A stretch of DNA of 64,000 nt from positions 62,001-126,000 of the forward strand of contig NZ_QVAI01000006.1 in assembly GCF_003427025.1 (NCBI RefSeq), given 5' to 3'. Shown here one piece after another: positions 1 through 64,000 of the stretch. A program made the translations under genes and the position numbers. Position 1 is the stretch's first letter; every line of letters begins with the position of its first letter. The notes under the pieces were generated by a model. The model ran no database searches, was not told the origin of the DNA, and saw nothing but the letters and a program-made list of their open reading frames with translations. The DNA comes from Jiangella endophytica (GTDB lineage Bacteria > Actinomycetota > Actinomycetes > Jiangellales > Jiangellaceae).

Positions 1-64
1 CCCGCCGCCAGGGGTGACCGGAGTCGCCCCTGCCCGAGCCGGGCCGGCGAGTCCACCAGCGCTG

Positions 65-769
65 TCACAGGGCCGCCGCCACGGCGTCGTCGATGAGGAT
101 GCGCCACGACCGCACCAGCGCTGCGTCGATGTAGGCCTTCCACGAGCCGCCCGGACGGACCCGGCTGCCGACGTGGAACTGGCGGACGCCGGCGCGGGCC
201 AGCCACGGCACGTGGTCGGGCTCGAGGCCGCCGCCGGCCATGATGACGTCGGCCGCCGTCGCCGAGCCGGCCGCTCGGGAGCACAGCTCGTCCAGACCCG
301 AGCCGACGCCGCGGGCGGAGCCGGCGCTGAGCACCGCGTCGAGGCCGGGCAGCCCGGGCACGACCGCCCACGCGTCGTCGAGGTCGAGGCAGTGGTCGAT
401 GGCGCGGTGGAACGTCCACGCCCGGCCGTCCAGTTCGTCGGCCAGTGCCAGCGTCGCCTCGACGTCGATCTCGGCGTTGAGGCCGAGGAAGCCGAGCACG
501 AAGCCGTCGGCACCGGCGTTCGCGAGCTGGTGGGCGGCGATGCGCAGCCGGGCCAGCTCCGAGCCGCTGGTCGAGAACCCGTCGTTGGCTCGCAGCATGA
601 CGCGCAGCGGCAGGTCGCAGTCGCGTTTGAGGTCGCGGACGGTGTCGAGGGACGGGGTCAGCCCGTCGGCGTCCATATCGGCGACGACCTCGAGGCGGTC
701 GGCGCCGCCCTCGACCGCGCCGGGCACGTCGCCCGGCCCCAGGGCGATGACCTCCAGCAGCGGACGCAC
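65..769 (-). CDS. cutC: CutC family protein
   Basis: A TIM-barrel protein of the CutC family (historically 'copper homeostasis protein', actual reaction unproven). The chain begins RPLLEVIALGPGD, the typical first strand of the family, and carries the family pattern of a mid-protein FHRAID and a late VIMAGGGL. The open frame extends to a GTG at 802, but homologues begin right at the LLEV strand, so I prefer the GTG at 769, giving about 234 residues against the usual 200-250. It is divergent from the small gene at 825, with about 55 bases between them that must hold both promoters. Not linked functionally to the mycofactocin genes downstream as far as I can see. Confidence 0.85.
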   Translation of the reverse strand: MRPLLEVIALGPGDVPGAVEGGADRLEVVADMDADGLTPSLDTVRDLKRDCDLPLRVMLRANDGFSTSGSELARLRIAAHQLANAGADGFVLGFLGLNAEIDVEATLALADELDGRAWTFHRAIDHCLDLDDAWAVVPGLPGLDAVLSAGSARGVGSGLDELCSRAAGSATAADVIMAGGGLEPDHVPWLARAGVRQFHVGSRVRPGGSWKAYIDAALVRSWRILIDDAVAAAL

Positions 770-824
770 GTGGATAGTGTGCCAGCTACGGGCGTCCGGC
801 ACCCTTCATGGCACGATCGACATC

Positions 825-1166
825 GTGGTCGACGACGTGATGCTCGTGGCGCGGGCGATGGTCCTGCGCGACCTCGGCGCGCGCCGGCTCGACGTCGCCG
901 CCGCGGTCGACGTTCTGGAGGCCGCACTGACCGAACGCCGTTGGTGGGTGGAGCAGTGGCCCGACGGCGCGGCGTTCGTGGCCGGCCAGCTGGCCCAGGA
1001 CGTCCAGGATCGTCTGCTCGACGCCGGGGTGGGCCGGTGGCCGATGTGCGAGTCGTGCACCGACGAGGAGCCGCACGAACTGCGGATCGAGCCCGAACTC
1101 GGGCCCGATCCGCAGTGGGTGTGTGAGAAGTCCGGCCGGCTGGCCGCGCCGCTCGGGGCGCTCTAG
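825..1166 (+). CDS. hypothetical protein with Cys pairs
   Basis: A 113-residue protein of unknown function. GTG at 825 and ATG at 840 are both possible starts; neither has a strong ribosome site. The N-terminal half looks alpha-helical (MLVARAMVLRDLGARRLDVA), and the C-terminal half has a CESC pair and a later VCEKSG cysteine, which could bind a metal, but no fold is recognised. Codon usage is typical of the genome (G/C in third positions), which argues for a real gene. It ends two bases before the convergent small gene at 1169. Confidence 0.6.
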   Translation: MVDDVMLVARAMVLRDLGARRLDVAAAVDVLEAALTERRWWVEQWPDGAAFVAGQLAQDVQDRLLDAGVGRWPMCESCTDEEPHELRIEPELGPDPQWVCEKSGRLAAPLGAL

Positions 1167-1168
1167 CC

Positions 1169-1309
1169 TCAGGCCGCCCGGACGTGTCCGGGTCGTGCGT
1201 CGTCGGCGGGGACCCAACGCTGCTCCGTCCGCGCGCGGCCGGAGATGTCGGTCACCGTCACCCAGCGGGCCACGAGCGTGGGGCGCTGGACCTGCGTCAT
1301 CGTCACCAT
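1169..1309 (-). CDS. small conserved-looking protein, 46 aa
   Basis: A short gene with an ATG at 1309 preceded by a strong ribosome binding site (GGAGGAGCGGAC directly upstream). The product has the central pattern RWVTVTDISGRARTEQRW, a Trp-x-x-x-Thr-Asp-x-x-Gly-Arg motif that I recall from many very short actinobacterial proteins of unknown role; that recollection should be checked. It runs convergently with the gene at 825-1166, leaving two bases between stops. Its promoter must lie in 1310-1468, shared with mftD on the other strand. Confidence 0.6.
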   Translation of the reverse strand: MVTMTQVQRPTLVARWVTVTDISGRARTEQRWVPADDARPGHVRAA

Positions 1310-1343
1310 GTCCGCTCCTCCGGCCACTTGTGAGTCAGGTGTT

Positions 1344-1362
1344 GTTCACCTTCTGTTCACCT
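1344..1362. promoter_or_regulatory. direct repeat in shared promoter region
   Basis: Two copies of GTTCACCT start at 1344 and 1355, exactly 11 bases apart, so they lie on the same face of the helix. The region separates the divergent 46-aa gene and mftD. This layout suits a dimeric activator or repressor, but the protein is not known. Confidence 0.3.
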
Positions 1363-1405
1363 AGAGTACCAGGCACGTTCGCCGGAATTCTTCCCGCTTC
1401 ATTTT

Positions 1406-1418
1406 GGCCCTCAGTGCC
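1406..1418 (+). promoter_or_regulatory. candidate MftR operator before mftD
   Basis: GGCCCTCAGTGCC is a 5-3-5 inverted repeat with one mismatched pair. It matches the perfect GGCAC-N3-GTGCC palindrome between mftA and mftR, and the similarity continues into the flank (GTGCCATTA in both). A -10-like TATTCT follows at 1421-1426 and a weak TTCATT lies about 17 bases upstream of it, so a protein bound here would cover the promoter. Binding by MftR is an inference from the shared site. Confidence 0.5.
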
Positions 1419-1468
1419 ATTATTCTGGAGGGAACGGCACGCAGACGTGCCGACCCGCGAGGTCAGAG

Positions 1469-2653
1469 GTGACGATGTTCGGCAGGAACAAGTGGTTCGA
1501 GACCGTGGCCGAAGCCGAGCGGCGAGCCCGTCGGCAGCTGCCGACGTCGGTGTACGGAGCGCTGGTGGCCGGCTCCGAGAAAGGGCTGACGCTGCGCGAC
1601 AACCTCGCCGCGTTCACCGAACTCGGGTTCGCGCCGCACGTCGCCGCCACGTCGGACAAGCGCGACCTGTCCACGCAGGTCATGGGGCAGCCCATCGCGC
1701 TGCCGGTGATCCTGTCGCCGACCGGCGTGCAGGCCGTGCACCCCGACGGCGAGGTCGCCGTCGCCCGCGCCGGCGCCAACCGCGGCACCGCCATGGGGCT
1801 GAGCTCGTTCGCGAGCCGCTCCATCGAGGACGTCGTCGCGGCCAACCCCAAGGCGTTCTTCCAGATCTACTGGCTGGGCAGCCGCGACGAGATCCTGCGC
1901 GTCATCGACCGCGCCCGCCGCGCCGGCGCCGCCGGCCTGATCCTCACCCTCGACTGGTCGTTCAGCAACGGCCGCGACTGGGGCAGCCCGTCCATCCCGG
2001 AGCGCCTCGACCTCAAGACCATGGCGCGGTTCGCGCCGCAGGTGCTGCCGCACCCGAGTTGGCTGCTGCGCTACCTGCGCGCCGGGAAGCTGCCCGACCT
2101 CACGACGCCCAACCTCGAGGACACCGACGGCGTCGCGCCCACCTTCTTCGGCGCCTACGGCCAGTGGATCCAGACGCCGCCGGCCACCTGGGATGACGTC
2201 GCCTGGCTGCGCTCGCAGTGGGACGGGCCGTTCATGCTCAAGGGCGTCATGCGGGTCGACGACGCCAAGCGCGCGGTCGACGCCGGGGTCAGCGCCATCT
2301 CAGTGTCCAACCACGGCGGCAACAACCTCGACGGCACGCCGGCCGCGGTCCGCTCGCTGCGCTCCGTCGTCGAGGCCGTCGGCTCTCAGATCGACGTCGT
2401 CCAGGACGGCGGCATCCGGCGCGGCAGTGACGTCGTGAAGTCGCTGGCACTGGGCGCGAAGGCCGTCATGATCGGCCGGGCGTACCTCTGGGGCCTGGCG
2501 GCGAACGGGCAGGCCGGCGTCGAGAACGTCCTCGACATCCTCCACGGCGGCATCGACTCCGCACTGCGCGGGCTCGGCAGGTCCTCCGTCCGCGACCTCA
2601 CCCCCGAGGACCTCGTCATCCCGCCCGGCTTCCACCGCACGTTCGGCGCCTGA
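1469..2653 (+). CDS. mftD: MftD, pre-mycofactocin synthase
   Basis: FMN-dependent enzyme of the alpha-hydroxy-acid oxidase (LldD) fold. In the mycofactocin pathway MftD acts on the AHDP intermediate released by MftE, oxidatively deaminating it to pre-mycofactocin. At 394 residues it has the family size and shows the FMN-barrel landmarks: SPTGVQAVHPDGE near the start, VSNHGGNNLDG, then DGGIRRGSDVVKSLALGAKAV. GTG 1469 or ATG 1475 may start it; AGAGG lies just upstream of both. It is transcribed toward mftF1, separated from the rest of the operon but behind a shared operator motif. It is the only gene of the core set on the plus strand at this end. Confidence 0.93.
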   Translation: MTMFGRNKWFETVAEAERRARRQLPTSVYGALVAGSEKGLTLRDNLAAFTELGFAPHVAATSDKRDLSTQVMGQPIALPVILSPTGVQAVHPDGEVAVARAGANRGTAMGLSSFASRSIEDVVAANPKAFFQIYWLGSRDEILRVIDRARRAGAAGLILTLDWSFSNGRDWGSPSIPERLDLKTMARFAPQVLPHPSWLLRYLRAGKLPDLTTPNLEDTDGVAPTFFGAYGQWIQTPPATWDDVAWLRSQWDGPFMLKGVMRVDDAKRAVDAGVSAISVSNHGGNNLDGTPAAVRSLRSVVEAVGSQIDVVQDGGIRRGSDVVKSLALGAKAVMIGRAYLWGLAANGQAGVENVLDILHGGIDSALRGLGRSSVRDLTPEDLVIPPGFHRTFGA

Positions 2654-2678
2654 CGCCACGCGCCGCGCGTGGCCCGAC

Positions 2679-2749
2679 GTTGATCTTGGAGTTCTTCGGC
2701 AATCGCAGGTGATTTGTCCGGTAGATGCCCGAAGAACTCCAAGATCAAC
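2679..2749. repeat. palindromic repeat, possible terminator
   Basis: Perfect 21-base arms at 2679-2699 and 2729-2749 enclose a 29-base loop. It begins GTTGATCTTGGAG, close to the GTTGATCATGGAG of the palindromes at 3686 and 38494, so it seems to belong to the same repeat family. It sits between the convergent mftD and mftF1 and could terminate both, though there is no T tract. The mftF1 stop codon (2745-2747) lies inside the right arm. Confidence 0.75.
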
Positions 2750-4232
2750 TTTGAGAGGTGGGCCGGCGCGGGAGGAGCGGCTGGGCCGTGCGGGCGCGGA
2801 TCGCGCCGCGCCACACGCCGGTGCCGTAGGCGAGGTCGTCGGCGGTGCTGGCGAGCGTCCAGCGGACCGGATCCAACGACGGGCGCAGCCGCAGCCAGTC
2901 GTGGACGGCCGGGGCGGCCAGCAGCGCCGCCAGCGTGACCAGCCGGCGGCGACGGCGCCCGGACATGGCTGCGGCAGCGACCGCGGCCGGCAGCGCCAGC
3001 TGGGTGACGGCGCGGCCGGTGCTGGTGAGAGTCGCGACGGTCGCCTCGGCGATCATCGGGGCGGCCGCCGACGACGGGATCGCGTCCCGGCGCAGCCGGA
3101 CGGCCAGCCGGGCCGTCGCGAGCGCGCCCGCCGCCGTCGCCAGCACCGGCCGGCGGGCGAGGAGCAGGGCCATCACCGCCGCAGGCCAGGGCGCCAGCAC
3201 CAGCGGGGCCAGGCGGCCGGGGTGGCGGCGGGCCAGCGGGCCGGCCGAGGTGCCGTAGTGGTGGCGGCGCCGCAGCCAGGCCGGCCAGCTCGCCGGCTCG
3301 GCATGTGCGACGGTGACCGAGGGGTCGTAGCGGACCCGCCCACCCCCGCCGATCAGCCGCCACACCGCGTCGACGTCCTCGCCGTAGCGCAACGCCTCGT
3401 CGAACCCGTCCAGAGCCGAGCGCCGGACCAGCAGTGCCGCCGTCGGCACGTAGGAGATCCGTCCGCCGGGCCGGACCAGCGCCTCGTCCGGGCCCAGGTC
3501 CAGCGGCGACCGCGCGGCCGCGAACGCGCCGAGCACCCGCCCGGCGTCAGGTGCGACGACCGGCACGATCCGCGGCGCGACGGCGACGACGGCGGGGTCG
3601 GCGAAGTGTCCGGCCAGCCGCCGCAGCCACCCCGGCGACGGGACGCAGTCGCTGTCGACGAACGCCACCACCTCGCCGGACAGAAGTTGATCATGGAGAA
3701 ATGCTGGTTCCGCGGCCGCTGGATCCTGCGTTTCTCCGTGATCGACTCGGGGAGGGGCGGCAGGCCTGGGGGCGAGGGCGGCGAGGCCGGTGTTGCGGGC
3801 GGCGGCGGGCCCGCCGGACTCCGGCCGCCGCAGCAGCCGTGCACCGTGGCGGGCCGCGACCGAGGCCACCGCCGCGGGGTCGGCGGAGCCGTCGTCGACC
3901 ACCAGGACGTCGGCGCCGGCCAGCGCGCCGAGGCAGCGGTCCAGCGCGGCCGCCCGGTCGCGGACCGGCACGATCACCGTCGCCCCCGCGGCCCGCACGG
4001 TGGCCGGCCGCGGATGCGCCACACCGGCGTCGACCAGCCGACGGGCCAGCCGGCCGGTGCGCTCGTCGGTCACGGAGCCGTCCGCACGCAGCCGCGCGAA
4101 CGCCGCCACCCCGGCCGGCGACAGTCGCAGCGCTCGCCGGGGCGAGCCGCCGAGCAGCACCCGTCCGCCGTCGAGAACGCGGGCGTCGCGGTCCAGCACC
4201 ACCCCGAACCCGGCGGGCAAGGCAGGAGTCAC
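2745..4232 (-). CDS. mftF: MftF glycosyltransferase, copy 1, with inserted repeat
   Basis: GT2-type glycosyltransferase, expected to add glucose units to pre-mycofactocin. The 495-residue chain has an N-terminal PqqD-like segment, the GT-A start (TVIVPVRDRAAALDRC, about 85-100), VVDDGSAD at 111-118, the DxD-type motif FVDSD at 191-195, the YGEDVD and RRHHYGTS blocks, and a C-terminal region with likely membrane helices. Residues about 154-183 have no counterpart in copy 2; 163-183 are encoded by a palindromic repeat (3686-3746), so the insert falls about ten residues before the DxD. The reading frame is intact. GTG 4232 overlaps the mftE stop (GTGA). Confidence 0.9.
   Translation of the reverse strand: MTPALPAGFGVVLDRDARVLDGGRVLLGGSPRRALRLSPAGVAAFARLRADGSVTDERTGRLARRLVDAGVAHPRPATVRAAGATVIVPVRDRAAALDRCLGALAGADVLVVDDGSADPAAVASVAARHGARLLRRPESGGPAAARNTGLAALAPRPAAPPRVDHGETQDPAAAEPAFLHDQLLSGEVVAFVDSDCVPSPGWLRRLAGHFADPAVVAVAPRIVPVVAPDAGRVLGAFAAARSPLDLGPDEALVRPGGRISYVPTAALLVRRSALDGFDEALRYGEDVDAVWRLIGGGGRVRYDPSVTVAHAEPASWPAWLRRRHHYGTSAGPLARRHPGRLAPLVLAPWPAAVMALLLARRPVLATAAGALATARLAVRLRRDAIPSSAAAPMIAEATVATLTSTGRAVTQLALPAAVAAAAMSGRRRRRLVTLAALLAAPAVHDWLRLRPSLDPVRWTLASTADDLAYGTGVWRGAIRARTAQPLLPRRPTSQS
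3686..3746. repeat. palindromic element inserted in mftF1
   Basis: Arms GTTGATCATGGAGAAA (3686-3701) and TTTCTCCGTGATCGAC (3731-3746) pair with two mismatches, enclosing 29 bases. It is read in frame in mftF1 as VDHGE...FLHDQL. The element at 38494-38554 has the same arms and would encode nearly the same peptide. The downstream flank (CTCGGGGAGGGG here, CTCGGTGGTGGGG there) is also alike, so the mobile unit is probably a little longer than the palindrome. Confidence 0.85.
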
Positions 4233-4903
4233 GGGCGGCTCACCCAGGCGGCCACCGCGGTGACGAGGTCGGCGACCAGGCCCTCGAAGATCGTCCGGCC
4301 GGCCTCCGCCGAGGCGCCGGCCGGGTCGCCCAGCACGCCGTTGGGGCTGACCGCCCGGACCCCGCCGGAGCGCAGCGCCGGCAACAGCTCCGCCAGCGGC
4401 GCCACCGCGCCGGCCTCGGCCGCGGCCAGCGACACCCGCGACGCGTCGAGGTGCAGCTGCAGCGACGTCTCGACGTAGCCGGCGTGCGCGTCGCCGTCCC
4501 AGCGCGGGAACCAGGCCAGGACGTCACGCGACTCAGCCGTCAGCGTGGCCAGTGCCGCCCGGACGGCCGCCAGGTTGCCGCCGTGGCCGGACACCACCAG
4601 CAGCCGCGGGAACGTCACCGACGCCGAGCGGCCCAGCTCGACCAGCACGTGGGTCAACGCCTCGGTCCCGATGGACACCGTGCCGGGGAAGTCCTGGTGC
4701 TCGCCGCTGGCGCCGTACGGCAGCGGCGGCGCCACCACGACGTCGTCGCGCACCGAGGCCAGCGCGGCGCAGAGCGCGGCCGCGACGTCGGCGTCCGTCG
4801 ACAGGGGCAGGTGCGGCCCGTGCTGCTCGGTGGACCCGAGCGGCAGTGCGAGGATCGCCTCGCCAGGAACCGACGGCCACCGCAACTCCCCCAACGGCCT
4901 CAC
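4229..4903 (-). CDS. mftE: MftE, mycofactocin peptidase (creatininase family)
   Basis: Creatininase-like metallopeptidase that cuts the MftC-modified precursor to free the C-terminal Val-Tyr derived AHDP. The 224 residues show the metal-site pattern of the family: GSTEQHGPHLPLSTDAD near the start, GEHQDFPGTVSIG, VVSGHGGN, and a later GDAHAGYVETS. GTG at 4903 overlaps the stop of the VWA gene (GTGA) and its own stop overlaps the mftF1 start, so VWA, mftE and mftF1 are translationally coupled. Confidence 0.93.
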   Translation of the reverse strand: MRPLGELRWPSVPGEAILALPLGSTEQHGPHLPLSTDADVAAALCAALASVRDDVVVAPPLPYGASGEHQDFPGTVSIGTEALTHVLVELGRSASVTFPRLLVVSGHGGNLAAVRAALATLTAESRDVLAWFPRWDGDAHAGYVETSLQLHLDASRVSLAAAEAGAVAPLAELLPALRSGGVRAVSPNGVLGDPAGASAEAGRTIFEGLVADLVTAVAAWVSRP

Positions 4904-5865
4904 TGAGCGAACACCTCCCCGAGCGCCGGCGCCACCTCACGATAGCCGCCGATCCGGAACAGCCGCCCGCGGCCGAGCCGGGCGAGGTCACGGCCGAGGT
5001 CGGTGTCGTGCTCGCCGGACGTGTCCAGCAGGACGTCCAGGCGGGGCAACCGGGCGGCGAACGGCCGTGGGTCCGGGCCGGCGTTGTGCACACAGTCCGA
5101 CAGCAGCAGCACCCGGGCGTCGCGGGCCGGTGCGCGGGCCAGCTCGCGCGCGGCCACCTGCAAAGGGAACGCGACGTTGGTGAGGCCCTTGGCGGGGATC
5201 CGCACCAACGTGTCGAGCAGCCGCTGCGGCGACACCCGCTCGCCCAGGTGGGCCAGGACGGCGGCGTCGGACCAGAAGGCGATGGCCGCGACGTCGTCCG
5301 ACGACAGCTCCGCGGCCAACGCGCCCAGCGTCGCGGCCGCCGTCCGCACCCGCTCGCCGCGCATCGACCCGGACACGTCCACCAGCAACGCGACCGAACG
5401 CCGCGCCCGCACCCGCTCGCGCACGATGATGTCGTCGTCCTCGGGGACCGGGTGCTCGACCAGGTGCTCCAGGGTCCGGTCCAGGTCGATGTCGTCGGAG
5501 CCGCCGCGGTAGCGGACGCTGGCCAGCTCGCCGACGCCGCGCCGGGCGGTCACGTCGCGCCGCGGCCGCGGCACCGCCAGCCGGGCGGCGATCTGCCGGG
5601 CCCGGCGCACCACCTCGGGGTCCGGCTCGGCGTCGGCCGGGGCGGCCGCGTGCAGCGTCGCCGCCTCGTCCGTCGTCCCCGGGGCAGCCGAGCCCGGTGG
5701 GACCCGGCGCGATCCCGGCGGCCGGAGCCCGCCCGGCGCCACCAGGCTCCCCCCGCCGCCGGACGACGACACGTCGTGCAGCTGCGGGTCGGCGTCGAGC
5801 TGTTTCGGCTTCCGGCGCAGCGGCTTCAGCCCGTTCGGCGACGGCGACGAGGCCCGCCGCCGCAC
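4900..5865 (-). CDS. VWA (CoxE-like) domain protein
   Basis: A 321-residue protein with a von Willebrand A domain in its C-terminal half. The MIDAS pattern is present: DVSGSM at about 163-168, a Thr in GLTNVAFPLQ, and the Asp in LLLSDCVHNAG. The N-terminal third is charged and Pro/Gly-rich, without recognised domain. It is coupled to a MoxR ATPase upstream (24 bases) and to mftE downstream (GTGA overlap). MoxR-VWA pairs elsewhere work as metal-insertion or enzyme-maturation chaperones. The start is the only in-frame GTG after the MoxR stop codon, which happens to be in the same frame. Its role in a mycofactocin operon is inference from position. Confidence 0.85.
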   Translation of the reverse strand: MRRRASSPSPNGLKPLRRKPKQLDADPQLHDVSSSGGGGSLVAPGGLRPPGSRRVPPGSAAPGTTDEAATLHAAAPADAEPDPEVVRRARQIAARLAVPRPRRDVTARRGVGELASVRYRGGSDDIDLDRTLEHLVEHPVPEDDDIIVRERVRARRSVALLVDVSGSMRGERVRTAAATLGALAAELSSDDVAAIAFWSDAAVLAHLGERVSPQRLLDTLVRIPAKGLTNVAFPLQVAARELARAPARDARVLLLSDCVHNAGPDPRPFAARLPRLDVLLDTSGEHDTDLGRDLARLGRGRLFRIGGYREVAPALGEVFAQ

Positions 5866-5889
5866 CGGCGACGACGCCTCGACCGTCCT

Positions 5890-6804
5890 TCAACCCGGCG
5901 CGGCGGCGGCCGGCTGCAGGATGAAGTGGTCCTCCCAGATCGTCCGCAGCACCCGCTCCGGCGTGGTCTCGACGGTCTCGTCGAGGAAGATCCGCCCGGA
6001 CAGCGCCACGACCATCGCGTCGAACACGACGTCCGGGTAGCGCGGGTCCGACGTGGACGCGACGCCGGTCAGCCCCAGCAGTGAACCCGCCACCAGCGTG
6101 AGGTCGATCGCGCCGCGGACGCTGCTGCCCTGCCGGATGTCCTCGTGCTCGCGGGTCACCCGGGTGACGGCGACGGCGTCGGCGACCAGCCGCTCGTACA
6201 GCAGCGGGTCGGCCTCGGGCAGCGGTGCCCGTAACGCGACGATGCCTCGCTCGGCCTCGGCGTCCTGGTAGCCGATCGCCAGCCGGCACAGCCGGTCGTG
6301 CACGCTGGTCGACAGCCGGGTCGTGCCGACGTTGTCGAACGGGTTCATCGACGCGATCACCCGGAACGTCGGCTGCGCCGCCACGCGGCCCACCCGGGGC
6401 ACCGCGATCTCGCGCTCCGCCATCGCCGTGAGCAGCGTGTTGAGCGTGTCCTCCGGCGCCCGGTTGAACTCCTCGACGTAGAGGAAGCCGCCGGCCCGCA
6501 TGGCCGCCAGCAGCGGGCCGTCGACGAAGTTCTCCGGGCTGTAGTCCTCGCGCAGGACCCGGGCCGGGTTGTGGTGGCCGACCAGCTTCGCCGGGGTGAG
6601 GTCGGCGTTGCCCTCGACGAACACCAGCGGGATGCCCCACTCGGCCGTGATCGCGCGCAGCAGCGTGCTCTTGCTGGTGCCGGGCGGGCCTTCCAGGATG
6701 ATGTCCCGCCCGGCGGCGACGGCGGCCAGGACGAGGTCCAGCTCGCGGTCGCGGCCCACCAGGTGCGTGCGGACCCGGTCGCGGACCTGCGCCAGCACCG
6801 TCAT
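5890..6804 (-). CDS. MoxR family AAA+ ATPase
   Basis: A 304-residue AAA+ ATPase of the MoxR/CbbQ type. Walker A is GPPGTSKS (39-46, with Ser where Gly is usual), Walker B is FLYVEEFNRA (about 107-116), and the sensor-1 region reads RVIASMNPFDNVGTTRLS. AGGAGG stands four bases before the ATG. It lies eight bases after the last dehydrogenase gene and 24 bases before the VWA gene. Proteins of this class remodel client enzymes with a VWA partner; here the likely clients would be mycofactocin-dependent dehydrogenases or a metal enzyme, which is inference. Confidence 0.9.
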   Translation of the reverse strand: MTVLAQVRDRVRTHLVGRDRELDLVLAAVAAGRDIILEGPPGTSKSTLLRAITAEWGIPLVFVEGNADLTPAKLVGHHNPARVLREDYSPENFVDGPLLAAMRAGGFLYVEEFNRAPEDTLNTLLTAMAEREIAVPRVGRVAAQPTFRVIASMNPFDNVGTTRLSTSVHDRLCRLAIGYQDAEAERGIVALRAPLPEADPLLYERLVADAVAVTRVTREHEDIRQGSSVRGAIDLTLVAGSLLGLTGVASTSDPRYPDVVFDAMVVALSGRIFLDETVETTPERVLRTIWEDHFILQPAAAAPG

Positions 6805-6812
6805 GTGACCTC

Positions 6813-7655
6813 CTACTTGATGGTGTAGCCGGCGTCGACCTTCAGCTCGAGCCCGGTGACGTACCGGGACTCGTCCGAGGCGAGGAACAGCACGGCGTTG
6901 CTGATGTCGACCGGGTCCACCCACGGCACCGGTAGCGCGTTGGTCGTGGCGAAGATCGGCGCGGCGTCGTCGCGCGACGGGTGGTCCGCGTCGGGCAGGA
7001 ACAGCCGGTAGGTGGCCTCGTTCTGGATCATCCCGGTGTCGACGCCGGTCGGGTGGACGGTGTTGACGCGGATCGAGTGCGGCGCCAGCTCCAGCGCCAG
7101 CGTCCGCATCAGCCCGACGACCGCATGCTTCGACGCCGTGTACGGCGCGACGTTCGGCGTGCCCTTCAGCCCGGCGGTCGAGCTGGTGATGATGATCGAG
7201 CCGCCGGTGCGCTGCTCGATCAGGTGCGGGATCGCCGCCTTGCAGGTGTGCCAGACGCCGGTCTGGTTGATGTCGGTGACGTCCTTCCAGTCCTCCTCGG
7301 ACACCAGGTGCGACTGGTCGCCGAAGATGAAGATGCCGGCGTTGGCGCTGACGATGTCGACGTGCCCGAGCTGGGCCACGCCGTCGTCCAGCGCCGCCTT
7401 CAACGCGTCGTGGTCGCGCACGTCGGCCTTCGTCGCGACGATGCGCCGGTCCAACGCCTCCACCTGCTCGACCGTCTCGGCGAGGTCGGCCTCGGTGGCG
7501 CCCTTGTAGAACCGCGTGACGCTGGGGATGTCCTCGCAGATGTCGACCGCGATGATGTCGGCGCCCTCCTGCGCCAGCCTGATCGCGTGGCTGCGGCCCT
7601 GGCCACGCGCGGCCCCGGTGATGAACGCGACCTTGCCCTCGACCCGTCCCGCCAT
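6813..7655 (-). CDS. mycofactocin-coupled SDR, copy 4
   Basis: Short-chain dehydrogenase of the mycofactocin-associated (carveol dehydrogenase-like) family: 280 residues with [12 protein letters not shown] near the N-terminus, NAG, a TSSTAG serine, YTASK catalytic pair and a C-terminal YVTGLELKVDAG. Members hold NAD(H) tightly and pass electrons to mycofactocin instead of exchanging the nucleotide. It has the longer loop after the DICEDIPSV segment typical of the group. Its first 115 bases or so are identical in DNA to copy 3, showing recent duplication or conversion. Confidence 0.88.
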   Translation of the reverse strand: MAGRVEGKVAFITGAARGQGRSHAIRLAQEGADIIAVDICEDIPSVTRFYKGATEADLAETVEQVEALDRRIVATKADVRDHDALKAALDDGVAQLGHVDIVSANAGIFIFGDQSHLVSEEDWKDVTDINQTGVWHTCKAAIPHLIEQRTGGSIIITSSTAGLKGTPNVAPYTASKHAVVGLMRTLALELAPHSIRVNTVHPTGVDTGMIQNEATYRLFLPDADHPSRDDAAPIFATTNALPVPWVDPVDISNAVLFLASDESRYVTGLELKVDAGYTIK

Positions 7656-7669
7656 CGATTCGGCTCCTC

Positions 7670-8512
7670 TCACTTCACGACGGCGCCGGCGTCGACCGGG
7701 AGCGCCACTCCGGTGATGTAACGAGCCTCGTCCGACGCCAGGAACAGCAGCGCGTTGCTGATGTCCACCGGCTCGACCCACGGAATGGGCAGCGCGTTCA
7801 TCGCCTGCGAGGCCGGCACGAAGTCGTCGCGGGTCGGGTTCTCCAGGTCCGGCCGGAACAGCCGGTAGGTGCCCTCGTTCTGGATCATCGGCGTGTCGAC
7901 CTGCGTCGGGTGGATGCTGTTGACGCGGATCGAGTGCGGCGCCAGCTCCAGCGCCAGCGTCCGCATCAGCCCGACCACGCCGTGCTTGGCCGACACGTAG
8001 TGCGCGATGTTCTCGTACGCCTGCAGCCCGGCCGCCGAGCTGGTGATGACGATCGACCCGCCCTCGCCCTGCTCGACCAGCCGCGGGATGGCCACCTTGG
8101 TGGTGTGCCACACCCCGGTGAGGTTGATGTCGATCATGTCGCGCCACAGCTCTTCGGTCAGCTCGTGCGTCGGATGCGGCTGGGTGCCGATGCCGGCGTT
8201 CGCGCTGACGATGTCGAGCCGGCCCAGCTGGGCGACGCCGTCGTCGACGGCCGCCTGCAGCGCGGCGAGGTCGCGCACGTCCGTCCTCGACGCGACGATG
8301 CGCCGGTCCAGCGCCTCGACCTCCTTGACCGTCTCGGCGAGATCCTCCTCCGTGGCCGGCGGGTAGGGCAGGCCGGGCACCTCGTCGCAGATGTCGACCG
8401 CGATGATGTCGGCGCCCTCCTGCGCCAGCCTGATCGCGTGGCTGCGGCCCTGGCCACGCGCGGCCCCGGTGATGAACGCGACCTTGCCCTCGACCCGTCC
8501 GGCCATGGTCAT
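7670..8512 (-). CDS. mycofactocin-coupled SDR, copy 3
   Basis: Paralogue of the neighbouring dehydrogenases, 280 residues, with [19 protein letters not shown] and YVSAK as cofactor and catalytic motifs. ATG 8512 or ATG 8506 may be used; GTGAGGCG lies in front. It is separated by four bases from copy 2 and by 14 bases from copy 4. The substrate is not apparent. Positions 8385-8500 are identical to 7534-7649 of copy 4. Confidence 0.88.
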   Translation of the reverse strand: MTMAGRVEGKVAFITGAARGQGRSHAIRLAQEGADIIAVDICDEVPGLPYPPATEEDLAETVKEVEALDRRIVASRTDVRDLAALQAAVDDGVAQLGRLDIVSANAGIGTQPHPTHELTEELWRDMIDINLTGVWHTTKVAIPRLVEQGEGGSIVITSSAAGLQAYENIAHYVSAKHGVVGLMRTLALELAPHSIRVNSIHPTQVDTPMIQNEGTYRLFRPDLENPTRDDFVPASQAMNALPIPWVEPVDISNALLFLASDEARYITGVALPVDAGAVVK

Positions 8513-8516
8513 CGCC

Positions 8517-9329
8517 TCACTTCTTGTTCGTGAAGCCGGCGTCGACGGGCAACGTCACGCCGGTGACGTAGCGCGCGTCGTCGGAGACCAGCCAGAGGAT
8601 CGCGTTCGAGATGTCGACCGCCTCGACCATCGGCACCGGCAGCGCGTTCGCCATCGCGTTGGACAGGCTCGGGTCGTTCTGCAGGAACTCCTGCATGACG
8701 TCGTTGACGACCATCGGGGTGTTGACACCGGTCGGGTGGACGGTGTTGACCCGGATCGAGTGCTCCGCCAGCGAGTTCGCGTACGAGCGCATCAACCCGA
8801 CGACGCCGTGCTTCGACGCGGTGTAGCCGAGCCCGCCGGGCTGGCTGCCGCCGATGCCGTTGATGCCGGCCGTCGAGCTGGTGAGGACGATGGCCCCGCC
8901 ACCACGCTCGATCAGCGCCTGCTTGGCCACCTCCACGGTGTTGTAGACGCCGGTCAGGTTGACCGCGACGACGTCGTCCCACTCGTTCGGCAGGACGTTG
9001 ACGCCCATCGGCGCGATGCCGGCGTTGCCCAGCACGATGTCGACACCGCCGAGCTGCGCGACCCCGGCGTCGAACGCCGCCTGTAGCCCGTCGCGGTCGC
9101 GGACGTCGGCCTCGGCGGCGACGATGCGCCGGTCGAGCGCCTCGACCTCGCTGACCGTCTCGGCCAGGTCCTCCGGTGTGGACATCGGGTACGCGACCGA
9201 GTCGATCTGCTTGCAGATGTCGACGGCGATGATGTCGGCGCCCTCCTGCGCCAGCCTGATCGCGTGGCTGCGGCCCTGACCGCGCGCCGCGCCCGTGATG
9301 AAGGCGACCTTGCCCTCGAGCTTGCCCAT
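8517..9329 (-). CDS. mycofactocin-coupled SDR, copy 2
   Basis: A 270-residue member of the same family: [34 protein letters not shown] and a C-terminal [12 protein letters not shown]. An AGGACGAGG site precedes the ATG. It lacks the ten-residue extension found in copies 3 and 4 before NALPVP, and so resembles copy 1 in length. Substrate unknown; four such enzymes in a row suggest a set of related alcohols, or broad substrate cover. Confidence 0.88.
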
Positions 9330-9364
9330 GACCTCGTCCTCTCGTCAGTTCGCCTGCGGTTGCC

Positions 9365-10177
9365 TCAGTACTGGGTGTTGCCGGCGTCGACCGTCATGGT
9401 GAGCGCCGTGACGTAGCGGGCCTCGTCGGAGGCGAGGAACAGCACGGCGTTGCTGATGTCGACCGGCTGGGTGATCTCGATCGGCAGGCTGTTGGTGAAC
9501 ATGCCGGCCAGGCGCGGGTGCTGTTCCAGCCACGCGCCGATCTGGGCCATCCCGTCGCCCGCGCCCATCGGTGTGTCGACGCCGGTGGGGTGGACGCTGT
9601 TGACCCGGATGTGGTGTTCGGCCAGCTCGTGCGCGAACGCGCGCATCAGCCCGACGACGCCGTGCTTGGCGGCGACGTACGGGGTGAGGAACGGCAGCCC
9701 TTTGAGGCCGGCCGCGGAGCTGGTGAGGACGATCGACCCGCCGCCGGCGGTGACCAGGTGCGGCGCGGCCAGCTGGACGGTGTTCCAGACACCCGTGAGG
9801 TTGATGTCGAGGGTGTCGCGGAAGACCTCCGGCGTCACCTCGTCCCAGGGCGCCAGGATGCAGATGCCCGCGTTGGCCACGACGACGTCCAGCCGGCCCA
9901 GCTCGGCGACGCCCTCGTCGATGGCCGCCTTCAACGCGTCGCGGTCGCGGACGTCGGCCTGCCGCGCGACGATGCGGCGGTCCAGCGCCTCGACGTCCTT
10001 GACCGTCTGCTCGAGGTCCTCCGGCGTGGCCGGTGGGTACCCGATGCCGGGCACCGGGCCGCAGAGATCGATCGCGATGACGTCGGCGCCCTCCTGCGCC
10101 AGCCGTACCGCGTGGCTGCGACCCTGACCGCGCGCCGCACCGGTGATGAACGCGACCTTGCCATCGACACGCCCCAT
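9365..10177 (-). CDS. mycofactocin-coupled SDR, copy 1
   Basis: First of the four dehydrogenases after mftC. 270 residues with [25 protein letters not shown] and YVAAK. AAGGAGG precedes the ATG by about six bases. The substrate loop (MGAGDGMAQIGAW) and the C-terminus (TALTMTVDAGNTQY) differ most from the other copies, suggesting a different substrate. It starts 19 bases after the mftC stop, in the same transcript. Confidence 0.88.
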   Translation of the reverse strand: MGRVDGKVAFITGAARGQGRSHAVRLAQEGADVIAIDLCGPVPGIGYPPATPEDLEQTVKDVEALDRRIVARQADVRDRDALKAAIDEGVAELGRLDVVVANAGICILAPWDEVTPEVFRDTLDINLTGVWNTVQLAAPHLVTAGGGSIVLTSSAAGLKGLPFLTPYVAAKHGVVGLMRAFAHELAEHHIRVNSVHPTGVDTPMGAGDGMAQIGAWLEQHPRLAGMFTNSLPIEITQPVDISNAVLFLASDEARYVTALTMTVDAGNTQY

Positions 10178-10196
10178 TGCGCGCCTCCTTCGGATG

Positions 10197-11438
10197 TCAG
10201 GTGCTGCTACGCACCCCACTGAGATCCAGGCCCGCGAGCGGGCTCTCCTCGCACGCGCTGACCGGCGGCCGCTCGGGACGCCGGAGCGCGATGGTGACGG
10301 GGATCGGACCGTGCCCGCGGCGGGGGATGCTCGCGGGCGCGGTCCGATGCGAGTGGTCGCCGACCGGCTTGGGCGGCCGGGCGTCGCCTCGGGCCAGCAG
10401 CGCGTCGGCGCCGTAGCCCTGCACACACTCCGGGTCCGGACCGTCCAGTGGCAGGCCGGTGAAGAACTTCGCCGCCATGCAGCCGCCGCGGCAGGAGTCG
10501 AAGTGCTGGCACTTCGTGCACGCGCCGCCGGTCTGCGGGCTGCGCAGGTCGGCGAACAGGTCCGACTCGCGCCAGACCCGGGTGAAGCCGCCCTCGGCGC
10601 GGACATTGCCGGCGAGGAACGAGTCGTGGATGGCGAACGGGCACGCGTAGACGTCGCCGACCGGGTCGATCAGGCAGACGACACGGCCGGCGCCGCACAG
10701 GTTCAGCCCCGGCAGCGACTTCCCGTACGCGGAGAGGTGGAAGAAGGAGTCACCGGTGAGCACGTTCTCGCCGTGGTCGAGCAGCCAGTCGTACAGCTCG
10801 CGCTGCTGCTCGGCCGTCGGGTGCAGCTCGTCCCAGACGTCGGCGCCGCGGCCGGACGGGCGCAGCCGGGTGAGCCGCAACTGGGCGCCGTAGCGGTCGG
10901 CGATGGCCTTGAAGTCGTCCAGCTGGCCGGCGTTCTGCCGGGTCACGACCACGGAGATCTTGAAGCCGGCGAAACCGGCGGCGGCCAGGTTGTCCATGGC
11001 CCGGATCGCGGTGGCGTACGAGCCCGGCCCGCGGACGAGGTCGTTGACGTCGGCGGTCGCACCGTCGAGCGAGATCTGCACGTCGACGTAGTCGCTGGCG
11101 GCCAGCCGGGTCGCGACCTCAGGACTGATCTTGACGCCGTTGGTGGAGAACTTCACGCCGACGCGGTGCTCGGTCGCGTAGTCGACCAGCTCCCAGAAGT
11201 CCGGCCGCACGGTCGGCTCGCCGCCGCCGATGTTCACGTAGAACACCTGCATCCGCTCGAGCTCGTCGATGACCGCCTTGCACTCCTCGGTGCTCAGCTC
11301 GCGCGGGTCGCGCCGGCCCGAGCTGGACAGGCAGTGCACGCAGGACAGGTTGCAGGCGTAGGTGAGCTCCCAGGTGAGGCAGATAGGGGCGTCGAGTCCG
11401 TACTCGAACAGCTCGACCAGCTTCGGCTGCGTGGTCAT
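10197..11438 (-). CDS. mftC: MftC, radical SAM mycofactocin maturase
   Basis: Radical SAM/SPASM enzyme that decarboxylates the C-terminal Tyr of MftA and then forms the Val-Tyr cross-link. The 413-residue chain has the cluster motif CNLSCVHC (Cys 29, 33, 36), the GGGEPTVRPDF block, and a C-terminal SPASM region with LCGAG, VYACPF and the CTKC/CRGGC cysteines. ATG 11438 overlaps the mftB stop (ATGA). The last 60 residues (after VQGYGADALLARG) form a Pro/Arg-rich tail with no clear counterpart in the family. Confidence 0.95.
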   Translation of the reverse strand: MTTQPKLVELFEYGLDAPICLTWELTYACNLSCVHCLSSSGRRDPRELSTEECKAVIDELERMQVFYVNIGGGEPTVRPDFWELVDYATEHRVGVKFSTNGVKISPEVATRLAASDYVDVQISLDGATADVNDLVRGPGSYATAIRAMDNLAAAGFAGFKISVVVTRQNAGQLDDFKAIADRYGAQLRLTRLRPSGRGADVWDELHPTAEQQRELYDWLLDHGENVLTGDSFFHLSAYGKSLPGLNLCGAGRVVCLIDPVGDVYACPFAIHDSFLAGNVRAEGGFTRVWRESDLFADLRSPQTGGACTKCQHFDSCRGGCMAAKFFTGLPLDGPDPECVQGYGADALLARGDARPPKPVGDHSHRTAPASIPRRGHGPIPVTIALRRPERPPVSACEESPLAGLDLSGVRSST

Positions 11439-11710
11439 GGGGTCCTCTCGACGACCATCTGGGACTGCACCAGGACGCCGAGCGCCTTCTCGTACCGGGG
11501 CAGCTCGGTACCGCCGACGCCGGCGGCGGTGCAGGCCGCCCGGGCCGTCGGCTCGGCCGCGAGCGACTGCACGACGGCCAACAACGTGCGGTCCTTGAGG
11601 AACGAGAGCCGGCGGGTGCCGAAGTGGTACAGCAGCGCCCCGAACGGCTCCGGCCGCACCGCGACCTGCGGGTGCAGGTCGAAGGCCCGGTCCAGGTCGA
11701 TGGCGGGCAC
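11435..11710 (-). CDS. mftB: MftB, precursor-binding chaperone
   Basis: A small RiPP recognition element (PqqD-like) that binds MftA and presents it to MftC. The 91-residue product contains FDLHPQVAVRPEPFGALL and then YHFGTRRLSFLKDR, the typical core of MftB. GTG at 11710, eight bases after the mftA stop, is the first in-frame start that fits homologue length; no clear Shine-Dalgarno is seen, so it is probably coupled to mftA. It overlaps mftC by four bases. Confidence 0.93.
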   Translation of the reverse strand: MPAIDLDRAFDLHPQVAVRPEPFGALLYHFGTRRLSFLKDRTLLAVVQSLAAEPTARAACTAAGVGGTELPRYEKALGVLVQSQMVVERTP

Positions 11711-11718
11711 GGCGGCGC

Positions 11719-11823
11719 TCAGTACACGCCGCACATGCCGTCGATGGAGACCTCTTCCACCAGAGAGTCGTCTTCGACGAGGTCGTCCGGCTCGGTCACC
11801 GCTGCCTGATCCGTCTGGCTCAT
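11719..11823 (-). CDS. mftA: MftA, mycofactocin precursor peptide
   Basis: A 34-residue precursor peptide with an acidic leader and the invariant C-terminus IDGMCGVY, whose last Val-Tyr becomes the cofactor core. AAGGAG lies six bases before the ATG. A -10-like TAGTAT and the palindrome 11870-11882 lie upstream, so this is the promoter-proximal gene of a minus-strand operon running to mftF1 at 2745. Confidence 0.96.
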   Translation of the reverse strand: MSQTDQAAVTEPDDLVEDDSLVEEVSIDGMCGVY

Positions 11824-11869
11824 GACATGCTCCTTCAGGTCGGTTTGGCGGTATGGTTCGGATACTAAT

Positions 11870-11882
11870 GGCACCCAGTGCC
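11870..11882. promoter_or_regulatory. candidate MftR operator between mftA and mftR
   Basis: GGCACCCAGTGCC is a perfect 5-3-5 palindrome lying beside overlapping divergent -10 candidates (TACTAAT on plus, TAGTAT on minus, 11862-11869). The same arrangement, with one mismatch, precedes mftD. The position fits a repressor controlling both mftA and its own gene. MftR as the binder is inferred. Confidence 0.6.
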
Positions 11883-11905
11883 GAATGGAAGGGGGTGACC
11901 CGACT

Positions 11906-12523
11906 TTGCCCACCGACGACGGCTCCCCTGCAGGTGAGAGCGGCGCACCCCGGCTCGGACGGCGCCCGTCCACCACCCAGGCAGAGCTCAGCCACGTCGC
12001 ATTGACACTGTTCGCCGAGCGTGGCTTCGACGACACCACGGTCGAGGACATCGCGGCCGCGGCCGGCATCGGGCGACGCACGTTCTTCCGCTACTTCGCC
12101 TCGAAGAACGACCTGCCGTGGGGCGACTTCGAGGCCCAGCTGGACGGCATGCGCCACCACCTGGACGGCCTGCCCGACGACCTCCCGCTGATGGACGCGG
12201 TCTGCGCCGCGGTCATCGAGTTCAACCGCATCCCGCCCGAGGAGGTGCCGTGGCACCGGCAGCGGATGCGGCTGCTGCTGGGCGTCCCGGCACTGCTGGC
12301 GCACTCGACGCTGAAGTTCCAGGCCTGGCGCGACGTCGTGGCCGAGTACGCGGGACGCCGGCTCGGGGTGCCGGCCGGCAGCCTGGAACCGCAGGCGCTG
12401 GCGTGGACGATGCTCGGCATCGCGCTGTCGGCGTACGAGCAGTGGCTGGTGCACGAGGACGCCGACCTCACCGAGCTGCTCGAGTCCGCGCTGCGGATGC
12501 TGGGCGAGCGGTTCGCGTCGTGA
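11906..12523 (+). CDS. mftR: MftR, TetR family regulator
   Basis: TetR-type transcription regulator of the mycofactocin locus, about 205 residues. The N-terminal helix-turn-helix reads GRRPSTTQAELSHVA ... TVEDIAAAAGIGRRTFFRYF, with the FFRYFASKND block typical of MftR. I chose TTG 11906 because GGAAGGGGG stands about ten bases upstream; ATG 11885 is in frame but has no ribosome site and abuts the operator. MftR proteins respond to acyl-CoA in mycobacteria. Its stop overlaps the GTG of mftF2. Confidence 0.9.
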   Translation: MPTDDGSPAGESGAPRLGRRPSTTQAELSHVALTLFAERGFDDTTVEDIAAAAGIGRRTFFRYFASKNDLPWGDFEAQLDGMRHHLDGLPDDLPLMDAVCAAVIEFNRIPPEEVPWHRQRMRLLLGVPALLAHSTLKFQAWRDVVAEYAGRRLGVPAGSLEPQALAWTMLGIALSAYEQWLVHEDADLTELLESALRMLGERFAS

Positions 12524-14016
12524 CCCTGCCCGGCGGGTTCGGGGTCGCGCTGGACCCAGGAGCCTGGCTCGACGACGGCGTGCTGTTCGGCGGCACGCCG
12601 TTCCGGGTGGTGAGGTTGTCGTCGCCGCAGCGGGCGGCCATCGACGGCTGGCTGGCCGGCGAGCGGGTCGGCGACGACGGCATGCTGGCGCGGGCGCTGG
12701 TCGCGGCCGGGCTCGCGCTGCCGGTGCCGCCGTCCGTCGAGGCGGCCGCGTGGCCGCGGGTGAGCGTCGTGATCCCGGTGCGCGACCGGCCGCGGGCGCT
12801 GGCCCGGCTCCTGGCGGCGCTGCGCTCGCTCGGCACGCGCGAGCGGGTGCACGAGGTGATCGTGGTCGACGACGCGTCCGCCGACGCCGCCGGCCATGCC
12901 GCCGTGGCCGCCGCGAGCAGGGCGCGGCTGATCCGCCTGGACGAGCGGCACCGGGCACCGGGCGCGCGGAACGCCGGCGCCGCCGTGGCGACCGGCGACG
13001 TGCTGGCGTTCGTCGACTCCGACTGCGTCCCGGCGGCGGGTTGGTTGTCGACGCTGCTGCCGCACTTCGCCGATCCGGAGGTGGCCGCCGTCGCGCCCCG
13101 GGTCGTGGCCCTGGAGACCGGCCGCCGCGGCTGGCTGGACCGCTACGAGGAGCACCGGGCGCCATACGACCGCGGCCCACTGCCCGGCCTGGTCACGCCC
13201 GGCGGGCGCATCCCGTTCGTCCCGACGGCGACGGTGCTGGTGCGGGCCGCGCACTTCCCCGGCTTCGACACCACCCTGCGCGGCGGCGAGGACGTCGACC
13301 TCGCCTGGCGGCTGACGTCGGCCGGGCGGCAGGTGCGCTACGAGCCGGCGGCACGCGTCGCGCACGAGCACCTGACCGCGCCGCGGGCGTTCCTCGGCCG
13401 CCGCGCCTACTACGGGCGGACCGCCGCCCCGCTGGCCCGCCGGCATCCCGGCGCCGCCCGCCCGCTGGCGATGTCGCCGTGGACGGCCGCGGCGTGGGCC
13501 GCGGTGGCGCTGCGGCGGCCGGTCGCGGCGGGCGCGATCACCGCGGCGGCCTGCGCGCTGCTGGCCGCCGAGCTGCGCGGCGTGGTGGCCGACCCGGTGC
13601 GGACGGCGGTCCGGCTGGCCGGCGGCGGGACGCTGCGGGCCGGCGAGGCGGTCGCCGACGCCGTCGTGCGGACGTGGTGGCCGGCGTCGCTCGCCGCAGG
13701 TGCGCTGGTGCCCCGGCTGCGCCCCGCGCTGGCCGCGGCCGCCGTCGTGCCGGCCGTCCTGGAGTGGCGGCGGCAGCGCCCGGACCTCGACCCCGTCCGC
13801 TGGCTGCTCACCCGGCGCCTCGACGACGCCGCGTACGGCTGGGGCGTGTGGTCCGGCGCGCTGGCCACCGGCGAGCTCGACCCGTTACGCCCCGGCCTCG
13901 GCTGGCGGCTGCGGGTCGAGTCCGCCGACGACCTGGTGGCCGAGCTGCGGCGGGGCGGGACTGGGCGGGGCGGAGGGGGCGGAGGATGTTCCGCCGGCTC
14001 CGCTACGCGGCGGTGA
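12520..14016 (+). CDS. mftF: MftF glycosyltransferase, copy 2
   Basis: Second MftF-type glycosyltransferase, 498 residues, coupled to mftR by a GTGA overlap. It has the PqqD-like head (FRVVRLSSPQRAAIDGW), GT-A start VSVVIPVRDRPRALARLL, VVDDASAD, an undisturbed FVDSD motif (165-169), GGEDVDLAWRL and the RRAYYGRTAAPLARRHPG block, then hydrophobic C-terminal stretches. It lacks the insert present in copy 1. The last 20 residues are Gly/Arg-rich (RRGGTGRGGGGGG) and run into a repeat region, so the natural C-terminus may have been altered. Confidence 0.9.
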   Translation: MTLPGGFGVALDPGAWLDDGVLFGGTPFRVVRLSSPQRAAIDGWLAGERVGDDGMLARALVAAGLALPVPPSVEAAAWPRVSVVIPVRDRPRALARLLAALRSLGTRERVHEVIVVDDASADAAGHAAVAAASRARLIRLDERHRAPGARNAGAAVATGDVLAFVDSDCVPAAGWLSTLLPHFADPEVAAVAPRVVALETGRRGWLDRYEEHRAPYDRGPLPGLVTPGGRIPFVPTATVLVRAAHFPGFDTTLRGGEDVDLAWRLTSAGRQVRYEPAARVAHEHLTAPRAFLGRRAYYGRTAAPLARRHPGAARPLAMSPWTAAAWAAVALRRPVAAGAITAAACALLAAELRGVVADPVRTAVRLAGGGTLRAGEAVADAVVRTWWPASLAAGALVPRLRPALAAAAVVPAVLEWRRQRPDLDPVRWLLTRRLDDAAYGWGVWSGALATGELDPLRPGLGWRLRVESADDLVAELRRGGTGRGGGGGGCSAGSATRR

Positions 14017-14022
14017 AGCATG

Positions 14023-14145
14023 CCGCGGGCGCTCTTGACGCCGGCTCCACATCCCCCGCCCCCTCCTCGTCCATCCCGCGGGCGCTCTTGACGCCGGCTC
14101 CACATCCCCGCCCCCTCCTCAGGGTCCGCTTGACGCCGGCTCCGC
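14023..14145. repeat. imperfect 53-bp tandem repeat
   Basis: Two copies of a unit beginning CCGCGGGCGCTCTTGACG start at 14023 and 14076; a third truncated copy keeps only CTTGACGCCGGCTCCG from 14129. The repeat fills the space between the convergent mftF2 and epoxide hydrolase genes. No coding or terminator function is evident. Confidence 0.7.
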
Positions 14146-14166
14146 AGCGTCGGCCCTCCGCTGCCG

Positions 14167-15312
14167 TCAGCGGAGGGTGGCGAAGAAGGCCTTGACGTCG
14201 GCGGCCAGCAGGTCCGGCGCCTCCAGCGCGGCGAAGTGCCCGCCGCGGTCGAACTCCGTCCAGCGCACTACCGCGCCCATCGGGTCGACGAGGTGGCGGA
14301 TGGAGTTGTCGGCGGCGAAGACGGCGACCGCGCCCGGCGGCGGCGCCGGCGCCTCGGCCGGCGGCGCGGAGTGGGACGCGCTCTGCATGAACTGCCGGAA
14401 CGCCTGCATCCCCTCGTAGACGACGTGCGCCGCGGTCGCGCCGGTGCCGGTGAACCAGTACAGGCTGACGTTGGTGAGCAGCCGGTCGCGGCCGACGGCG
14501 TCCTCGGGCAGCTCGGCGGCCGGGTCGGTCCACTCGCGGAACTTCTCCGCGATCCACGCCAGCTGCTCGACCGGCGAGTCGGCCAGCGCGTAGGCCAGCG
14601 TCTGCGGCCGGGTGGCCTGCAGGGCGAGATAGCCGATGCCGTCCTCGCGGAACGTGTTGAACCGCTGCGCACGCACCTGCTCCGCGTCGGACAGCCCGTC
14701 GAGCTCGACCGGCGGCCCGAACGGGTACGGCGCCGGCCCGTTGACGTGCGTGCCGACGACGCGGTCCGGGTGCAGCATCGCCAGCATGCCGACCACGCCC
14801 GCGCCGACGTCGCCGCCCTGCGCCGCGAACCGGTCGTAGCCGAGCCGGGTCATCAACTCGGCGATCGCGCCGGCCACCCGGAACAGGTTGCCCCAGCCCG
14901 GCCCGGACAGCGGCGAGAACCCGAACCCCGGCAGCGACGGGATGACCAGGTGGAACTCGTCGGTGAGCAGCGGGATCAGGTCGAGGAACTCCACGACTGA
15001 GCTGGGCCAGCCGTGCACCAGCAGCAGCGGCGTCGCGTCGGCGTTGGCCGACCGGACGTGCAGGAAGTGCAGGTCCTGCCCGTCGACGGTCGTGACGAAC
15101 TGCGCGTGCGCGTTGAGCTCGGCCTCGCGGGCCCGCCAGGCGAACTCGTCGCGCCAGTAGGCGGCCAGCTCCTTCAGATAGCCGGACGGGACGCCGCGCT
15201 CCCAGCCGGTGCCGTCGACCTCGACCGGCCAGCGGGTGCGGGCCAGCCGATCGCGCAGGCCAGCCAGGTCGGCGTCGCTGATCTCGATGCGGAACGGTCG
15301 GATGTCGGTCAT
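14167..15312 (-). CDS. epoxide hydrolase (EHN family), copy 1
   Basis: Alpha/beta-hydrolase with an N-terminal EHN domain ([17 protein letters not shown]), the microsomal-type epoxide hydrolase architecture. 381 residues. The oxyanion motif is LVHGWPSS, the nucleophile Asp lies in QGGDVGAG, an active-site Tyr in NVSLYWFTGT and the catalytic His in RGGHFAALE. It converts epoxides to diols; substrate unknown. It lies 12 bases downstream of a paralogue and forms a two-gene operon with it, next to the mycofactocin dehydrogenases. Confidence 0.88.
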   Translation of the reverse strand: MTDIRPFRIEISDADLAGLRDRLARTRWPVEVDGTGWERGVPSGYLKELAAYWRDEFAWRAREAELNAHAQFVTTVDGQDLHFLHVRSANADATPLLLVHGWPSSVVEFLDLIPLLTDEFHLVIPSLPGFGFSPLSGPGWGNLFRVAGAIAELMTRLGYDRFAAQGGDVGAGVVGMLAMLHPDRVVGTHVNGPAPYPFGPPVELDGLSDAEQVRAQRFNTFREDGIGYLALQATRPQTLAYALADSPVEQLAWIAEKFREWTDPAAELPEDAVGRDRLLTNVSLYWFTGTGATAAHVVYEGMQAFRQFMQSASHSAPPAEAPAPPPGAVAVFAADNSIRHLVDPMGAVVRWTEFDRGGHFAALEAPDLLAADVKAFFATLR

Positions 15313-15324
15313 GGCTGGTCTCCT

Positions 15325-16446
15325 TCAGCGGGTGAGGTCGGCGAAGAACGCGCGGACGTCGTCGGCCAGCAGGTCCGGCGCCTCGAGCGCGGCGAAGTGC
15401 CCGCCGCGGTCGAACTCGGTCCAGCGCACGATCGTGTGGGCGGGCTCGGCGAACCGGCGGATCGCGATGTCGGTGGTGAAGTTCGCGACGGCGGTCGGCA
15501 CGGCGGACCGCTCCCGCGGCGCCCACCCGGCGGCGTCGTGGAACCGCTCGTAGTAGGTGTGCGCCGTGGAGCTCGCGGTGTTCGTGAACCAGTAGATGCT
15601 GACGTTGGTGAGCAGTCGATCCCGGTCGACGGCGTCCTCGGGCAGCTCGTGGGCGGGGTCGGTCCAGTCCTTGAACTTCTCGACGATCCAGGCCAGCTGG
15701 GCGACCGGCGAGTCGGTCAGCCCGTACGACACCGTCTGCGGCCGGGTGCCCTGCAGCTGCAGGTAGCCGCCGAGCTCCTGCTGGAAGTTCTCGAACACCG
15801 CCATCCGCCGCCGCTCGGGCTCGGTCAGCCCGTCGAGGTCGCCGGACGGGAACGTCACGAACGCGTTGACGTGCACGCCGACGACGCGGCCGGGCGCGAC
15901 CCGGCCGACCTCGGGCCCGATGAACCCGCTGACGTCGCCGCCCTGAACGCCGTAGCGGTCGTAGCCGAGCCGATCCATCAGCGCGGCCAGCACGGCGGCG
16001 GACCGGCCGTCGGTCCAGCCGGCCCCCGTGACCGGGCCCGAGAAGCCGTAGCCGGGCAACGACGGGATGACCAGGTGGAACTCGTCGGTGAGCAGCGGGA
16101 TCACGTCGAGGAACTCGAGGTAGGAGCCCGGCCAGCCGTGCAGGAGCAGCAGCGGCAGCGCGTCCTCGTTCGCCGATCGGAGGTGCAGGAAGTGCACGTT
16201 CGCGCCGTCGATCGCGGTGGTGAACTGCGGGTACGCGTTGAGCGCCTGCTCCTGCCCGCGCCAGTCGAACCCGTCGCGCCAGTAGGCGGCCAGCTCCTTC
16301 AGGTAGCCGGACGGGACGCCTCGCTCCCAGCCCGTGCCGTCGACCTCGACCGGCCAGCGGGTCGCGGCCAGCCGGTCGCGCAGGTCGGCCAGGTCGGCGT
16401 CGCTGATCTCGATGCGGAAGGGGCGGATCTCGGTGGAGTTCGTCAT
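15325..16446 (-). CDS. epoxide hydrolase (EHN family), copy 2
   Basis: Paralogue of the preceding enzyme, 373 residues: EHN domain at the start, [13 protein letters not shown], nucleophile in [17 protein letters not shown] and RGGHFAALE. Nearly identical N-terminal sequence to copy 1 shows tandem duplication. It is promoter-proximal and divergent from the WYL regulator; an inverted repeat in the 62-base gap is the probable operator. Confidence 0.88.
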
Positions 16447-16461
16447 GCCCCTACCGTCTCG

Positions 16462-16492
16462 GCAATCGCGGCCAGTTACGGGCCGCGATTGC
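16462..16492. promoter_or_regulatory. perfect inverted repeat, probable operator
   Basis: GCAATCGCGGCC (16462-16473) and GGCCGCGATTGC (16481-16492) are perfect 12-base arms separated by seven bases. They lie midway between the divergent epoxide hydrolase operon and the WYL regulator gene, which is where the regulator would be expected to bind. The ligand is unknown. Confidence 0.6.
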
Positions 16493-16508
16493 TGCCAGAA
16501 TCGACAGC

Positions 16509-17489
16509 ATGGTGGAAACGTCGGCCCGGCTGCTGAAACTGCTGTCCTTGCTGCAACTGCGCCGCGAGTGGGCCAGCGCCGACCTCGCCGATCGCCTCGG
16601 CGTCGCGGTCCGCACCGTCCGCCGCGACGTCGACCGGCTGCGCACGCTCGGGTACCCGGTCGACTCGACGCCCGGCGTGTCCGGCGGCTACCGGCTGGGC
16701 TCCGGCGCCGACATGCCGCCGCTGCTGCTCGACGACGAGGAGGCGGTGGCCGTCGCGGTCGGGCTGCGGACGGCGGCCGGCGGCTCGGTCGCGGGCATCG
16801 AGGAGACGTCGGTGCGGGCGCTGGCCAAGCTGGAGCAGGTGTTACCGACCCGGCTGCGGCACCGCGTGACGGCGCTCTCGTCGGCGACGGTGCCGCTGCC
16901 GGTCAGCGGGCCGACGGTGAGCTCGGACGTGCTGACGGCGATCGCGGCCACCGTCCGCGACCACGAACGGCTCCGCTTCGACTACGTCGGCCACGACGGC
17001 GGCTCGTCACGCCGCGAGGTCGAGCCGCACCGGCTGGTCAACCGCGGCCGCCGCTGGTACCTCGTCGCCTGGGACGTCGGCCGCTCGGACTGGCGTACGT
17101 TCCGCGTCGACCGCATGACGCCGAAGATCCCGACCGGGCCGCGGTTCGCCCCACGCCCCGACCCCGGCGGCGACGTCGCCGACTTCGTCAACCGCGGGCT
17201 GGACCTCGCGCTGTGGCGCTACCGAGCCACGCTGCGGCTGCACGCCCCGGCCGACGCGGTCGCCGGCAGGCTGCCGGTGACGATCGGCGTCGAACCGGAG
17301 ACCGACCACACTTGCGTCATCCGCACCGGCGCCGACACCTACGAGATGCTCGCCGTCTACACCGCCATGCTCGACGTCGACTTCGACGTGCTCGACCCGC
17401 CCGAGTTCGCCGTCCACCTGCGCCGGCTGGCCGCTCGCTACGTCCGCGCCGCCGGCAGCGCGCCGGAGGTCAGTACCGGTAGCGCCTGA
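16509..17489 (+). CDS. HTH/WYL domain transcription regulator
   Basis: YafY-type regulator of 326 residues. The N-terminal winged helix ([19 protein letters not shown], about 26-44) is followed by SGGYRLG and a WYL domain with RRWYLVAWD. It is divergent from the two epoxide hydrolases and probably controls them through the inverted repeat at 16462. The 3' end overlaps the convergent PPOX gene by 20 bases. Confidence 0.85.
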
Positions 17490-17898
17490 CGGTGTCCGGG
17501 TGGATGACCAGTCGCACCTGGTCGTCGGCCAGGATGGCGGCGAGGTCGGCGGCGCGGGCCGGGTCGTCGAGATCCCAGTAGCGTGCCGCCAGACGGGCGG
17601 ACAGCTCGTGTGCTCCGTCGGGTTCCACCGTGGCGCGCCCGGCGATCGACACCCAGCGCTCGCGCTCACCCACCGGCGAGGCGACGACGATCGAGGCGCG
17701 GGGGTCGCGGCGCAGCTGCCGTACCTTCAGCGTGTCCGGCCCGGTGAACAGGTGGATGGTGCCCTCGGCGGTGGCCTCGAACCACACCGGCCGTGGCTGC
17801 GGAGGCAGCGGCCCGCCGGCCATGGACAGGAACCCGTGCAGCGGGCGGCGGAGGAACTCGAGGTCGTCGGTGGTCAGCGAACTGGCGTCGGTGCTCAT
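17470..17898 (-). CDS. PPOX-class flavin/F420-binding protein
   Basis: Pyridoxamine 5'-phosphate oxidase-like split-barrel protein, 142 residues. Visible core: HGFLSMAGGPLPPQPRPVWF, then TLKVRQLRRDPRASIVV and ERWVSIAGRATVE. Members bind FMN or F420 and reduce small substrates; which one cannot be told from the sequence. It is a single gene, 95 bases downstream of the groEL terminator. Confidence 0.8.
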   Translation of the reverse strand: MSTDASSLTTDDLEFLRRPLHGFLSMAGGPLPPQPRPVWFEATAEGTIHLFTGPDTLKVRQLRRDPRASIVVASPVGERERWVSIAGRATVEPDGAHELSARLAARYWDLDDPARAADLAAILADDQVRLVIHPDTVRRYRY

Positions 17899-17928
17899 CA
17901 GGGCCCTTCCGATGGATGGCAGACGCGG

Positions 17929-17965
17929 ACGAGGGCGGCACCCCTGGCTGGGGTACCGCCCTCGT
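17929..17965 (-). terminator. groEL terminator
   Basis: ACGAGGGCGG pairs with CCGCCCTCGT, with an inner ACCCC/GGGGT stem after one mismatch and a five-base loop. It lies just after the groEL stop. Confidence 0.75.
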
Positions 17966-17993
17966 ACGTGTGGTGCTGGTGGAGCGGCCGGAC

Positions 17994-19700
<1,707 letters not shown>

Positions 19701-19735
19701 TCACCGGACTCCCGCGGCCTCGCCGACCCGAAGTA

Positions 19736-19797
19736 CTGTCACTCTCACCTCGAGAGTGCTAACAACGTGTTTAGCACTCTGCCCAGGAGAGTGCAAG
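19736..19797. promoter_or_regulatory. two CIRCE-like HrcA sites
   Basis: TTAGCACTC (19771-19779), nine bases, then GAGTGCAAG (19789-19797) matches the CIRCE consensus with two changes. On the opposite strand TTAGCACTC (19762-19754) is followed after nine bases by GAGTGACAG (19744-19736), a second copy with a weaker half-site. They lie between divergent groEL and the gene at 19829. Confidence 0.75.
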
Positions 19798-19828
19798 CGT
19801 TGCCCTATACCCCGTATACTCGCGGGCT

Positions 19829-20293
19829 GTGAGTTCCGAACCGGCCGTCCGGCGAATTTCCCGGCGGGGCCTGGTCTGGCGGCTCGGCGTCACCGGCGTG
19901 GCTCTGGTGATCCTGACCATGGGCCAGCTCCAGGACACCAACGACTACTTCCCGCTCGGTTCGCTGTCGCAGTACGCGACGCCACGCGACATGGACGGCA
20001 CCGTCCGCTCCGTCTACATGATGGCCGACACCGAGAGCGGCGAGCGGGTCCGGGTGCCGCTCAACCCGCAGGGCGTGGGCGTCGGACGGGCCGACATCGA
20101 ATCGCAGCTGGGCCGCATCGTCGACGACCCGTCGCTGCTGCAGGCGATCGCCAACGCCTGGTCGGAACTGCACCCCGACGCCGACCCGTACGTCGCGCTC
20201 TACGTCATGCGCAGCACCTACCAGCTGAAGGACGGCATCCAGCAGGGCGAGCCGGAGATCGAGCAGCTGACGTCGTGGGAGGTGCGGCGATGA
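19829..20293 (+). CDS. membrane-anchored hypothetical protein
   Basis: A 154-residue protein of unknown function with one N-terminal membrane segment ([14 protein letters not shown]) and an extracytoplasmic domain containing [19 protein letters not shown]. The stop overlaps the ATG of the following membrane protein (ATGA), so the two are co-translated and probably work together. It starts 32 bases after the CIRCE sites, so heat-shock control is possible but unproven. Confidence 0.75.
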
Positions 20294-21177
20294 ACCGCGC
20301 GCTGAGCGCCGGACGCGCCGTCGTCGGCTGGTGGACCCGGCCCGTCCCGCTGGCCCGGGTGGCCGTGCTGCGAGTCGCGATCTACCTGTTCGTGCTCTAC
20401 GACATCTTCCGGCTCACCAACGACGTCATCCCGATGGCGCACGCGCCGGAGCTGTACTACCCGACCTGGGTGGGCCGGATACTGCCGCTGCCGGAGCCGT
20501 CGCTGCCGCTGGCGCACGCCCTGCAGATCGTCATCGTCGTCGGCTGCCTGGTGGCCGCGACGGGGTTCCTGCCGCGGCTGGCCGGCTGGATCGTGGCCGT
20601 CGCGTACTTCCAGTGGATGGTGTTCAGCCAGGGCTACGGGTACGTGTCGCACGACCACCTGGCGTTGATGGTGGCGGTCGTCGTGCTGCCGACGATCGGC
20701 CGGGCCCGGTTCACCGACGCCGACTCCAGCGAGGCCGCCGGCTGGGCGTTCCGCTGCATCCAGGTGTCGGTCATCGCGACGTACTTCGCGTCGGCCGTCG
20801 TCAAGTGGGTGCGCAGCGGCTCCCCGGCCGCGTGGGCCAACGGGGCGGTGTTCATCTGGGCGATCATCCGGCGCGGTTCCGACCTCGTCCGGTGGACCAC
20901 CGACTACCCGTGGCTGCTGATCATCGCCCAGTGGGGCCTGATCATCATCGAGTTCCTGTCGCCCGTGGTGCTGTGGCTCAAGGGCAAGGCGCTCTACCTG
21001 GCGGTCGTCACGTTCGCCGGCTTCCACCTGATGACCTACCTGGCGCTGGGCATCCACTTCCTGCCGACGGTCATCTGCTGGCTGGCGTTCCTGCCGCTGG
21101 AGCGGCTGGTGCCGGTGGCGCAGCGGCTGCGCGACCGCGTCCGCCAGCGCCCCCCGACGCCGGCGGGCACCGCCTGA
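20290..21177 (+). CDS. HTTM-like integral membrane protein
   Basis: A 295-residue polytopic membrane protein with about seven or eight hydrophobic segments. The pattern [18 protein letters not shown] near the start and the later [23 protein letters not shown] resemble the HTTM (vitamin K-dependent carboxylase-related) group, though the catalytic residues of the carboxylase are not evident. It is translationally coupled to the 154-residue protein upstream. Confidence 0.7.
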
Positions 21178-21389
21178 GGGCATCGGTCGTTCGCCGGGGC
21201 TCGCCGAGTTGGCTTGGGGGTCCACAGCCGTTGGCCGTCCCCTTGGGGCCCGTTCGCGGTGTCGTCGACGCCGCTCGTGTGGCGAGCAGGCCACTCGCTC
21301 TGGGACCGCTCAAGGGTCGTCGGCGGCTGCCATGCGGCAGTATCGCGAGCGAGGCGCCCCCTGCCGAACGCCACGCCGACCCGGGCGGC

Positions 21390-22853
21390 TCAGGGCGCGA
21401 GTGACGGCACCCGGCGGATCCCGAACCGCTTCCTGAGTGCCCGCTTGGCGGCGAACAGGCCGCTCATGCCGTGCACCGCGGGGCCGGGCGGCGTCGACCC
21501 GGAGCACAGGTAGACGCCCGGCACGGGGGTGGCGTACGGGTTCCAGGCCAGCGTGGGCCGGGCGAAGATCTGCCACATGGTCATGGCGCCCGCGGCGATG
21601 TCGCCGTCGCGGTAGTTGGCGTTGTGGTCGGCCATCTTCGCGGCCGGGATGGTGTGCCGTTCGACGACGAGGTCGCCGAAGCCGGGAGCGAACCGTTCGA
21701 TCTGCGCCTGCACCGCCGCACCGACGTCGACGGTGGAGCCGGCGGGCACGTGGGCGTACGTCCAGAACGGCCGCAGCCCGCCCACCTCGCGGCCGGCGTC
21801 GAAGAGCGCGGGGTCGGAGGCCAGGATCATCGGGTGCTCGGCGTGCCGGCCGGCCGCCACCTCGGCCTCGGCGTGCGACATCTCGGCCAGCGTGCCGCCG
21901 ACGTGGATGGTGCCGGCCCGGCGGACCTCCGGGTGCTCCCACGGCACCGGGCCGGAGAGCACGAAGTCGACCTTGGCGGCCGCGTTGCCCGCCTTGAACC
22001 GCTCGACGGCCCGGCGGTAGCCCGGCGGCAGCTGCTCGCCCAGGATGCTGGCGAGGATCCACGGGCTGGTGTCGAACAGGTAGGCGCGCGCCTTCGGCAG
22101 CTGCGCCATCGAGGTGATCTCGGCGCCACGGTGGATGCTGCCGCCGTGCGCCTCGAGGTCGGCGACCATGGCGTCGACGATGGCCTGGCTGCCGCCGACC
22201 GGCAGTGGCCAGCCCGGCGAGTGCGCCAGCGCGCCCAGGGACAGCGCGGTGCCGGCGGCAGTGAGCGTGGGGATGGGCGTGATGGCGTGTGCCGCGACGC
22301 CCATCAGCAGCGCGGGCGCGACCTCGTCCTTCCAGCGGAGCTTCCCCAGGCCGGTGCCCTGCTCGAGCATCGACAGCGCGAACTGCGCCGCTGTGAGCAG
22401 GTCGGGCGGCAGGCTGCGGCGGTCGGAGAGGGCCAGGTCGACGACGGCCGGCGAGTGCCGGACGAGGGGCCGCATGAGCCGCCGCCAGGCCGCGCCGTCG
22501 GGCCCGAGGCCCTCGACGGTGCGGTCGAGGTCGCGGTAGGCGATGCCGGCCCGTCCGGCGTCGAGCGGCTGGGCGTAGGAGACCTCGGGATAGGTCAGCC
22601 GGACGCCGCGCGCGGGGAGATCGAAGGCGCGGAAGAAGGGCGATGCGGCCGCCATGGGGTGCACCGCGGAGCAGATGTCGTGGACGATGCCGGGCGCCAG
22701 GCCGAGGTCGAGGGTGCGGGCACCGCCACCGACGGTGCGCTGGGCCTCGTAGACCCGGACCTCGAGACCGGCCCGGGCGAGCACCACCGCGGCCGCCAGC
22801 CCATTCGGGCCGGACCCGACGACGACGGCGTCACACTGCTCCGACGCCTGCAC
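21390..22853 (-). CDS. FAD-dependent oxidoreductase, phytoene desaturase-like
   Basis: A 487-residue flavoprotein of the CrtI/COG1233 group. The N-terminal dinucleotide fold reads VVVGSGPNGLAAAVVLARAG followed by VYEAQRTVGGGART, and the C-terminal FAD-contact block is VYLCSGSTPPGPAVHGMSG. No carotenoid gene is nearby, so the substrate is open; many members of this group act on unknown lipids. The 210 bases between it and the convergent membrane gene contain no recognisable gene. Confidence 0.85.
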   Translation of the reverse strand: MQASEQCDAVVVGSGPNGLAAAVVLARAGLEVRVYEAQRTVGGGARTLDLGLAPGIVHDICSAVHPMAAASPFFRAFDLPARGVRLTYPEVSYAQPLDAGRAGIAYRDLDRTVEGLGPDGAAWRRLMRPLVRHSPAVVDLALSDRRSLPPDLLTAAQFALSMLEQGTGLGKLRWKDEVAPALLMGVAAHAITPIPTLTAAGTALSLGALAHSPGWPLPVGGSQAIVDAMVADLEAHGGSIHRGAEITSMAQLPKARAYLFDTSPWILASILGEQLPPGYRRAVERFKAGNAAAKVDFVLSGPVPWEHPEVRRAGTIHVGGTLAEMSHAEAEVAAGRHAEHPMILASDPALFDAGREVGGLRPFWTYAHVPAGSTVDVGAAVQAQIERFAPGFGDLVVERHTIPAAKMADHNANYRDGDIAAGAMTMWQIFARPTLAWNPYATPVPGVYLCSGSTPPGPAVHGMSGLFAAKRALRKRFGIRRVPSLAP

Positions 22854-22874
22854 ATCGTCATCCTACGTCGGCGA

Positions 22875-23279
22875 TCATTCCGACGTGGGCGGTGGTGTCA
22901 TCTGGTCGTCGTACAGCAGCCGGCCGCTCGGCGTGACCACGACGCTGGAGTCGCGCAGCAGCAGGTCACGCAACTCGTCGGCGCTCATGCCGTTGAGTTC
23001 CGCGACGTCGCCGAGGCGATCGCCCAGCGCGTCGACGGCGTCCTGGCCGCTCATGGCGCGCGTGAGAACGTCTTCCTGGCCCGGGATGAAGGTGCCCTCG
23101 GCCGACGGGGTCGAGGAGGCGGCAGCGTCGGACGGAACGGCGACCGAGCCATCGCCGGGGTCGTCATCGGAGTCGCTGGTCAGCCAGACCGCGACCACCA
23201 CGGCGAGCGCCACCACCACGACGGCGGCGGCGACGGCGATGACGTTCCGGCGCCGTTGCTGCGGGGCGGTGTCAGACAT
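22875..23279 (-). CDS. membrane-anchored protein with prodomain-like segment
   Basis: A 134-residue protein: short cytoplasmic head, one membrane helix (VIAVAAAVVVVALAVVVAVW), an acidic linker and a C-terminal segment LNGMSADELRDLLLRDSSVV...PSGRLLYDD. That last segment looks like a pattern I recall from the region before the catalytic part of secreted actinobacterial metalloproteases. ATG 23279 is chosen because AAGGAGGAACGGAC precedes it. It stands between the FAD oxidoreductase and the LPXTG metalloprotease, all on the same strand. Function unknown. Confidence 0.7.
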   Translation of the reverse strand: MSDTAPQQRRRNVIAVAAAVVVVALAVVVAVWLTSDSDDDPGDGSVAVPSDAAASSTPSAEGTFIPGQEDVLTRAMSGQDAVDALGDRLGDVAELNGMSADELRDLLLRDSSVVVTPSGRLLYDDQMTPPPTSE

Positions 23280-23351
23280 GTCCGTTCCTCCTTCCTGAGT
23301 CTGACGCACGAGAAGCCGCCGTGGTTTCGCGCGGACCGGTCCGGAAACGCG

Positions 23352-23386
23352 GACGGGGCCCGGGACACGTGGTCCCGGGCCCCGTC
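23352..23386 (-). terminator. metalloprotease terminator
   Basis: Perfect 15-base stem (GACGGGGCCCGGGAC with its complement) and a five-base loop, 15 bases after the protease stop codon. Confidence 0.85.
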
Positions 23387-23400
23387 GCAGGGGTCGAACG

Positions 23401-25752
23401 TCAGCCGGTCACGCTGCGCCGGGTGCGCGCGTACAGCGCGCCGCCCAGGCCGAGCAGCAGCAGGCCGGCGGTCAGGACGAACAGGTTCGTCGACGTACCG
23501 GTGTCCGGCAGGTCGTCGCCGTCCTCGGTGCCGCCTTCGCCACCGTCGTCGGTGCCACCCTCGCCGCCGTCGTCGGTGCCGCCCTCGTCGCCGCCGGCGA
23601 CGTCGACGGTGAACGACACCGGGTCGGTCTGCGCCGAGGTGACGCCGTTGATCGACTGGACCGCGGTGACCGTGCACTCACCGTTGGGGAGGTTCTGCTC
23701 GGGCGTGAACGACCAGGCGCCCTCGCCGTCGACCTCGGCCGTGCCGGACCAGGTCTCCTCACCACAGGTGATGCTCAGCTCCACGGCGGCGCCGGGCAGG
23801 CCGTCGCCGGTGAAGGTCGGCGTCGCCGTGGTGGCGGTGTCGCCGTCGACCGGCCGCACGATGGTCGGCGGGTCGACCGGGACCACGAGCGTGACCGACA
23901 CGGTCTCCGGCACCTCGATGGTGCCGACCGTCTGCTGCGCGGTGATCGTCGACTCGCCGTACGGCAGGTCGGCGGTGAGCACGATGCTCCAGGTGCCCTC
24001 GTCGTCGGTGGTGCCCTCGCCGACGACCTCGTCGCCGAGCGTGAGCGTGACCGTCGAGCCGGGCTCGGCCGAGCCGGTGATCTCCACCGGCGACGGCTGC
24101 ACCTCGTCGCCGTCCTCCGGCGAGATGATCGTGATCGGCGCGGCCTCGAACGCGGCGGCCGTACCGGTCACGGTGTAGTTGCCCAGGCTGCCGTACTCGG
24201 TGTAGCCGGAGCCGTTGCTCGGCGTGTTCGCCGCCGGGTCGCCCTGGCCGACGCCGCTGACCCGCACGTAGTAGAGACCGGTCTCCAGCTCGGCCTCGAT
24301 CTGCGCGTTCAGGCCGGTGGCCGTGCGGTCGGTGGGCGAGCTGGCGATGTCGGTGGCCGTCTCGGGGTTGGCCTCGGCGACCAGCTCGCCGGCGGCGTCG
24401 ATCAGCTCCAGCCGCAGGTCGAGATTGCTGCCGACCGTGGCGCCCTCGGCGGACACGGTGACCGGGCCGCCGCCGGTGACGATCGAGAACACGTCGCGCT
24501 CGCCGGACTGCCCGATGACGCCCGCGGCGGTGAACTCGCCGGACGAGTTGTCCAGCGCGGTGCCCTCGTCGAGGACGTCGCCGTGGTCGTCGGCCGCGTA
24601 GGCCGTGCGGCCCGCGTAGTAGAACTCCAGCGTCAGCTGGTCACCGACCTCGGAGCACGGAGTGGCGTCGGGGCCGGCCGGCTTGTACGCGGAGTCGCCG
24701 GGCTGCGGGTTGTTCGGGTCCGCGGCGTCGGTGCAGTAGACGTCGTTCCACAGCGTGTCGCCGTCGAACACCGCGACCGTCTGCAGCGTGGTGTCGGCGG
24801 TGATCTCGGCGAGGTCGTCCTGGCCGGAGTTGGTGGCGCCGGCGTAGTCGCCGGGCGACCACTGCGACAGCGGCGTGGACCACGGCGCGCCCATGATCGG
24901 GCCCCACAGCGAGGTGGGCTCGGCCAGGGTGTCGCCGTAGTACTCGTCGTCGCCGATGCCGTCGTGCGCCAGGTTCAGCGTGTGACCGACCTCGTGCGAG
25001 ACGATGTTGCCGACGTCGGGGGCGTTGCTGTCGCGCGCGATGGGCGCGAAGATCATGGCCGGCGACAGGAACTCGTTGCCGAACCCGCCCACCCAGGCCC
25101 GCCCGCTGGCGTCCTCGGCCGGCGCGATGTCGGTGGTGTCGGTGACGACCGCCGTCATGCCGTACTCGCCGTCGTCCTCGGACGTCTTGTACAGCGCGTC
25201 GGCACCCGGGTCCGTGGTGGTGACGTTGACGTCGAAGGGCGCATAGTCCTCCGCCACTCGCGCCCACACCTGGTACACGTAGTCCGGGTCCGAAGCGGCC
25301 GCGTTGGCGGCCAGCTCGAACACGTCCACCTCATAGGACCGGTTCCACTCGGTGTTCTCGACGGTCGCGCCGTCGAAGTCGAGGTAGACGGTGAACGGTG
25401 CGCCCGGCTTCGAGCCGCCCGCGGGGTCACCCGGGACGTCGGCGGCCGGAGCCAGCTCGTCCGAGTGGCCGTGGTCGTCGGGTGCGCCGAACCGGTCGGT
25501 GTACGAGAGGTTGCCGCCGTTGCCGACGATGGCCTGGCCGGACTCGACCAGATCGCGGACGGCGTCGACGGCAAGGTCGGCGCGGTCGGCGGCGAGCTCC
25601 AGAGAACGGGCCACCACCTCGTCCGACTTGAGGTCTACGAGGTCAGTCAGATCATCAGTGGCGTTCGCCGGCACAGCGCCGGCGAACGCGAGTGCGCCCG
25701 TCCCGGTCACCGCCACCGCGGCCAGCAGCCGCCGCTTCAATGTGCGATTCAT
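23401..25752 (-). CDS. LPXTG-anchored zinc metalloprotease
   Basis: A 783-residue secreted protease. Signal peptide about 1-32 (LLAAVAVTGTGALAFAGAVPANA), catalytic region with the metzincin zinc site HEVGHTLNLAHDG (about 255-267), a prepeptidase-type C-terminal beta domain, two Ig-like domains (about 520-690), an acidic Gly/Asp/Glu repeat (EGGTDDGG units), then LPDTG, a hydrophobic helix and RTRRS as sorting signal. It would be linked to the cell wall by a sortase; a class E sortase gene lies 130 bases upstream on the other strand. The substrate is unknown. Confidence 0.88.
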   Translation of the reverse strand: MNRTLKRRLLAAVAVTGTGALAFAGAVPANATDDLTDLVDLKSDEVVARSLELAADRADLAVDAVRDLVESGQAIVGNGGNLSYTDRFGAPDDHGHSDELAPAADVPGDPAGGSKPGAPFTVYLDFDGATVENTEWNRSYEVDVFELAANAAASDPDYVYQVWARVAEDYAPFDVNVTTTDPGADALYKTSEDDGEYGMTAVVTDTTDIAPAEDASGRAWVGGFGNEFLSPAMIFAPIARDSNAPDVGNIVSHEVGHTLNLAHDGIGDDEYYGDTLAEPTSLWGPIMGAPWSTPLSQWSPGDYAGATNSGQDDLAEITADTTLQTVAVFDGDTLWNDVYCTDAADPNNPQPGDSAYKPAGPDATPCSEVGDQLTLEFYYAGRTAYAADDHGDVLDEGTALDNSSGEFTAAGVIGQSGERDVFSIVTGGGPVTVSAEGATVGSNLDLRLELIDAAGELVAEANPETATDIASSPTDRTATGLNAQIEAELETGLYYVRVSGVGQGDPAANTPSNGSGYTEYGSLGNYTVTGTAAAFEAAPITIISPEDGDEVQPSPVEITGSAEPGSTVTLTLGDEVVGEGTTDDEGTWSIVLTADLPYGESTITAQQTVGTIEVPETVSVTLVVPVDPPTIVRPVDGDTATTATPTFTGDGLPGAAVELSITCGEETWSGTAEVDGEGAWSFTPEQNLPNGECTVTAVQSINGVTSAQTDPVSFTVDVAGGDEGGTDDGGEGGTDDGGEGGTEDGDDLPDTGTSTNLFVLTAGLLLLGLGGALYARTRRSVTG

Positions 25753-25888
25753 GAATTCATATCTCCTGAAGATTCAACGATTCTCAGGGCACATGCTCGC
25801 GGTACGGTAGCAGACCCGATTTCCGATTCGACCCCTCTCGCCGAGATCAGCTCACGGGCACCGGGGGTCGGCGGTTAGGCTCTTGGAC

Positions 25889-26626
25889 ATGCATCGCCAG
25901 GCGGCCCGGGGGCGCCGTAGAGCCTCCCAGCGGCAGACCCCCCAGAAGACCTCCCAGCCGGCTCCCCGGCGCAACGTCGCCGCGCTCGTCGCGGGTGGCA
26001 TCGGCGAGTTCATGCTCACCGCGGGGGCCGTCGTGCTGCTGTTCGTGGTCTACACGCTGTGGGGCACCGGCATCCAGACCGCCAACGCGCAGGACGATCT
26101 GCGCAACCAGCTCGGCCTCGATGCCGGCCAGATCGAGAAGGACCCGATCCCGCTGGACCAGCTCGAGGTCGGCGACGCTTACGGCATCATCCGCATCCCC
26201 CGCTTCGGCGACGACTGGGAGTGGATCATCGTCCAGGGCACCGAGGACCCCGACCTCAAGAACGGCCCCGGTCACTACCTCGACACCGTCGACCCCGGGC
26301 AGATGGGGAACTTCTCCATCGCCGCGCACCGTTCCGGTCACGGCGAGCCGTTCGCCCAGTTCCCCGAGTTGCGGGTCGGCGACATCATCGAGATCGAGAC
26401 CGCCACCGGCACGTACCTCTACGAACTGGACAACGCACCGAACGGCGACCCGGACGGCAACAAGATCGGCATCAGGGACAGCTGGGTGGTCGACCCTGTG
26501 CCGGGCGAGGGCGACGAGGTCGAGCCGGTCGAGCGACGCATCACGCTCACCACCTGCTGGCCGCGCTGGGGCTCGTCACACCGTATGTACGCGACCGGGA
26601 TCCTGATCGGCGGAGAGGAAATCTAG
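25889..26626 (+). CDS. class E sortase
   Basis: Cell-wall transpeptidase of 245 residues. An Arg-rich cytoplasmic head precedes one membrane anchor (GEFMLTAGAVVLLFVVYTLW). The catalytic His is in AAHRSGHGEPF, the Cys in TLTTCWPRWGSSHR with the Arg close behind. Start ATG 25889; a TTG two codons upstream is also in frame. Class E enzymes usually prefer LAXTG, but the two anchored proteins in this window carry LPDTG. It is followed after four bases by a small membrane protein. Confidence 0.92.
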   Translation: MHRQAARGRRRASQRQTPQKTSQPAPRRNVAALVAGGIGEFMLTAGAVVLLFVVYTLWGTGIQTANAQDDLRNQLGLDAGQIEKDPIPLDQLEVGDAYGIIRIPRFGDDWEWIIVQGTEDPDLKNGPGHYLDTVDPGQMGNFSIAAHRSGHGEPFAQFPELRVGDIIEIETATGTYLYELDNAPNGDPDGNKIGIRDSWVVDPVPGEGDEVEPVERRITLTTCWPRWGSSHRMYATGILIGGEEI

Positions 26627-26630
26627 ACAG

Positions 26631-26786
26631 ATGTACGCCTGGATTTGGCGGCACCTGCCGGGACCGTGGCCCCTTCGGCTGCTGATCTACCTGATCCTCA
26701 TCGCCGCGATCGTCTACGCGTTGTTCATCTGGATCTTCCCCTGGGCGGAGGACGTCTTCAACATCAGCGAAGTGACCGTCGGCTGA
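26631..26786 (+). CDS. small membrane protein next to sortase
   Basis: A 51-residue protein with one central membrane helix (LLIYLILIAAIVYALFIWIF) and an acidic tail ending VFNISEVTVG. It starts four bases after the sortase stop with GGAGAGGAAAT upstream. From memory, similar short proteins accompany sortase genes in streptomycetes. Its last 31 bases are duplicated, with three changes, 61 bases downstream inside the terminator. Confidence 0.75.
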   Translation: MYAWIWRHLPGPWPLRLLIYLILIAAIVYALFIWIFPWAEDVFNISEVTVG

Positions 26787-26826
26787 TCCGCCTCTTCCGC
26801 ACAGGCCGACGGAGACCTTCAACCAC

Positions 26827-26860
26827 AGCGAGGTCACCGTCGGCTGACGGTGACCTCGCT
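26827..26860. terminator. bidirectional terminator with duplicated gene end
   Basis: Perfect 15-base stem (AGCGAGGTCACCGTC with its complement) and GGCT loop between the convergent small membrane gene and the MoaD-like gene. The left arm is part of a 31-base copy (26817-26847) of the 3' end of the upstream gene (26756-26786). Confidence 0.8.
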
Positions 26861-26885
26861 GAGCAGTTCTCCGGTGGGGCGGCGG

Positions 26886-27170
26886 TCAGCCGCCGGCCAC
26901 CGCCGGGATGACCGACACCTTCGCACCCGCGGGCGTGGGCGTCCGCAGGCCGTCGGAGAAGCGCACGTCGTCCTCGTTCACGTAGACGTTGACGAAGCGG
27001 CGGATCTGGCCGGTGTCGTCGAGCACGCGCGCGCCGATGCCCGGGTAGGCGGCGTCGAGCGCGCCGAGCACGTCGGCCAGCGTCGCACCCTCGGGCACGT
27101 CGACGCTGACGTCGGACTCGCCCTTGGTGTAGGTGCGCAGGATGGTCGGGACACGTACGGCGACGCTCAT
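26886..27170 (-). CDS. MoaD/ThiS family sulfur-carrier-like protein
   Basis: A 94-residue ubiquitin-fold protein with the family's C-terminal Gly-Gly (IPAVAGG). The core pattern LRTYTKGESDVSVDVPEGATLADVLGAL and RFVNVYVNEDDVRF is typical of MoaD-like proteins found after thrC in actinomycetes. It starts two bases after the thrC stop. The likely role is as a thiocarboxylate carrier for cysteine or another sulfur-containing product; the partner is not in this window. Confidence 0.85.
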   Translation of the reverse strand: MSVAVRVPTILRTYTKGESDVSVDVPEGATLADVLGALDAAYPGIGARVLDDTGQIRRFVNVYVNEDDVRFSDGLRTPTPAGAKVSVIPAVAGG

Positions 27171-27172
27171 GT

Positions 27173-28420
27173 TCAGCCTCCGTTGACGAGGCTGTGGAAC
27201 GCCTCGGTAGTGGGTGCGATGGTGCCGGCGGGGCCGACCACGGACGAGACGGCGTCGAGCGTCTTGAGCCCGTCGCCGGTGTTGAAGATGACGGTCTCGG
27301 CGTCGGGGTCGAGCTTCCCCTCGCGCAGCAGCTTGGCCAGCACGGCGACGGTGACGCCACCGGCGGTCTCGGCGAAGATGCCCTCGGTGCGGGCCAGCAG
27401 CCGGATGCCCTCGACCACTTCCTCGTCGGTGACGTCCTCGACCGCGCCACCCGTGCGCCGCGCGACGTCGAGCACGTACGGACCGTCGGCGGGATTGCCG
27501 ATGGCCAGTGACTTCGCGATGGTGTCCGGCCGCACCGGGCGGACGACGTCCTGGCCGGCCTTGAACGCCGCCGAGACCGGCGAGCAGCCCGTGGCCTGCG
27601 CACCGAAGATGGCCGGCGCGTCGCCCTCGACCAGGCCGAGCTCGACCAGCTCGCGGAACGCCTTGTCGACCTTCGTCAGCTGGGAGCCGCTGGCCACCGG
27701 GATGACGACCTGCTTCGGCAGCCGCCAGCCCAGCTGCTCGGTGGTCTCGTAGCCGAGCGTCTTGGAGCCCTCGGCGTAGTACGGCCGCACGTTGACGTTG
27801 ACGAACGCCCAGTCGTCGTGCTCGCCGGCCAGCTCCGAGGCCAGCCGGTTGACGTCGTCGTAGTTCCCCTCGACGGCGACCAGCGTGGTGCCGTAGACGG
27901 CGCTCGTCACGATCTTCGCCTGCTCGAGGTTGCTCGGGATGAACACGTAGCTGCGGATGCCGGCCCGGGCCGCCGCGGCGGCGACCGCGTTGGCGAGGTT
28001 GCCGGTGGACGGACACGCCAGCACCTTGAAACCCAGCTCGCGCGCCGCCGCCAGCGCGACGGCCACCACGCGGTCCTTGAAGGAGTGTGTGGGGTTGGCG
28101 GCGTCGTTCTTGATCCACAGGCTCTTCAGGCCGAGTTCACGGGCCAGGTTGCCGGCACGGACCAGCGGGGTGAAGCCCGGGTCGGTGTTCGGGATCTCGG
28201 CGACGGCCTCGGGGACCGGCAGCAGGTCGCGGTAGCGCCAGATGGACCGCGGGCCGCTCTCGATGCGCTCTCGTGTGATGGAGCCGAAATCGTAGGCCAC
28301 CTCAAGCGGCCCGAAGCATTCCAGGCACGCGTAGTAAGGGCCCAACTCGACGGTGGTGCCGCACTCACGACATGAAAGATGCGTGGCGCGCCCCAAGGAG
28401 GTGGTGCTGGTGACGGTCAT
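27173..28420 (-). CDS. thrC: threonine synthase
   Basis: PLP enzyme converting O-phosphohomoserine to threonine, 415 residues. A zinc-ribbon-like head (CREC ... CLEC) precedes the PLP lysine in NPTHSFKDRVV and the STGNLANAVAAAAA phosphate loop. It forms an operon with the MoaD-like gene. A SAM-I riboswitch lies between its promoter and start codon, suggesting control by methionine/SAM status. Confidence 0.93.
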   Translation of the reverse strand: MTVTSTTSLGRATHLSCRECGTTVELGPYYACLECFGPLEVAYDFGSITRERIESGPRSIWRYRDLLPVPEAVAEIPNTDPGFTPLVRAGNLARELGLKSLWIKNDAANPTHSFKDRVVAVALAAARELGFKVLACPSTGNLANAVAAAAARAGIRSYVFIPSNLEQAKIVTSAVYGTTLVAVEGNYDDVNRLASELAGEHDDWAFVNVNVRPYYAEGSKTLGYETTEQLGWRLPKQVVIPVASGSQLTKVDKAFRELVELGLVEGDAPAIFGAQATGCSPVSAAFKAGQDVVRPVRPDTIAKSLAIGNPADGPYVLDVARRTGGAVEDVTDEEVVEGIRLLARTEGIFAETAGGVTVAVLAKLLREGKLDPDAETVIFNTGDGLKTLDAVSSVVGPAGTIAPTTEAFHSLVNGG

Positions 28421-28437
28421 GCTGCTGCGGACCCCTT

Positions 28438-28549
28438 CTCATCTCTCCCGCCTGGTCGGGCGGGCCGGAATTGGCACCGTCACCGCGTTGAACGACGCGG
28501 ACGGTTGCCGGAGCTTCGACGGGCCGGTCCCTCGGCTCCTCTGGATGAG
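28438..28549 (-). ncRNA. SAM-I riboswitch upstream of thrC
   Basis: Read on the minus strand: P1 CTCATC (28549-28544) pairs with GATGAG (28443-28438); between lie GAGGGACCGGCCC, CCGGCAACC, a P3 hairpin, GGTGCCAATTCC and a P4 stem CCCGCC/GGCGGG. These are the S-box signature elements in the right order. The 3' strand of P1 is followed at once by AGAAGGGG, about 12 bases from the thrC ATG, so ligand binding may hide or expose the ribosome site. Confidence 0.88.
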
Positions 28550-28598
28550 GACAACTGGTTGTCACCTTACGTGCCAGTTTTGGATCCAGGCAGCACTA

Positions 28599-28636
28599 AT
28601 CCACGATGCGAGACAGTTTTGTATCGCATCGTGGAT
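28599..28636 (-). terminator. hairpin between doc and thrC
   Basis: Perfect 13-base stem (ATCCACGATGCGA with its complement), 12-base loop, six bases after the toxin stop codon and just upstream of the thrC leader. It probably ends the toxin-antitoxin transcript. The surroundings are clearly less GC-rich than the window. Confidence 0.6.
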
Positions 28637-28641
28637 GATCG

Positions 28642-29022
28642 TCAAGTGAGCGGCGCGGCGTTGTCAGCGAGCCAGGCCGCCATGGCCGCCAACTCGGGCT
28701 TCCCCTCGGCCACGGCGATCACGAAGTCGTAGGCATCGTCCTCGGTGGGCGCGAGCAAATGGCCGTTCAGGGCGTAGAAGTCGTAGCAGAGCATCCAGCC
28801 CAAGCGCTTGTTGCCGTCGATCAGGGCGTGATTGCGCACCGCCGACTCGAGCAGCGCCGCCGCCTTGGTGTGCAGGTCGGGATAGGCATCGGCCCCGAAC
28901 AGCGAGGTCCGGGGCCGGTGCACCGCCGCGTCGAGCAGGCCGAGGTCGCGCACCTCGGGCGCGCGACCGAGCGTCAGCTCCGCGATCCTGAGCGCGTCCT
29001 CGAGGGTGAGGTACTCGGTCAT
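28642..29022 (-). CDS. Doc-type Fic toxin
   Basis: Death-on-curing family protein, 126 residues. The catalytic motif is HALIDGNKRLGW, in the Doc form (kinase-type Fic that phosphorylates EF-Tu) and not the HPFxxGNGR form of AMPylators. The N-terminal YLTLEDALRIAE and PRTSLFGADAYPDLHTKAAAL are typical. ATG 29022 overlaps the stop of the antitoxin gene. Confidence 0.88.
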   Translation of the reverse strand: MTEYLTLEDALRIAELTLGRAPEVRDLGLLDAAVHRPRTSLFGADAYPDLHTKAAALLESAVRNHALIDGNKRLGWMLCYDFYALNGHLLAPTEDDAYDFVIAVAEGKPELAAMAAWLADNAAPLT

Positions 29023-29222
29023 TCCGCGAGACGCGCCAGGAGACCGGCGTGCCGCTCGATGCCCTCGCGGGTGATCTCCTCGATGCGGCGGGCGCGCTGG
29101 GTGCGCTCGAAGCGCTCGCTGATCGCCAGCCGAGCCACTTCCTGCATCGATCGGTGTTCGAGTTCCGCCAGGCTCCGCAGGGCCTCGGTCTCTTCCTCGG
29201 TGAGCCGGAGAGTCATCGCCAT
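29019..29222 (-). CDS. ribbon-helix-helix antitoxin
   Basis: A 67-residue protein beginning MTLRLTEEETEALRSLAELE, a ribbon-helix-helix (CopG-like) DNA-binding pattern, with a basic C-terminal tail. ATG 29222 or 29216 may be used. It precedes and overlaps (ATGA) the Doc toxin, as expected for a type II module that represses its own promoter. Confidence 0.82.
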   Translation of the reverse strand: MAMTLRLTEEETEALRSLAELEHRSMQEVARLAISERFERTQRARRIEEITREGIERHAGLLARLAE

Positions 29223-29250
29223 GCAGCAATGATACCGCGGTGATACCGGG

Positions 29251-30030
29251 TCAGTCGAGGGCGGCGAGCTCGCGGAGCAGGGCCTGCACCCCGGGCGGCC
29301 CGGGGACGACGACGTCGGCGGCGGCGCGCAGCTCGGCCGAGGCCTCCTCGGCGTCGGAGCAGACGACCACGCCCTCGAGGTCCGTCGACGCGGACAGCTC
29401 GCGCACCGCGGCGACCGCGGGCAGGTCACCGAGGTCGTCGCCGGCGTAGAGGACGGCGGTGGCGCCGGTCTCGGCGACCAACGACCGGATCGCCATGCCC
29501 TTGTCGACGCCCGCCGGGCGCAGCTCGAGCACGAACCGCCCGGGCGTGACCTGCAGCCCGGCCTCGGCCGCGACGGCGTCGGCGTGCGGACGCAGCTCGG
29601 CGAGCGCGGCCGCGGGGTCGGGCGCGGAGCGGGTGTGCAGCGCGACCGAGTGGTGCTTGTCCTCGATCGTGACGCCGGGCCGGACGGAGGCCAGCTCGGC
29701 CACCCGCCGCCGGGCGAGGTCGACGCCGTCGTCGCTGGCAGGGGTGTCCAGAGCGCCGGCGGACCAGCGCTGCAGGCCGTAGTGCCCGAGCACCACGAGA
29801 CCCGGCACGTCGGCCAGGCCGCCCAGGCGGACGGCGTCGGCCGCGGGCCGGCCGGTCACGACGGCGACCCGGGCGACCCGCGCGGCGACCGCCGTCAGCA
29901 CGTCGGCGGTGCCGGGCAGCGCGACGGCGTTCGCGGGGTCCGCCACGATGGGCGACAGGACGCCGTCGAAGTCCAACGCTACGAGGGTGCGGTCCAGCCG
30001 CGCGGACAGCCGGTGCAACTGCGGCGTCAC
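29251..30030 (-). CDS. otsB: trehalose-6-phosphate phosphatase
   Basis: HAD-superfamily phosphatase completing trehalose synthesis after OtsA. 259 residues, nucleophile motif LDFDGVLSPI (18-27), VVTGRPAADAVRL, a cap segment with LGHYGLQRW, EDKHHSVALH, and the metal-site GDDLGD near the end. GTG 30030 overlaps the stop of the LytR_C gene upstream. Confidence 0.92.
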   Translation of the reverse strand: MTPQLHRLSARLDRTLVALDFDGVLSPIVADPANAVALPGTADVLTAVAARVARVAVVTGRPAADAVRLGGLADVPGLVVLGHYGLQRWSAGALDTPASDDGVDLARRRVAELASVRPGVTIEDKHHSVALHTRSAPDPAAALAELRPHADAVAAEAGLQVTPGRFVLELRPAGVDKGMAIRSLVAETGATAVLYAGDDLGDLPAVAAVRELSASTDLEGVVVCSDAEEASAELRAAADVVVPGPPGVQALLRELAALD

Positions 30031-30575
30031 TGCGACTCGACCTCGTCGAGGTAGTCGTCGACGAGCACGATGACCAGGCGGGTGTCGTTGAACGGCTCGA
30101 CGTTCGGCATGACGCGCCCGATCTCGGGGAACTGCGCCACCAGCGCGTCGGCCGCCTCTTCCATGCCCTCGGGCACGTAGACCGTGGTCTCCGGGACGTT
30201 GCCGGTGAACTCGCTCATCGCGGCGACCTCCCAGCCGCCCTCCTGGAACCGCTCGCTGGCGGTCTCCTCGAGCCCGGCCTCGCCGGTCTGGTTGAGCACA
30301 CCGAGCGGCTCGCGGATGTCCGGGTCGGCCGTCACCGGCGCGGTCGGCTCGTCCGTCGGCGCCTCGGTGGGCGGCGCCTCGGTCTCGGGCGGCGTGTCGG
30401 TGGCCGGCGGCTCGGTGGCCGGCGGTTCGTCCTCGGTCACGTCCCCCGCCGCGACGTCGTCGGGGGAGCTGTCCTCGGTGTCGTCACCGAAATACCAGAG
30501 CAGTGCGAGGACGACCGCTACCGTGCCGACGAGCGCGACGAGCGACGGCCAGAGCCGCTGGAGTCGGTCACTCAT
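30027..30575 (-). CDS. LytR C-terminal domain protein
   Basis: A 182-residue membrane-anchored protein: one N-terminal helix (LVALVGTVAVVLALLWYF), an acidic Pro/Thr/Glu linker (about 35-90), then a LytR_C-type domain with IREPLGVLNQTGEAGLEETASERF and TTVYVPEGMEEAADAL. Such domains accompany LCP cell-wall ligases. It is coupled to otsB (GTGA). Confidence 0.82.
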   Translation of the reverse strand: MSDRLQRLWPSLVALVGTVAVVLALLWYFGDDTEDSSPDDVAAGDVTEDEPPATEPPATDTPPETEAPPTEAPTDEPTAPVTADPDIREPLGVLNQTGEAGLEETASERFQEGGWEVAAMSEFTGNVPETTVYVPEGMEEAADALVAQFPEIGRVMPNVEPFNDTRLVIVLVDDYLDEVESQ

Positions 30576-30763
30576 CGTCACAGGGTCAGGAGCGTACGGC
30601 ACGCGACGTGCCCGAAGCGAGGCACTCGGGTGTGTCTCCCAGACACATGCCATACGGCGCAGCGCCCAGGCGGCGCCCAGCTACGGCCGAGACCCGGGTG
30701 ACATCCAGCTCTGGCGTCCTTGATCAAGATCAGCGACACTGTCGTATGGACTGGCGCGGCCGC

Positions 30764-31009
30764 TCATGCCTCCGCAGCGAGCGGGCGTCCCGATCGGGTG
30801 CGCAGCCGCCGCGACCGCTGCCGGCGCAGCCGCCGTACGAGCAGAGGGTCGTGGGCCAGCGCTTCGGGCTGGTCGATCAGCGCGTTCAGCACCTGGTAGT
30901 AGCGCGTCGCGGAGATTCCCAACTCGCTACGCACGGCTTGTTCCTTGGCGCCTGGGTACTTCCACCAGCGGTGCTCGAAGTCGAGGATCTCGCGCTCGTG
31001 GTCGTCCAT
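30764..31009 (-). CDS. DUF3263 protein
   Basis: An 81-residue DUF3263 protein; the core WWKYPGAKEQAVRSELG ISATRYYQVLNALI is a helix-turn-helix-like unit typical of the family, and the tail is Arg-rich. ATG 31009 gives the usual MDDHER start; ATG 31018 is also in frame. Divergent from otsA. Confidence 0.85.
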   Translation of the reverse strand: MDDHEREILDFEHRWWKYPGAKEQAVRSELGISATRYYQVLNALIDQPEALAHDPLLVRRLRRQRSRRLRTRSGRPLAAEA

Positions 31010-31086
31010 GACAGCCATCGTAGGCAAGGGCTGTGACAACCATGCAACACAACTCGGTTACCGTTGTCGGCACGAGGAGGCCCCAT

Positions 31087-32487
31087 TTGTCCACGACTGG
31101 AACGAGTAGTTTCGTCGTAGTCGCCAATCGGCTGCCGGTCGATCGGGTGTCGACTGCCGATGGCACGACCACCTGGCGCAGGAGCCCCGGAGGACTGGTC
31201 ACCGCATTGGCACCGGTGATGCGTGCCTACGACGGTGCGTGGGTGGGCTGGACCGGCTCGCCAGACGACGCACCCGAACCGTTCTCCACCGACGACATGG
31301 ACCTCGTGCCCGTGCCGTTGTCGGCCGAGGAGATCGCGCTCTACTACGAGGGCTTCTCCAACGCCACGCTATGGCCGCTCTACCACGACGTCATCGTCCA
31401 GCCGGAGTACCACCGCGAGTGGTGGGACGCCTACCGCCTCGTCAACCAGCGCTTCGCCCGGGCCGCGGCCGAGGTGGCGGCCGAGAACGCCGTCGTGTTC
31501 ATCCAGGACTACCAGCTGCAGCTGGTCCCGCGGCTGCTGCGCGAGCTGCGACCCGACCTCAAGATCGGGTTCTTCCTGCACATCCCGTTCCCGCCGACCG
31601 AGTTGTTCGCGCAGCTGCCGTGGCGGCGGCAGATCCTCGAAGGGCTGCTCGGCGCCGACCTCGTCGGATTCCAGCGGGGCGGCGCGGCCAGCAACTTCGA
31701 GGCGCTGGCCGAGACCTTCACGACGGCGGCACTGCAGGGTGGTTCGCTGGTGCTCGAGGACGGCCGTGAGGTGTTCTCCCGCGCGTTCCCCATCTCGATC
31801 GAGGTCGAGGAGGTCGCGAGACTGGCCGCCGATCCCGAGGTGCGGCAGCGGGCCGCGACCATCCGCGAGGAGGTCGGGTCGCCGCAGTACATCCTGCTCG
31901 GCGTCGATCGGCTCGACTACACCAAGGGCATCGCGCACCGGCTCAAGGCGTTCGGCGAGCTGCTCGCCCAGGGCGCCATCACTCCCGAGGAAGCAGTGCT
32001 GGTCCAGGTGGCCACGCCCAGCCGCGAGCGGGTCGAGGCCTACCAGACCCTGCGCGACGACGTCGAACTGGCGGTCGGCCGCATCAACGGCGACTACGGC
32101 CGTATCGGGCACCCCGCGGTGCACTACCTGCACTCGTCGTACAACCGCGCCGAGTTGGTCGCGCTGCTGCTGGCCGCCGACGTCATGGTGGTGACACCGC
32201 TCCGCGACGGCATGAACCTGGTCGCCAAGGAGTACGTGAGCGCCCGCTCCGACCTGCGCGGCGCGCTCGTCCTGTCCGAGTTCGCCGGCGCCGCCGACGA
32301 ACTCGGCGACGGCGCGTTCCTCGTCAACCCGCACGACATCGACGGACTCAAGCGCACCATGCTGACCGCCATGCGGCTCGACCCCGCCGAGGCCGAGCAG
32401 CGGATGAAGCTGCTGCGCGACCGTGTGACCAGTCACGACATCGCCCGCTGGGCCACCGAGATCCTGACCGCGCTACGGGCGATCTGA
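31087..32487 (+). CDS. otsA: trehalose-6-phosphate synthase
   Basis: GT20 enzyme making trehalose 6-phosphate from UDP-glucose and glucose 6-phosphate. The chain has [50 protein letters not shown] and the nucleotide-site [12 protein letters not shown] with [12 protein letters not shown] place the start at TTG 31087 because AGGAGG stands six bases upstream; the frame runs back to GTG 31033 without a ribosome site. 466 residues is the usual length. The partner otsB lies 1 kb away on the other strand. Confidence 0.93.
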
Positions 32488-32495
32488 CTCCGAGG

Positions 32496-32765
32496 TCAGC
32501 GGCGGTCGTCGCTCCCCTCCGGATCGACCTCGGTGTAGGCCAGCCAGGCCTGCGTGTCCGCGGCGTCGACCGGCTCGGGAGCGGCCGCGGGCTCGGACAG
32601 CGCGGCCAGCCGCCGCTCCGCCGCCTCGACGTTGCGCAGCTCCATCTGAGCGAGGGCCATAAGGTCGCGCAGGCCCTCGGCGCCGAAACGATCGCGCACG
32701 TTCATCACCGCGGTGGTCACCATGGGATCGACTTCGGGAGTCTGGGGCTGCAGTCGAGGGTCCAT
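32496..32765 (-). CDS. hypothetical protein, 89 aa
   Basis: Small acidic protein of unknown function with a helical centre (VTTAVMNVRDRFGAEGLRDLMALAQMELRNVE). AGGAG lies eight bases before the ATG. It ends eight bases from the convergent otsA stop. Confidence 0.7.
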   Translation of the reverse strand: MDPRLQPQTPEVDPMVTTAVMNVRDRFGAEGLRDLMALAQMELRNVEAAERRLAALSEPAAAPEPVDAADTQAWLAYTEVDPEGSDDRR

Positions 32766-32975
32766 CGAGATCACTCCTGAGAAGGTTGACCGAGAGTCGG
32801 GACGTACCGTAACCCGACCGGCCCCGGAGCCGCGTGGCACCCCTGCGACGGAGTGTCACCGGCGGGCCGCCGTGACAGGATCGCGCGCCATCGACGATGA
32901 TGAGGGCTGCACAGGCCAGAGTGACACGGGGGTGACGTCCGGCCTGCCCGGAGTTCACAACGTTACGGTGGTCGA

Positions 32976-33857
32976 TTGCTCCCACGACGGTTCGCCCTCG
33001 TCCGCCACGTCGACTACACCGGTGTCTCCGGGGTCGGGGTGGTGGCCTACGGCGTCGTGTTCGCCGACGGCCACGTGGCGCTGCGGTGGGCGTCCGCCAA
33101 TCCGGCCACCAGCCTGTGGAGCTCGCTCGACGACCTCGTCGCCGTGCACGGTCACGGCGACGCCACCAGCATCGAGTGGCTCGATCCCGTCTCCGACCCG
33201 TTCGCCCAGCCCATAGCGTCCCGCGGGGCCGGACGGCGAGCGCGGCGGGTCCAGCCCAGCGCCGTCGTCCCGGAGCCCGTGGTCGAGCCCGACGGCACCC
33301 GTGAGACGCGGCCGATCGAGTACGACCCGGAGCCCGACCCCGAGCCCGCCGCACCGCAGGCCGAGCCGGACCCCGAACCAGAGCCGAGTCCGCAGGCCGA
33401 GCCGGACCCCGAGCCGGAGCCCGTCGATCCCGAACCGGCGGCCGTTCATCCCGAGCCGACCGTAGTCCGGCCTGAACCAGCGGTGGTCCGGCCCGAACCG
33501 GCCGTGGTCCGGCCCGAGCCCGCGGTCCGCCCGGAGCCGGGCCGGCCCGACGGCGTGCGGCCGGAGCTGCTCGGACCCGGCCTCCCCCATCCCGAGCCGC
33601 TCCAGCCGCGGTCGCCGGCCGAGCCCGCCAGCCCGGCGGAACCGCCCCCCCAGCCGCAGCCGGCCCTGCCGTCCGCTCCGGCCACGCCCACGGACGCCGT
33701 CCCGCCGCCACCGCCGCCCGCCGACCCCGCCAGCACCAACGGCGGCCGGCCCGGACACATCCGGCTGCCGTCCCAGCGGGGGGCCGGTCGCCACCGCCGC
33801 AGCACGCCTCCGACACAATCGAGAGCGACCCTCCACATCGAGAGCGACGGATCATGA
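32976..33857 (+). CDS. Pro/Glu-rich repeat protein
   Basis: A 293-residue protein with an N-terminal globular part (about 1-85, VDYTGVSGVGVVAYGVVF ... SLDDLVAVHGHGDATSIEWL) and a long Pro/Glu/Asp-rich tail with four VVRPEPA-type repeats. No signal peptide or membrane helix is seen. The TTG 32976 start is uncertain. The stop overlaps the ATG of the first DUF202 gene, so it is probably in one operon with the two membrane proteins. Confidence 0.7.
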   Translation: MLPRRFALVRHVDYTGVSGVGVVAYGVVFADGHVALRWASANPATSLWSSLDDLVAVHGHGDATSIEWLDPVSDPFAQPIASRGAGRRARRVQPSAVVPEPVVEPDGTRETRPIEYDPEPDPEPAAPQAEPDPEPEPSPQAEPDPEPEPVDPEPAAVHPEPTVVRPEPAVVRPEPAVVRPEPAVRPEPGRPDGVRPELLGPGLPHPEPLQPRSPAEPASPAEPPPQPQPALPSAPATPTDAVPPPPPPADPASTNGGRPGHIRLPSQRGAGRHRRSTPPTQSRATLHIESDGS

Positions 33858-34240
33858 CCGACGGCGCGGACCGCGACGACACCTCCCGCCGCTGGCCGCG
33901 CAGCGTTTACGAGGCCGGCAGCGAGCCCGACCCCCGGTTCACGTTCGCCAACGAGCGGACCTTCCTGGCGTGGATCCGCACGGCACTCGCGCTGCTGGCG
34001 GCCGGCATCGCGCTCGAGGCGCTGGAGATTCCCGACCACACGGCGCTGCGGCTGGTGCTCGTCGTGGCGCTGTCGGTGCTGGGCGCCTCGTGCAGCATCC
34101 TGGCGTTCTTCCGCTGGGCCCGGGCCGAGCGGGCCCTGCGCGAGTCGCGGCCGCTGCCGTCGCCCGCCCTGGCGCCGGTGCTGGCGTTCGGACTGGCCGT
34201 CGCGGCCATCGTCATCGTCGTCGTCCTGGTCGCCCCCTGA
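33854..34240 (+). CDS. DUF202/YidH membrane protein, copy 1
   Basis: A 128-residue DUF202 protein: the FTFANERTFLAWIRTALAL motif begins the domain, followed by three membrane segments. Coupled to the repeat protein upstream (ATGA) and two bases from the second DUF202 gene. Confidence 0.85.
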   Translation: MTDGADRDDTSRRWPRSVYEAGSEPDPRFTFANERTFLAWIRTALALLAAGIALEALEIPDHTALRLVLVVALSVLGASCSILAFFRWARAERALRESRPLPSPALAPVLAFGLAVAAIVIVVVLVAP

Positions 34241-34242
34241 CG

Positions 34243-34563
34243 ATGGCCGAGCGGACGTACGACCACGGCGCGCAGAACGAGCGGACCGCGCTGGCATGGA
34301 CCCGCACGGCGCTCGCGCTCCTGGTCGGCGTGGTCCTGGCCACCCGGCTGGCAGCCGAGCCGCTCGGGCCGGCCGCGGTGGTCTTCGGCCTGCTGGTGGC
34401 ACCGGTCGCGGTGGCGATCCTGCTGCTGGCCAGGCGGCGCTACCAGCGCTCGAACGAGGCGCTGCACGCCGACCGCGCGCTGCCCGACGGCAAGCTCCCG
34501 GGGATGGTCGCAATGGTCACGCTGCTGCTCGCGGTCCTGGAGATCGCCTACGCGCTGGCCTGA
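34243..34563 (+). CDS. DUF202 membrane protein, copy 2
   Basis: A 106-residue second DUF202 protein (GAQNERTALAWTRTALALL) with three hydrophobic segments. Adjacent DUF202 pairs are common, probably forming a heteromer. Function unknown. Confidence 0.85.
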   Translation: MAERTYDHGAQNERTALAWTRTALALLVGVVLATRLAAEPLGPAAVVFGLLVAPVAVAILLLARRRYQRSNEALHADRALPDGKLPGMVAMVTLLLAVLEIAYALA

Positions 34564-34579
34564 CCGTCCGGACGGCTGG

Positions 34580-35482
34580 CTACGGCGCGACGGCGGCCCG
34601 GACGTAGCCGCCGGCGGCCGCGAGCCGGCGGCGCGCCTCGTCGGCGTCGACGCCGGTCAGCAGCATGACCGTCGCCGTCTTGGTCTCGTCTCCGGCGGAG
34701 CGCAGCGCCGCGGCGACGGCCGCCGCGGACTCGCCGGTGGCCTCCTGGACGATCCGCTGGGCCCGGCGGCGCAGCTTGTCGTTGCTGGCCCGCACGTCGA
34801 TCATCAGGTCGCCGTGGGTGTGCCCGAGCTGCACCATGACCAGCGTCGAGATGGTGTTGAGCACCAGCTTGGCCGCGGTACCGGCCTTGAGCCGGGTGGA
34901 GCCGGACACGACCTCCGGCCCGGTGAGCGCCTCGACGGCGATGTCGGACGCGGCCGCGATCGGCGAACCGGCATTGTTGACGACGGCGACGGTGAACGCG
35001 CCGGCCTCGCGAGCGGCGGCCAGCGCGCCCAGCACGTACGGCGTCCGCCCGGACGCACTCGCCGCGACGACGACGTCGTCCGGCGCCGGCTTCAGCGCCG
35101 ACAGGTCGGATCGGCCGCCGTCGAGGTCGTCCTCGTCGTGCTCGGCCGCCGAGCGCACCGCGCCGAAACCACCCGCCATGACGGCGACCACCTGGCGCTC
35201 GTCGACGCCGAACGTGGGGCCGCACTCGGCGACGTCGAGGACGGCCAGCCGGCCGGGCGTGCCGGCGCCCACCTCGATCAGCCGGCCGCCGCGGCGCAGC
35301 CGGGCCACCGTCGCGTCGATGGCCGCGACGAGCTGGTCGCGGGTCGCGGCGACGGCGTCGACGGCCACCCGGTCCTGCTCGGCCATGAGGTCGACCTGCT
35401 CGCGGGTGCTGCGCAGATCGAGGCCGGCAGCGGCCGGCAGCCGGCCCTCGGTGGCCAACTGGTCCAGTTCGGAGTTCGTCAC
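34580..35482 (-). CDS. murQ: N-acetylmuramic acid 6-phosphate etherase
   Basis: SIS-fold lyase that removes lactate from MurNAc-6-P, giving GlcNAc-6-P, in peptidoglycan recycling. The 300 residues show GAGTPGRLAVLDVAECGPTFG, the SIS phosphate loop VVAASASGRTPYVLGAL, EALTGPEVVSGSTRLKAGTA and NDKLRRRAQRIV. GTG 35482 overlaps the stop of the GntR regulator, so both are expressed together. No PTS or MurNAc kinase gene is near. Confidence 0.93.
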   Translation of the reverse strand: MTNSELDQLATEGRLPAAAGLDLRSTREQVDLMAEQDRVAVDAVAATRDQLVAAIDATVARLRRGGRLIEVGAGTPGRLAVLDVAECGPTFGVDERQVVAVMAGGFGAVRSAAEHDEDDLDGGRSDLSALKPAPDDVVVAASASGRTPYVLGALAAAREAGAFTVAVVNNAGSPIAAASDIAVEALTGPEVVSGSTRLKAGTAAKLVLNTISTLVMVQLGHTHGDLMIDVRASNDKLRRRAQRIVQEATGESAAAVAAALRSAGDETKTATVMLLTGVDADEARRRLAAAGGYVRAAVAP

Positions 35483-36201
35483 TCGGCCGTCCTCGCCGGC
35501 CTGCGGGCCGGCTGCAACTCGACACGGAACTGATAGCGGTCGCCACGGTAGACGGACCGGACGAACTCGACGACACGGCCCCCGGTGTCGCGGGAGATGC
35601 GCTCGAAGAGGAACGCCGGCGAGTGCAGCGGGACGCCGAGCAACTCCGACTCGGTCTCGTCGGTGACGGTCGCCTCGATGGTCTGCACGCCGCCGGACAG
35701 CTCCAGCCCGTACACGTCGTGCAGCAGCTCGTAGAACGACCCGTCGGCGAGCATCATGCCGTCGAGCCCGGGCGCGATGCTGCGCGGGACGTGCAGCGTC
35801 TCGACCGCCATCGGCGCGTCGTCGGCCAGCCGCAGCCGGGTCACCCGGACGACGCTCTCGCCCGGCGAGATCTCCAGCCGGCGGCCCAGCGGGGCGCCGG
35901 CCAGCACGTCGTCGACGGCGAGCGTGCGGCTGGACGGGACGGAGCCGCGCTGGCGCATGTCCTCGGAGAACGACGTGACCGCGAGGCCCTGGGCGATCTT
36001 CGGACCGGCGACGAACGTGCCGGCGCCCTGGCGGCGGACCAGGCGGCCCTCGCGAACCAGTTCCTCGACGGCCCTGCGCAACGTCATGCGCGAGACGCCG
36101 AACCGCGGCGCCAGCGCCCGCTCCGCCGGTAGCGCGTCGCCGACGTTCAGCTCGGCGACCAGGTCGAGGATCTCGTCCCGGATCGAATGGTATTTCGCCA
36201 C
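35479..36201 (-). CDS. GntR/HutC family regulator
   Basis: A 240-residue regulator with an N-terminal GntR winged helix (LPAERALAPRFGVSRMTLRRAVEELVREG) and a UTRA sensor domain (RGSVPSSRTLAVDDVL ... RVVEFVRSVYRGDRYQFRVEL). This DasR-like type usually senses phosphorylated amino sugars. GTG 36201 with AGGGGGTG upstream is chosen; the frame extends to 36336 but without homologous sequence. Candidate operators lie at 36231-36269. Confidence 0.88.
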   Translation of the reverse strand: MAKYHSIRDEILDLVAELNVGDALPAERALAPRFGVSRMTLRRAVEELVREGRLVRRQGAGTFVAGPKIAQGLAVTSFSEDMRQRGSVPSSRTLAVDDVLAGAPLGRRLEISPGESVVRVTRLRLADDAPMAVETLHVPRSIAPGLDGMMLADGSFYELLHDVYGLELSGGVQTIEATVTDETESELLGVPLHSPAFLFERISRDTGGRVVEFVRSVYRGDRYQFRVELQPARRPARTAE

Positions 36202-36230
36202 GCCCGCACCCCCTGTAGACGTATCGGGCA

Positions 36231-36269
36231 AAGTCTTCCAGACTTGGGGCCCATATTGGTCTAGTCCAA
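36231..36269. promoter_or_regulatory. candidate GntR operators
   Basis: AAGTCTTCCAGACTT (36231-36245) is a perfect 6-3-6 palindrome. TTGGTCTAGTCCAA (36256-36269) is a near-perfect palindrome resembling the DasR site TGGTCTAGACCA. Both lie between the divergent gntR-murQ and GHL10 genes. Confidence 0.55.
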
Positions 36270-36283
36270 CGAGGAGGACCAGC

Positions 36284-37852
36284 GTGAGCCGACGTCGTCG
36301 CAGGCTTACCGTCATCGTGGCACTCGTCCTGGCCATCGCCGCGGCGCCGTCCGCCGCGGCCGATCCGGCCCCCGAGCAGGAGCAGTGGCGCGGCTACTGG
36401 GTCGACGCCTTCAACGAGGGCATCTACACCCCCGCGCAGGTCGAGGAGCTGGTCGGCGACGCCTTGGAGGTCAACGCGAACGCGCTGATCGTCCAGGTGG
36501 CCCGCCGCTACGACTGCTTCTGCAACCGGGCCGACTACCCGCGCACCGACGCCGCCATCGCGCCGGCGCCGTACGACCCGCTGGACGAGGTCATCGAGCA
36601 GGCGCACGCCGCCGGGCTCGAGGTGCACGCGTGGGTCAACTTCGGCACGCTGTGGAACTCCGCGACGCCGCCGCGCTCGCCCGAGCACGTCTTCAACACG
36701 CACGGCCCGAGCGCCACCGGGGCCGAACGCTGGCTCAACCGGCGCGTCGACGGCACCGAGCTGGTCGGCGCCAACAGCTTCCTCGACCCCGCGAACCCCG
36801 CGGCGCGCGACTACGTGGTCGGCGCGATCCAGAGCATCGTCCGCGAGTACGACGTCGACGGCATCAACCTCGACTACATCCGCTACCCCGACCACAACTC
36901 GACCACCACGCACAGCGACTGGGGTTACAGCGAGACGTCGATCGCCCGGTTCCAGGCCGCCACCGGCCGCACCGACGTGCCTGTGCCGTCGGACGCGGAA
37001 TTCACCGAGTGGCGGCGCGAGCAGATCACCAGCATCGTGCGCCGCATCTACCTCGGCATCTTCGAGATCGACCCGACCGTCCGGCTGAGCAACGACGGCA
37101 TCACCTACGGCTTCGGCCCGCAGAGCGTCGGCGGCTGGGAGCAGACCCGCACGTACGCCGAGGTGCTGCAGGACTGGAAGGGCTGGCTGGACGAGGGGAT
37201 CATCGACACCGTCGTCGCGATGAACTACAAGCGCGAGTGGATGCCCGACCAAGCGCAGATGTTCGCCGAGTGGAACGAGGTGCTGGCCGACTGGCAGGGC
37301 GACCGGCAGACGGTCTCCGGCCCGGCGCTCTACCTCAACGAGGTCGACGACAGCGTCCAGCAGGTGCGCGACCTGCTCACGCCGACAGCGGCCGGCAACA
37401 CGGTCGCCGGCTGGAGCGGCTACTCCTACGCCAACGCGTCGCTCACCGCGGCCAGCGGGTCGGCGCAGGTGAAGGACGCCGAGCGGGCCGCGCTGGCCGC
37501 CGCGCTCACCACCGGACCGGACGCCCCGTTCGCCGGCGATGCCGCCGTCCCGTCGATGCCGTGGAAGGACGACCCGGCGACGGGGAACGTGGCCGGCACG
37601 CTGCGGCTGCGCACCGGCGCCGCGCTCGACGGCGTCACCGTCACGCTGGAGCCGGTGGCCGGCAGCGGCGAGACGCGAACGCAGGTCAGCGACGGCTCCG
37701 GCTGGTTCGGCTTCGTCGACGTGCCGCCCGGCGTCTATCTCGCCCGCTACGACCTGCCCGATCGTGTCGTGGGGGCGCCGCTCAGCGTGGTCCGCGTCCG
37801 AGCCGGCGAGCTGACCGGCACGCGCACGCCGCCGTTCATCCCGCTGCCGTAA
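36284..37852 (+). CDS. secreted GHL10 glycoside hydrolase-like protein
   Basis: A 522-residue exported protein. Signal peptide about 1-25 (RLTVIVALVLAIAAAPSAAA), then a GHL10 (DUF187) TIM barrel: RGYWVDAFNEGIYTPAQVEE, VHAWVNFGTLWN, YDVDGINLDYIRYPD and VAMNYKREWMPDQAQ. The C-terminal 90 residues form a carboxypeptidase-regulatory-like beta domain (GTLRLRTGAALDGVTVTLEP). GAGGAGG precedes GTG 36284. Position opposite gntR-murQ suggests cell-wall glycan breakdown; the activity is not established. Confidence 0.85.
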   Translation: MSRRRRRLTVIVALVLAIAAAPSAAADPAPEQEQWRGYWVDAFNEGIYTPAQVEELVGDALEVNANALIVQVARRYDCFCNRADYPRTDAAIAPAPYDPLDEVIEQAHAAGLEVHAWVNFGTLWNSATPPRSPEHVFNTHGPSATGAERWLNRRVDGTELVGANSFLDPANPAARDYVVGAIQSIVREYDVDGINLDYIRYPDHNSTTTHSDWGYSETSIARFQAATGRTDVPVPSDAEFTEWRREQITSIVRRIYLGIFEIDPTVRLSNDGITYGFGPQSVGGWEQTRTYAEVLQDWKGWLDEGIIDTVVAMNYKREWMPDQAQMFAEWNEVLADWQGDRQTVSGPALYLNEVDDSVQQVRDLLTPTAAGNTVAGWSGYSYANASLTAASGSAQVKDAERAALAAALTTGPDAPFAGDAAVPSMPWKDDPATGNVAGTLRLRTGAALDGVTVTLEPVAGSGETRTQVSDGSGWFGFVDVPPGVYLARYDLPDRVVGAPLSVVRVRAGELTGTRTPPFIPLP

Positions 37853-37902
37853 CCCGGTGGTGGGGCGTCCGCGTGCGGTTCACCGCTTGGCCGCCGTTGG
37901 CC

Positions 37903-38064
37903 GTCGTGCGGCCGTTGGCCGTCGTGCGGCGGTTCGCCGTCGTGCGGCGGTTCGCCGTCGTGCGGCGGTTCGCCGTCGTGCGGCGGTTCGCCGTCGTGCG
38001 GCGGTTCGCCGTCGTGCGGCGGTTCGCCGTCGTGCGGCGGTTCGCCGGTGTGGCCACGTTGGCC
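37903..38064 (+). repeat. 18-bp tandem repeat array
   Basis: Seven perfect copies of GTCGTGCGGCGGTTCGCC fill 37921-38046, with one variant copy before (two changes) and a degenerate one after. The unit is a multiple of three, so every frame stays open and gives false repeat-rich proteins. Confidence 0.95.
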
Positions 38065-38191
38065 GTCCCCCTGCTGCCCATTTTCTTAGCCGCGGCACCG
38101 CGCCTCAAGCGGACCCAGTGGCGCTTCGCGCGATGGGTGACCGCTTGACCCGCGGCATGGCGGTCTAAGAACGGGCAGCTATCAGGGGGAC
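38065..38191 (+). repeat. palindromic repeat element, copy A
   Basis: A 127-base element bounded by GTCCCCCTG (38065-38073) and CAGGGGGAC (38183-38191). It is about 80% identical to the reverse complement of 38623-38750. Contains CTCAAGCGGACCCAGTGGCG and GACCGCTTGACCCGC as internal arms. No open frame of its own; looks like a REP/MITE-type element. Confidence 0.8.
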
Positions 38192-38389
38192 GGGGGAAGT
38201 GCGGGCAGAGCCCGCCCGGTGCACCGTTCGCCGGTGCACTGTTCGTGTCGGCGGCGTGGTCGCGGCTGCCCGTTGCCCGTTGGCTGGTCTTCGATAGCCG
38301 GAGTGCCGTTTTGTGTGCCGGTGGTGGGCTGATCGCGTGGTTCTGGCTATCGAGGTCGGCCCGGGTCGGCGGCGTCACTCGCGTGGCGG

Positions 38390-38461
38390 GCACCTCACCC
38401 GCCGTAGCGCCGCATGGCGGCCGTCGGCGGCGGCTATGCGGTCCTGGCGCGGGTGAGGTGC
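38390..38461. repeat. inverted repeat with 13-base arms
   Basis: GCACCTCACCCGC (38390-38402) and its complement (38449-38461) enclose 46 GC-rich bases. Another palindromic unit of the island, unrelated in sequence to the others. Confidence 0.6.
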
Positions 38462-38493
38462 ACCCGGCCCGCGTGAAGACCGTCCCGCCAGCT

Positions 38494-38554
38494 GTTGATC
38501 ATGGAGAAATCGGGGTTCCGGCGCACTGGGAACCCCGATTTCTCCATGATCAAC
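38494..38554. repeat. palindromic element matching mftF1 insert
   Basis: Perfect 26-base arms (38494-38519, 38529-38554) with a nine-base loop. Outer arms GTTGATCATGGAGAAA are identical to those inside mftF1 at 3686. Same total length (61 bases). Confidence 0.9.
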
Positions 38555-38622
38555 TCGGTGGTGGGGTGCCACAACGGGCCGAGGCGACAGCAGCGAACCC
38601 CGAGGCGTGCCCAGACTCCCCC

Positions 38623-38750
38623 GTCCCCCTGATAGGTGCCCGTTCTTGGCCGGGAGTGCGCGGGTCAAGCGGACCATTCGCCCGCGCGAAGCGCCAATGG
38701 GTCCGCTTGAGGCGCGTGCTTCCGGCTAAGAGAATGGGCGCCAGGGGGAC
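38623..38750 (-). repeat. palindromic repeat element, copy B
   Basis: 128 bases bounded by GTCCCCCTG (38623-38631) and CAGGGGGAC (38742-38750), inverted relative to copy A. Internal arms TCAAGCGGACC (38665-38675) and GGTCCGCTTGA (38700-38710) make the whole element a nested hairpin. Confidence 0.8.
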
Positions 38751-38920
38751 GGCGAACGCGGCATACCCGGCCAACGGTCGGCCAGTCAACGAGAAGCCAA
38801 GCCGACCAGTGCGCAGACCAGGCCGGCCGACACGTGGGCCAGGCCGGCCGGCGCGTGCACCGGTCCGACGGGCCGGCTGCCAGGCGCTGCGACCCGGGGT
38901 GACGCCCTATCCTCGGGACC

Positions 38921-39481
38921 ATGAGCAGCTTCGGCGCCGTCGGCGCGCGACTCTACGCCTGGCTCAACCGCCACCCGGAGACGAACCGGACGGTGGTCGA
39001 CCTCGCCGACCCGCGCGCCGGCGAGCCGGTCCTGGAGGTCGGCTGCGGGCCGGGGGTCGCGCTCGAACTGGCCGCCCGGCGCGCCGGCGCCGAGCACGTC
39101 GCCGCGGTCGACCCGTCCGAGACGTTCGTCGCGATGGCCCGCAAGCGGGTGCCCGGCGCCGACGTCCGGGTGGCCGGCGCCGAGGACGTCCCGTTCGCCG
39201 ACGGCTCGTTCGCGGTCATCTACACACTCGCCTCGATGCACCACTGGGACGACCGCGACGCCGGGCTGGCCACGCTCACCGCGAAGCTGGCGCCGGGCGG
39301 CCGGTTGCTGCTCGCCGAGCGGCTGCTCGACCGCCCCGGGCACGGCATCACGCCGGCGCAGATCGGCGACGTGGCGGACCGGCTGGCGGCCGTCGGGCAG
39401 ACCGGCGTCGAGACGGTCGAGCGACGGGTCGGCCGCAAGACGGTCGCCGTCATCGTGTCGGAGCGACCGCTCGCGGCTTGA
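38921..39481 (+). CDS. class I SAM-dependent methyltransferase
   Basis: A 186-residue methyltransferase of the UbiE/Methyltransf_11 type with VLEVGCGPGVALELAAR (SAM loop), VAAVDPSETFVAMARKRV, and the post-motif VIYTLASMHHWDD. Substrate unknown. It precedes the GH116 gene by 32 bases on the same strand. Confidence 0.85.
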   Translation: MSSFGAVGARLYAWLNRHPETNRTVVDLADPRAGEPVLEVGCGPGVALELAARRAGAEHVAAVDPSETFVAMARKRVPGADVRVAGAEDVPFADGSFAVIYTLASMHHWDDRDAGLATLTAKLAPGGRLLLAERLLDRPGHGITPAQIGDVADRLAAVGQTGVETVERRVGRKTVAVIVSERPLAA

Positions 39482-39513
39482 CATGGAATGCGGTTGCACG
39501 TTGTCGTCGAACC

Positions 39514-41952
39514 ATGACGACGGAATGGCCGGTCCTGCGCCGGTACGACGCCGACCACTCGCTGCGCATCGCGCTGCCGCTCGGCGGCATCGGCACGGGG
39601 ACGGTCTCGCTCGGCGGCCGCGGCGACCTGCGCGACTGGGAACTGCGCAACCAGCCGGCGAAGGGCTTCGCGCCGCGTGACAGCTTCTTCGCCATCCGCG
39701 CGGGCGACGCCGTCCGGGCGCTGGAGGGGCCGATCGACCCGGTCCTGTACGAGGGCTGGGAGGGCGCCGCGGTGCCCAACCACAGCCTGCCGCGGTTCGC
39801 TCGGTCGGAGTTCCTGGCCGCCTACCCGCTCGGCCAGGTCCTGCTGACCGATCCGGCCGTGCCGGTGACGGTGCGGCTGCAGGCGTTCAACCCGCTGGTC
39901 CCGGCCGACGTCGAGGCCAGCTCACTGCCGGTCGCGGTGCTGCGGTACGCCGTCACGAACACCGGCGCCGAGCCGTTGGACGTCACCGTCGCCGGCAGCG
40001 TCCGCAACCCCGGTGAGCAGCCGAGCAACGAGGGCCGCGGCCAGGGCGTCCTGCTCCGGTCCGGCGGTGACGAGGACGCCGAGCGCTGGGGCTCGCTGGC
40101 GCTGGCCGTCCTCGACGAGGACGACGTCACGGTCCGCACGACGTGGGCCGGATCCAGCTGGGGCGGCCCGCTGCTGGACTTCTGGGACGACCTCGCCGCC
40201 GACGGCCGGCTGGACGAGCGGCCCGCGGACGGCGAGCCGGTGGCCTCCGTCGCCGCGCTGCGCACGCTCCGGCCGGGCGAGACACACGCGTTCACGTACC
40301 TGCTGACCTGGCACTTCCCGAACCGCCGCGACTGGCGCGGCGAGACGATCATCGGCAACCACTACACGTCGCTGTACGAGGACGCCTGGGACGTCGTCAC
40401 GGCGACGGCGCCGAAACTGGCCGACCTCGAGGACCGTACCGTCGCCTTCGTCGAAGCACTGACCGGCAGCGACCTGCCCGCCGTCGTGGTCGAGGCGGCC
40501 CTGGCCAACGTCAGCACGCTGCGCTCGCCGACCTGCTTCCGCACCCCGGACGGCCGGTTCTACGGCTGGGAGGGCTGCCACGACGACAGCGGAAGCTGCT
40601 ACGGCAACTGCACGCACGTGTGGAACTACGAACACACGACGCCCTACCTGTTCGGCGAGCTGGCCCGGTCGATGCGCGAGCTGGAGTTCGGGTACGCCAC
40701 CGGCGCCGACGGTCACATGAGCTTCCGGCTGGAGCTGCCGCTGGACCGGTCCCGCGAGCACGGCGTGGCCGCTGCCGACGGTCAGATGGGCTGCCTGGTG
40801 AAGCTGCACCGCGAGTGGCTGCTCAGCGGCGACGACGAGCTGCTGCGCTCGCTGTGGCCGGCCGCCCGGCGAGCGCTGGAGTTCGCCTGGATCCCCGGCG
40901 GCTGGGACGCCGACCGCGACGGCGTCATGGAGGGCTCCCAGCACAACACCATGGACGTCGAGTACTTCGGGCCGAATCCGCAGGTCGGGACGTGGTATCT
41001 GGCCGCGCTGCGGGCCGGCGAGGAGATGGCCCGGCACCTCGGCGACGACGCGTTCGCCGCCGACTGCGCGGACCTGTTCGCTCGCGGCAGCGACTGGATC
41101 GACGCCCACCTGTTCAACGGCGAGTACTACCGGCACGAGATCCGCCCACCGGGCAGCGAGGACGCCATCGCGCCGGGGCTGCGGCTGCCCGGCATCGGTG
41201 CCCGCGACCTGACCGAGCCGGAGCTGCAGATCGGCGACGGCTGCCTCACCGACCAGCTGGTCGGCCAGCACGTCGCCCGGCTCACCGGGCTCGGCGACCT
41301 GCTCGACACCGGCCACGTGCGCACGACGCTGCGCAGCATCCTGCGGCACAACGACCGCACCGCGCCCGGCGCCCCGTTCAACCCCAAGCGCAGCTACGCG
41401 CTGGCCGGCGAGCCGGGCCTGCTGGTCGCGTCGTACCCGCACGGCAACCGTCCGGCCCGGCCGTTCCCGTACTTCGCCGAGGTGTGGACCGGCCTGGAGT
41501 ACACCGCGGCGATCGGCCTGTTCCAGGCCGGGCTGACCGACGAGGCGGTCCGGGTCGTCGAGGCGGTGCGCAGCCGGTTCGACGGCCGCCGACGCAACCC
41601 GTTCGACGAGGCCGAATGCGGGCACCACTACGTGCGTGCGATGGCCGCCTGGGGCACCGTCACCGCGCTGACCGGCTTCGGGTACGACGGCGCCCGCGGC
41701 ACGCTCCGCTTCGCGGCCGCGGACCTGACGGACGGCCCCGTCACGTGGTTCTGGGCGAGCGGCGACGCCTGGGGCACGGCGACCCAGGCGCCGTCTGACG
41801 ACGGCGTGCGAGTGAGCGTGGCGGTGCGCGGCGGCCGGTTGCGGGCGGACACGCTGACGATCGACGGGATCGGCACCGCGCCGCTGCCCGGCCGCGTACT
41901 CTCAACCGGTGAGACCGCCGATGCAACCGTAGGCGGTCATCGGATGTCATAG
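39514..41952 (+). CDS. GH116 family glycoside hydrolase
   Basis: An 812-residue protein like the GBA2-type glucosylceramidases. N-terminal beta domain with LPLGGIGTGTVSLGGRGDLRD, then an alpha/alpha barrel with GNCTHVWNYEHTTPYLF and EGSQHNTMDVEYFGPN, whose Asp is the expected acid/base region of the family. No signal peptide, so it probably acts in the cytoplasm on beta-glucosides, xylosides or glycolipids. The AfsR-type regulator begins five bases after its stop. Confidence 0.88.
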   Translation: MTTEWPVLRRYDADHSLRIALPLGGIGTGTVSLGGRGDLRDWELRNQPAKGFAPRDSFFAIRAGDAVRALEGPIDPVLYEGWEGAAVPNHSLPRFARSEFLAAYPLGQVLLTDPAVPVTVRLQAFNPLVPADVEASSLPVAVLRYAVTNTGAEPLDVTVAGSVRNPGEQPSNEGRGQGVLLRSGGDEDAERWGSLALAVLDEDDVTVRTTWAGSSWGGPLLDFWDDLAADGRLDERPADGEPVASVAALRTLRPGETHAFTYLLTWHFPNRRDWRGETIIGNHYTSLYEDAWDVVTATAPKLADLEDRTVAFVEALTGSDLPAVVVEAALANVSTLRSPTCFRTPDGRFYGWEGCHDDSGSCYGNCTHVWNYEHTTPYLFGELARSMRELEFGYATGADGHMSFRLELPLDRSREHGVAAADGQMGCLVKLHREWLLSGDDELLRSLWPAARRALEFAWIPGGWDADRDGVMEGSQHNTMDVEYFGPNPQVGTWYLAALRAGEEMARHLGDDAFAADCADLFARGSDWIDAHLFNGEYYRHEIRPPGSEDAIAPGLRLPGIGARDLTEPELQIGDGCLTDQLVGQHVARLTGLGDLLDTGHVRTTLRSILRHNDRTAPGAPFNPKRSYALAGEPGLLVASYPHGNRPARPFPYFAEVWTGLEYTAAIGLFQAGLTDEAVRVVEAVRSRFDGRRRNPFDEAECGHHYVRAMAAWGTVTALTGFGYDGARGTLRFAAADLTDGPVTWFWASGDAWGTATQAPSDDGVRVSVAVRGGRLRADTLTIDGIGTAPLPGRVLSTGETADATVGGHRMS

Positions 41953-41957
41953 CCATA

Positions 41958-44753
41958 GTGAGCACCCGTGTCGAGATCGATCTGCTCGGCCCGATGCGCC
42001 TGCGGGCGGACGGGCGGCTGGTCGACGTCACCACCGGCCGGCTGCGAGCCCTGATCGCCGTCCTGGCACTGTCGGCCGGGCGCACCGTCACCGTCGCGCA
42101 GCTGATCGAGACACTGTGGGCCGAGAACCTGCCGGCCAGCCCGCGGCGCAGCGTCCAGACCTACGTCACCCGGCTGCGCACGCTGCTCGGCCCGGACCTC
42201 ATCGCGACCAGCGCCACCGGGTACCTGCTGCACGCCGAGCCCGACGCCGTCGACGTGCTCCGGTTCCAGCGGCTGCTCGAACGGGCCGACGGCAGCGCCG
42301 ACCCGCTGCGGCAGCGGGCGCACCTCACCGAGGCACTCGCGCTGTGGCGGGGCCGGCCGTTCGACGACGTCGAGTCGGCCTGGCTGGCCGGCACCGAGGC
42401 GCCGCGGCTGGCCGAGCGGTACCTCGCCGCGCAGGAGCGGCGCATCGCCCTCGACCTCGAGCTGGGCCGCCCGGCCGACCTCGTCCCGGAGCTGCGCGAG
42501 CTGACCACCGCGCACCCCCTGCGCGAGCCGGCGTGGGCGTTGCTGCTGGAAACGCTGGAGCGGTCCGGCCGCCGGGCCGAAGCCCTGGCACAGTACGAGC
42601 GGGTACGCGCCCGGCTCTCCACCGAGCTGGGCGTCGAGCCCGGCCCGCGGCTGCAGACGGTGTACGCGCGGCTGCTGGCGCAGACGCCGGCCCGGCGCAT
42701 GCCGCCCTCGGTGCGCCGCACGCCCCGCCAGCTCCCCGCCGACGTGCCCGACTTCGTCGGCCGCGCCGACGCGCTGGCACTCCTGGACCACGCGGCCGCC
42801 ACGTCCCCCGTCGCCACGGTGTCCGGCACGGCGGGCGTCGGCAAGACGACGCTGGCCGTGCACTGGGCACACAGCATCTCCGACCGGTTCCCCGACGGCC
42901 AGCTCTACGTCAACCTACGCGGCTTCGATCCCGACCGGCCACCGGTCGACCCCACCGACGCCATTCGCGGCTTCCTCGACGCGCTGCGGGTGCCGCACGA
43001 GCTGATCCCCGCCGACACCGACGGCCAGGCCGCTCTCTACCGCAGCGTGCTGACCGGCCGGCGGATGCTGGTGCTGCTCGACAACGCCCGAGACGCGCGG
43101 CAGGCGCGCCCGCTGTTGCCCGGCTCGGCCGACTGCCTGACCGTCGTGACCAGCCGCGACCAGTTGCTCGGGCTGGCCGCGACGACCGGCGCCCGGTCGG
43201 TCACGCTGGACCTCCCGCCGGTCGCCGACGCGCGCGAGTTGCTGGTCCGGCGCATCGGCGACCGCGCCGCGACCCAGCCCACGATCGTCGACGAGCTGGT
43301 CACGCTGTGCGCACGGCTGCCACTGGCGCTCGCCGTCGCCGCGGCCCGGGTGGCCGAGCAACCGGAGTCGCTGGAGTACCGGGTGGCGGAACTGCGGGCG
43401 GCCGGCGGCGGTCTGGAGGCGTTCGCCGCCGACGACGCCACCATCGACCTGCGCTCGGTGTTCTCGTGGTCCTACGACGGCCTGAGCGGACCGGCGGCGC
43501 AGCTGTTCCGGCTGGTCGGCTCGGCCCCTGGACCCGACATCGGCACCGCCGCGGCGGCCGCGCTCGCCGGCCTCGACACCGACGCCGTCCGCCCGCTGCT
43601 GAACGAGCTGACCCGCGCCCACCTGCTCGCCGAGGCACTCCCGGGCCGATACGGCGCACACGATCTGCTGCGCGCGTACGCCGCCGAGCTGGCCGGCGCC
43701 GGGCCCGGGGAGCCGACGCCGGCGCTGCGCCGGCTGCTCGACCACTACCTCGCCACCGCGCTGGCGGCCAGCCGGCCGCTGCGCTCGGACCGTGAGACGT
43801 TCGAGCCGGTGCCGCCGCCGACGGCCGGCCCCGAGGTCGCCGAACGGATCGCCGGTCCCGAGGCCGCACGGGCCTGGTTCGCCGCCGAGCGGCGCACGCT
43901 GGTGGCGGCAGTCGACACCGCGGCCGACCGCGGGTACGCGGAGCATGCGTGGCAGCTGGCCTGGGCCCTCACCATCGACCTCGACTGGCGCGGGCGCTGG
44001 CGCGACATCGCCCAGGTGAACAGCTCCGCGCTGCTGGCCGTCCGGGTCCTGGACGACACCGAGCCGGTGGCGCACCTGCACCGGCTGCTCGGCCGCGCCT
44101 ACGGCTACCTCGACCGCAACGACGACGCCGACGCGCACCTGCAGCGCGCGCTGGCGCTCTACGCCGCCCGCGGCGACCTGATCGGGCAGGCCCGGACCCT
44201 GCGGTCGCTGGGCGTGGTGAAGGAGCGCACCGGACGGCACGAGGAGTCGCTGGACCACGACCTCGCCGCGCTCGAGTTGTTCCGGCGCATCGGCCAGCCG
44301 GCCGGGCTGGCGGGGGCGCTGAACGCCGTCGGCTGGGGACACGCGATGCTCGGGCGCTGCCAGCGGACCCTGGAGTTCGCCGGACAGGCACTGGAGATCC
44401 TGCGCGGGCTGGACGACCGGCTCGCCGAGGCGGCCACCTTCGACACCCTCGGCTTCGCCCACCACCAGCTCGGCGCCTACGACCGCGCCGTCGACTGCTT
44501 CGAGCGCGCGCTGGACCTGCTGCGCGAACTGGACGGGCCGTACTACGAAGTGGTCACGCTACGGAAGCTCGCCGACAGCCACGAGGCGGCCGGCGACACC
44601 GCGGCGGCCGCGCAGGTGCGTCAGCAGGCCGTGGCCGCCCTGGACGAACTCGGCGAGCGTGGCACCGAACGGCTGCGGGCTGAACTGACCGCGCAGGTCA
44701 CTGAGCCGGACGGGTCTCCGGGTCGGCCGGGGCGGCAGCCGGCGTCTCGGTAG
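41958..44753 (+). CDS. AfsR/SARP family regulator with NB-ARC and TPR
   Basis: A 931-residue regulator. Winged-helix domain at 1-95 (LLGPMRLRADGRLVDV ... RRSVQTYVTRLRTLL), bacterial transcriptional activation domain about 95-245, NB-ARC ATPase with Walker A GTAGVGKTTLA near 295, and C-terminal tetratricopeptide repeats (about 700-900). Such proteins activate secondary metabolism or sugar genes. It is co-directional with GH116 five bases upstream. Its last 56 bases overlap tatA on the other strand. Confidence 0.88.
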   Translation: MSTRVEIDLLGPMRLRADGRLVDVTTGRLRALIAVLALSAGRTVTVAQLIETLWAENLPASPRRSVQTYVTRLRTLLGPDLIATSATGYLLHAEPDAVDVLRFQRLLERADGSADPLRQRAHLTEALALWRGRPFDDVESAWLAGTEAPRLAERYLAAQERRIALDLELGRPADLVPELRELTTAHPLREPAWALLLETLERSGRRAEALAQYERVRARLSTELGVEPGPRLQTVYARLLAQTPARRMPPSVRRTPRQLPADVPDFVGRADALALLDHAAATSPVATVSGTAGVGKTTLAVHWAHSISDRFPDGQLYVNLRGFDPDRPPVDPTDAIRGFLDALRVPHELIPADTDGQAALYRSVLTGRRMLVLLDNARDARQARPLLPGSADCLTVVTSRDQLLGLAATTGARSVTLDLPPVADARELLVRRIGDRAATQPTIVDELVTLCARLPLALAVAAARVAEQPESLEYRVAELRAAGGGLEAFAADDATIDLRSVFSWSYDGLSGPAAQLFRLVGSAPGPDIGTAAAAALAGLDTDAVRPLLNELTRAHLLAEALPGRYGAHDLLRAYAAELAGAGPGEPTPALRRLLDHYLATALAASRPLRSDRETFEPVPPPTAGPEVAERIAGPEAARAWFAAERRTLVAAVDTAADRGYAEHAWQLAWALTIDLDWRGRWRDIAQVNSSALLAVRVLDDTEPVAHLHRLLGRAYGYLDRNDDADAHLQRALALYAARGDLIGQARTLRSLGVVKERTGRHEESLDHDLAALELFRRIGQPAGLAGALNAVGWGHAMLGRCQRTLEFAGQALEILRGLDDRLAEAATFDTLGFAHHQLGAYDRAVDCFERALDLLRELDGPYYEVVTLRKLADSHEAAGDTAAAAQVRQQAVAALDELGERGTERLRAELTAQVTEPDGSPGRPGRQPASR

Positions 44754-45000
44754 CGGGCTGGGCCGGGGCCGGCTGCGCGGCGCTGGCCTGCGCGTTCGGC
44801 GTCTGCGGCTGCTGGGCCGGCGGCGGGTTCACGATGACGGCGTTGGACGCGTCGCTGTCGGCCGGCTTCGACATCTCGGTCTTGAAGATCTTCAGCGACT
44901 GCCCGATGCCGCGAGCCATCTCCGGCATCCGCTTCGCGCCGAAAAGCAGGAAGATGACGATGAGGCCGATGATCAGCTCAGGTGTACCGATGTTAGGCAT
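44698..45000 (-). CDS. tatA: TatA twin-arginine translocase subunit
   Basis: A 100-residue TatA/E protein: MPNIGTPELIIGLIVIFLLF membrane helix, GAKRMPEMARGIGQSLKIFK amphipathic helix, then a Pro/Ala/Gln-rich tail. ATG 45000 with GGGAAGAAG upstream; no other tat gene is close, as usual for actinobacterial tatA away from tatC. The 3' end overlaps the AfsR gene. Confidence 0.93.
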   Translation of the reverse strand: MPNIGTPELIIGLIVIFLLFGAKRMPEMARGIGQSLKIFKTEMSKPADSDASNAVIVNPPPAQQPQTPNAQASAAQPAPAQPATETPAAAPADPETRPAQ

Positions 45001-45107
45001 TGAGTCACTTCTTCCCTGACAGGTACCGGTCCTCACCATCGTACGCCTCCGGCCCAGCGGGTATGGTTGGCGCCGTTCGCGAGATGCCGGATCAGGAGGT
45101 CACAGCC

Positions 45108-45515
45108 ATGTCGGGTCGCCGCTCCGGGGGCCGCGCGGGCAACCGCGCGCTCCGGAAGATGTGGGCGCTCCCCGCCATCCTGCTCTCCGGCGCCCTGATG
45201 CTCATCTCGTCCGGGCCGCCGGCCGCCGCCACACCACCCGGCCAGCAGCGCGGCTCGTCCATCGCGACCACCCAGAACGACCACGGTTCCTCGACGCCCT
45301 CGGCCGTCGGCGCCGACGACGTGCGCGACCTCTCCGTCGCCGTCGCCCCGGCGACCGGCAAGCTCGGCTACGCGCCGCCCACGTCCGCGGGCACCGTCAT
45401 CGGGCCGCTCGATCTCTCTCTGCTCGAGGCCGCACTCGCACCGGCCGACCGCGTCCCGGCCGACGCCGCCTGGACGCCCACCGACCCGCAGCGCGGCCCG
45501 CCCGTTTCCCGGTAG
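45108..45515 (+). CDS. secreted hypothetical protein
   Basis: A 135-residue protein with a basic head and signal-like helix (WALPAILLSGALMLISSG, cut near AAA-TPPG), followed by a low-complexity extracytoplasmic part. AGGAGG lies eight bases before ATG 45108. Function unknown; it precedes secDF by 73 bases on the same strand. Confidence 0.7.
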   Translation: MSGRRSGGRAGNRALRKMWALPAILLSGALMLISSGPPAAATPPGQQRGSSIATTQNDHGSSTPSAVGADDVRDLSVAVAPATGKLGYAPPTSAGTVIGPLDLSLLEAALAPADRVPADAAWTPTDPQRGPPVSR

Positions 45516-45588
45516 TAGACGTCCCCTCAGAACCTCGTCCGACGGCGGGCCCACGCCCTCGCCGGGCACGTCCCTTGGAGACCTGACC

Positions 45589-48165
45589 GTGGAACGCACG
45601 TCCGCGCTCTACCTTGCGATCGCCGTCATCGCGATCATCCTGCCCAGCTACGCGCTGATCCGCCGACGCGCCCAGAAGCGCGGCGTCGCCAGCGACGGCG
45701 GGCGGTTCTTCCGTGCTGTGACGGCCGTGCTGGTCCTCGTCGGCTCCGGCTTCGTCACGCTCACCGCCAGCCCGCACCTCGGCCTCGACCTCGAAGGCGG
45801 CGCGCAGATCGTCCTGGAGACACAGGACACCGACACCGTCGAGGCCAACGCCGAGTCCACCGACCGCGCCCTCGAGGTGCTCCGCCGCCGCGTCGACGCG
45901 CTCGGTGTCTCGGAGCCGTCGCTGAGCCGCTCCGGCGACCGGCGCATCATCGTCGAGCTGCCCGGGGTCTCCGACCCGCGTGAGGCCGCCGAGGCGCTCG
46001 GCCAGACCGCCCAGCTGACGGTGCACCCCGTCCTCGGCTACGACACCTCCGGCCTGACGCCCGAGACCCCCGCCGAGACACCGCCGGCCACGCCGCCGGC
46101 GGAGACGCCGGCCGCCACCCCGCCGGCCACCGAGGGCTCGGTCGGCGGCGCCATCGAGCCCGAGGCCCAGACCGGCGACACCGGCACCGACGTCGTGGCC
46201 GGCTCGACGCCCGCCCCGTCGCAGACCCCGGCGCCGGGCGAGACCCCGGCACCGGACGCCGGCGACCAGCTGGTGCTGCCGGACGAGTCCGGCCAGCCGC
46301 TCATCCTCGCGCCCACCGCGATGACCGGCGAGGAGATCAACGGCGCCGACGCCATCTACGACGTGCAGCGCGGCGGCTGGCTCGTCACACTCGACTTCAC
46401 CGGCAGCGGCGGCGACACGTGGGCGCAGCTCACCAGCGACGCCGCCTGCCAGCCCGACGGCGACCCGACCCGCCGCATCGCGATCGTCCTCGACGAGACC
46501 GTCATCTCCTCGCCGAACGTCACCACCAGCGTCCAGTGCGGCGTCGGCATCCGCGGCGGCCAGACGGAGATCACCGGCGACTTCGACGAGGACGAGGCCA
46601 AGGACCTCGCCGCGCTGGTCGAGGGCGGCGCGCTCCCCGTCGACGTCACCACCGTCGAGCAGCGGGTCGTCGGACCGACGCTGGGTGAGGCCGCCATCGA
46701 GGCCAGCGCCTGGGCCGCGATCATCGGTATGGCCGCCACCGCGATCTTCATCGGCGTCGCGTACCGCCTGGTCGGCCTCATGGCCATCCTCGCGCTGGTC
46801 GGCTACGCCGGCCTCTCCTACGCGGCGCTGACCGCGCTGGGCGCCACGCTGACGTTGCCCGGCCTGGCCGGCTTCGTGCTGGCCATCGGCATGGCGGTCG
46901 ACGCGAACGTGCTGATCTTCGAGAGAGCCCGCGAGGAGTACGTCGACGGAAAGACGAAGAGTCTGCGCGGCGCCATCCAGAGCGGCTTCAAGAACGCGCT
47001 CTCGGCCATCGCCGACTCCAACGTCACCACGCTGCTGGCCGCCGCGCTGTTGTTCTTCCTCGCGTCCGGCCCGGTCCGCGGCTTCGGCGTCACGCTGACC
47101 ATCGGTGTGCTCGCGTCGCTGCTGTCGGCGCTGGTGCTCAGCCGGGTGCTGTGCGAGTGGCTGGTCGACCGCCGCTGGCTGAACCGTCACCCCGACGCCA
47201 GCGGCCTGGCCCACCACGGCCGGGTCCGGCTGTGGCTGCGCCGGCGCAACCCGCAGCTCATGGCCCGGCCGGCGCGCTGGCTGCTGATCTCGGCCGTCGC
47301 GGTCGCGCTGGCCTTCAGCGGCATCCTCGTGCGCGGCCTCGAGTACGGCATCGAGTTCACCGGCGGGCGCCTCATCGAGGTGTCACCCACCGAGACCGTC
47401 GACGTCGACGACGCCCGAACCGCGGTCGCGGACGCCGGCTTCCCGACGGCCGTCGTCCAGGAGTCCGGCGACGACGACATCACCGTCCGCGCCAGCGACA
47501 TGTCCGACGACGACGCGGCCGCCGTCATCGCCGCGCTCGACGAAGCCGGCGGTGGCGCCGAACTCGTCCGCGACGAGCTGATCGGCCCCAGCCTCGGCGA
47601 CGAACTGCAGCGCAACGCGCTCATCGCACTGGGGGTGGCGCTGGCGGCGCAGCTGGCGTACCTCGCTATCCGGTTCCGCTGGACGTTCGGCACCGGCGCC
47701 GTCGTGGCCCTGTTCCAGAACGTCGTGATCACCGTCGGCATCTTCGCCTGGATCGGCAAACCGCTGGACGGCATGTTCCTCGCCGCCCTGCTGACGATCA
47801 TCGGCTACAGCGTCAACGACACCGTCGTCGTGTTCGACCGCGTCCGCGAGACCTGGACCCGCAAGGACGGCGAGCGCTTCCGCGAGGTGGCCAACACGGC
47901 CATCCTCAACACCCTGCCGAGGTCGGTGAACACCGGTGCCAGCACCCTGTTCATCCTCATCGCGCTGCTCATCCTCGGCGGCGACTCACTGTCCGACTTC
48001 GCACTCGCGCTGGTCCTGGGCATCATCGTCGGCACGTACTCGTCGAACTTCACGGCAGTGCCACTGACGATCCTGCTCGAGGACAAGAAGCCGGCCCCGC
48101 CGCCGGCGCCGAAGAAGGCCGACAAACGCAGCCGCGAAGACCCCAACTACGGCGCCGTCGTCTGA
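45589..48165 (+). CDS. secDF: SecDF protein-export fusion
   Basis: An 858-residue fusion of SecD and SecF, which drive late steps of Sec export using the proton gradient. SecD half: LGLDLEGGAQIVLE, first periplasmic domain, VEGGALPVDVTTVEQRVVGPTLG and helices with GMAVDANVLIFER. SecF half from about 560: FTGGRLIEVSP, IGPSLGDELQRNAL and GYSVNDTVVVFDRVRE. Residues about 155-225 of the periplasmic region are a Thr/Pro/Glu-rich insert. GTG start with GGAG upstream. The usual actinobacterial split secD-secF may exist elsewhere. Confidence 0.92.
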   Translation: MERTSALYLAIAVIAIILPSYALIRRRAQKRGVASDGGRFFRAVTAVLVLVGSGFVTLTASPHLGLDLEGGAQIVLETQDTDTVEANAESTDRALEVLRRRVDALGVSEPSLSRSGDRRIIVELPGVSDPREAAEALGQTAQLTVHPVLGYDTSGLTPETPAETPPATPPAETPAATPPATEGSVGGAIEPEAQTGDTGTDVVAGSTPAPSQTPAPGETPAPDAGDQLVLPDESGQPLILAPTAMTGEEINGADAIYDVQRGGWLVTLDFTGSGGDTWAQLTSDAACQPDGDPTRRIAIVLDETVISSPNVTTSVQCGVGIRGGQTEITGDFDEDEAKDLAALVEGGALPVDVTTVEQRVVGPTLGEAAIEASAWAAIIGMAATAIFIGVAYRLVGLMAILALVGYAGLSYAALTALGATLTLPGLAGFVLAIGMAVDANVLIFERAREEYVDGKTKSLRGAIQSGFKNALSAIADSNVTTLLAAALLFFLASGPVRGFGVTLTIGVLASLLSALVLSRVLCEWLVDRRWLNRHPDASGLAHHGRVRLWLRRRNPQLMARPARWLLISAVAVALAFSGILVRGLEYGIEFTGGRLIEVSPTETVDVDDARTAVADAGFPTAVVQESGDDDITVRASDMSDDDAAAVIAALDEAGGGAELVRDELIGPSLGDELQRNALIALGVALAAQLAYLAIRFRWTFGTGAVVALFQNVVITVGIFAWIGKPLDGMFLAALLTIIGYSVNDTVVVFDRVRETWTRKDGERFREVANTAILNTLPRSVNTGASTLFILIALLILGGDSLSDFALALVLGIIVGTYSSNFTAVPLTILLEDKKPAPPPAPKKADKRSREDPNYGAVV

Positions 48166-48195
48166 CGGACCGCGTCACCTGACGCAGTGGAGGCG

Positions 48196-48217
48196 ACGGT
48201 ACCCGCTCGGGTACCGT
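48196..48217 (+). terminator. secDF terminator
   Basis: ACGGTACCC / GGGTACCGT stem with GCTC loop followed by TTTCC, 30 bases after the secDF stop and just before the tRNA gene. Confidence 0.75.
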
Positions 48218-48227
48218 TTCCTCCTCC

Positions 48228-48301
48228 GCCCGAATAGCTCAGCTGGCCAGAGCAACCGCCTTGTAAGCGGTAGGTCGTCGGTTCGAATCCGACTTCGGGC
48301 T
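48228..48301 (+). tRNA. tRNA-Thr(TGT)
   Basis: Cloverleaf with acceptor GCCCGAA/TTCGGGC, D arm AGCTCAGCTGGCCAGAGC, anticodon loop CTTGTAA (anticodon TGT, reading ACA) and T arm GGTTCGAATCC. CCA is encoded at 48302-48304. Confidence 0.95.
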
Positions 48302-48304
48302 CCA

Positions 48305-48746
48305 GATCGACGCCTGTCCTGCGGCACCAGCGGATCTTCTGCTGCGTCCGCGGTCCGCCACGGTGCGAGGCGACCAGAACGGGTGAGTGTCTGGTGTCGC
48401 TCTGGCACCACCAAACGCTCCCCCATCGAGGCGCGCTGCTCGGCAGGTCATGAGCTGCTCGCGGGGGTCGCGGAGGACTGTGTCGTTCGGGCCCGGCTGT
48501 CGTCTGCGCGACGGTTGTCAGCGCCCGCCCGTAGGGTGGGAAGCCCTCCCAGCCGGGCGGGGACCACACCCTGGCAAGCGAGCATCCCGGTTCGGCGGCG
48601 TCCCGGTAGCGTTCGTCGACGTCGGCTTCGCCGCGCCCGGCCACCCGCAGGAGACGTCGGCTCCCTGGCGTTGACGTGGTGCGTGTCGTCGGTGCCGGAG
48701 CGGGCGTTGCCGGAGCCCGCGTTCATCCGCACCCACCGCGACCGCT
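48305..48746. other. 442-base gap after tRNA-Thr
   Basis: I see no convincing gene: open frames here have poor starts and no recognisable protein. There is no integrase nearby and I see no duplicate of the tRNA 3' end in the window, so no sign of an integrated element. A small hairpin (TGGGA/TCCCA) lies near 48537-48551. Confidence 0.5.
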
Positions 48747-50066
48747 TCACCGCCGCTCTCCACGACGGTGGCGGCGACGGGCCGCCAGGACGTCGCGGAG
48801 GGGCGGGACGACGACGCCGGTCTCGGCCATGCGACGGCGGGCCTGCCGCCGCGAGCGCAGGATGCCGACCAGCCCGATCGTCCACATCAGGTACTGCACG
48901 CACATCGCCACGCGGAAGTCGCCCAGTTCGTATTGCGACGAGGCTCCGCCGCTGCGGGCGTCCAGCACCAGGCCGACGGCCAGGATGGTCAGCAGCGAGG
49001 CCACGAACCCGCCCACGTTGACGATGCCGGTCGCGGTGCCCAGGCGGTTCGGTGGGTTGAACGTGCGGGCGAAGTCGAAGCCGATCATCGAGCCGGGTCC
49101 GCTCAGCGCCATCGACAGTACCAGCAGCACCAGGAGCCAACCGGGCGCCCGCCCTGGCAGCAGCAGGACGGCGGTCCAGGCGGCCGCGTTCGCGAACACG
49201 ATCCCCAGCACCAGCCACGACCGCCGCAGCGGGTGCCGCTGCACCATGACGCCGATGACCGGGCCCGCCACCACGCCCGCGATGACGGTGAGGGTCAGCA
49301 GCGCGCCGGCCGCCGCCTCCGAGAGGCCCTCGCCGGAGACGAGGAACGGGAACCCCCACATCAGCGCGAACACGGTGCCGGAGAACTGCGTCGTGAAGTG
49401 CGTCCACAGCCCCAGCCGGGTGCCGGGATGCCGCCAGGCCGTGACGAGGTCCGCGCCGAGGTGGCGCATGGAGCCGTCGGCCACCGGCTGCGCCCGCGCC
49501 GACGGAGTGTCGCGCAGCGCCGCGGCAGCCAGCACGCACACGAGCACGCCGGTGGCGGCCGCCGAACCGAACGCCGCGCTCCAGCCGTAGGAATGCAGGA
49601 CCATGACGAACGGCACCGCCGACAACACCTGGCCCGCCTGCCCCACCAGGCCGGTGAGCTGCGTCATCACCGGCACCCGGCCGGGCGGGAACCAGGCGGA
49701 GACGATGCGCAGCACGCTCACGAACGTCAGCGCGTCGCCCATGCCGACGAGCACCCGGCCGGTCGCCGCCAGCGGCACCGACCCGGCGGCCGCGAGCACG
49801 GCCTGACCGGCGGCCATGAGCAGCGCCCCGGCGATGACCAGCCGTCGCCCGCCGACGCGGTCGAGCAGCATGCCGATGGGGATCTGCAGCCCGGCGTAGA
49901 CCACCAGCTGGAGCACGACGAACGAGGCGAGCACGCTGGCCGACACGTCGAACCGGTCGGCGGCGTCGAGGCCGGCCACGCCGAACGTGGTGCGGTGCAT
50001 GACCGCGACGATGTACGCGGAAACGCCGACGGCCCAGATGGTCCAGGCGCGGCGCGGAGTCGACAT
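48747..50066 (-). CDS. MFS transporter
   Basis: A 439-residue major facilitator protein with about 12 membrane segments. Starts RRAWTIWAVGVSAYIVAVMHRTTFGVAG; the loop 2-3 motif is LLDRVGGRRLVIAG. It resembles the nitrate/sugar-phosphate side of the family more than drug pumps; substrate unknown. ATG 50066 fits homologues; the open frame continues upstream without a ribosome site. Confidence 0.85.
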   Translation of the reverse strand: MSTPRRAWTIWAVGVSAYIVAVMHRTTFGVAGLDAADRFDVSASVLASFVVLQLVVYAGLQIPIGMLLDRVGGRRLVIAGALLMAAGQAVLAAAGSVPLAATGRVLVGMGDALTFVSVLRIVSAWFPPGRVPVMTQLTGLVGQAGQVLSAVPFVMVLHSYGWSAAFGSAAATGVLVCVLAAAALRDTPSARAQPVADGSMRHLGADLVTAWRHPGTRLGLWTHFTTQFSGTVFALMWGFPFLVSGEGLSEAAAGALLTLTVIAGVVAGPVIGVMVQRHPLRRSWLVLGIVFANAAAWTAVLLLPGRAPGWLLVLLVLSMALSGPGSMIGFDFARTFNPPNRLGTATGIVNVGGFVASLLTILAVGLVLDARSGGASSQYELGDFRVAMCVQYLMWTIGLVGILRSRRQARRRMAETGVVVPPLRDVLAARRRHRRGERR

Positions 50067-50473
50067 CAGGGTTCCATTGTCCACTGCCGCTCGCCGGGGC
50101 GATCGCGAAGGACCCGGCACCCCAGGAGGGAGCACCGGGCCCTCCGTCCATCGGTCACGAGGGCATGTGACCATTCCGACTGCGGGTTTGATTTCAGGCG
50201 GTCCCCACAATCGGAAGTGGCGGCTCGAAAACCACCACATCCGAGAATGCGCGGCTGTTCACAACGCATGACAATCTCGCGCACAAGTTCCTGGGCAAAG
50301 GCTTCTAGACGGGCAAAAGACTTTCAGAAATCGACTAGTCGTGCATGTCGACGCGCCCGGACCTGGGAACACGCTGACCGATTTGCCGGTAAACGTCAGG
50401 AAAGATCGGCCGATCGGTGGAGGGCCTCATGGGTCCAACGACGACTCGGGGGTCGATTCGCCGGAATTGGCCG
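50067..50473. other. 407-base gap upstream of MFS gene
   Basis: No supported gene. The stretch 50200-50400 is less GC-rich than its surroundings and contains a GATCGGCCGATC palindrome near 50405 and a GGAGGG/CCCTCC hairpin near 50126-50146. It must hold the MFS promoter. Confidence 0.5.
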
Positions 50474-50914
50474 TCAGGTGGCGGCGGTGCGAATGTAGGA
50501 CGAGAGGGAGTCGCGCTCGACTTCGAGTTCGGTGATGCGGATCTTCACGACGTCACCGATGCTCACGATGCCGTCGAGCCCGCCCTCGTCGCCGACCACC
50601 GGCATGTGCCGGAACCGGCCGACCGTCATGGCGGCGGCCAGTTCGTCGATGTGCTGGTGCGGCACGCACGTCTGCACGTCGGCGGTCATGATCGCGGAGA
50701 CCGGCTCGGAGAGCACGGCGGCACCGCGGGCGGCCAGCGCCCGGACGACGTCGCGCTCGGAGACGATGCCGCTGATCGTGCCGCCGTCGGGCGAGACCAC
50801 GACGGCGCCGATGCGGTTCTCGGCCAGGACGGTCAGCAGAGATCGGACGTCGGTGTCTGGGGGCACCGTCACGACGGCCCTGCCCTTGGTCCGGATGATG
50901 TCGGAGATGCGCAT
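50474..50914 (-). CDS. CBS-pair domain protein
   Basis: A 146-residue protein made of two CBS motifs (VRSLLTVLAENRIGAVVV and IDELAAAMTVGRFRHMPVV), which as a pair bind adenosyl nucleotides. Common as a stress or dormancy-linked sensor. Single gene. Confidence 0.9.
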   Translation of the reverse strand: MRISDIIRTKGRAVVTVPPDTDVRSLLTVLAENRIGAVVVSPDGGTISGIVSERDVVRALAARGAAVLSEPVSAIMTADVQTCVPHQHIDELAAAMTVGRFRHMPVVGDEGGLDGIVSIGDVVKIRITELEVERDSLSSYIRTAAT

Positions 50915-51011
50915 CGGGGGCCTCCTACCCGGCTCGGAGTACTCCTGGTGCCTTTGAACCGTACGGCGTTCGCGACGATCAGGAAAGGCCTCTGGTCAGT
51001 CAGGGGTGCTT

Positions 51012-52049
51012 TTACCCCGGATTGTCCGGGGCAAGCGCGGCGGTGGGCGCCGGTCCGGTCGACCCGCGCACCACCAACTCGGGCGTGAACAGCAGTTCCG
51101 AACGGTCCGCGGGCGCGCCGGCGATCTGTTCCAGCAGTGCCTGGACGGCGGCCGCCGCCATCGCCGGGACCGCCTGCCGAACGGTCGTCAGCGGCGGGTC
51201 GGTGAACGGGATGAGCGGCGAGTCGTCGTACCCGATGACCGACACGTCGCCGGGCACCGCCCGCCCCCGCTGCCGGACCGCCCGGACGGCGCCCAGCGCC
51301 ATCAGGTCCGAGCCGCAGACGATCGCCGTGCAGCCGGCGTCGAGCAGTTGCTCCGCACACGCCCGGCCGCCTTCGACGGTGAAGAACGACGTCGCCACCA
51401 GGCCGTCCGGGTCAGGCGCGCCCGGGACCGCGCGCAGCCCGCGCGTGAATCCCTCGATCTTCCTGGCGGCCGGGACGAACCGGCGCGGCCCGATCGCCAG
51501 GCCGATGCGGCGATGCCCGAGCGACGCCAGGTGCTGCACCGCCAGCTCGGCCGCGGCGACGTCGTCGGTGGACACGAACGGCACGTCCAGCCCGGGCACG
51601 AACCCGTTGACCAGGACAATCGGCAGCCCGAGGTCGCGCAGCCGGTGGTAGCGGGCGGGACCTGCCGTGCTGTCGGCGTGCAGCCCGGAGACGAACAGGA
51701 TGCCTGCGACGCCGCGGTCGACCAGCATCTCGACGTACTCGTCCTCCGTGACGCCGCCGGGCGTCTGGGTGCACAGCAGCGGCGTGTACTCGCGCTGCGC
51801 CAGAATCGTCTCGATGACCTGCACGAACGCCGGGAAGACGGGATTCTCCAGCTCGGGCACGATCAGCCCGATGAGCCCGGCGCTGGTCGAGCGCAACCGG
51901 CTCGGCCGCTCGTAGCCGAGGACGTCGAGCGCCGCCAGCACGGCCTGCCTGGTCTGCGCGGCCACGCCCGGCTTCGCGTTGAGCACCCGGCTGACCGTCG
52001 CCTCGCTGACCCCGGCATGCTGGGCGACGTCGCTGAGCCGCACCGTCAT
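51012..52049 (-). CDS. LacI family regulator
   Basis: A 345-residue repressor with the LacI helix-turn-helix VRLSDVAQHAGVSEATVSRVLN and hinge, and a periplasmic-binding-like sensor (LIGLIVPELENPVFPAFV ... VIGYDDSPLIPFTDPPLTTV). It is divergent from the sugar ABC ATPase gene and probably controls it. Confidence 0.9.
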   Translation of the reverse strand: MTVRLSDVAQHAGVSEATVSRVLNAKPGVAAQTRQAVLAALDVLGYERPSRLRSTSAGLIGLIVPELENPVFPAFVQVIETILAQREYTPLLCTQTPGGVTEDEYVEMLVDRGVAGILFVSGLHADSTAGPARYHRLRDLGLPIVLVNGFVPGLDVPFVSTDDVAAAELAVQHLASLGHRRIGLAIGPRRFVPAARKIEGFTRGLRAVPGAPDPDGLVATSFFTVEGGRACAEQLLDAGCTAIVCGSDLMALGAVRAVRQRGRAVPGDVSVIGYDDSPLIPFTDPPLTTVRQAVPAMAAAAVQALLEQIAGAPADRSELLFTPELVVRGSTGPAPTAALAPDNPG

Positions 52050-52100
52050 GGACGGACGGTACCGCGCGGAGGGCACCGACCAGCGGCCACAGACACCCCC

Positions 52101-52118
52101 GCGTGACCTACGTCACGC
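52101..52118. promoter_or_regulatory. palindrome before sugar ABC ATPase
   Basis: GCGTGACCTACGTCACGC has perfect seven-base arms around CTAC. It lies between the LacI gene and the ABC ATPase; a related GGGTGACGTA follows at once. A LacI-type or cAMP-CRP-type site are both possible. Confidence 0.45.
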
Positions 52119-52255
52119 CCGGGTGACGTATCGAGTGTCGCCATATAGTGTCTCGTAACACCCGCAACCTGCCAGTAACCAGCGGGACAACTTCATACCC
52201 CGTCCACTTCACAACGGATCGTCCGGCACGTACCTGCCGGTGAAGGGAATCAACG

Positions 52256-53377
<1,122 letters not shown>

Positions 53378-53435
53378 TCCACGGCTGATCACCAGCTGAA
53401 CGCCGCGGCGAGGATCCGGCGCTCCGTACGGGACA

Positions 53436-54713
53436 ATGGTGTCCATGGAGCTTCGGATCCTCGCCGCACCACGCGAGCAGCAGGCGCTCCTCGACCTGCC
53501 CTGGGACATGCCCCTGGAGCAGTGGCCGGAGTGGTATCTGGTCGCGCTCCCCCGTGGCATCTCGCGCCACGTCGTCCGCTTCACGCGGCTGGGCCGCAAC
53601 GTCTACGCGCTCAAAGAGATCGTCAAGCCGTTCGCCGACCGCGAGTACCAGATGCTGCGCGATCTCGCCCGGCTCGACGTCCCGGCCGTCCAGGCCGTCG
53701 GCGTCGTCAGCGGCCGCGAGGCTCCCGACGGCGAGCCGCTCGACTCCGTCCTCGTCACCCGGCACCTGCAGTTCTCGCTGCCGTACCGCGCGCTGTTCGC
53801 CCGCATGATGCGCCGCGACACCGTCGACCGCCTCATCGACGCGCTGGTCGTGCTGATCGCGCGGCTGCACCTCACCGGCTTCTACTGGGGCGACTGCTCG
53901 CTGTCCAACACACTGTTCCGCCGCGACGCCGGCGCGTTCGCCGCGTACCTCGTCGACGCCGAGACCGGCGAGCTGCACAACGGGCTCAGCGACGGCCAGC
54001 GCGCGCACGACCTCGACACCGCCCGCACGAACATCGCCGGCGAGATGATGGACCTGCTCGCCGCCGGCCAGCTCGACGAGAGCGTCGACCCCATCGCCGT
54101 CAGCGATCAGGTGGTCGAGCGGTACGAGGCGCTGTGGACCGAGCTGACCGAATGGGAGGCGTTCGACGTCAACGAGCGCTGGCGCATCGCCCGCCGGGTC
54201 GACCGCCTCAACGAGCTGGGCTTCGACGTCGACGAGCTCGACATCGTCACCGACATCGGCGGGCGCACCATCCGGGTGCAGCCGAAGGTCGTCGACCCCG
54301 GGCACCACTCGCGCCGGCTGCTGCGCCTCACCGGCATCGACGCACAGGAGAACCAGGCCCGCCGGTTGCTCAACGACCTCGACACCTATGCCGCCGTCAC
54401 CGAGCAGCAGGGCGAGGACGAGGAGATCGTCGCCAACGCCTGGGTCCTGGACAGCTACGAGCCGGTCCTGCGCGCCATCCCGCGCGAGCTGCGCGGGAAG
54501 TTGGAGGGGCCCGAGATCTTCCACGAGGTGCTCGAGCACCGCTGGTACCTCTCCGAGAACCTGGGCCGCGACGTCGGGCTCGAGGAGGCCGCGCGCGACT
54601 ACGTCGACACCGTGCTGCCGCACAAGCCCGACGAGCTGGCCATCCTGGGCGGAACCAGCGCCGAGCCCGACACCACGCAGCCGTTCCGCATCACGTGGAA
54701 CGACCTTCAGTAA
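53436..54713 (+). CDS. DUF4032 kinase-like protein
   Basis: A 425-residue protein with an N-terminal kinase-like fold (RLGRNVYALKEIVKPFADREYQML, FYWGDCSLSNTLF with the catalytic Asp, YLVDAETGE with the metal Asp) and a C-terminal DUF4032 region. The kinase signatures resemble lipopolysaccharide kinases. ATG 53436 or 53445; no ribosome site decides between them. Target unknown. Confidence 0.85.
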   Translation: MVSMELRILAAPREQQALLDLPWDMPLEQWPEWYLVALPRGISRHVVRFTRLGRNVYALKEIVKPFADREYQMLRDLARLDVPAVQAVGVVSGREAPDGEPLDSVLVTRHLQFSLPYRALFARMMRRDTVDRLIDALVVLIARLHLTGFYWGDCSLSNTLFRRDAGAFAAYLVDAETGELHNGLSDGQRAHDLDTARTNIAGEMMDLLAAGQLDESVDPIAVSDQVVERYEALWTELTEWEAFDVNERWRIARRVDRLNELGFDVDELDIVTDIGGRTIRVQPKVVDPGHHSRRLLRLTGIDAQENQARRLLNDLDTYAAVTEQQGEDEEIVANAWVLDSYEPVLRAIPRELRGKLEGPEIFHEVLEHRWYLSENLGRDVGLEEAARDYVDTVLPHKPDELAILGGTSAEPDTTQPFRITWNDLQ

Positions 54714-54762
54714 CCCCACCTGTTATGGTGCTCGGCGCGGGCACATGACCCTTGGGAACTGA

Positions 54763-56175
54763 ATGAGGCGCCACTCCATACGCACGCGCAGTGTTCTCGC
54801 ACTCGCGGCCGCGGCCTCCGGCGCTGCCCTCGTGCTCACGGCGGCAGGCCCGGCGATCGCCCAGGACGTACCGCTCACCACCGAGAACCCCCGACCCAAT
54901 TCCGGGCCGCTGACCGGCGGCGACGCGGCCTACGAGTACGCGCCCACGATCATCGCCGAGAACGGCGTCTACCGCATGTGGTACTGCGCGCAGGATCCGC
55001 AGGGCGCCGTGCCGGGCGACGACATCCTGTACGCGGAGTCGCCGAACCTCGACGGCCCGTTCACCGCGCCGGGCGGCGGCGACCCGCTGATCGTCTTCGA
55101 GGGCCGCGGCGACGCCAGCTTCGACGGGCAGCACGCCTGCGACCCGTCGGTCGTCAAGGTCGACGGCACCTACTACCTGTATTACGGCGCCGCCGTGAAC
55201 GACGGCGTCACCACCATCGGGGTGGCCCGCAGCGCCGACGGCCTCAGCTGGGAGCGCATGGTCGACCAGCCGATCATCACGCCGGCGAACCAGCAGGACA
55301 CCGGCAACGGCTACGGCGCCGGCCAGCCCAGCGCCGTCTACCTCGACGGGCAGTTCTACCTGATCTTCACCGACACCACCGGCGCCGGCGCGTTGCCCAG
55401 CAACGGTGCGGGCCAGTTCGCGTGGCGCTCGTCCGACCCGACGTTCGCCACCGGCACCGAGGTCGTCACCGCCGACGGCTGGCAGCCGTTCACGCCGGAG
55501 AACTCGCGCGGTTTCTCGGTGGCCAACGCGTTCTCGGCGGACTGGCAGTACTCCGACGAGCTCGAGTCGTTCGTCATCGCCCACAACAACGACGCCGGCA
55601 GCACCACCCTGACGTTCCTCGGCACCGAGAACCTCGCCGAGCACCCGTGGGCGCCGGCGACCATCGAGGGGCCGTGGGTCGAGGGCCCGGGCATCGTGTC
55701 GACGCCCGACAAGCATGCCGTCGACGACGACGGCGGCGAATGCGGCCGGGTGCCGGTCGACATCATGCACGCCAGCCGGGCCGACGGCGTGCCGCCGCAG
55801 GACCTCGTGCACAAGGGCATCGACGTCGTGGCGCCGATCGAGTGCGAGACGCCCACACCGACGCCGACCCCGACCGAGGACCCGACCGACGAGCCCACCG
55901 ACGAGCCCACCGAGGACCCGACGGACGAGCCCACGGACGAGCCGACCGACGAGCCCAGCGAGTCGCCGACGCAGGAGCCGACGGACGAGCCGTCCGAGAG
56001 CTCGACGCCATCGCAGGAGCCGACCGAGGACCCGACGCCGTCGCCGTCGCCCACCTCGGACGACGACCTGCCTGACACCGGCGCCGGCAGCACCGGCGTG
56101 CTGGTGACGCTGGGTGCGGCCCTGGTGGCCGGCGCGGCGCTGCTGTACCGGTTCCGCCGCGGCACGGTCGCGTAA
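54763..56175 (+). CDS. LPXTG-anchored beta-propeller protein
   Basis: A 470-residue secreted protein. Signal peptide about 1-34, then a five-bladed propeller as in GH43/GH68-type glycosidases (PTIIAENGVYRMWYCAQ, DPSVVKVDGTYYLYYGAA, QPSAVYLDGQFYLIF). A Thr/Glu/Asp/Pro repeat (about 365-435, DEPTDEPTE units) spans the wall, followed by LPDTG, a hydrophobic helix and RFRRG. Catalytic residues cannot be assigned. Confidence 0.82.
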   Translation: MRRHSIRTRSVLALAAAASGAALVLTAAGPAIAQDVPLTTENPRPNSGPLTGGDAAYEYAPTIIAENGVYRMWYCAQDPQGAVPGDDILYAESPNLDGPFTAPGGGDPLIVFEGRGDASFDGQHACDPSVVKVDGTYYLYYGAAVNDGVTTIGVARSADGLSWERMVDQPIITPANQQDTGNGYGAGQPSAVYLDGQFYLIFTDTTGAGALPSNGAGQFAWRSSDPTFATGTEVVTADGWQPFTPENSRGFSVANAFSADWQYSDELESFVIAHNNDAGSTTLTFLGTENLAEHPWAPATIEGPWVEGPGIVSTPDKHAVDDDGGECGRVPVDIMHASRADGVPPQDLVHKGIDVVAPIECETPTPTPTPTEDPTDEPTDEPTEDPTDEPTDEPTDEPSESPTQEPTDEPSESSTPSQEPTEDPTPSPSPTSDDDLPDTGAGSTGVLVTLGAALVAGAALLYRFRRGTVA

Positions 56176-56188
56176 CCCACGACGCACG

Positions 56189-56226
56189 ACGAGGGGCGGG
56201 TCACCGGCTGGTGACCCGCCCCTCGT
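56189..56226. terminator. bidirectional terminator
   Basis: Perfect 17-base stem with GGCT loop (arm starts ACGAGGGGCGGGTCACC) between the convergent propeller and YCII genes. Confidence 0.85.
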
Positions 56227-56232
56227 GTTCGG

Positions 56233-56616
56233 TCAGACGCGGTACGGCGCACCGCCGCGGACGGCGTCGGTGACCTCCTCGTTCACCGGGCGGATCTCGA
56301 CCGCGCCGCCGGCGCCGCACGGGATGCGCGCCGCGATGGCCGCCGCCTCCTCCGGCGTCTCGCAGTCGACCAGGTAGTAGCCGGCCAGCAGCTCCTTGGC
56401 CTCCAGGAACGGGCCGTCGGTGACGGCGGGCGCGCCGCCGTGGGCGCCCGCGCGCACCGTTCGTACGCCGGAGCCGTCGCCGAGCGCGGCCGAGCTGAGC
56501 ACCGTCCTGGACGCGTTGAGCTCCTTGAACAGGGTGACGTGTCCCTGCAGCCGGGCCTCCGCGTCAGGGTCGGGGCCGGCGCCCTGGTTGTTGTAGATGA
56601 GCATCAGGTACTTCAC
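56233..56616 (-). CDS. YCII-related domain protein
   Basis: A 127-residue YCII/DGPF-type protein: KYLMLIYNNQ start, TDGPFLEAKELLAGYYLVDC and AAAIAARIPCGAGGAVEIRPV. Function of the family is unclear; often near ECF sigma genes, none is seen here. GTG 56616 with GAGAGGG upstream is preferred over GTG 56625. Confidence 0.87.
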   Translation of the reverse strand: MKYLMLIYNNQGAGPDPDAEARLQGHVTLFKELNASRTVLSSAALGDGSGVRTVRAGAHGGAPAVTDGPFLEAKELLAGYYLVDCETPEEAAAIAARIPCGAGGAVEIRPVNEEVTDAVRGGAPYRV

Positions 56617-56737
56617 GGCGTCCACCCTCTCACGATTTCGGTGTGACTCAGGTCACATAAGCCGGTGTCGAAATCCGTTCCGCGACCGCGACGTACCGAG
56701 TGACAGCGCGATCGAAGAACCTGAGAGAGGGACCACC

Positions 56738-58321
56738 GTGACGACCATCGACACCTCGGCTCCTGTGGAGCGAGCCGGCAAGCGCCAGTGGATCGGCCTG
56801 GCTGTACTGGCCCTGCCCACGCTGCTGCTCGCGCTCGACATGAGCGTGCTCTACCTGGCGCTGCCGCACCTGGCGGCGGACCTGCAGCCGAGCAGCACCC
56901 AGCTGCTGTGGATCACCGACATCTACGGCTTCATGGTGGCCGGCTTCCTCATCACCATGGGCACGCTGGGCGACCGGATCGGCCGGCGGAAGCTGCTGAT
57001 GATCGGTGCGGTCTGCTTCGCCGCCGCGTCGGTGCTGGCGGCGTGGTCCACCAGCGCGGAGATGCTGATCGCGACCCGGACGGTGCTGGGCATCGCCGGC
57101 GCGACGCTGATGCCGTCGACGCTCGGCCTGATCACCAACATGTTCAAGGACCCGAAGCAGCGCGGCGTCGCGATCGCGGTCTGGATGAGCTGCTTCATGG
57201 GCGGGACGGCACTCGGCCCGGCCGTCGGCGGTGTGCTGCTGGAGGCGTTCTGGTGGGGCTCGGTGTTCCTGCTCGGCGTCCCGGTGATGGTGCTGCTCCT
57301 GACGACCGGCCCCGTGCTGCTGCCCGAGCACCGCAACCCCGACGCCGGCCGCCTCGACCTCGTCAGCGTGGGACTGTCGCTGGGCACCATCCTGCCGATC
57401 ATCTACGGCTTGAAGGAGCTGGCGAAGGACGGCGTGAGCACCGTGGCGCTGGGCGCCGTCGTCGCCGGCGCGGTCGTGGGCGTCACGTTCATCCGCCGGC
57501 AGCTGCGCCTGGACGACCCGCTGCTGGACCTGCGGCTGTTCCGTAACAAGCGGTTCAGCTCGGCACTGGGCATCTTCTCCGTCGGCGGCTTCGCGATGGG
57601 CGGCATGTTCCTCTTCGTCAGCCAGTACCTGCAGCTGGTCCAGGGCCTGTCGCCGCTGGAGGCCGGGCTTTGGCTGGTCCCGCCGGCCGTCGCGATGATC
57701 GGTGGCACCATGTTCGGCCCGGTCCTGAACCAGAAGGTCGGCGCCGGCTGGGTGATCGGCGGCGGGATGGCCGTGGCGGCGGCCGGGCTGTTCCTGATGA
57801 CGCTGGCCGGCGCGACCGGCGGCCTCGGATTGATCGTCGGCGGCATGATCGTCGCCACCGTGGGCCTGGGCCCGGGCGCCGCTCTGACGGCCGACATCGT
57901 CGTCAGCTCCGCCCCGCCCGAGAAGGCCGGCTCCGCGGCGTCCGTCTCCGAGACCAGCGGCGAGTTCGGCATCGCCCTCGGCATCGCGATGCTCGGCAGC
58001 CTCGGCACCGCGGTCTACCGCTCCGAGCTGACCATCCCCGCCGGCACCCCGGCGGAGCTGGCCACCGCCGCCCAGGACTCCCTGGCCGGTGCGGCCGTCG
58101 CCGCCGCCCAGCTGCCCGGCGACGTGGCCGCCCCGCTGCTGGATGCCGCTCGCGAGGCGTTCATGACCGGCCTCAACACCGTCGCCGGCATCGGCGCCAC
58201 CGCGATGTTCCTCTTCGCGATCGTCGGGGTCAGCCTGTTCCGCCGGTTCCAGCCGGCCGCTCCCGCCCCCGAGGCGGCGACGGCGGAGGCGTCCGAGGCC
58301 GAGGAGCCCGTGGCGGCCTGA
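56738..58321 (+). CDS. MFS multidrug efflux transporter (DHA2, 14 TM)
   Basis: A 527-residue drug:proton antiporter of the EmrB/QacA (SmvA-like) type with 14 predicted helices. Motif A is GDRIGRRKLLMIG; helix 1 motif D1 reads LALDMSVLYLALPHLAADL; motif C region GTALGPAVGGVLLE. GTG 56738 with GAGAGAGG upstream. No adjacent TetR regulator. Confidence 0.9.
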   Translation: MTTIDTSAPVERAGKRQWIGLAVLALPTLLLALDMSVLYLALPHLAADLQPSSTQLLWITDIYGFMVAGFLITMGTLGDRIGRRKLLMIGAVCFAAASVLAAWSTSAEMLIATRTVLGIAGATLMPSTLGLITNMFKDPKQRGVAIAVWMSCFMGGTALGPAVGGVLLEAFWWGSVFLLGVPVMVLLLTTGPVLLPEHRNPDAGRLDLVSVGLSLGTILPIIYGLKELAKDGVSTVALGAVVAGAVVGVTFIRRQLRLDDPLLDLRLFRNKRFSSALGIFSVGGFAMGGMFLFVSQYLQLVQGLSPLEAGLWLVPPAVAMIGGTMFGPVLNQKVGAGWVIGGGMAVAAAGLFLMTLAGATGGLGLIVGGMIVATVGLGPGAALTADIVVSSAPPEKAGSAASVSETSGEFGIALGIAMLGSLGTAVYRSELTIPAGTPAELATAAQDSLAGAAVAAAQLPGDVAAPLLDAAREAFMTGLNTVAGIGATAMFLFAIVGVSLFRRFQPAAPAPEAATAEASEAEEPVAA

Positions 58322-58340
58322 TCCTCGAGCGCTGTCCCGG

Positions 58341-58374
58341 GAGCCGGGGCCGGTCCTCCGACCGGCCCCGGCTC
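58341..58374. terminator. bidirectional terminator
   Basis: Perfect 14-base stem (GAGCCGGGGCCGGT with its complement) and CCTCCG loop between the MFS gene and the decayed fic gene. Confidence 0.85.
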
Positions 58375-58382
58375 TCGCGCGT

Positions 58383-59336
58383 TCAGGCGCCGGGGATGGC
58401 GGGGACGGGACGTACCGGAGCCGCCGCCCTGGTGTCGAACTTCGTACTCGCCAGTGCCCGCTCCGCCGGCGTGACGAGGTCGAGCACTTCGCCGGCGACA
58501 TTGGCTGTCGCGCCGCGCTCGATCGCCTTGGTGCGCAGGATGCCGGCCTGACGTAGTTCCTCCAGTGCCGCCGTCGCGGCCGGGAACGAGACGTCGAGAA
58601 TCCTCGTCAGCTTGACGGCCGCACTGGCCGCCGCGCTGCCCGCGACCGCCTCGTGCCTATAGGCCCCGGGTCCGGCGATGTACCGATCGCGCAGCGTGGC
58701 GAGCACCAGGCTGATCGGCAGCACTGCCTGCTGGGTCGCGCCACGGCGGGCGAGGACGGTGTGGATGAGCACCCGGCCGACTCGCCCGTTGCCATCGGTG
58801 AAGGGGTGGATCGTCTCGAACTGCGCGTGTACCACGGCCGCCTGGATCAACGGGGCGTGAGCGGCACCGTTGAGATAGTCGAGGAGGTCGGCCATCAACT
58901 CCGGCACCCGCTCCGCCGCAGGCGGCACGAAGTCGGTGCCGATCGGGTTCCGGTCCGACCGCCGATCCGGTTCTGCACCGTGCGCAGGCCGTGGTGCTGC
59001 GGCTGATCGGGCAGCAACGAGGCGTGGAGGTCGACGATGCCTTCGACGGTCAGTTGGTCGGCTTCGACCAGCTCGGTCGTCGACCGGCGGACGACGGTCA
59101 CGTTGTTGGCGACCAGGCGAGCCTGCTCGCTCACGCCCCGCACCGACTCCGACCGTCCCCGTTCGGCCAGCGCCACCGCCTGTGGCGACCTGACGGGAGA
59201 GGTCGCCGCGCACCGCGAGGGCGAGACCGTCGACTGCGTCGGGAACGTCACGTCAGTACGAGCCCGCACGCTGCGCTCTTCCAGGAATGCCGGACTGCCG
59301 CTGCGACTCCCAGTACGCAGCCCCCCAAGAGGCCAT
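58383..59336 (-). pseudogene. decayed Fic family gene
   Basis: Remains of a Fic AMPylator-type gene. The N-terminus SWGAAYWESQRQSGIPGRAQRAGSY is followed by an in-frame TGA (59253-59255), then RDVPDAVDGLALAVRGDLSRQ in the same frame. The next recognisable piece, LAERGRSESVRGVSEQ to TVQNRIGG, is in another frame, and a one-base loss near 58960 returns to the first frame at SDRNPIGTDFVPPAAERVPEL. The catalytic HPFTDGNGRVGR is intact. About 40-50 residues are missing from the middle. The distal part could still be translated from an internal start. Confidence 0.8.
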
Positions 59337-59416
59337 CGCATTTATCTTTTCACCCGCCACCACTCCACTGAAGTTTGAGGCCACGTACTTAAATGGACGC
59401 GGTGGTGATGAAAGGA

Positions 59417-60211
59417 TCACCGCGAGCGCTGACGCAGGGCCTCGTAGAGCACGACGGCGCCGGCGGCGGCCGCGTTGAGGGAGCTGGCGCCGCCGGTCAT
59501 GGGGATGCGGGCGACCACGTCGCAGCCGTCGCGCCAGGCCCGGCTCATGCCGGTCGTCTCGTTGCCGATCACGACGACGGCGCCACCGGCCAGCGGCGCC
59601 TCGGCGAGGTCGACCGTGCCGGTCTCGTCCGTCCCCACCACCGTCGCACGTCCCGCGGCCCAGTCCACGAGCGGTGCCGGCCCGGGCAGCCGCAGCACCG
59701 GGATCGTGAACATCGAGCCGGTGCTGGCGCGGACCGCCTGCGGATCCCACGGGTCCGCCGCATGCCCCGTCACGACCACCGCGTGCGCACCCAGCGCGTC
59801 CGCCGACCGCACCAGCGACCCGACGTTGCCCGGGCTGACCGGCCGGTCGAACACCACGACCAGCGGATCGGCCACCGCCGGCAGCCGGTCCAGTGAGGTG
59901 TCGTCGGGGCGGCGAACGACGGCGAGCAGCTCGGGCGCGCCGTCGGACCGTTCGCCGAGCTCGGCCAGCAGCGACGGCGCCACCCGCACGACCGGCGCCA
60001 CGCCCGATGCCATGAGGTCGGCCGCCCACGCAGACGGCCGGGGCCGGCCGTCGAACAGCAGGGAGACGAACGGCACGCCCGCCGCGGCGGCCAGCGAGAT
60101 CGGCCGCACGCCCTGCACGAGCAGCTGACCGCTGGACTGCCGCTTCGACCGGTTGGTCAGCAACGCCTGCCACTGCTGGAACGTGGCGTTGCGCCGTTCG
60201 ACCGCCCTCAC
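59417..60211 (-). CDS. TrmH/SpoU family RNA 2'-O-methyltransferase
   Basis: A 264-residue SPOUT methyltransferase with an N-terminal substrate domain and motifs NVGSLVRSADALGA, VVVIGNETTGMS and IPMTGGASSLNAAAAGAV. Target RNA unknown. GTG 60211 overlaps the stop of the acyl-CoA dehydrogenase gene, so they share a transcript. Confidence 0.88.
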   Translation of the reverse strand: MRAVERRNATFQQWQALLTNRSKRQSSGQLLVQGVRPISLAAAAGVPFVSLLFDGRPRPSAWAADLMASGVAPVVRVAPSLLAELGERSDGAPELLAVVRRPDDTSLDRLPAVADPLVVVFDRPVSPGNVGSLVRSADALGAHAVVVTGHAADPWDPQAVRASTGSMFTIPVLRLPGPAPLVDWAAGRATVVGTDETGTVDLAEAPLAGGAVVVIGNETTGMSRAWRDGCDVVARIPMTGGASSLNAAAAGAVVLYEALRQRSR

Positions 60212-61356
60212 TCGGGCGACCGGAGCCCGCGCGAGATGACCAGCCGCTGGATCTGGTTGGTGCCCTCGAAGATCTGCATGACCTTGGCCTCGCGGAAGTA
60301 CCGCTCGACCGGGTGGTCGCGGGTGTAACCGGCGCCGCCGAGCACCTGGATGGCGTCCGTCGTCACCCGCATCGCGTTGTCGGTGGCCACCAGCTTCGCC
60401 ACGCTGGCCTGGTGCCGGAACGGCAGCGACGCGTCGCGGCGGCGGGCCGCGACGACGTAGAGGGCGCGGGCGCTCTCGACCGCCGCCGCCATGTCGGCCA
60501 GCAGGAACCCGAGGCCCTGGTGGTCGATGATCGGCCGGCCGAACTGCTCCCGCTCCTGCGCGTACTCGGCCGCCGCCCGCAACGCGGCCTCCGCGAGCCC
60601 GGTCGCGATGGCGGCGACGCCGAGCCGGCCGGAGTTCAGCGCCTCGAGCGCGATGCCGAAGCCGTCGCCCTCGCGGCCGATGCGCCGCTCGACCGGCACC
60701 CTGACGCCGTCGAGGTTGACGATGGTCGTCGGTGAGGCCGTCAGGCCCATCTTCTTCTCCGGCGCGCCGAAGGAGAGCCCCGGGAGGTCGGCCGGCAGCA
60801 GGAAGCACGAGATGCCCTGCGAGGCGTCGTCGGAGGTGCGGGCGAAGACGGTGTAGAAGTCGGCGATGCCGCCGTGGGTGATCCACGCCTTGGTGCCGGT
60901 CAGTACGTACGCGTCGCCGTCGCGCACCGCTCGCGTGGTCAACGCGGCCGCGTCGGAGCCGGCGTGCGGCTCGGACAGGCAGTAGGCGCCCAGCAGGTCG
61001 CCGCCGATGAGATCGGGCAGCCAGCGTTTGCGCTGTTCGATCGTGCCGTGCGTGGCGAGCGGCCAGCAGGACAGCGAGTGGACGCTGACGGTCAGCGCGA
61101 CGGTGGCCCAGCGCTCGGCCAGCTCCTCCAGGCTCTGGAGGTAGACCTCGTACGGCTGGGCGCCGCCACCGTAGGTCTCCTCGTACGGCAGGCCGAGCAG
61201 GCCGATGCGGCCCAGCGTGCGGACGAGGTCGCGCGGGTACTCACCCGCCTCCTCCGCTGCCGCTGCTCGCGGGCGCAGTTCGCGCTCGGCGATGTCGCGA
61301 ATCAGGCCGATCAGGTCGACGGCCTCGGGCGTGGGCAGCATGCGCTCCACGGACAC
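60208..61356 (-). CDS. acyl-CoA dehydrogenase
   Basis: A 382-residue flavoenzyme of fatty acid or branched-chain acyl-CoA oxidation. YCLSEPHAGSDAAAL, the FAD-site WITHGG, REQFGRPIIDHQG and the catalytic Glu in IFEGTNQIQR are typical. GGAGGT precedes GTG 61356. Confidence 0.92.
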   Translation of the reverse strand: MSVERMLPTPEAVDLIGLIRDIAERELRPRAAAAEEAGEYPRDLVRTLGRIGLLGLPYEETYGGGAQPYEVYLQSLEELAERWATVALTVSVHSLSCWPLATHGTIEQRKRWLPDLIGGDLLGAYCLSEPHAGSDAAALTTRAVRDGDAYVLTGTKAWITHGGIADFYTVFARTSDDASQGISCFLLPADLPGLSFGAPEKKMGLTASPTTIVNLDGVRVPVERRIGREGDGFGIALEALNSGRLGVAAIATGLAEAALRAAAEYAQEREQFGRPIIDHQGLGFLLADMAAAVESARALYVVAARRRDASLPFRHQASVAKLVATDNAMRVTTDAIQVLGGAGYTRDHPVERYFREAKVMQIFEGTNQIQRLVISRGLRSPE

Positions 61357-61429
61357 GTCCGGTTACCTCCGCGGTTCGGCGCCGTGACCGGGGATCGCCC
61401 GGGCGACGGCGTCAGTGATCGGCCGTAGC

Positions 61430-62410
61430 CTACCGCGACTCCGTGCCGTTCCTGGCCCGGGTGACCTCGTAGAGCGCGACCCCGGCCGCGACGCCCGCGT
61501 TGAGCGACTCGACGCTGCTCACGATGGGGATGCGCACGACCAGATCGCAGGTCTCGGTGACGATGCGGGACATGCCGGCGCCCTCGGACCCGACCACCAG
61601 GCACAGCGGCTGGTCCAGCGCACGGGCGGCCGCGATGTCGGTGTCGCCGGCGCCGTCGAGCCCGACGACGAACAGCCCGGCATCCTGGTACGCGCGCAGC
61701 GCCCGGGCCATGTTGGTCGCCTTCGCGACGGGCAGCCGGGCGGCCGCGCCGGCGGAGGTCTTCCAGGCGCCGGCCGTCATGCCGGCGCTGCGCCGCTCGG
61801 GGACGACGACCCCGTGGGCCCCGAACGCGGCGGCGGAGCGGACGACGGCGCCCAGGTTGCGCGGGTCGGTGATGCCGTCGAGCGCGACGACGAGCGGCAC
61901 CTCACCGGCGTCGAAGGCCGCTTTGACGAGGTCGGCGGGGTCGGCGTACTCGTACGGCGGCAGCGTCAGCGCCAGCCCCTGGTGCACGGCGCCGCTGGTG
62001 AGGCGGTCCAGCTCCGACCGCGGCGCCTCCAGCAGCGGCAGGCTCCGCTCGGCGGCGATCTTCAGCACCTCGCGGACGCGGTCGTCGCTGTCGATGCGCT
62101 CGGCCACGTAGAGCGCCTTGACCGGCACCTCGGCCCGTAGCGCCTCGACGACCGCGTTGCGCCCGGCGACGATCTCGGCGGCGCCCGGCTTCCCCGAGGC
62201 TCCGCCGCGGCGAGGCGCGCCGGTCCGATCGGCGGCCTTGCGGGCCGCGGCCGCCTTGCGCGCGGCCGGGTGCGCGGTGCGCTCCTCGGCCTTGGGCGTG
62301 GGGCCCTTGCCCTTGAGCGCCTTGCGCCGCTGACCGCCGGACCCGACGACCATGCCCTTCTTCGTGCCCGTCTTGCGCATGGCGCCGCGGCGCTGAGAGT
62401 TGCCGGCCAT
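61430..62410 (-). CDS. rlmB: 23S rRNA G2251 2'-O-methyltransferase RlmB
   Basis: A 326-residue SPOUT enzyme with a basic Lys/Arg-rich N-terminal extension of about 75 residues, then [35 protein letters not shown] and [18 protein letters not shown]. The ATG overlaps the cysS stop by one base (TGATG), the conserved cysS-rlmB operon. Confidence 0.93.
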
Positions 62411-63858
62411 CAGTGATTTCCTCCGAGGTCGCCCGGTTCATCGGACAGTTGCCAGCGGGTGCCGTCGGGGTTGTCCTCGACGACGATGCCGGCCGCCTTG
62501 AGCCGGTCGCGCAGGGCGTCGGCCGTGGCGAAGTCGCGGTTCTCGCGCGCCCGCTGGCGCTGCTCGAGGACCGTCTGGACGAGGACGTCGACGGCGCCAC
62601 GCAAGCGATCGCCGCCACTGCCGACCGTCGCCAGGCCCAGCCACGGCTCGGCGAGCGGGTCGAGGCCCAGGACGCCGAGCATGGCCCGCACCGACGCGAG
62701 ATTGGCCCGCAGCTCGACCCGCTCGCCCGACGTGAGCAGCGTGTTGCCCTCGCGGACGGTGTCGAACAGCACGGCCAGCGCCTGCGGCACGGAGAGGTCG
62801 TCGTCCATGGCCTCCCGGAACGCCGCGGGGACGTCCGCCGCCGGCCTGACGTCGGTGGTCACCTCGGTCGCGCGGACGACGTAGCCCTCGATGCGCCGGA
62901 ACGCGGCGGCCGCCTCGGCCAGCGCCTCCTCGGAGAACTCGACGTGGCTGCGGTAGTGCGGCGCGGCGAGGTAGTAGCGCAGCTCGATCGGCCGGATGCG
63001 CTGCACGACGTCGGCGACCAGCAGCGAGTTGCCCAGCGACTTGCTCATCTTCTCGCCGGCGGTGGTGACCCAGCCGTTGTGCATCCACGTGCGGGCGAAC
63101 GCGTGTCCGGCCGCGCGGGACTGGGCCAGCTCGTTCTCGTGGTGCGGGAAGCGCAGGTCGATGCCGCCGCCGTGGATGTCGAACTCGGCGCCGAGGTACT
63201 TACCAGCCATCGCCGAGCACTCCAGGTGCCAGCCGGGCCGGCCGCGGCCGAACGGCGTGGCCCAGGAGGCGGTCTCCGGCTCGCCGGGCTTGTGCCCCTT
63301 CCACAGCGCGAAGTCGCGGGGGTCGCGCTTGCCGCGGGGGTCGGCGTCGGCGGCCGCCTCCATCTCGTCGATCTTCTGGCCGGACAGCTCGCCGTACGAC
63401 GGCCACGAGCGCACGTCGAAGTAGACGTCGCCGGAGCCGTCCTCGGCCGCGTAGGCGTGCCCGCGCTCGATCAGCTCGTCCATCAGCTCGATCATCTCGG
63501 GGATGTGCCCGGTGGCCCGCGGCTGATACGTGGCCGGAAGGCATCCGAGCACCTCGTAGGCGGCGTCGAGCGCGCGCTCGTTCTCGTACGCCCACGCCCA
63601 CCATGGGCGGTCCGCCTCGGCCGACTTGGTGAGGATCTTGTCGTCGATGTCGGTGACATTGGCCACGATGGTGACCTCGTAGCCGTTGTGCTCGAACCAG
63701 CGCCGCAACACGTCGAAGACGACTTCCTTGCGGATGTGGCCGATGTGCGGCGGTCCCTGCACGGTCAGCCCACAGTGGTAGATCCCGACCTGGCCCGGGA
63801 CCACCGGGACGAAGTCGTGGAACTCACTGCTGGCCGTGTCGTACAGGCGAAGACTCAC
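62410..63858 (-). CDS. cysS: cysteinyl-tRNA synthetase
   Basis: Class I synthetase of 482 residues. HIGH motif in PPHIGHIRK, zinc ligands Cys in IYHCG and HLECSAM with HHENE, and KMSKS in [10 protein letters not shown]. It charges tRNA-Cys. GTG 63858 has no strong ribosome site. First gene of the cysS-rlmB operon. Confidence 0.95.
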
Positions 63859-63955
63859 CGGACAAGGGTAGCCACTCCGGAGCCTCTGTACGGCCCCGCG
63901 GGCGACCTCGCCGTTCCCACATCACCGGTCCGATGGGGAACAATGAACGGTGACC

Positions 63956-64000
63956 ATGGTGACCGACGACGCACAGACCCGAGTGTCCACCCGGCGTGAG
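63956..64000 (+). CDS. truncated gene start at window edge
   Basis: Possible first 15 codons of a gene divergent from cysS (ATG 63956, or GTG 63950 in the same frame), reading MVTDDAQTRVSTRRE. Too short to identify; the rest lies outside the window. Confidence 0.35.
   Translation, partial: MVTDDAQTRVSTRRE

Follow-up and report, generated by a model that had tools for sequence, protein, structure and literature searches.

Results

A palindrome read in frame within mftF1

How does a palindromic repeat come to be read as part of a mycofactocin glycosyltransferase, and what could have carried it there? We addressed this question in a 64-kb stretch of DNA from Jiangella endophytica (the window, by which we mean the whole stretch analysed), whose position 1 is position 62001 of contig C56 in the genome (G000). 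Three features define the locus:

2745..4232, minus strand: mftF1, mycofactocin glycosyltransferase gene with the in-frame insert (open reading frame of 495 residues; TIGR03965 profile)
3686..3746, no strand: type A palindrome, 61 bp (arms 3686-3701 and 3731-3746), residues 163-182 of the mftF1 protein
12523..13893, plus strand: mftF2, paralogue without the insert (the stretch that aligns to mftF1; G000:C56:74523-75893)

The mftF1 product scored 410.6 bits against the mycofactocin MftF profile TIGR03965, for which the cut-off is 280. The plus strand has a perfect copy of the arm GTTGATCATGGAGAAA at 3686-3701, and its partner, at 3731-3746 on the minus strand, has two mismatches. Within the 64-kb window the arm has four matches with up to three mismatches, compared with 0.02 expected by shuffling. 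As single-stranded DNA the 61-mer folds with -19.4 kcal/mol (z -6.95), and none of 200 shuffles folded as well. A general repeat listing of the window does not contain this palindrome, the support for which is the arm pattern search and the folding. These two analyses and the open frame from 4232 to 2745 on the minus strand confirm the original prediction of a 61-bp palindrome inside mftF1 that leaves the frame intact. It was also correctly placed ten residues ahead of the DxD motif, as the DSD motif occupies residues 193-195, and correctly said to be missing from mftF2, where the aligned stretch crosses the site uninterrupted.

Six mftF1 orthologues were found in Jiangella. Five of them (in G001, G002, G008, G009 and G010) lack the palindrome and are short in the loop that joins the NTGLAA stretch to the VAFVDSD stretch. 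The proposed comparison with orthologues that lack the insert thus came out as expected in five of six cases, all of them within the genus, and the insert in mftF1 is indeed a dispersed palindromic repeat that preserves the frame. By alignment gaps the extra length in the window copy is about 23-30 residues, beyond the roughly 20 of the palindrome, and the length of this loop differs among the relatives. The sixth orthologue, in J. anatolica (G003), has about 113 bp in the loop and lacks the type A arm; at L051:1752-1866 the frame stays open through a different stretch that resembles a palindrome, GGCTTTGGCACG...CGTGCCAAGCGG. Similar arms (CCGCTTGGCACG...) occur in a palindrome of the same genome on one side of a distant homologue (L140) of the nuclease described below. 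Because the J. anatolica loop carries another palindrome, the mftF1 loop looks like a tolerant site that has been hit twice, presumably in independent events. The insert had been noted to lie beside a sugar-nucleotide site. We saw nothing remarkable about that site, given a loop that varies in length among relatives and holds a different palindrome in J. anatolica. We propose that the insertion may have survived because the loop is variable in length and the frame was kept.

Other palindromes and RNAs in the window

Besides the copy in mftF1, the window contains two further palindromes of interest and three RNA features:

38494..38554, no strand: second type A palindrome, perfect 16-bp arms (arm search and folding)
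2679..2749, no strand: type B palindrome, 71 nt, GTTGATCTTGGAGT family, covering the mftF1 stop codon
28436-28551: SAM riboswitch (Rfam)
48228-48301: tRNA (Rfam)
52197-52255: msiK RNA (Rfam)

The two type A palindromes share their outer arms, as had been noticed; at the second site they are exact (38494-38509 and 38539-38554), and this copy folds as single-stranded DNA with -30.9 kcal/mol (z -11.06). It sits in a larger stretch that is duplicated at G000:C34:65818. We therefore rejected it as an independent insertion, and the identical pair, being explained by the larger duplication, was not used as evidence of movement. The duplicated stretch (38300-38760) holds a further palindrome at 38388-38463 and, by eye, CAAGCGGACC...GGTCCGCTTG near 38667-38713.

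The type B copy extends over the TGA with which mftF1 stops (2747-2745, minus strand). A type B copy also directly follows mftF1 in G002, and for this reason the copy at the end of mftF1 seems to predate the type A insert. An Rfam scan of the window gave only the three matches listed, and no family at the palindromes.

Palindrome families in Jiangella and other genera

With the whole 61-nt type A pattern and up to three mismatches, we observed 252 copies in 10 of 12 Jiangella genomes (10, 5, 58, 4, 6, 62, 2, 69, 0, 18, 0 and 18 in G000 to G011, in that order). The same pattern had no copies in 10 genomes from other genera of the family Jiangellaceae, and a reversed-pattern control gave no matches. 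The J. endophytica genome has 41 arm half sites at up to two mismatches; this genome-wide arm search bears out the expectation that the motif recurs beyond the window. Exact type A arms with any spacer of 16-46 are present in 117 copies in 9 of the 12 genomes. A wide contig scan for exact arms returned 34 stretches with 36 elements, all in Jiangella records; with spacers of 16-46 permitted, 29 of these elements measure 61 nt, six 60 nt and one 62 nt. The outer arms are near-invariant, which is in part forced by the search pattern. Within the interior, Watson-Crick complementarity holds for 69.5% of cases at pairs 16-28 among 82 distinct copies, compared with 51.7% when the halves were re-dealt (500 shuffles, maximum 56.4%). 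The type A interior is variable yet self-complementary. These 82 copies, like the 66 used below for coding context, come from fetched loci and are a subset of the 252.

Type A is not the sole family. A search with exact arms finds 280 copies of type B (GTTGATCTTGGAGT), most of them 72 nt long, across 10 of the 12 Jiangella genomes, and G002 carries 43 of type B together with its 58 of type A. A family in genus g18, f13 (the CGAAAGCGCA palindrome), has 12-16 copies in four of eight genomes searched, with 15 exact-arm copies in G033 and 16 in G055. The families occur throughout single-contig genomes, for example those of G002 and G033. Eight stretches with the pattern were found on viral contigs, none of which encodes a relative.

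Two observations concern the G002 copies. Three type A copies with one and the same interior lie near both ends of the contig (G002:C1:9410, 7708876 and 7711965), possibly as repeated chromosome or contig ends. The outward flanks of 27 type A copies (L102-L112 and L224-L239) are G-rich, with peaks at positions 3-4 and 8-13, which may reflect a target preference or a part of the element itself.

Most copies lie between genes

The context of solitary copies was assessed with a coding-potential scan and compared with 300 random sites, which were drawn from the 64-kb window only, also for type B and f13. Type A copies read through as genes at 3 of 66 sites (mftF1 included), against 126 of the 300 random sites (Fisher p about 2e-10), and lie between convergent genes at 14 of 66, against 6 of 300 (p about 2e-7). 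For type B the corresponding figures are 0/21 read-through and 11/21 between convergent genes, and for f13 they are 1/24 and 13/24. Insertion into a gene is the exception, and the copies favour convergent gene ends. The notion that this repeat habitually invades coding sequence, drawn from the mftF1 copy, is therefore not supported.

The other two type A copies flagged as read-through are those at L087 and L102. In a regulator-like open reading frame at L067 (named by inspection) the palindrome is read in the same frame as in mftF1, giving VDHGE...FLHDQL; the coding-potential scan did not flag this copy, though the list of open reading frames shows the frame open across the palindrome. An f13 palindrome lies in frame in a CobN-like gene at L208 (also named by inspection).

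A nuclease gene lies between paired palindromes

At three loci (L017, L066 and L069) type A palindromes occur as pairs about 1 kb apart that enclose a single gene. Its product, of about 300 residues, matches MTES_1575 REase (PF18741) and DUF559, and has an AbiEi-like N-terminus followed by a Vsr/DUF559-type C-terminus. The J. endophytica genome has such a type A gene at G000:C14:104179-105063, which escaped the original prediction because it is outside the window. The gene in G011 is identical to a J. ureilytica gene.

A search of the genus with the L066 protein, which is from J. ureilytica, gave two main subfamilies. Members of subfamily A (at least 66% identity to the L066 protein) are flanked on either side by type A palindromes at 10 of the 12 loci fetched; of the exceptions, L127 has a palindrome on one side only and L119 reaches the locus end. 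Members of subfamily B (41-46% identity to the L066 protein) have two flanking type B palindromes in six of eight loci.

In a class-wide search, 179 of 246 genomes had a match to the nuclease query. We scored 62 nuclease loci, comprising 23 from Jiangella (including the weak or partial homologues L139, L140 and L142) and 39 others (L143-L181). The 39 are 19 new class-wide loci and the next 20 non-Jiangella places listed, G074:C31:60931 being passed over. Control loci were regions 20-30 kb away (n=18, since two of the 20 intended regions do not exist). Matching arms were observed on both sides of the gene at 46 of the 62 loci (17/23 in Jiangella, 29/39 elsewhere); the corresponding figures are 0/18 for control loci and 6/90 for stretches of the window. 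A narrower scoring gave 45/62, compared with 1/18 and 6/90. Counted as misses in these figures are seven loci with no candidate palindrome on at least one side (L119, L123, L138, L145, L147, L154 and L181), among which the genes of L119 and L138 lie at or near locus ends. By a shared 10-mer test, 26 of the 39 non-Jiangella loci have related flanking palindromes, and none of the 18 controls has. Among more distant genomes of the phylum, matching arms were found at only 3 of 20 loci, where the gene ends are less well placed because the matches are partial.

The palindromes differ in sequence among genera (for example CGAAAGCGCAGT, CAGAGAAGTGGGGCACC and TGCAGTTGTTGTTGCGAC), and related nucleases have related arms, such as GTTGATCATGG in Jiangella and in G020, and GTTGATCAAGGAGAA in G216. 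For the comparison of arms with proteins, the seven loci lacking a palindrome were left out, leaving 55, and the 46 passing loci were used. Arm similarity correlates with nuclease identity: the Spearman coefficient is 0.52 when all pairs are taken and 0.26 for pairs from different genera (2000 permutations, p 0.0005 for each), so that arm and nuclease are observed to diverge together.

Several nuclease units occupy the same place in different species, with shared stretches of more than 1.5 kb (L113/L114, L115/L118, L115/L119, L123/L138, L130/L137, L152/L153 and L159/L168). It follows that the 62 loci are not all independent and that the gene-bearing unit is not very mobile. As it often stays put, it is less reminiscent of an element that hops than of a resident enzyme with an action in trans. 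Gene and palindrome numbers do not run in parallel. In G002, which has 58 palindromes of type A and 43 of type B, neither a subfamily A nor a subfamily B gene is present, so that the enzymes must have been lost or something else must move the palindromes; G010 has a subfamily A gene with 0-1 type A copies. At G002:C1:1098201-1098918 (L094) two type A palindromes flank a CobU-like gene (named by inspection), so the nuclease gene is not alone in lying between such pairs.

Features of the nuclease

Over an alignment of 46 proteins, from which L174 was left out on account of a stop in its frame, at least 96% conservation was found for S190, E193, R197, G219, D226, G240, H243, D253 and R256. We take E193, D226, H243 and D253 to be the EDxHD catalytic residues, which fits the Vsr/EDxHD type. 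The C-terminal part matched PF18741 in 18 of 18 members with E values of 0.01 or better; the L066 protein itself scored 34.2 bits, compared with a PF18741 cut-off of 38.2, and was above the cut-off for DUF559. The N-terminal half matched PADLOC AbiEi models in 16 of 18 members and Pfam AbiEi_1 in 1 of 18. Profile comparison with solved structures gave weak matches to 3hrl (endonuclease-like, E 0.014) and to 3r3p (a mobile intron protein, E 0.21), between which an unrelated gamma-tubulin component ranks (E 0.06). An AlphaFold model from three sequences had a mean pLDDT of 35.7 and was unusable.

Presence and absence at orthologous sites

Our search for empty sites of the f13 family joined 14 sites, three of which were aligned. 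Five of the fetched sites in G033 and G055 are shared. The palindrome is missing at the orthologous place in two comparisons (L208 vs L241 and L211 vs L240), so presence and absence at orthologous sites are observed for this family; they are unpolarised and do not separate gain from loss. At L216 the counterpart (L243) has another sequence in place and is not a clean empty site. The site at L221 has a contiguous counterpart, and the counterparts of L203 and L205 show a gap of about 70 bp (occupied). At the three aligned f13 sites no target-site duplication could be read, the flanks having diverged and the junctions being unclean.

Two G002 copies, L109 and L111, share 94% of their interior and 29-35% of their flanks. 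An inverted target duplication at the flanks was considered and rejected: complementarity within copies is close to that predicted from column composition.

Discussion

A model for the spread of the palindromes

The layout of palindrome and nuclease suggests an undescribed kind of mobile DNA. In our judgement the palindromes are probably non-autonomous elements moved by a cognate Vsr-type endonuclease, that is, their copying depends on the nuclease; we hold this reading with limited confidence. The mftF1 insert would be one copy of the type A short mobile palindromes, which would be served in trans by the endonuclease encoded between two copies of the same palindrome. The AbiEi-like N-terminal half might read the conserved outer arms, and the Vsr/EDxHD-type C-terminal nuclease might cut either the target or the palindrome, the latter probably in hairpin or cruciform form, whereupon repair would copy the palindrome to a new place. 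The gene-bearing unit looks to have been passed on largely by vertical descent; under such a scheme the solitary palindromes would be the mobile, non-autonomous part, and insertions would mostly be tolerated between gene ends. From the sequence comparisons, then, we infer arm recognition, cleavage and a nuclease that causes copying or transposition.

A broader reading is that these elements form a widespread, undescribed class of mobile elements in Actinomycetia, in which element-specific palindromes are copied by a cognate AbiEi-Vsr (EDxHD-type) endonuclease that co-evolves with them. This same reading would have an AbiEi-Vsr-type nuclease take over a task that elsewhere falls to HUH or DDE transposases. 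Taken jointly, we regard these two statements as tentative, falling a little short of an even chance.

The chief alternative makes the nuclease no mover at all. The flanking palindromes would be operators or terminators of an AbiEi-like regulator-nuclease, and the dispersed copies would be its regulon, or bidirectional terminators kept by selection and spread by ordinary means. The N-terminal matches to AbiEi models agree with this (16/18 with PADLOC, 1/18 with Pfam AbiEi_1), as does the binding of inverted repeats by AbiEi antitoxins, described in the available part of PMC7319586; so do the preference for convergent gene ends (14/66 type A, 11/21 type B and 13/24 f13 copies, against 6/300 random sites) and the nuclease units that are often found at shared places. 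Operators or terminators do not readily account for copies that are present or absent at orthologous sites or that lie inside genes (mftF1, L067 and L208), for near-identical interiors with unrelated flanks, or for palindromes on both sides of the gene where a promoter side alone would be expected, and we consider this alternative unlikely, though the most serious of those weighed here. A lower probability still attaches to the idea that the palindrome is older and was spread by something else, with the nuclease gene as a parasite of the homing type that settles in palindromes. Homing endonucleases of the Vsr/EDxHD fold are known, according to the available parts of PMC12350094 and PMC6083498, the mobile intron protein 3r3p is among the weak profile matches, and solitary palindromes outnumber nuclease genes. 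However, the gene lies between two whole palindromes, not two half sites, and each subfamily has its own palindrome, with arms that diverge with the protein, which a late parasite explains less simply.

If a known transposase elsewhere in the genome (RAYT/Y1 or DDE) mobilised the palindromes as ordinary REPs or MITEs, their size, palindromy and intergenic placement would be as expected from the description in the available part of PMC3733652. The gene repeatedly found between palindrome pairs is, however, a nuclease. A search for Y1_Tnp (PF01797, the RAYT domain) was negative in all 12 Jiangella genomes, while the control was positive in 5 of 14 named genomes; this contradicts the Y1 form, and a RAYT/Y1 transposase was rejected as the mover. 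On a search that covered the Y1 family, we judge mobilisation by a known transposase very improbable. As for chance or an assembly artefact, several assemblies are drafts, and with three same-interior copies near contig ends in G002 a few counts may be duplicated. Against this stand the four matches seen where shuffling predicts 0.02 and the families that run throughout the single-contig genomes of G002 and G033, and we give such an origin almost no credence.

If nuclease-dependent copying is correct, another nuclease type would join the enzymes that move DNA, a role would be at hand for many actinomycete genes annotated as DUF559 or AbiEi-like, and there would be a route by which repeats introduce extra peptide segments into enzymes, MftF being one example. 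Bacterial genomes commonly contain short palindromes whose origin is unknown, and the matched repeat families and candidate enzyme found here in many genera make a testable enzyme-substrate couple.

Comparison with known systems

We know of no mobile-element class that uses a Vsr/EDxHD-type enzyme with dispersed palindromes. In a search of the open PMC library we found no DUF559, Vsr or MTES_1575 proteins linked to flanking palindromes. The MTES_1575 REase domain (PF18741), which matches the C-terminal part of all 18 members, is called a 'Novel Vsr-REase' in PMC3710099, where it belongs to a HEPN fusion protein; the available part of that paper does not mention palindromes. The antitoxin AbiEi of AbiE systems is similar to the N-terminal part; the Jiangella protein differs in its fusion to a nuclease domain.

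The original prediction likened the insert to the palindromic elements of Rickettsia. The likeness is reasonable in that both insert in frame into unrelated protein genes (here mftF1, L067 and L208), but it does not extend to length or to the share of copies within genes. Type A palindromes measure 60-62 bp, whereas the Rickettsia elements are about 150 bp, and nearly half of those of R. conorii lie in open reading frames (available part of PMC10969869), compared with read-through at 3/66 type A, 0/21 type B and 1/24 f13 copies. No enzyme is named for the Rickettsia elements in the available parts of PMC3733652 and PMC10969869, and for the CGTC repeats, which include two R. conorii element families, the former reports that no dedicated transposase was found.

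RAYT enzymes are HUH/Y1 tyrosine transposases. The REP/REPIN and RAYT (TnpA-REP, or 'REPtron') systems resemble the Jiangella system in their short palindromes, dispersed mainly between genes. As described in the available part of PMC3733652, their enzyme gene likewise lies between copies of the palindrome, and solitary copies outnumber it. REP hairpins carry a GTAG or CGTC tag at their foot; we noticed no GTAG with the palindromes here, whose outward flanks in G002 are G-rich. The palindromes here are about 46-80 bp with long arms, and the Jiangella enzyme is of the Vsr/DUF559 type with an AbiEi-like N-terminus, not HUH/Y1. Because the enzyme type is unrelated, we do not assign the palindrome-nuclease system to REP/RAYT. 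Like the EDxHD/Vsr homing endonucleases, the Jiangella enzyme has a Vsr-like domain in which E, D, H and D are conserved. No intron or intein caught our notice around its gene, which, in contrast to theirs, lies between whole palindromes of a kind also scattered over unrelated sites.
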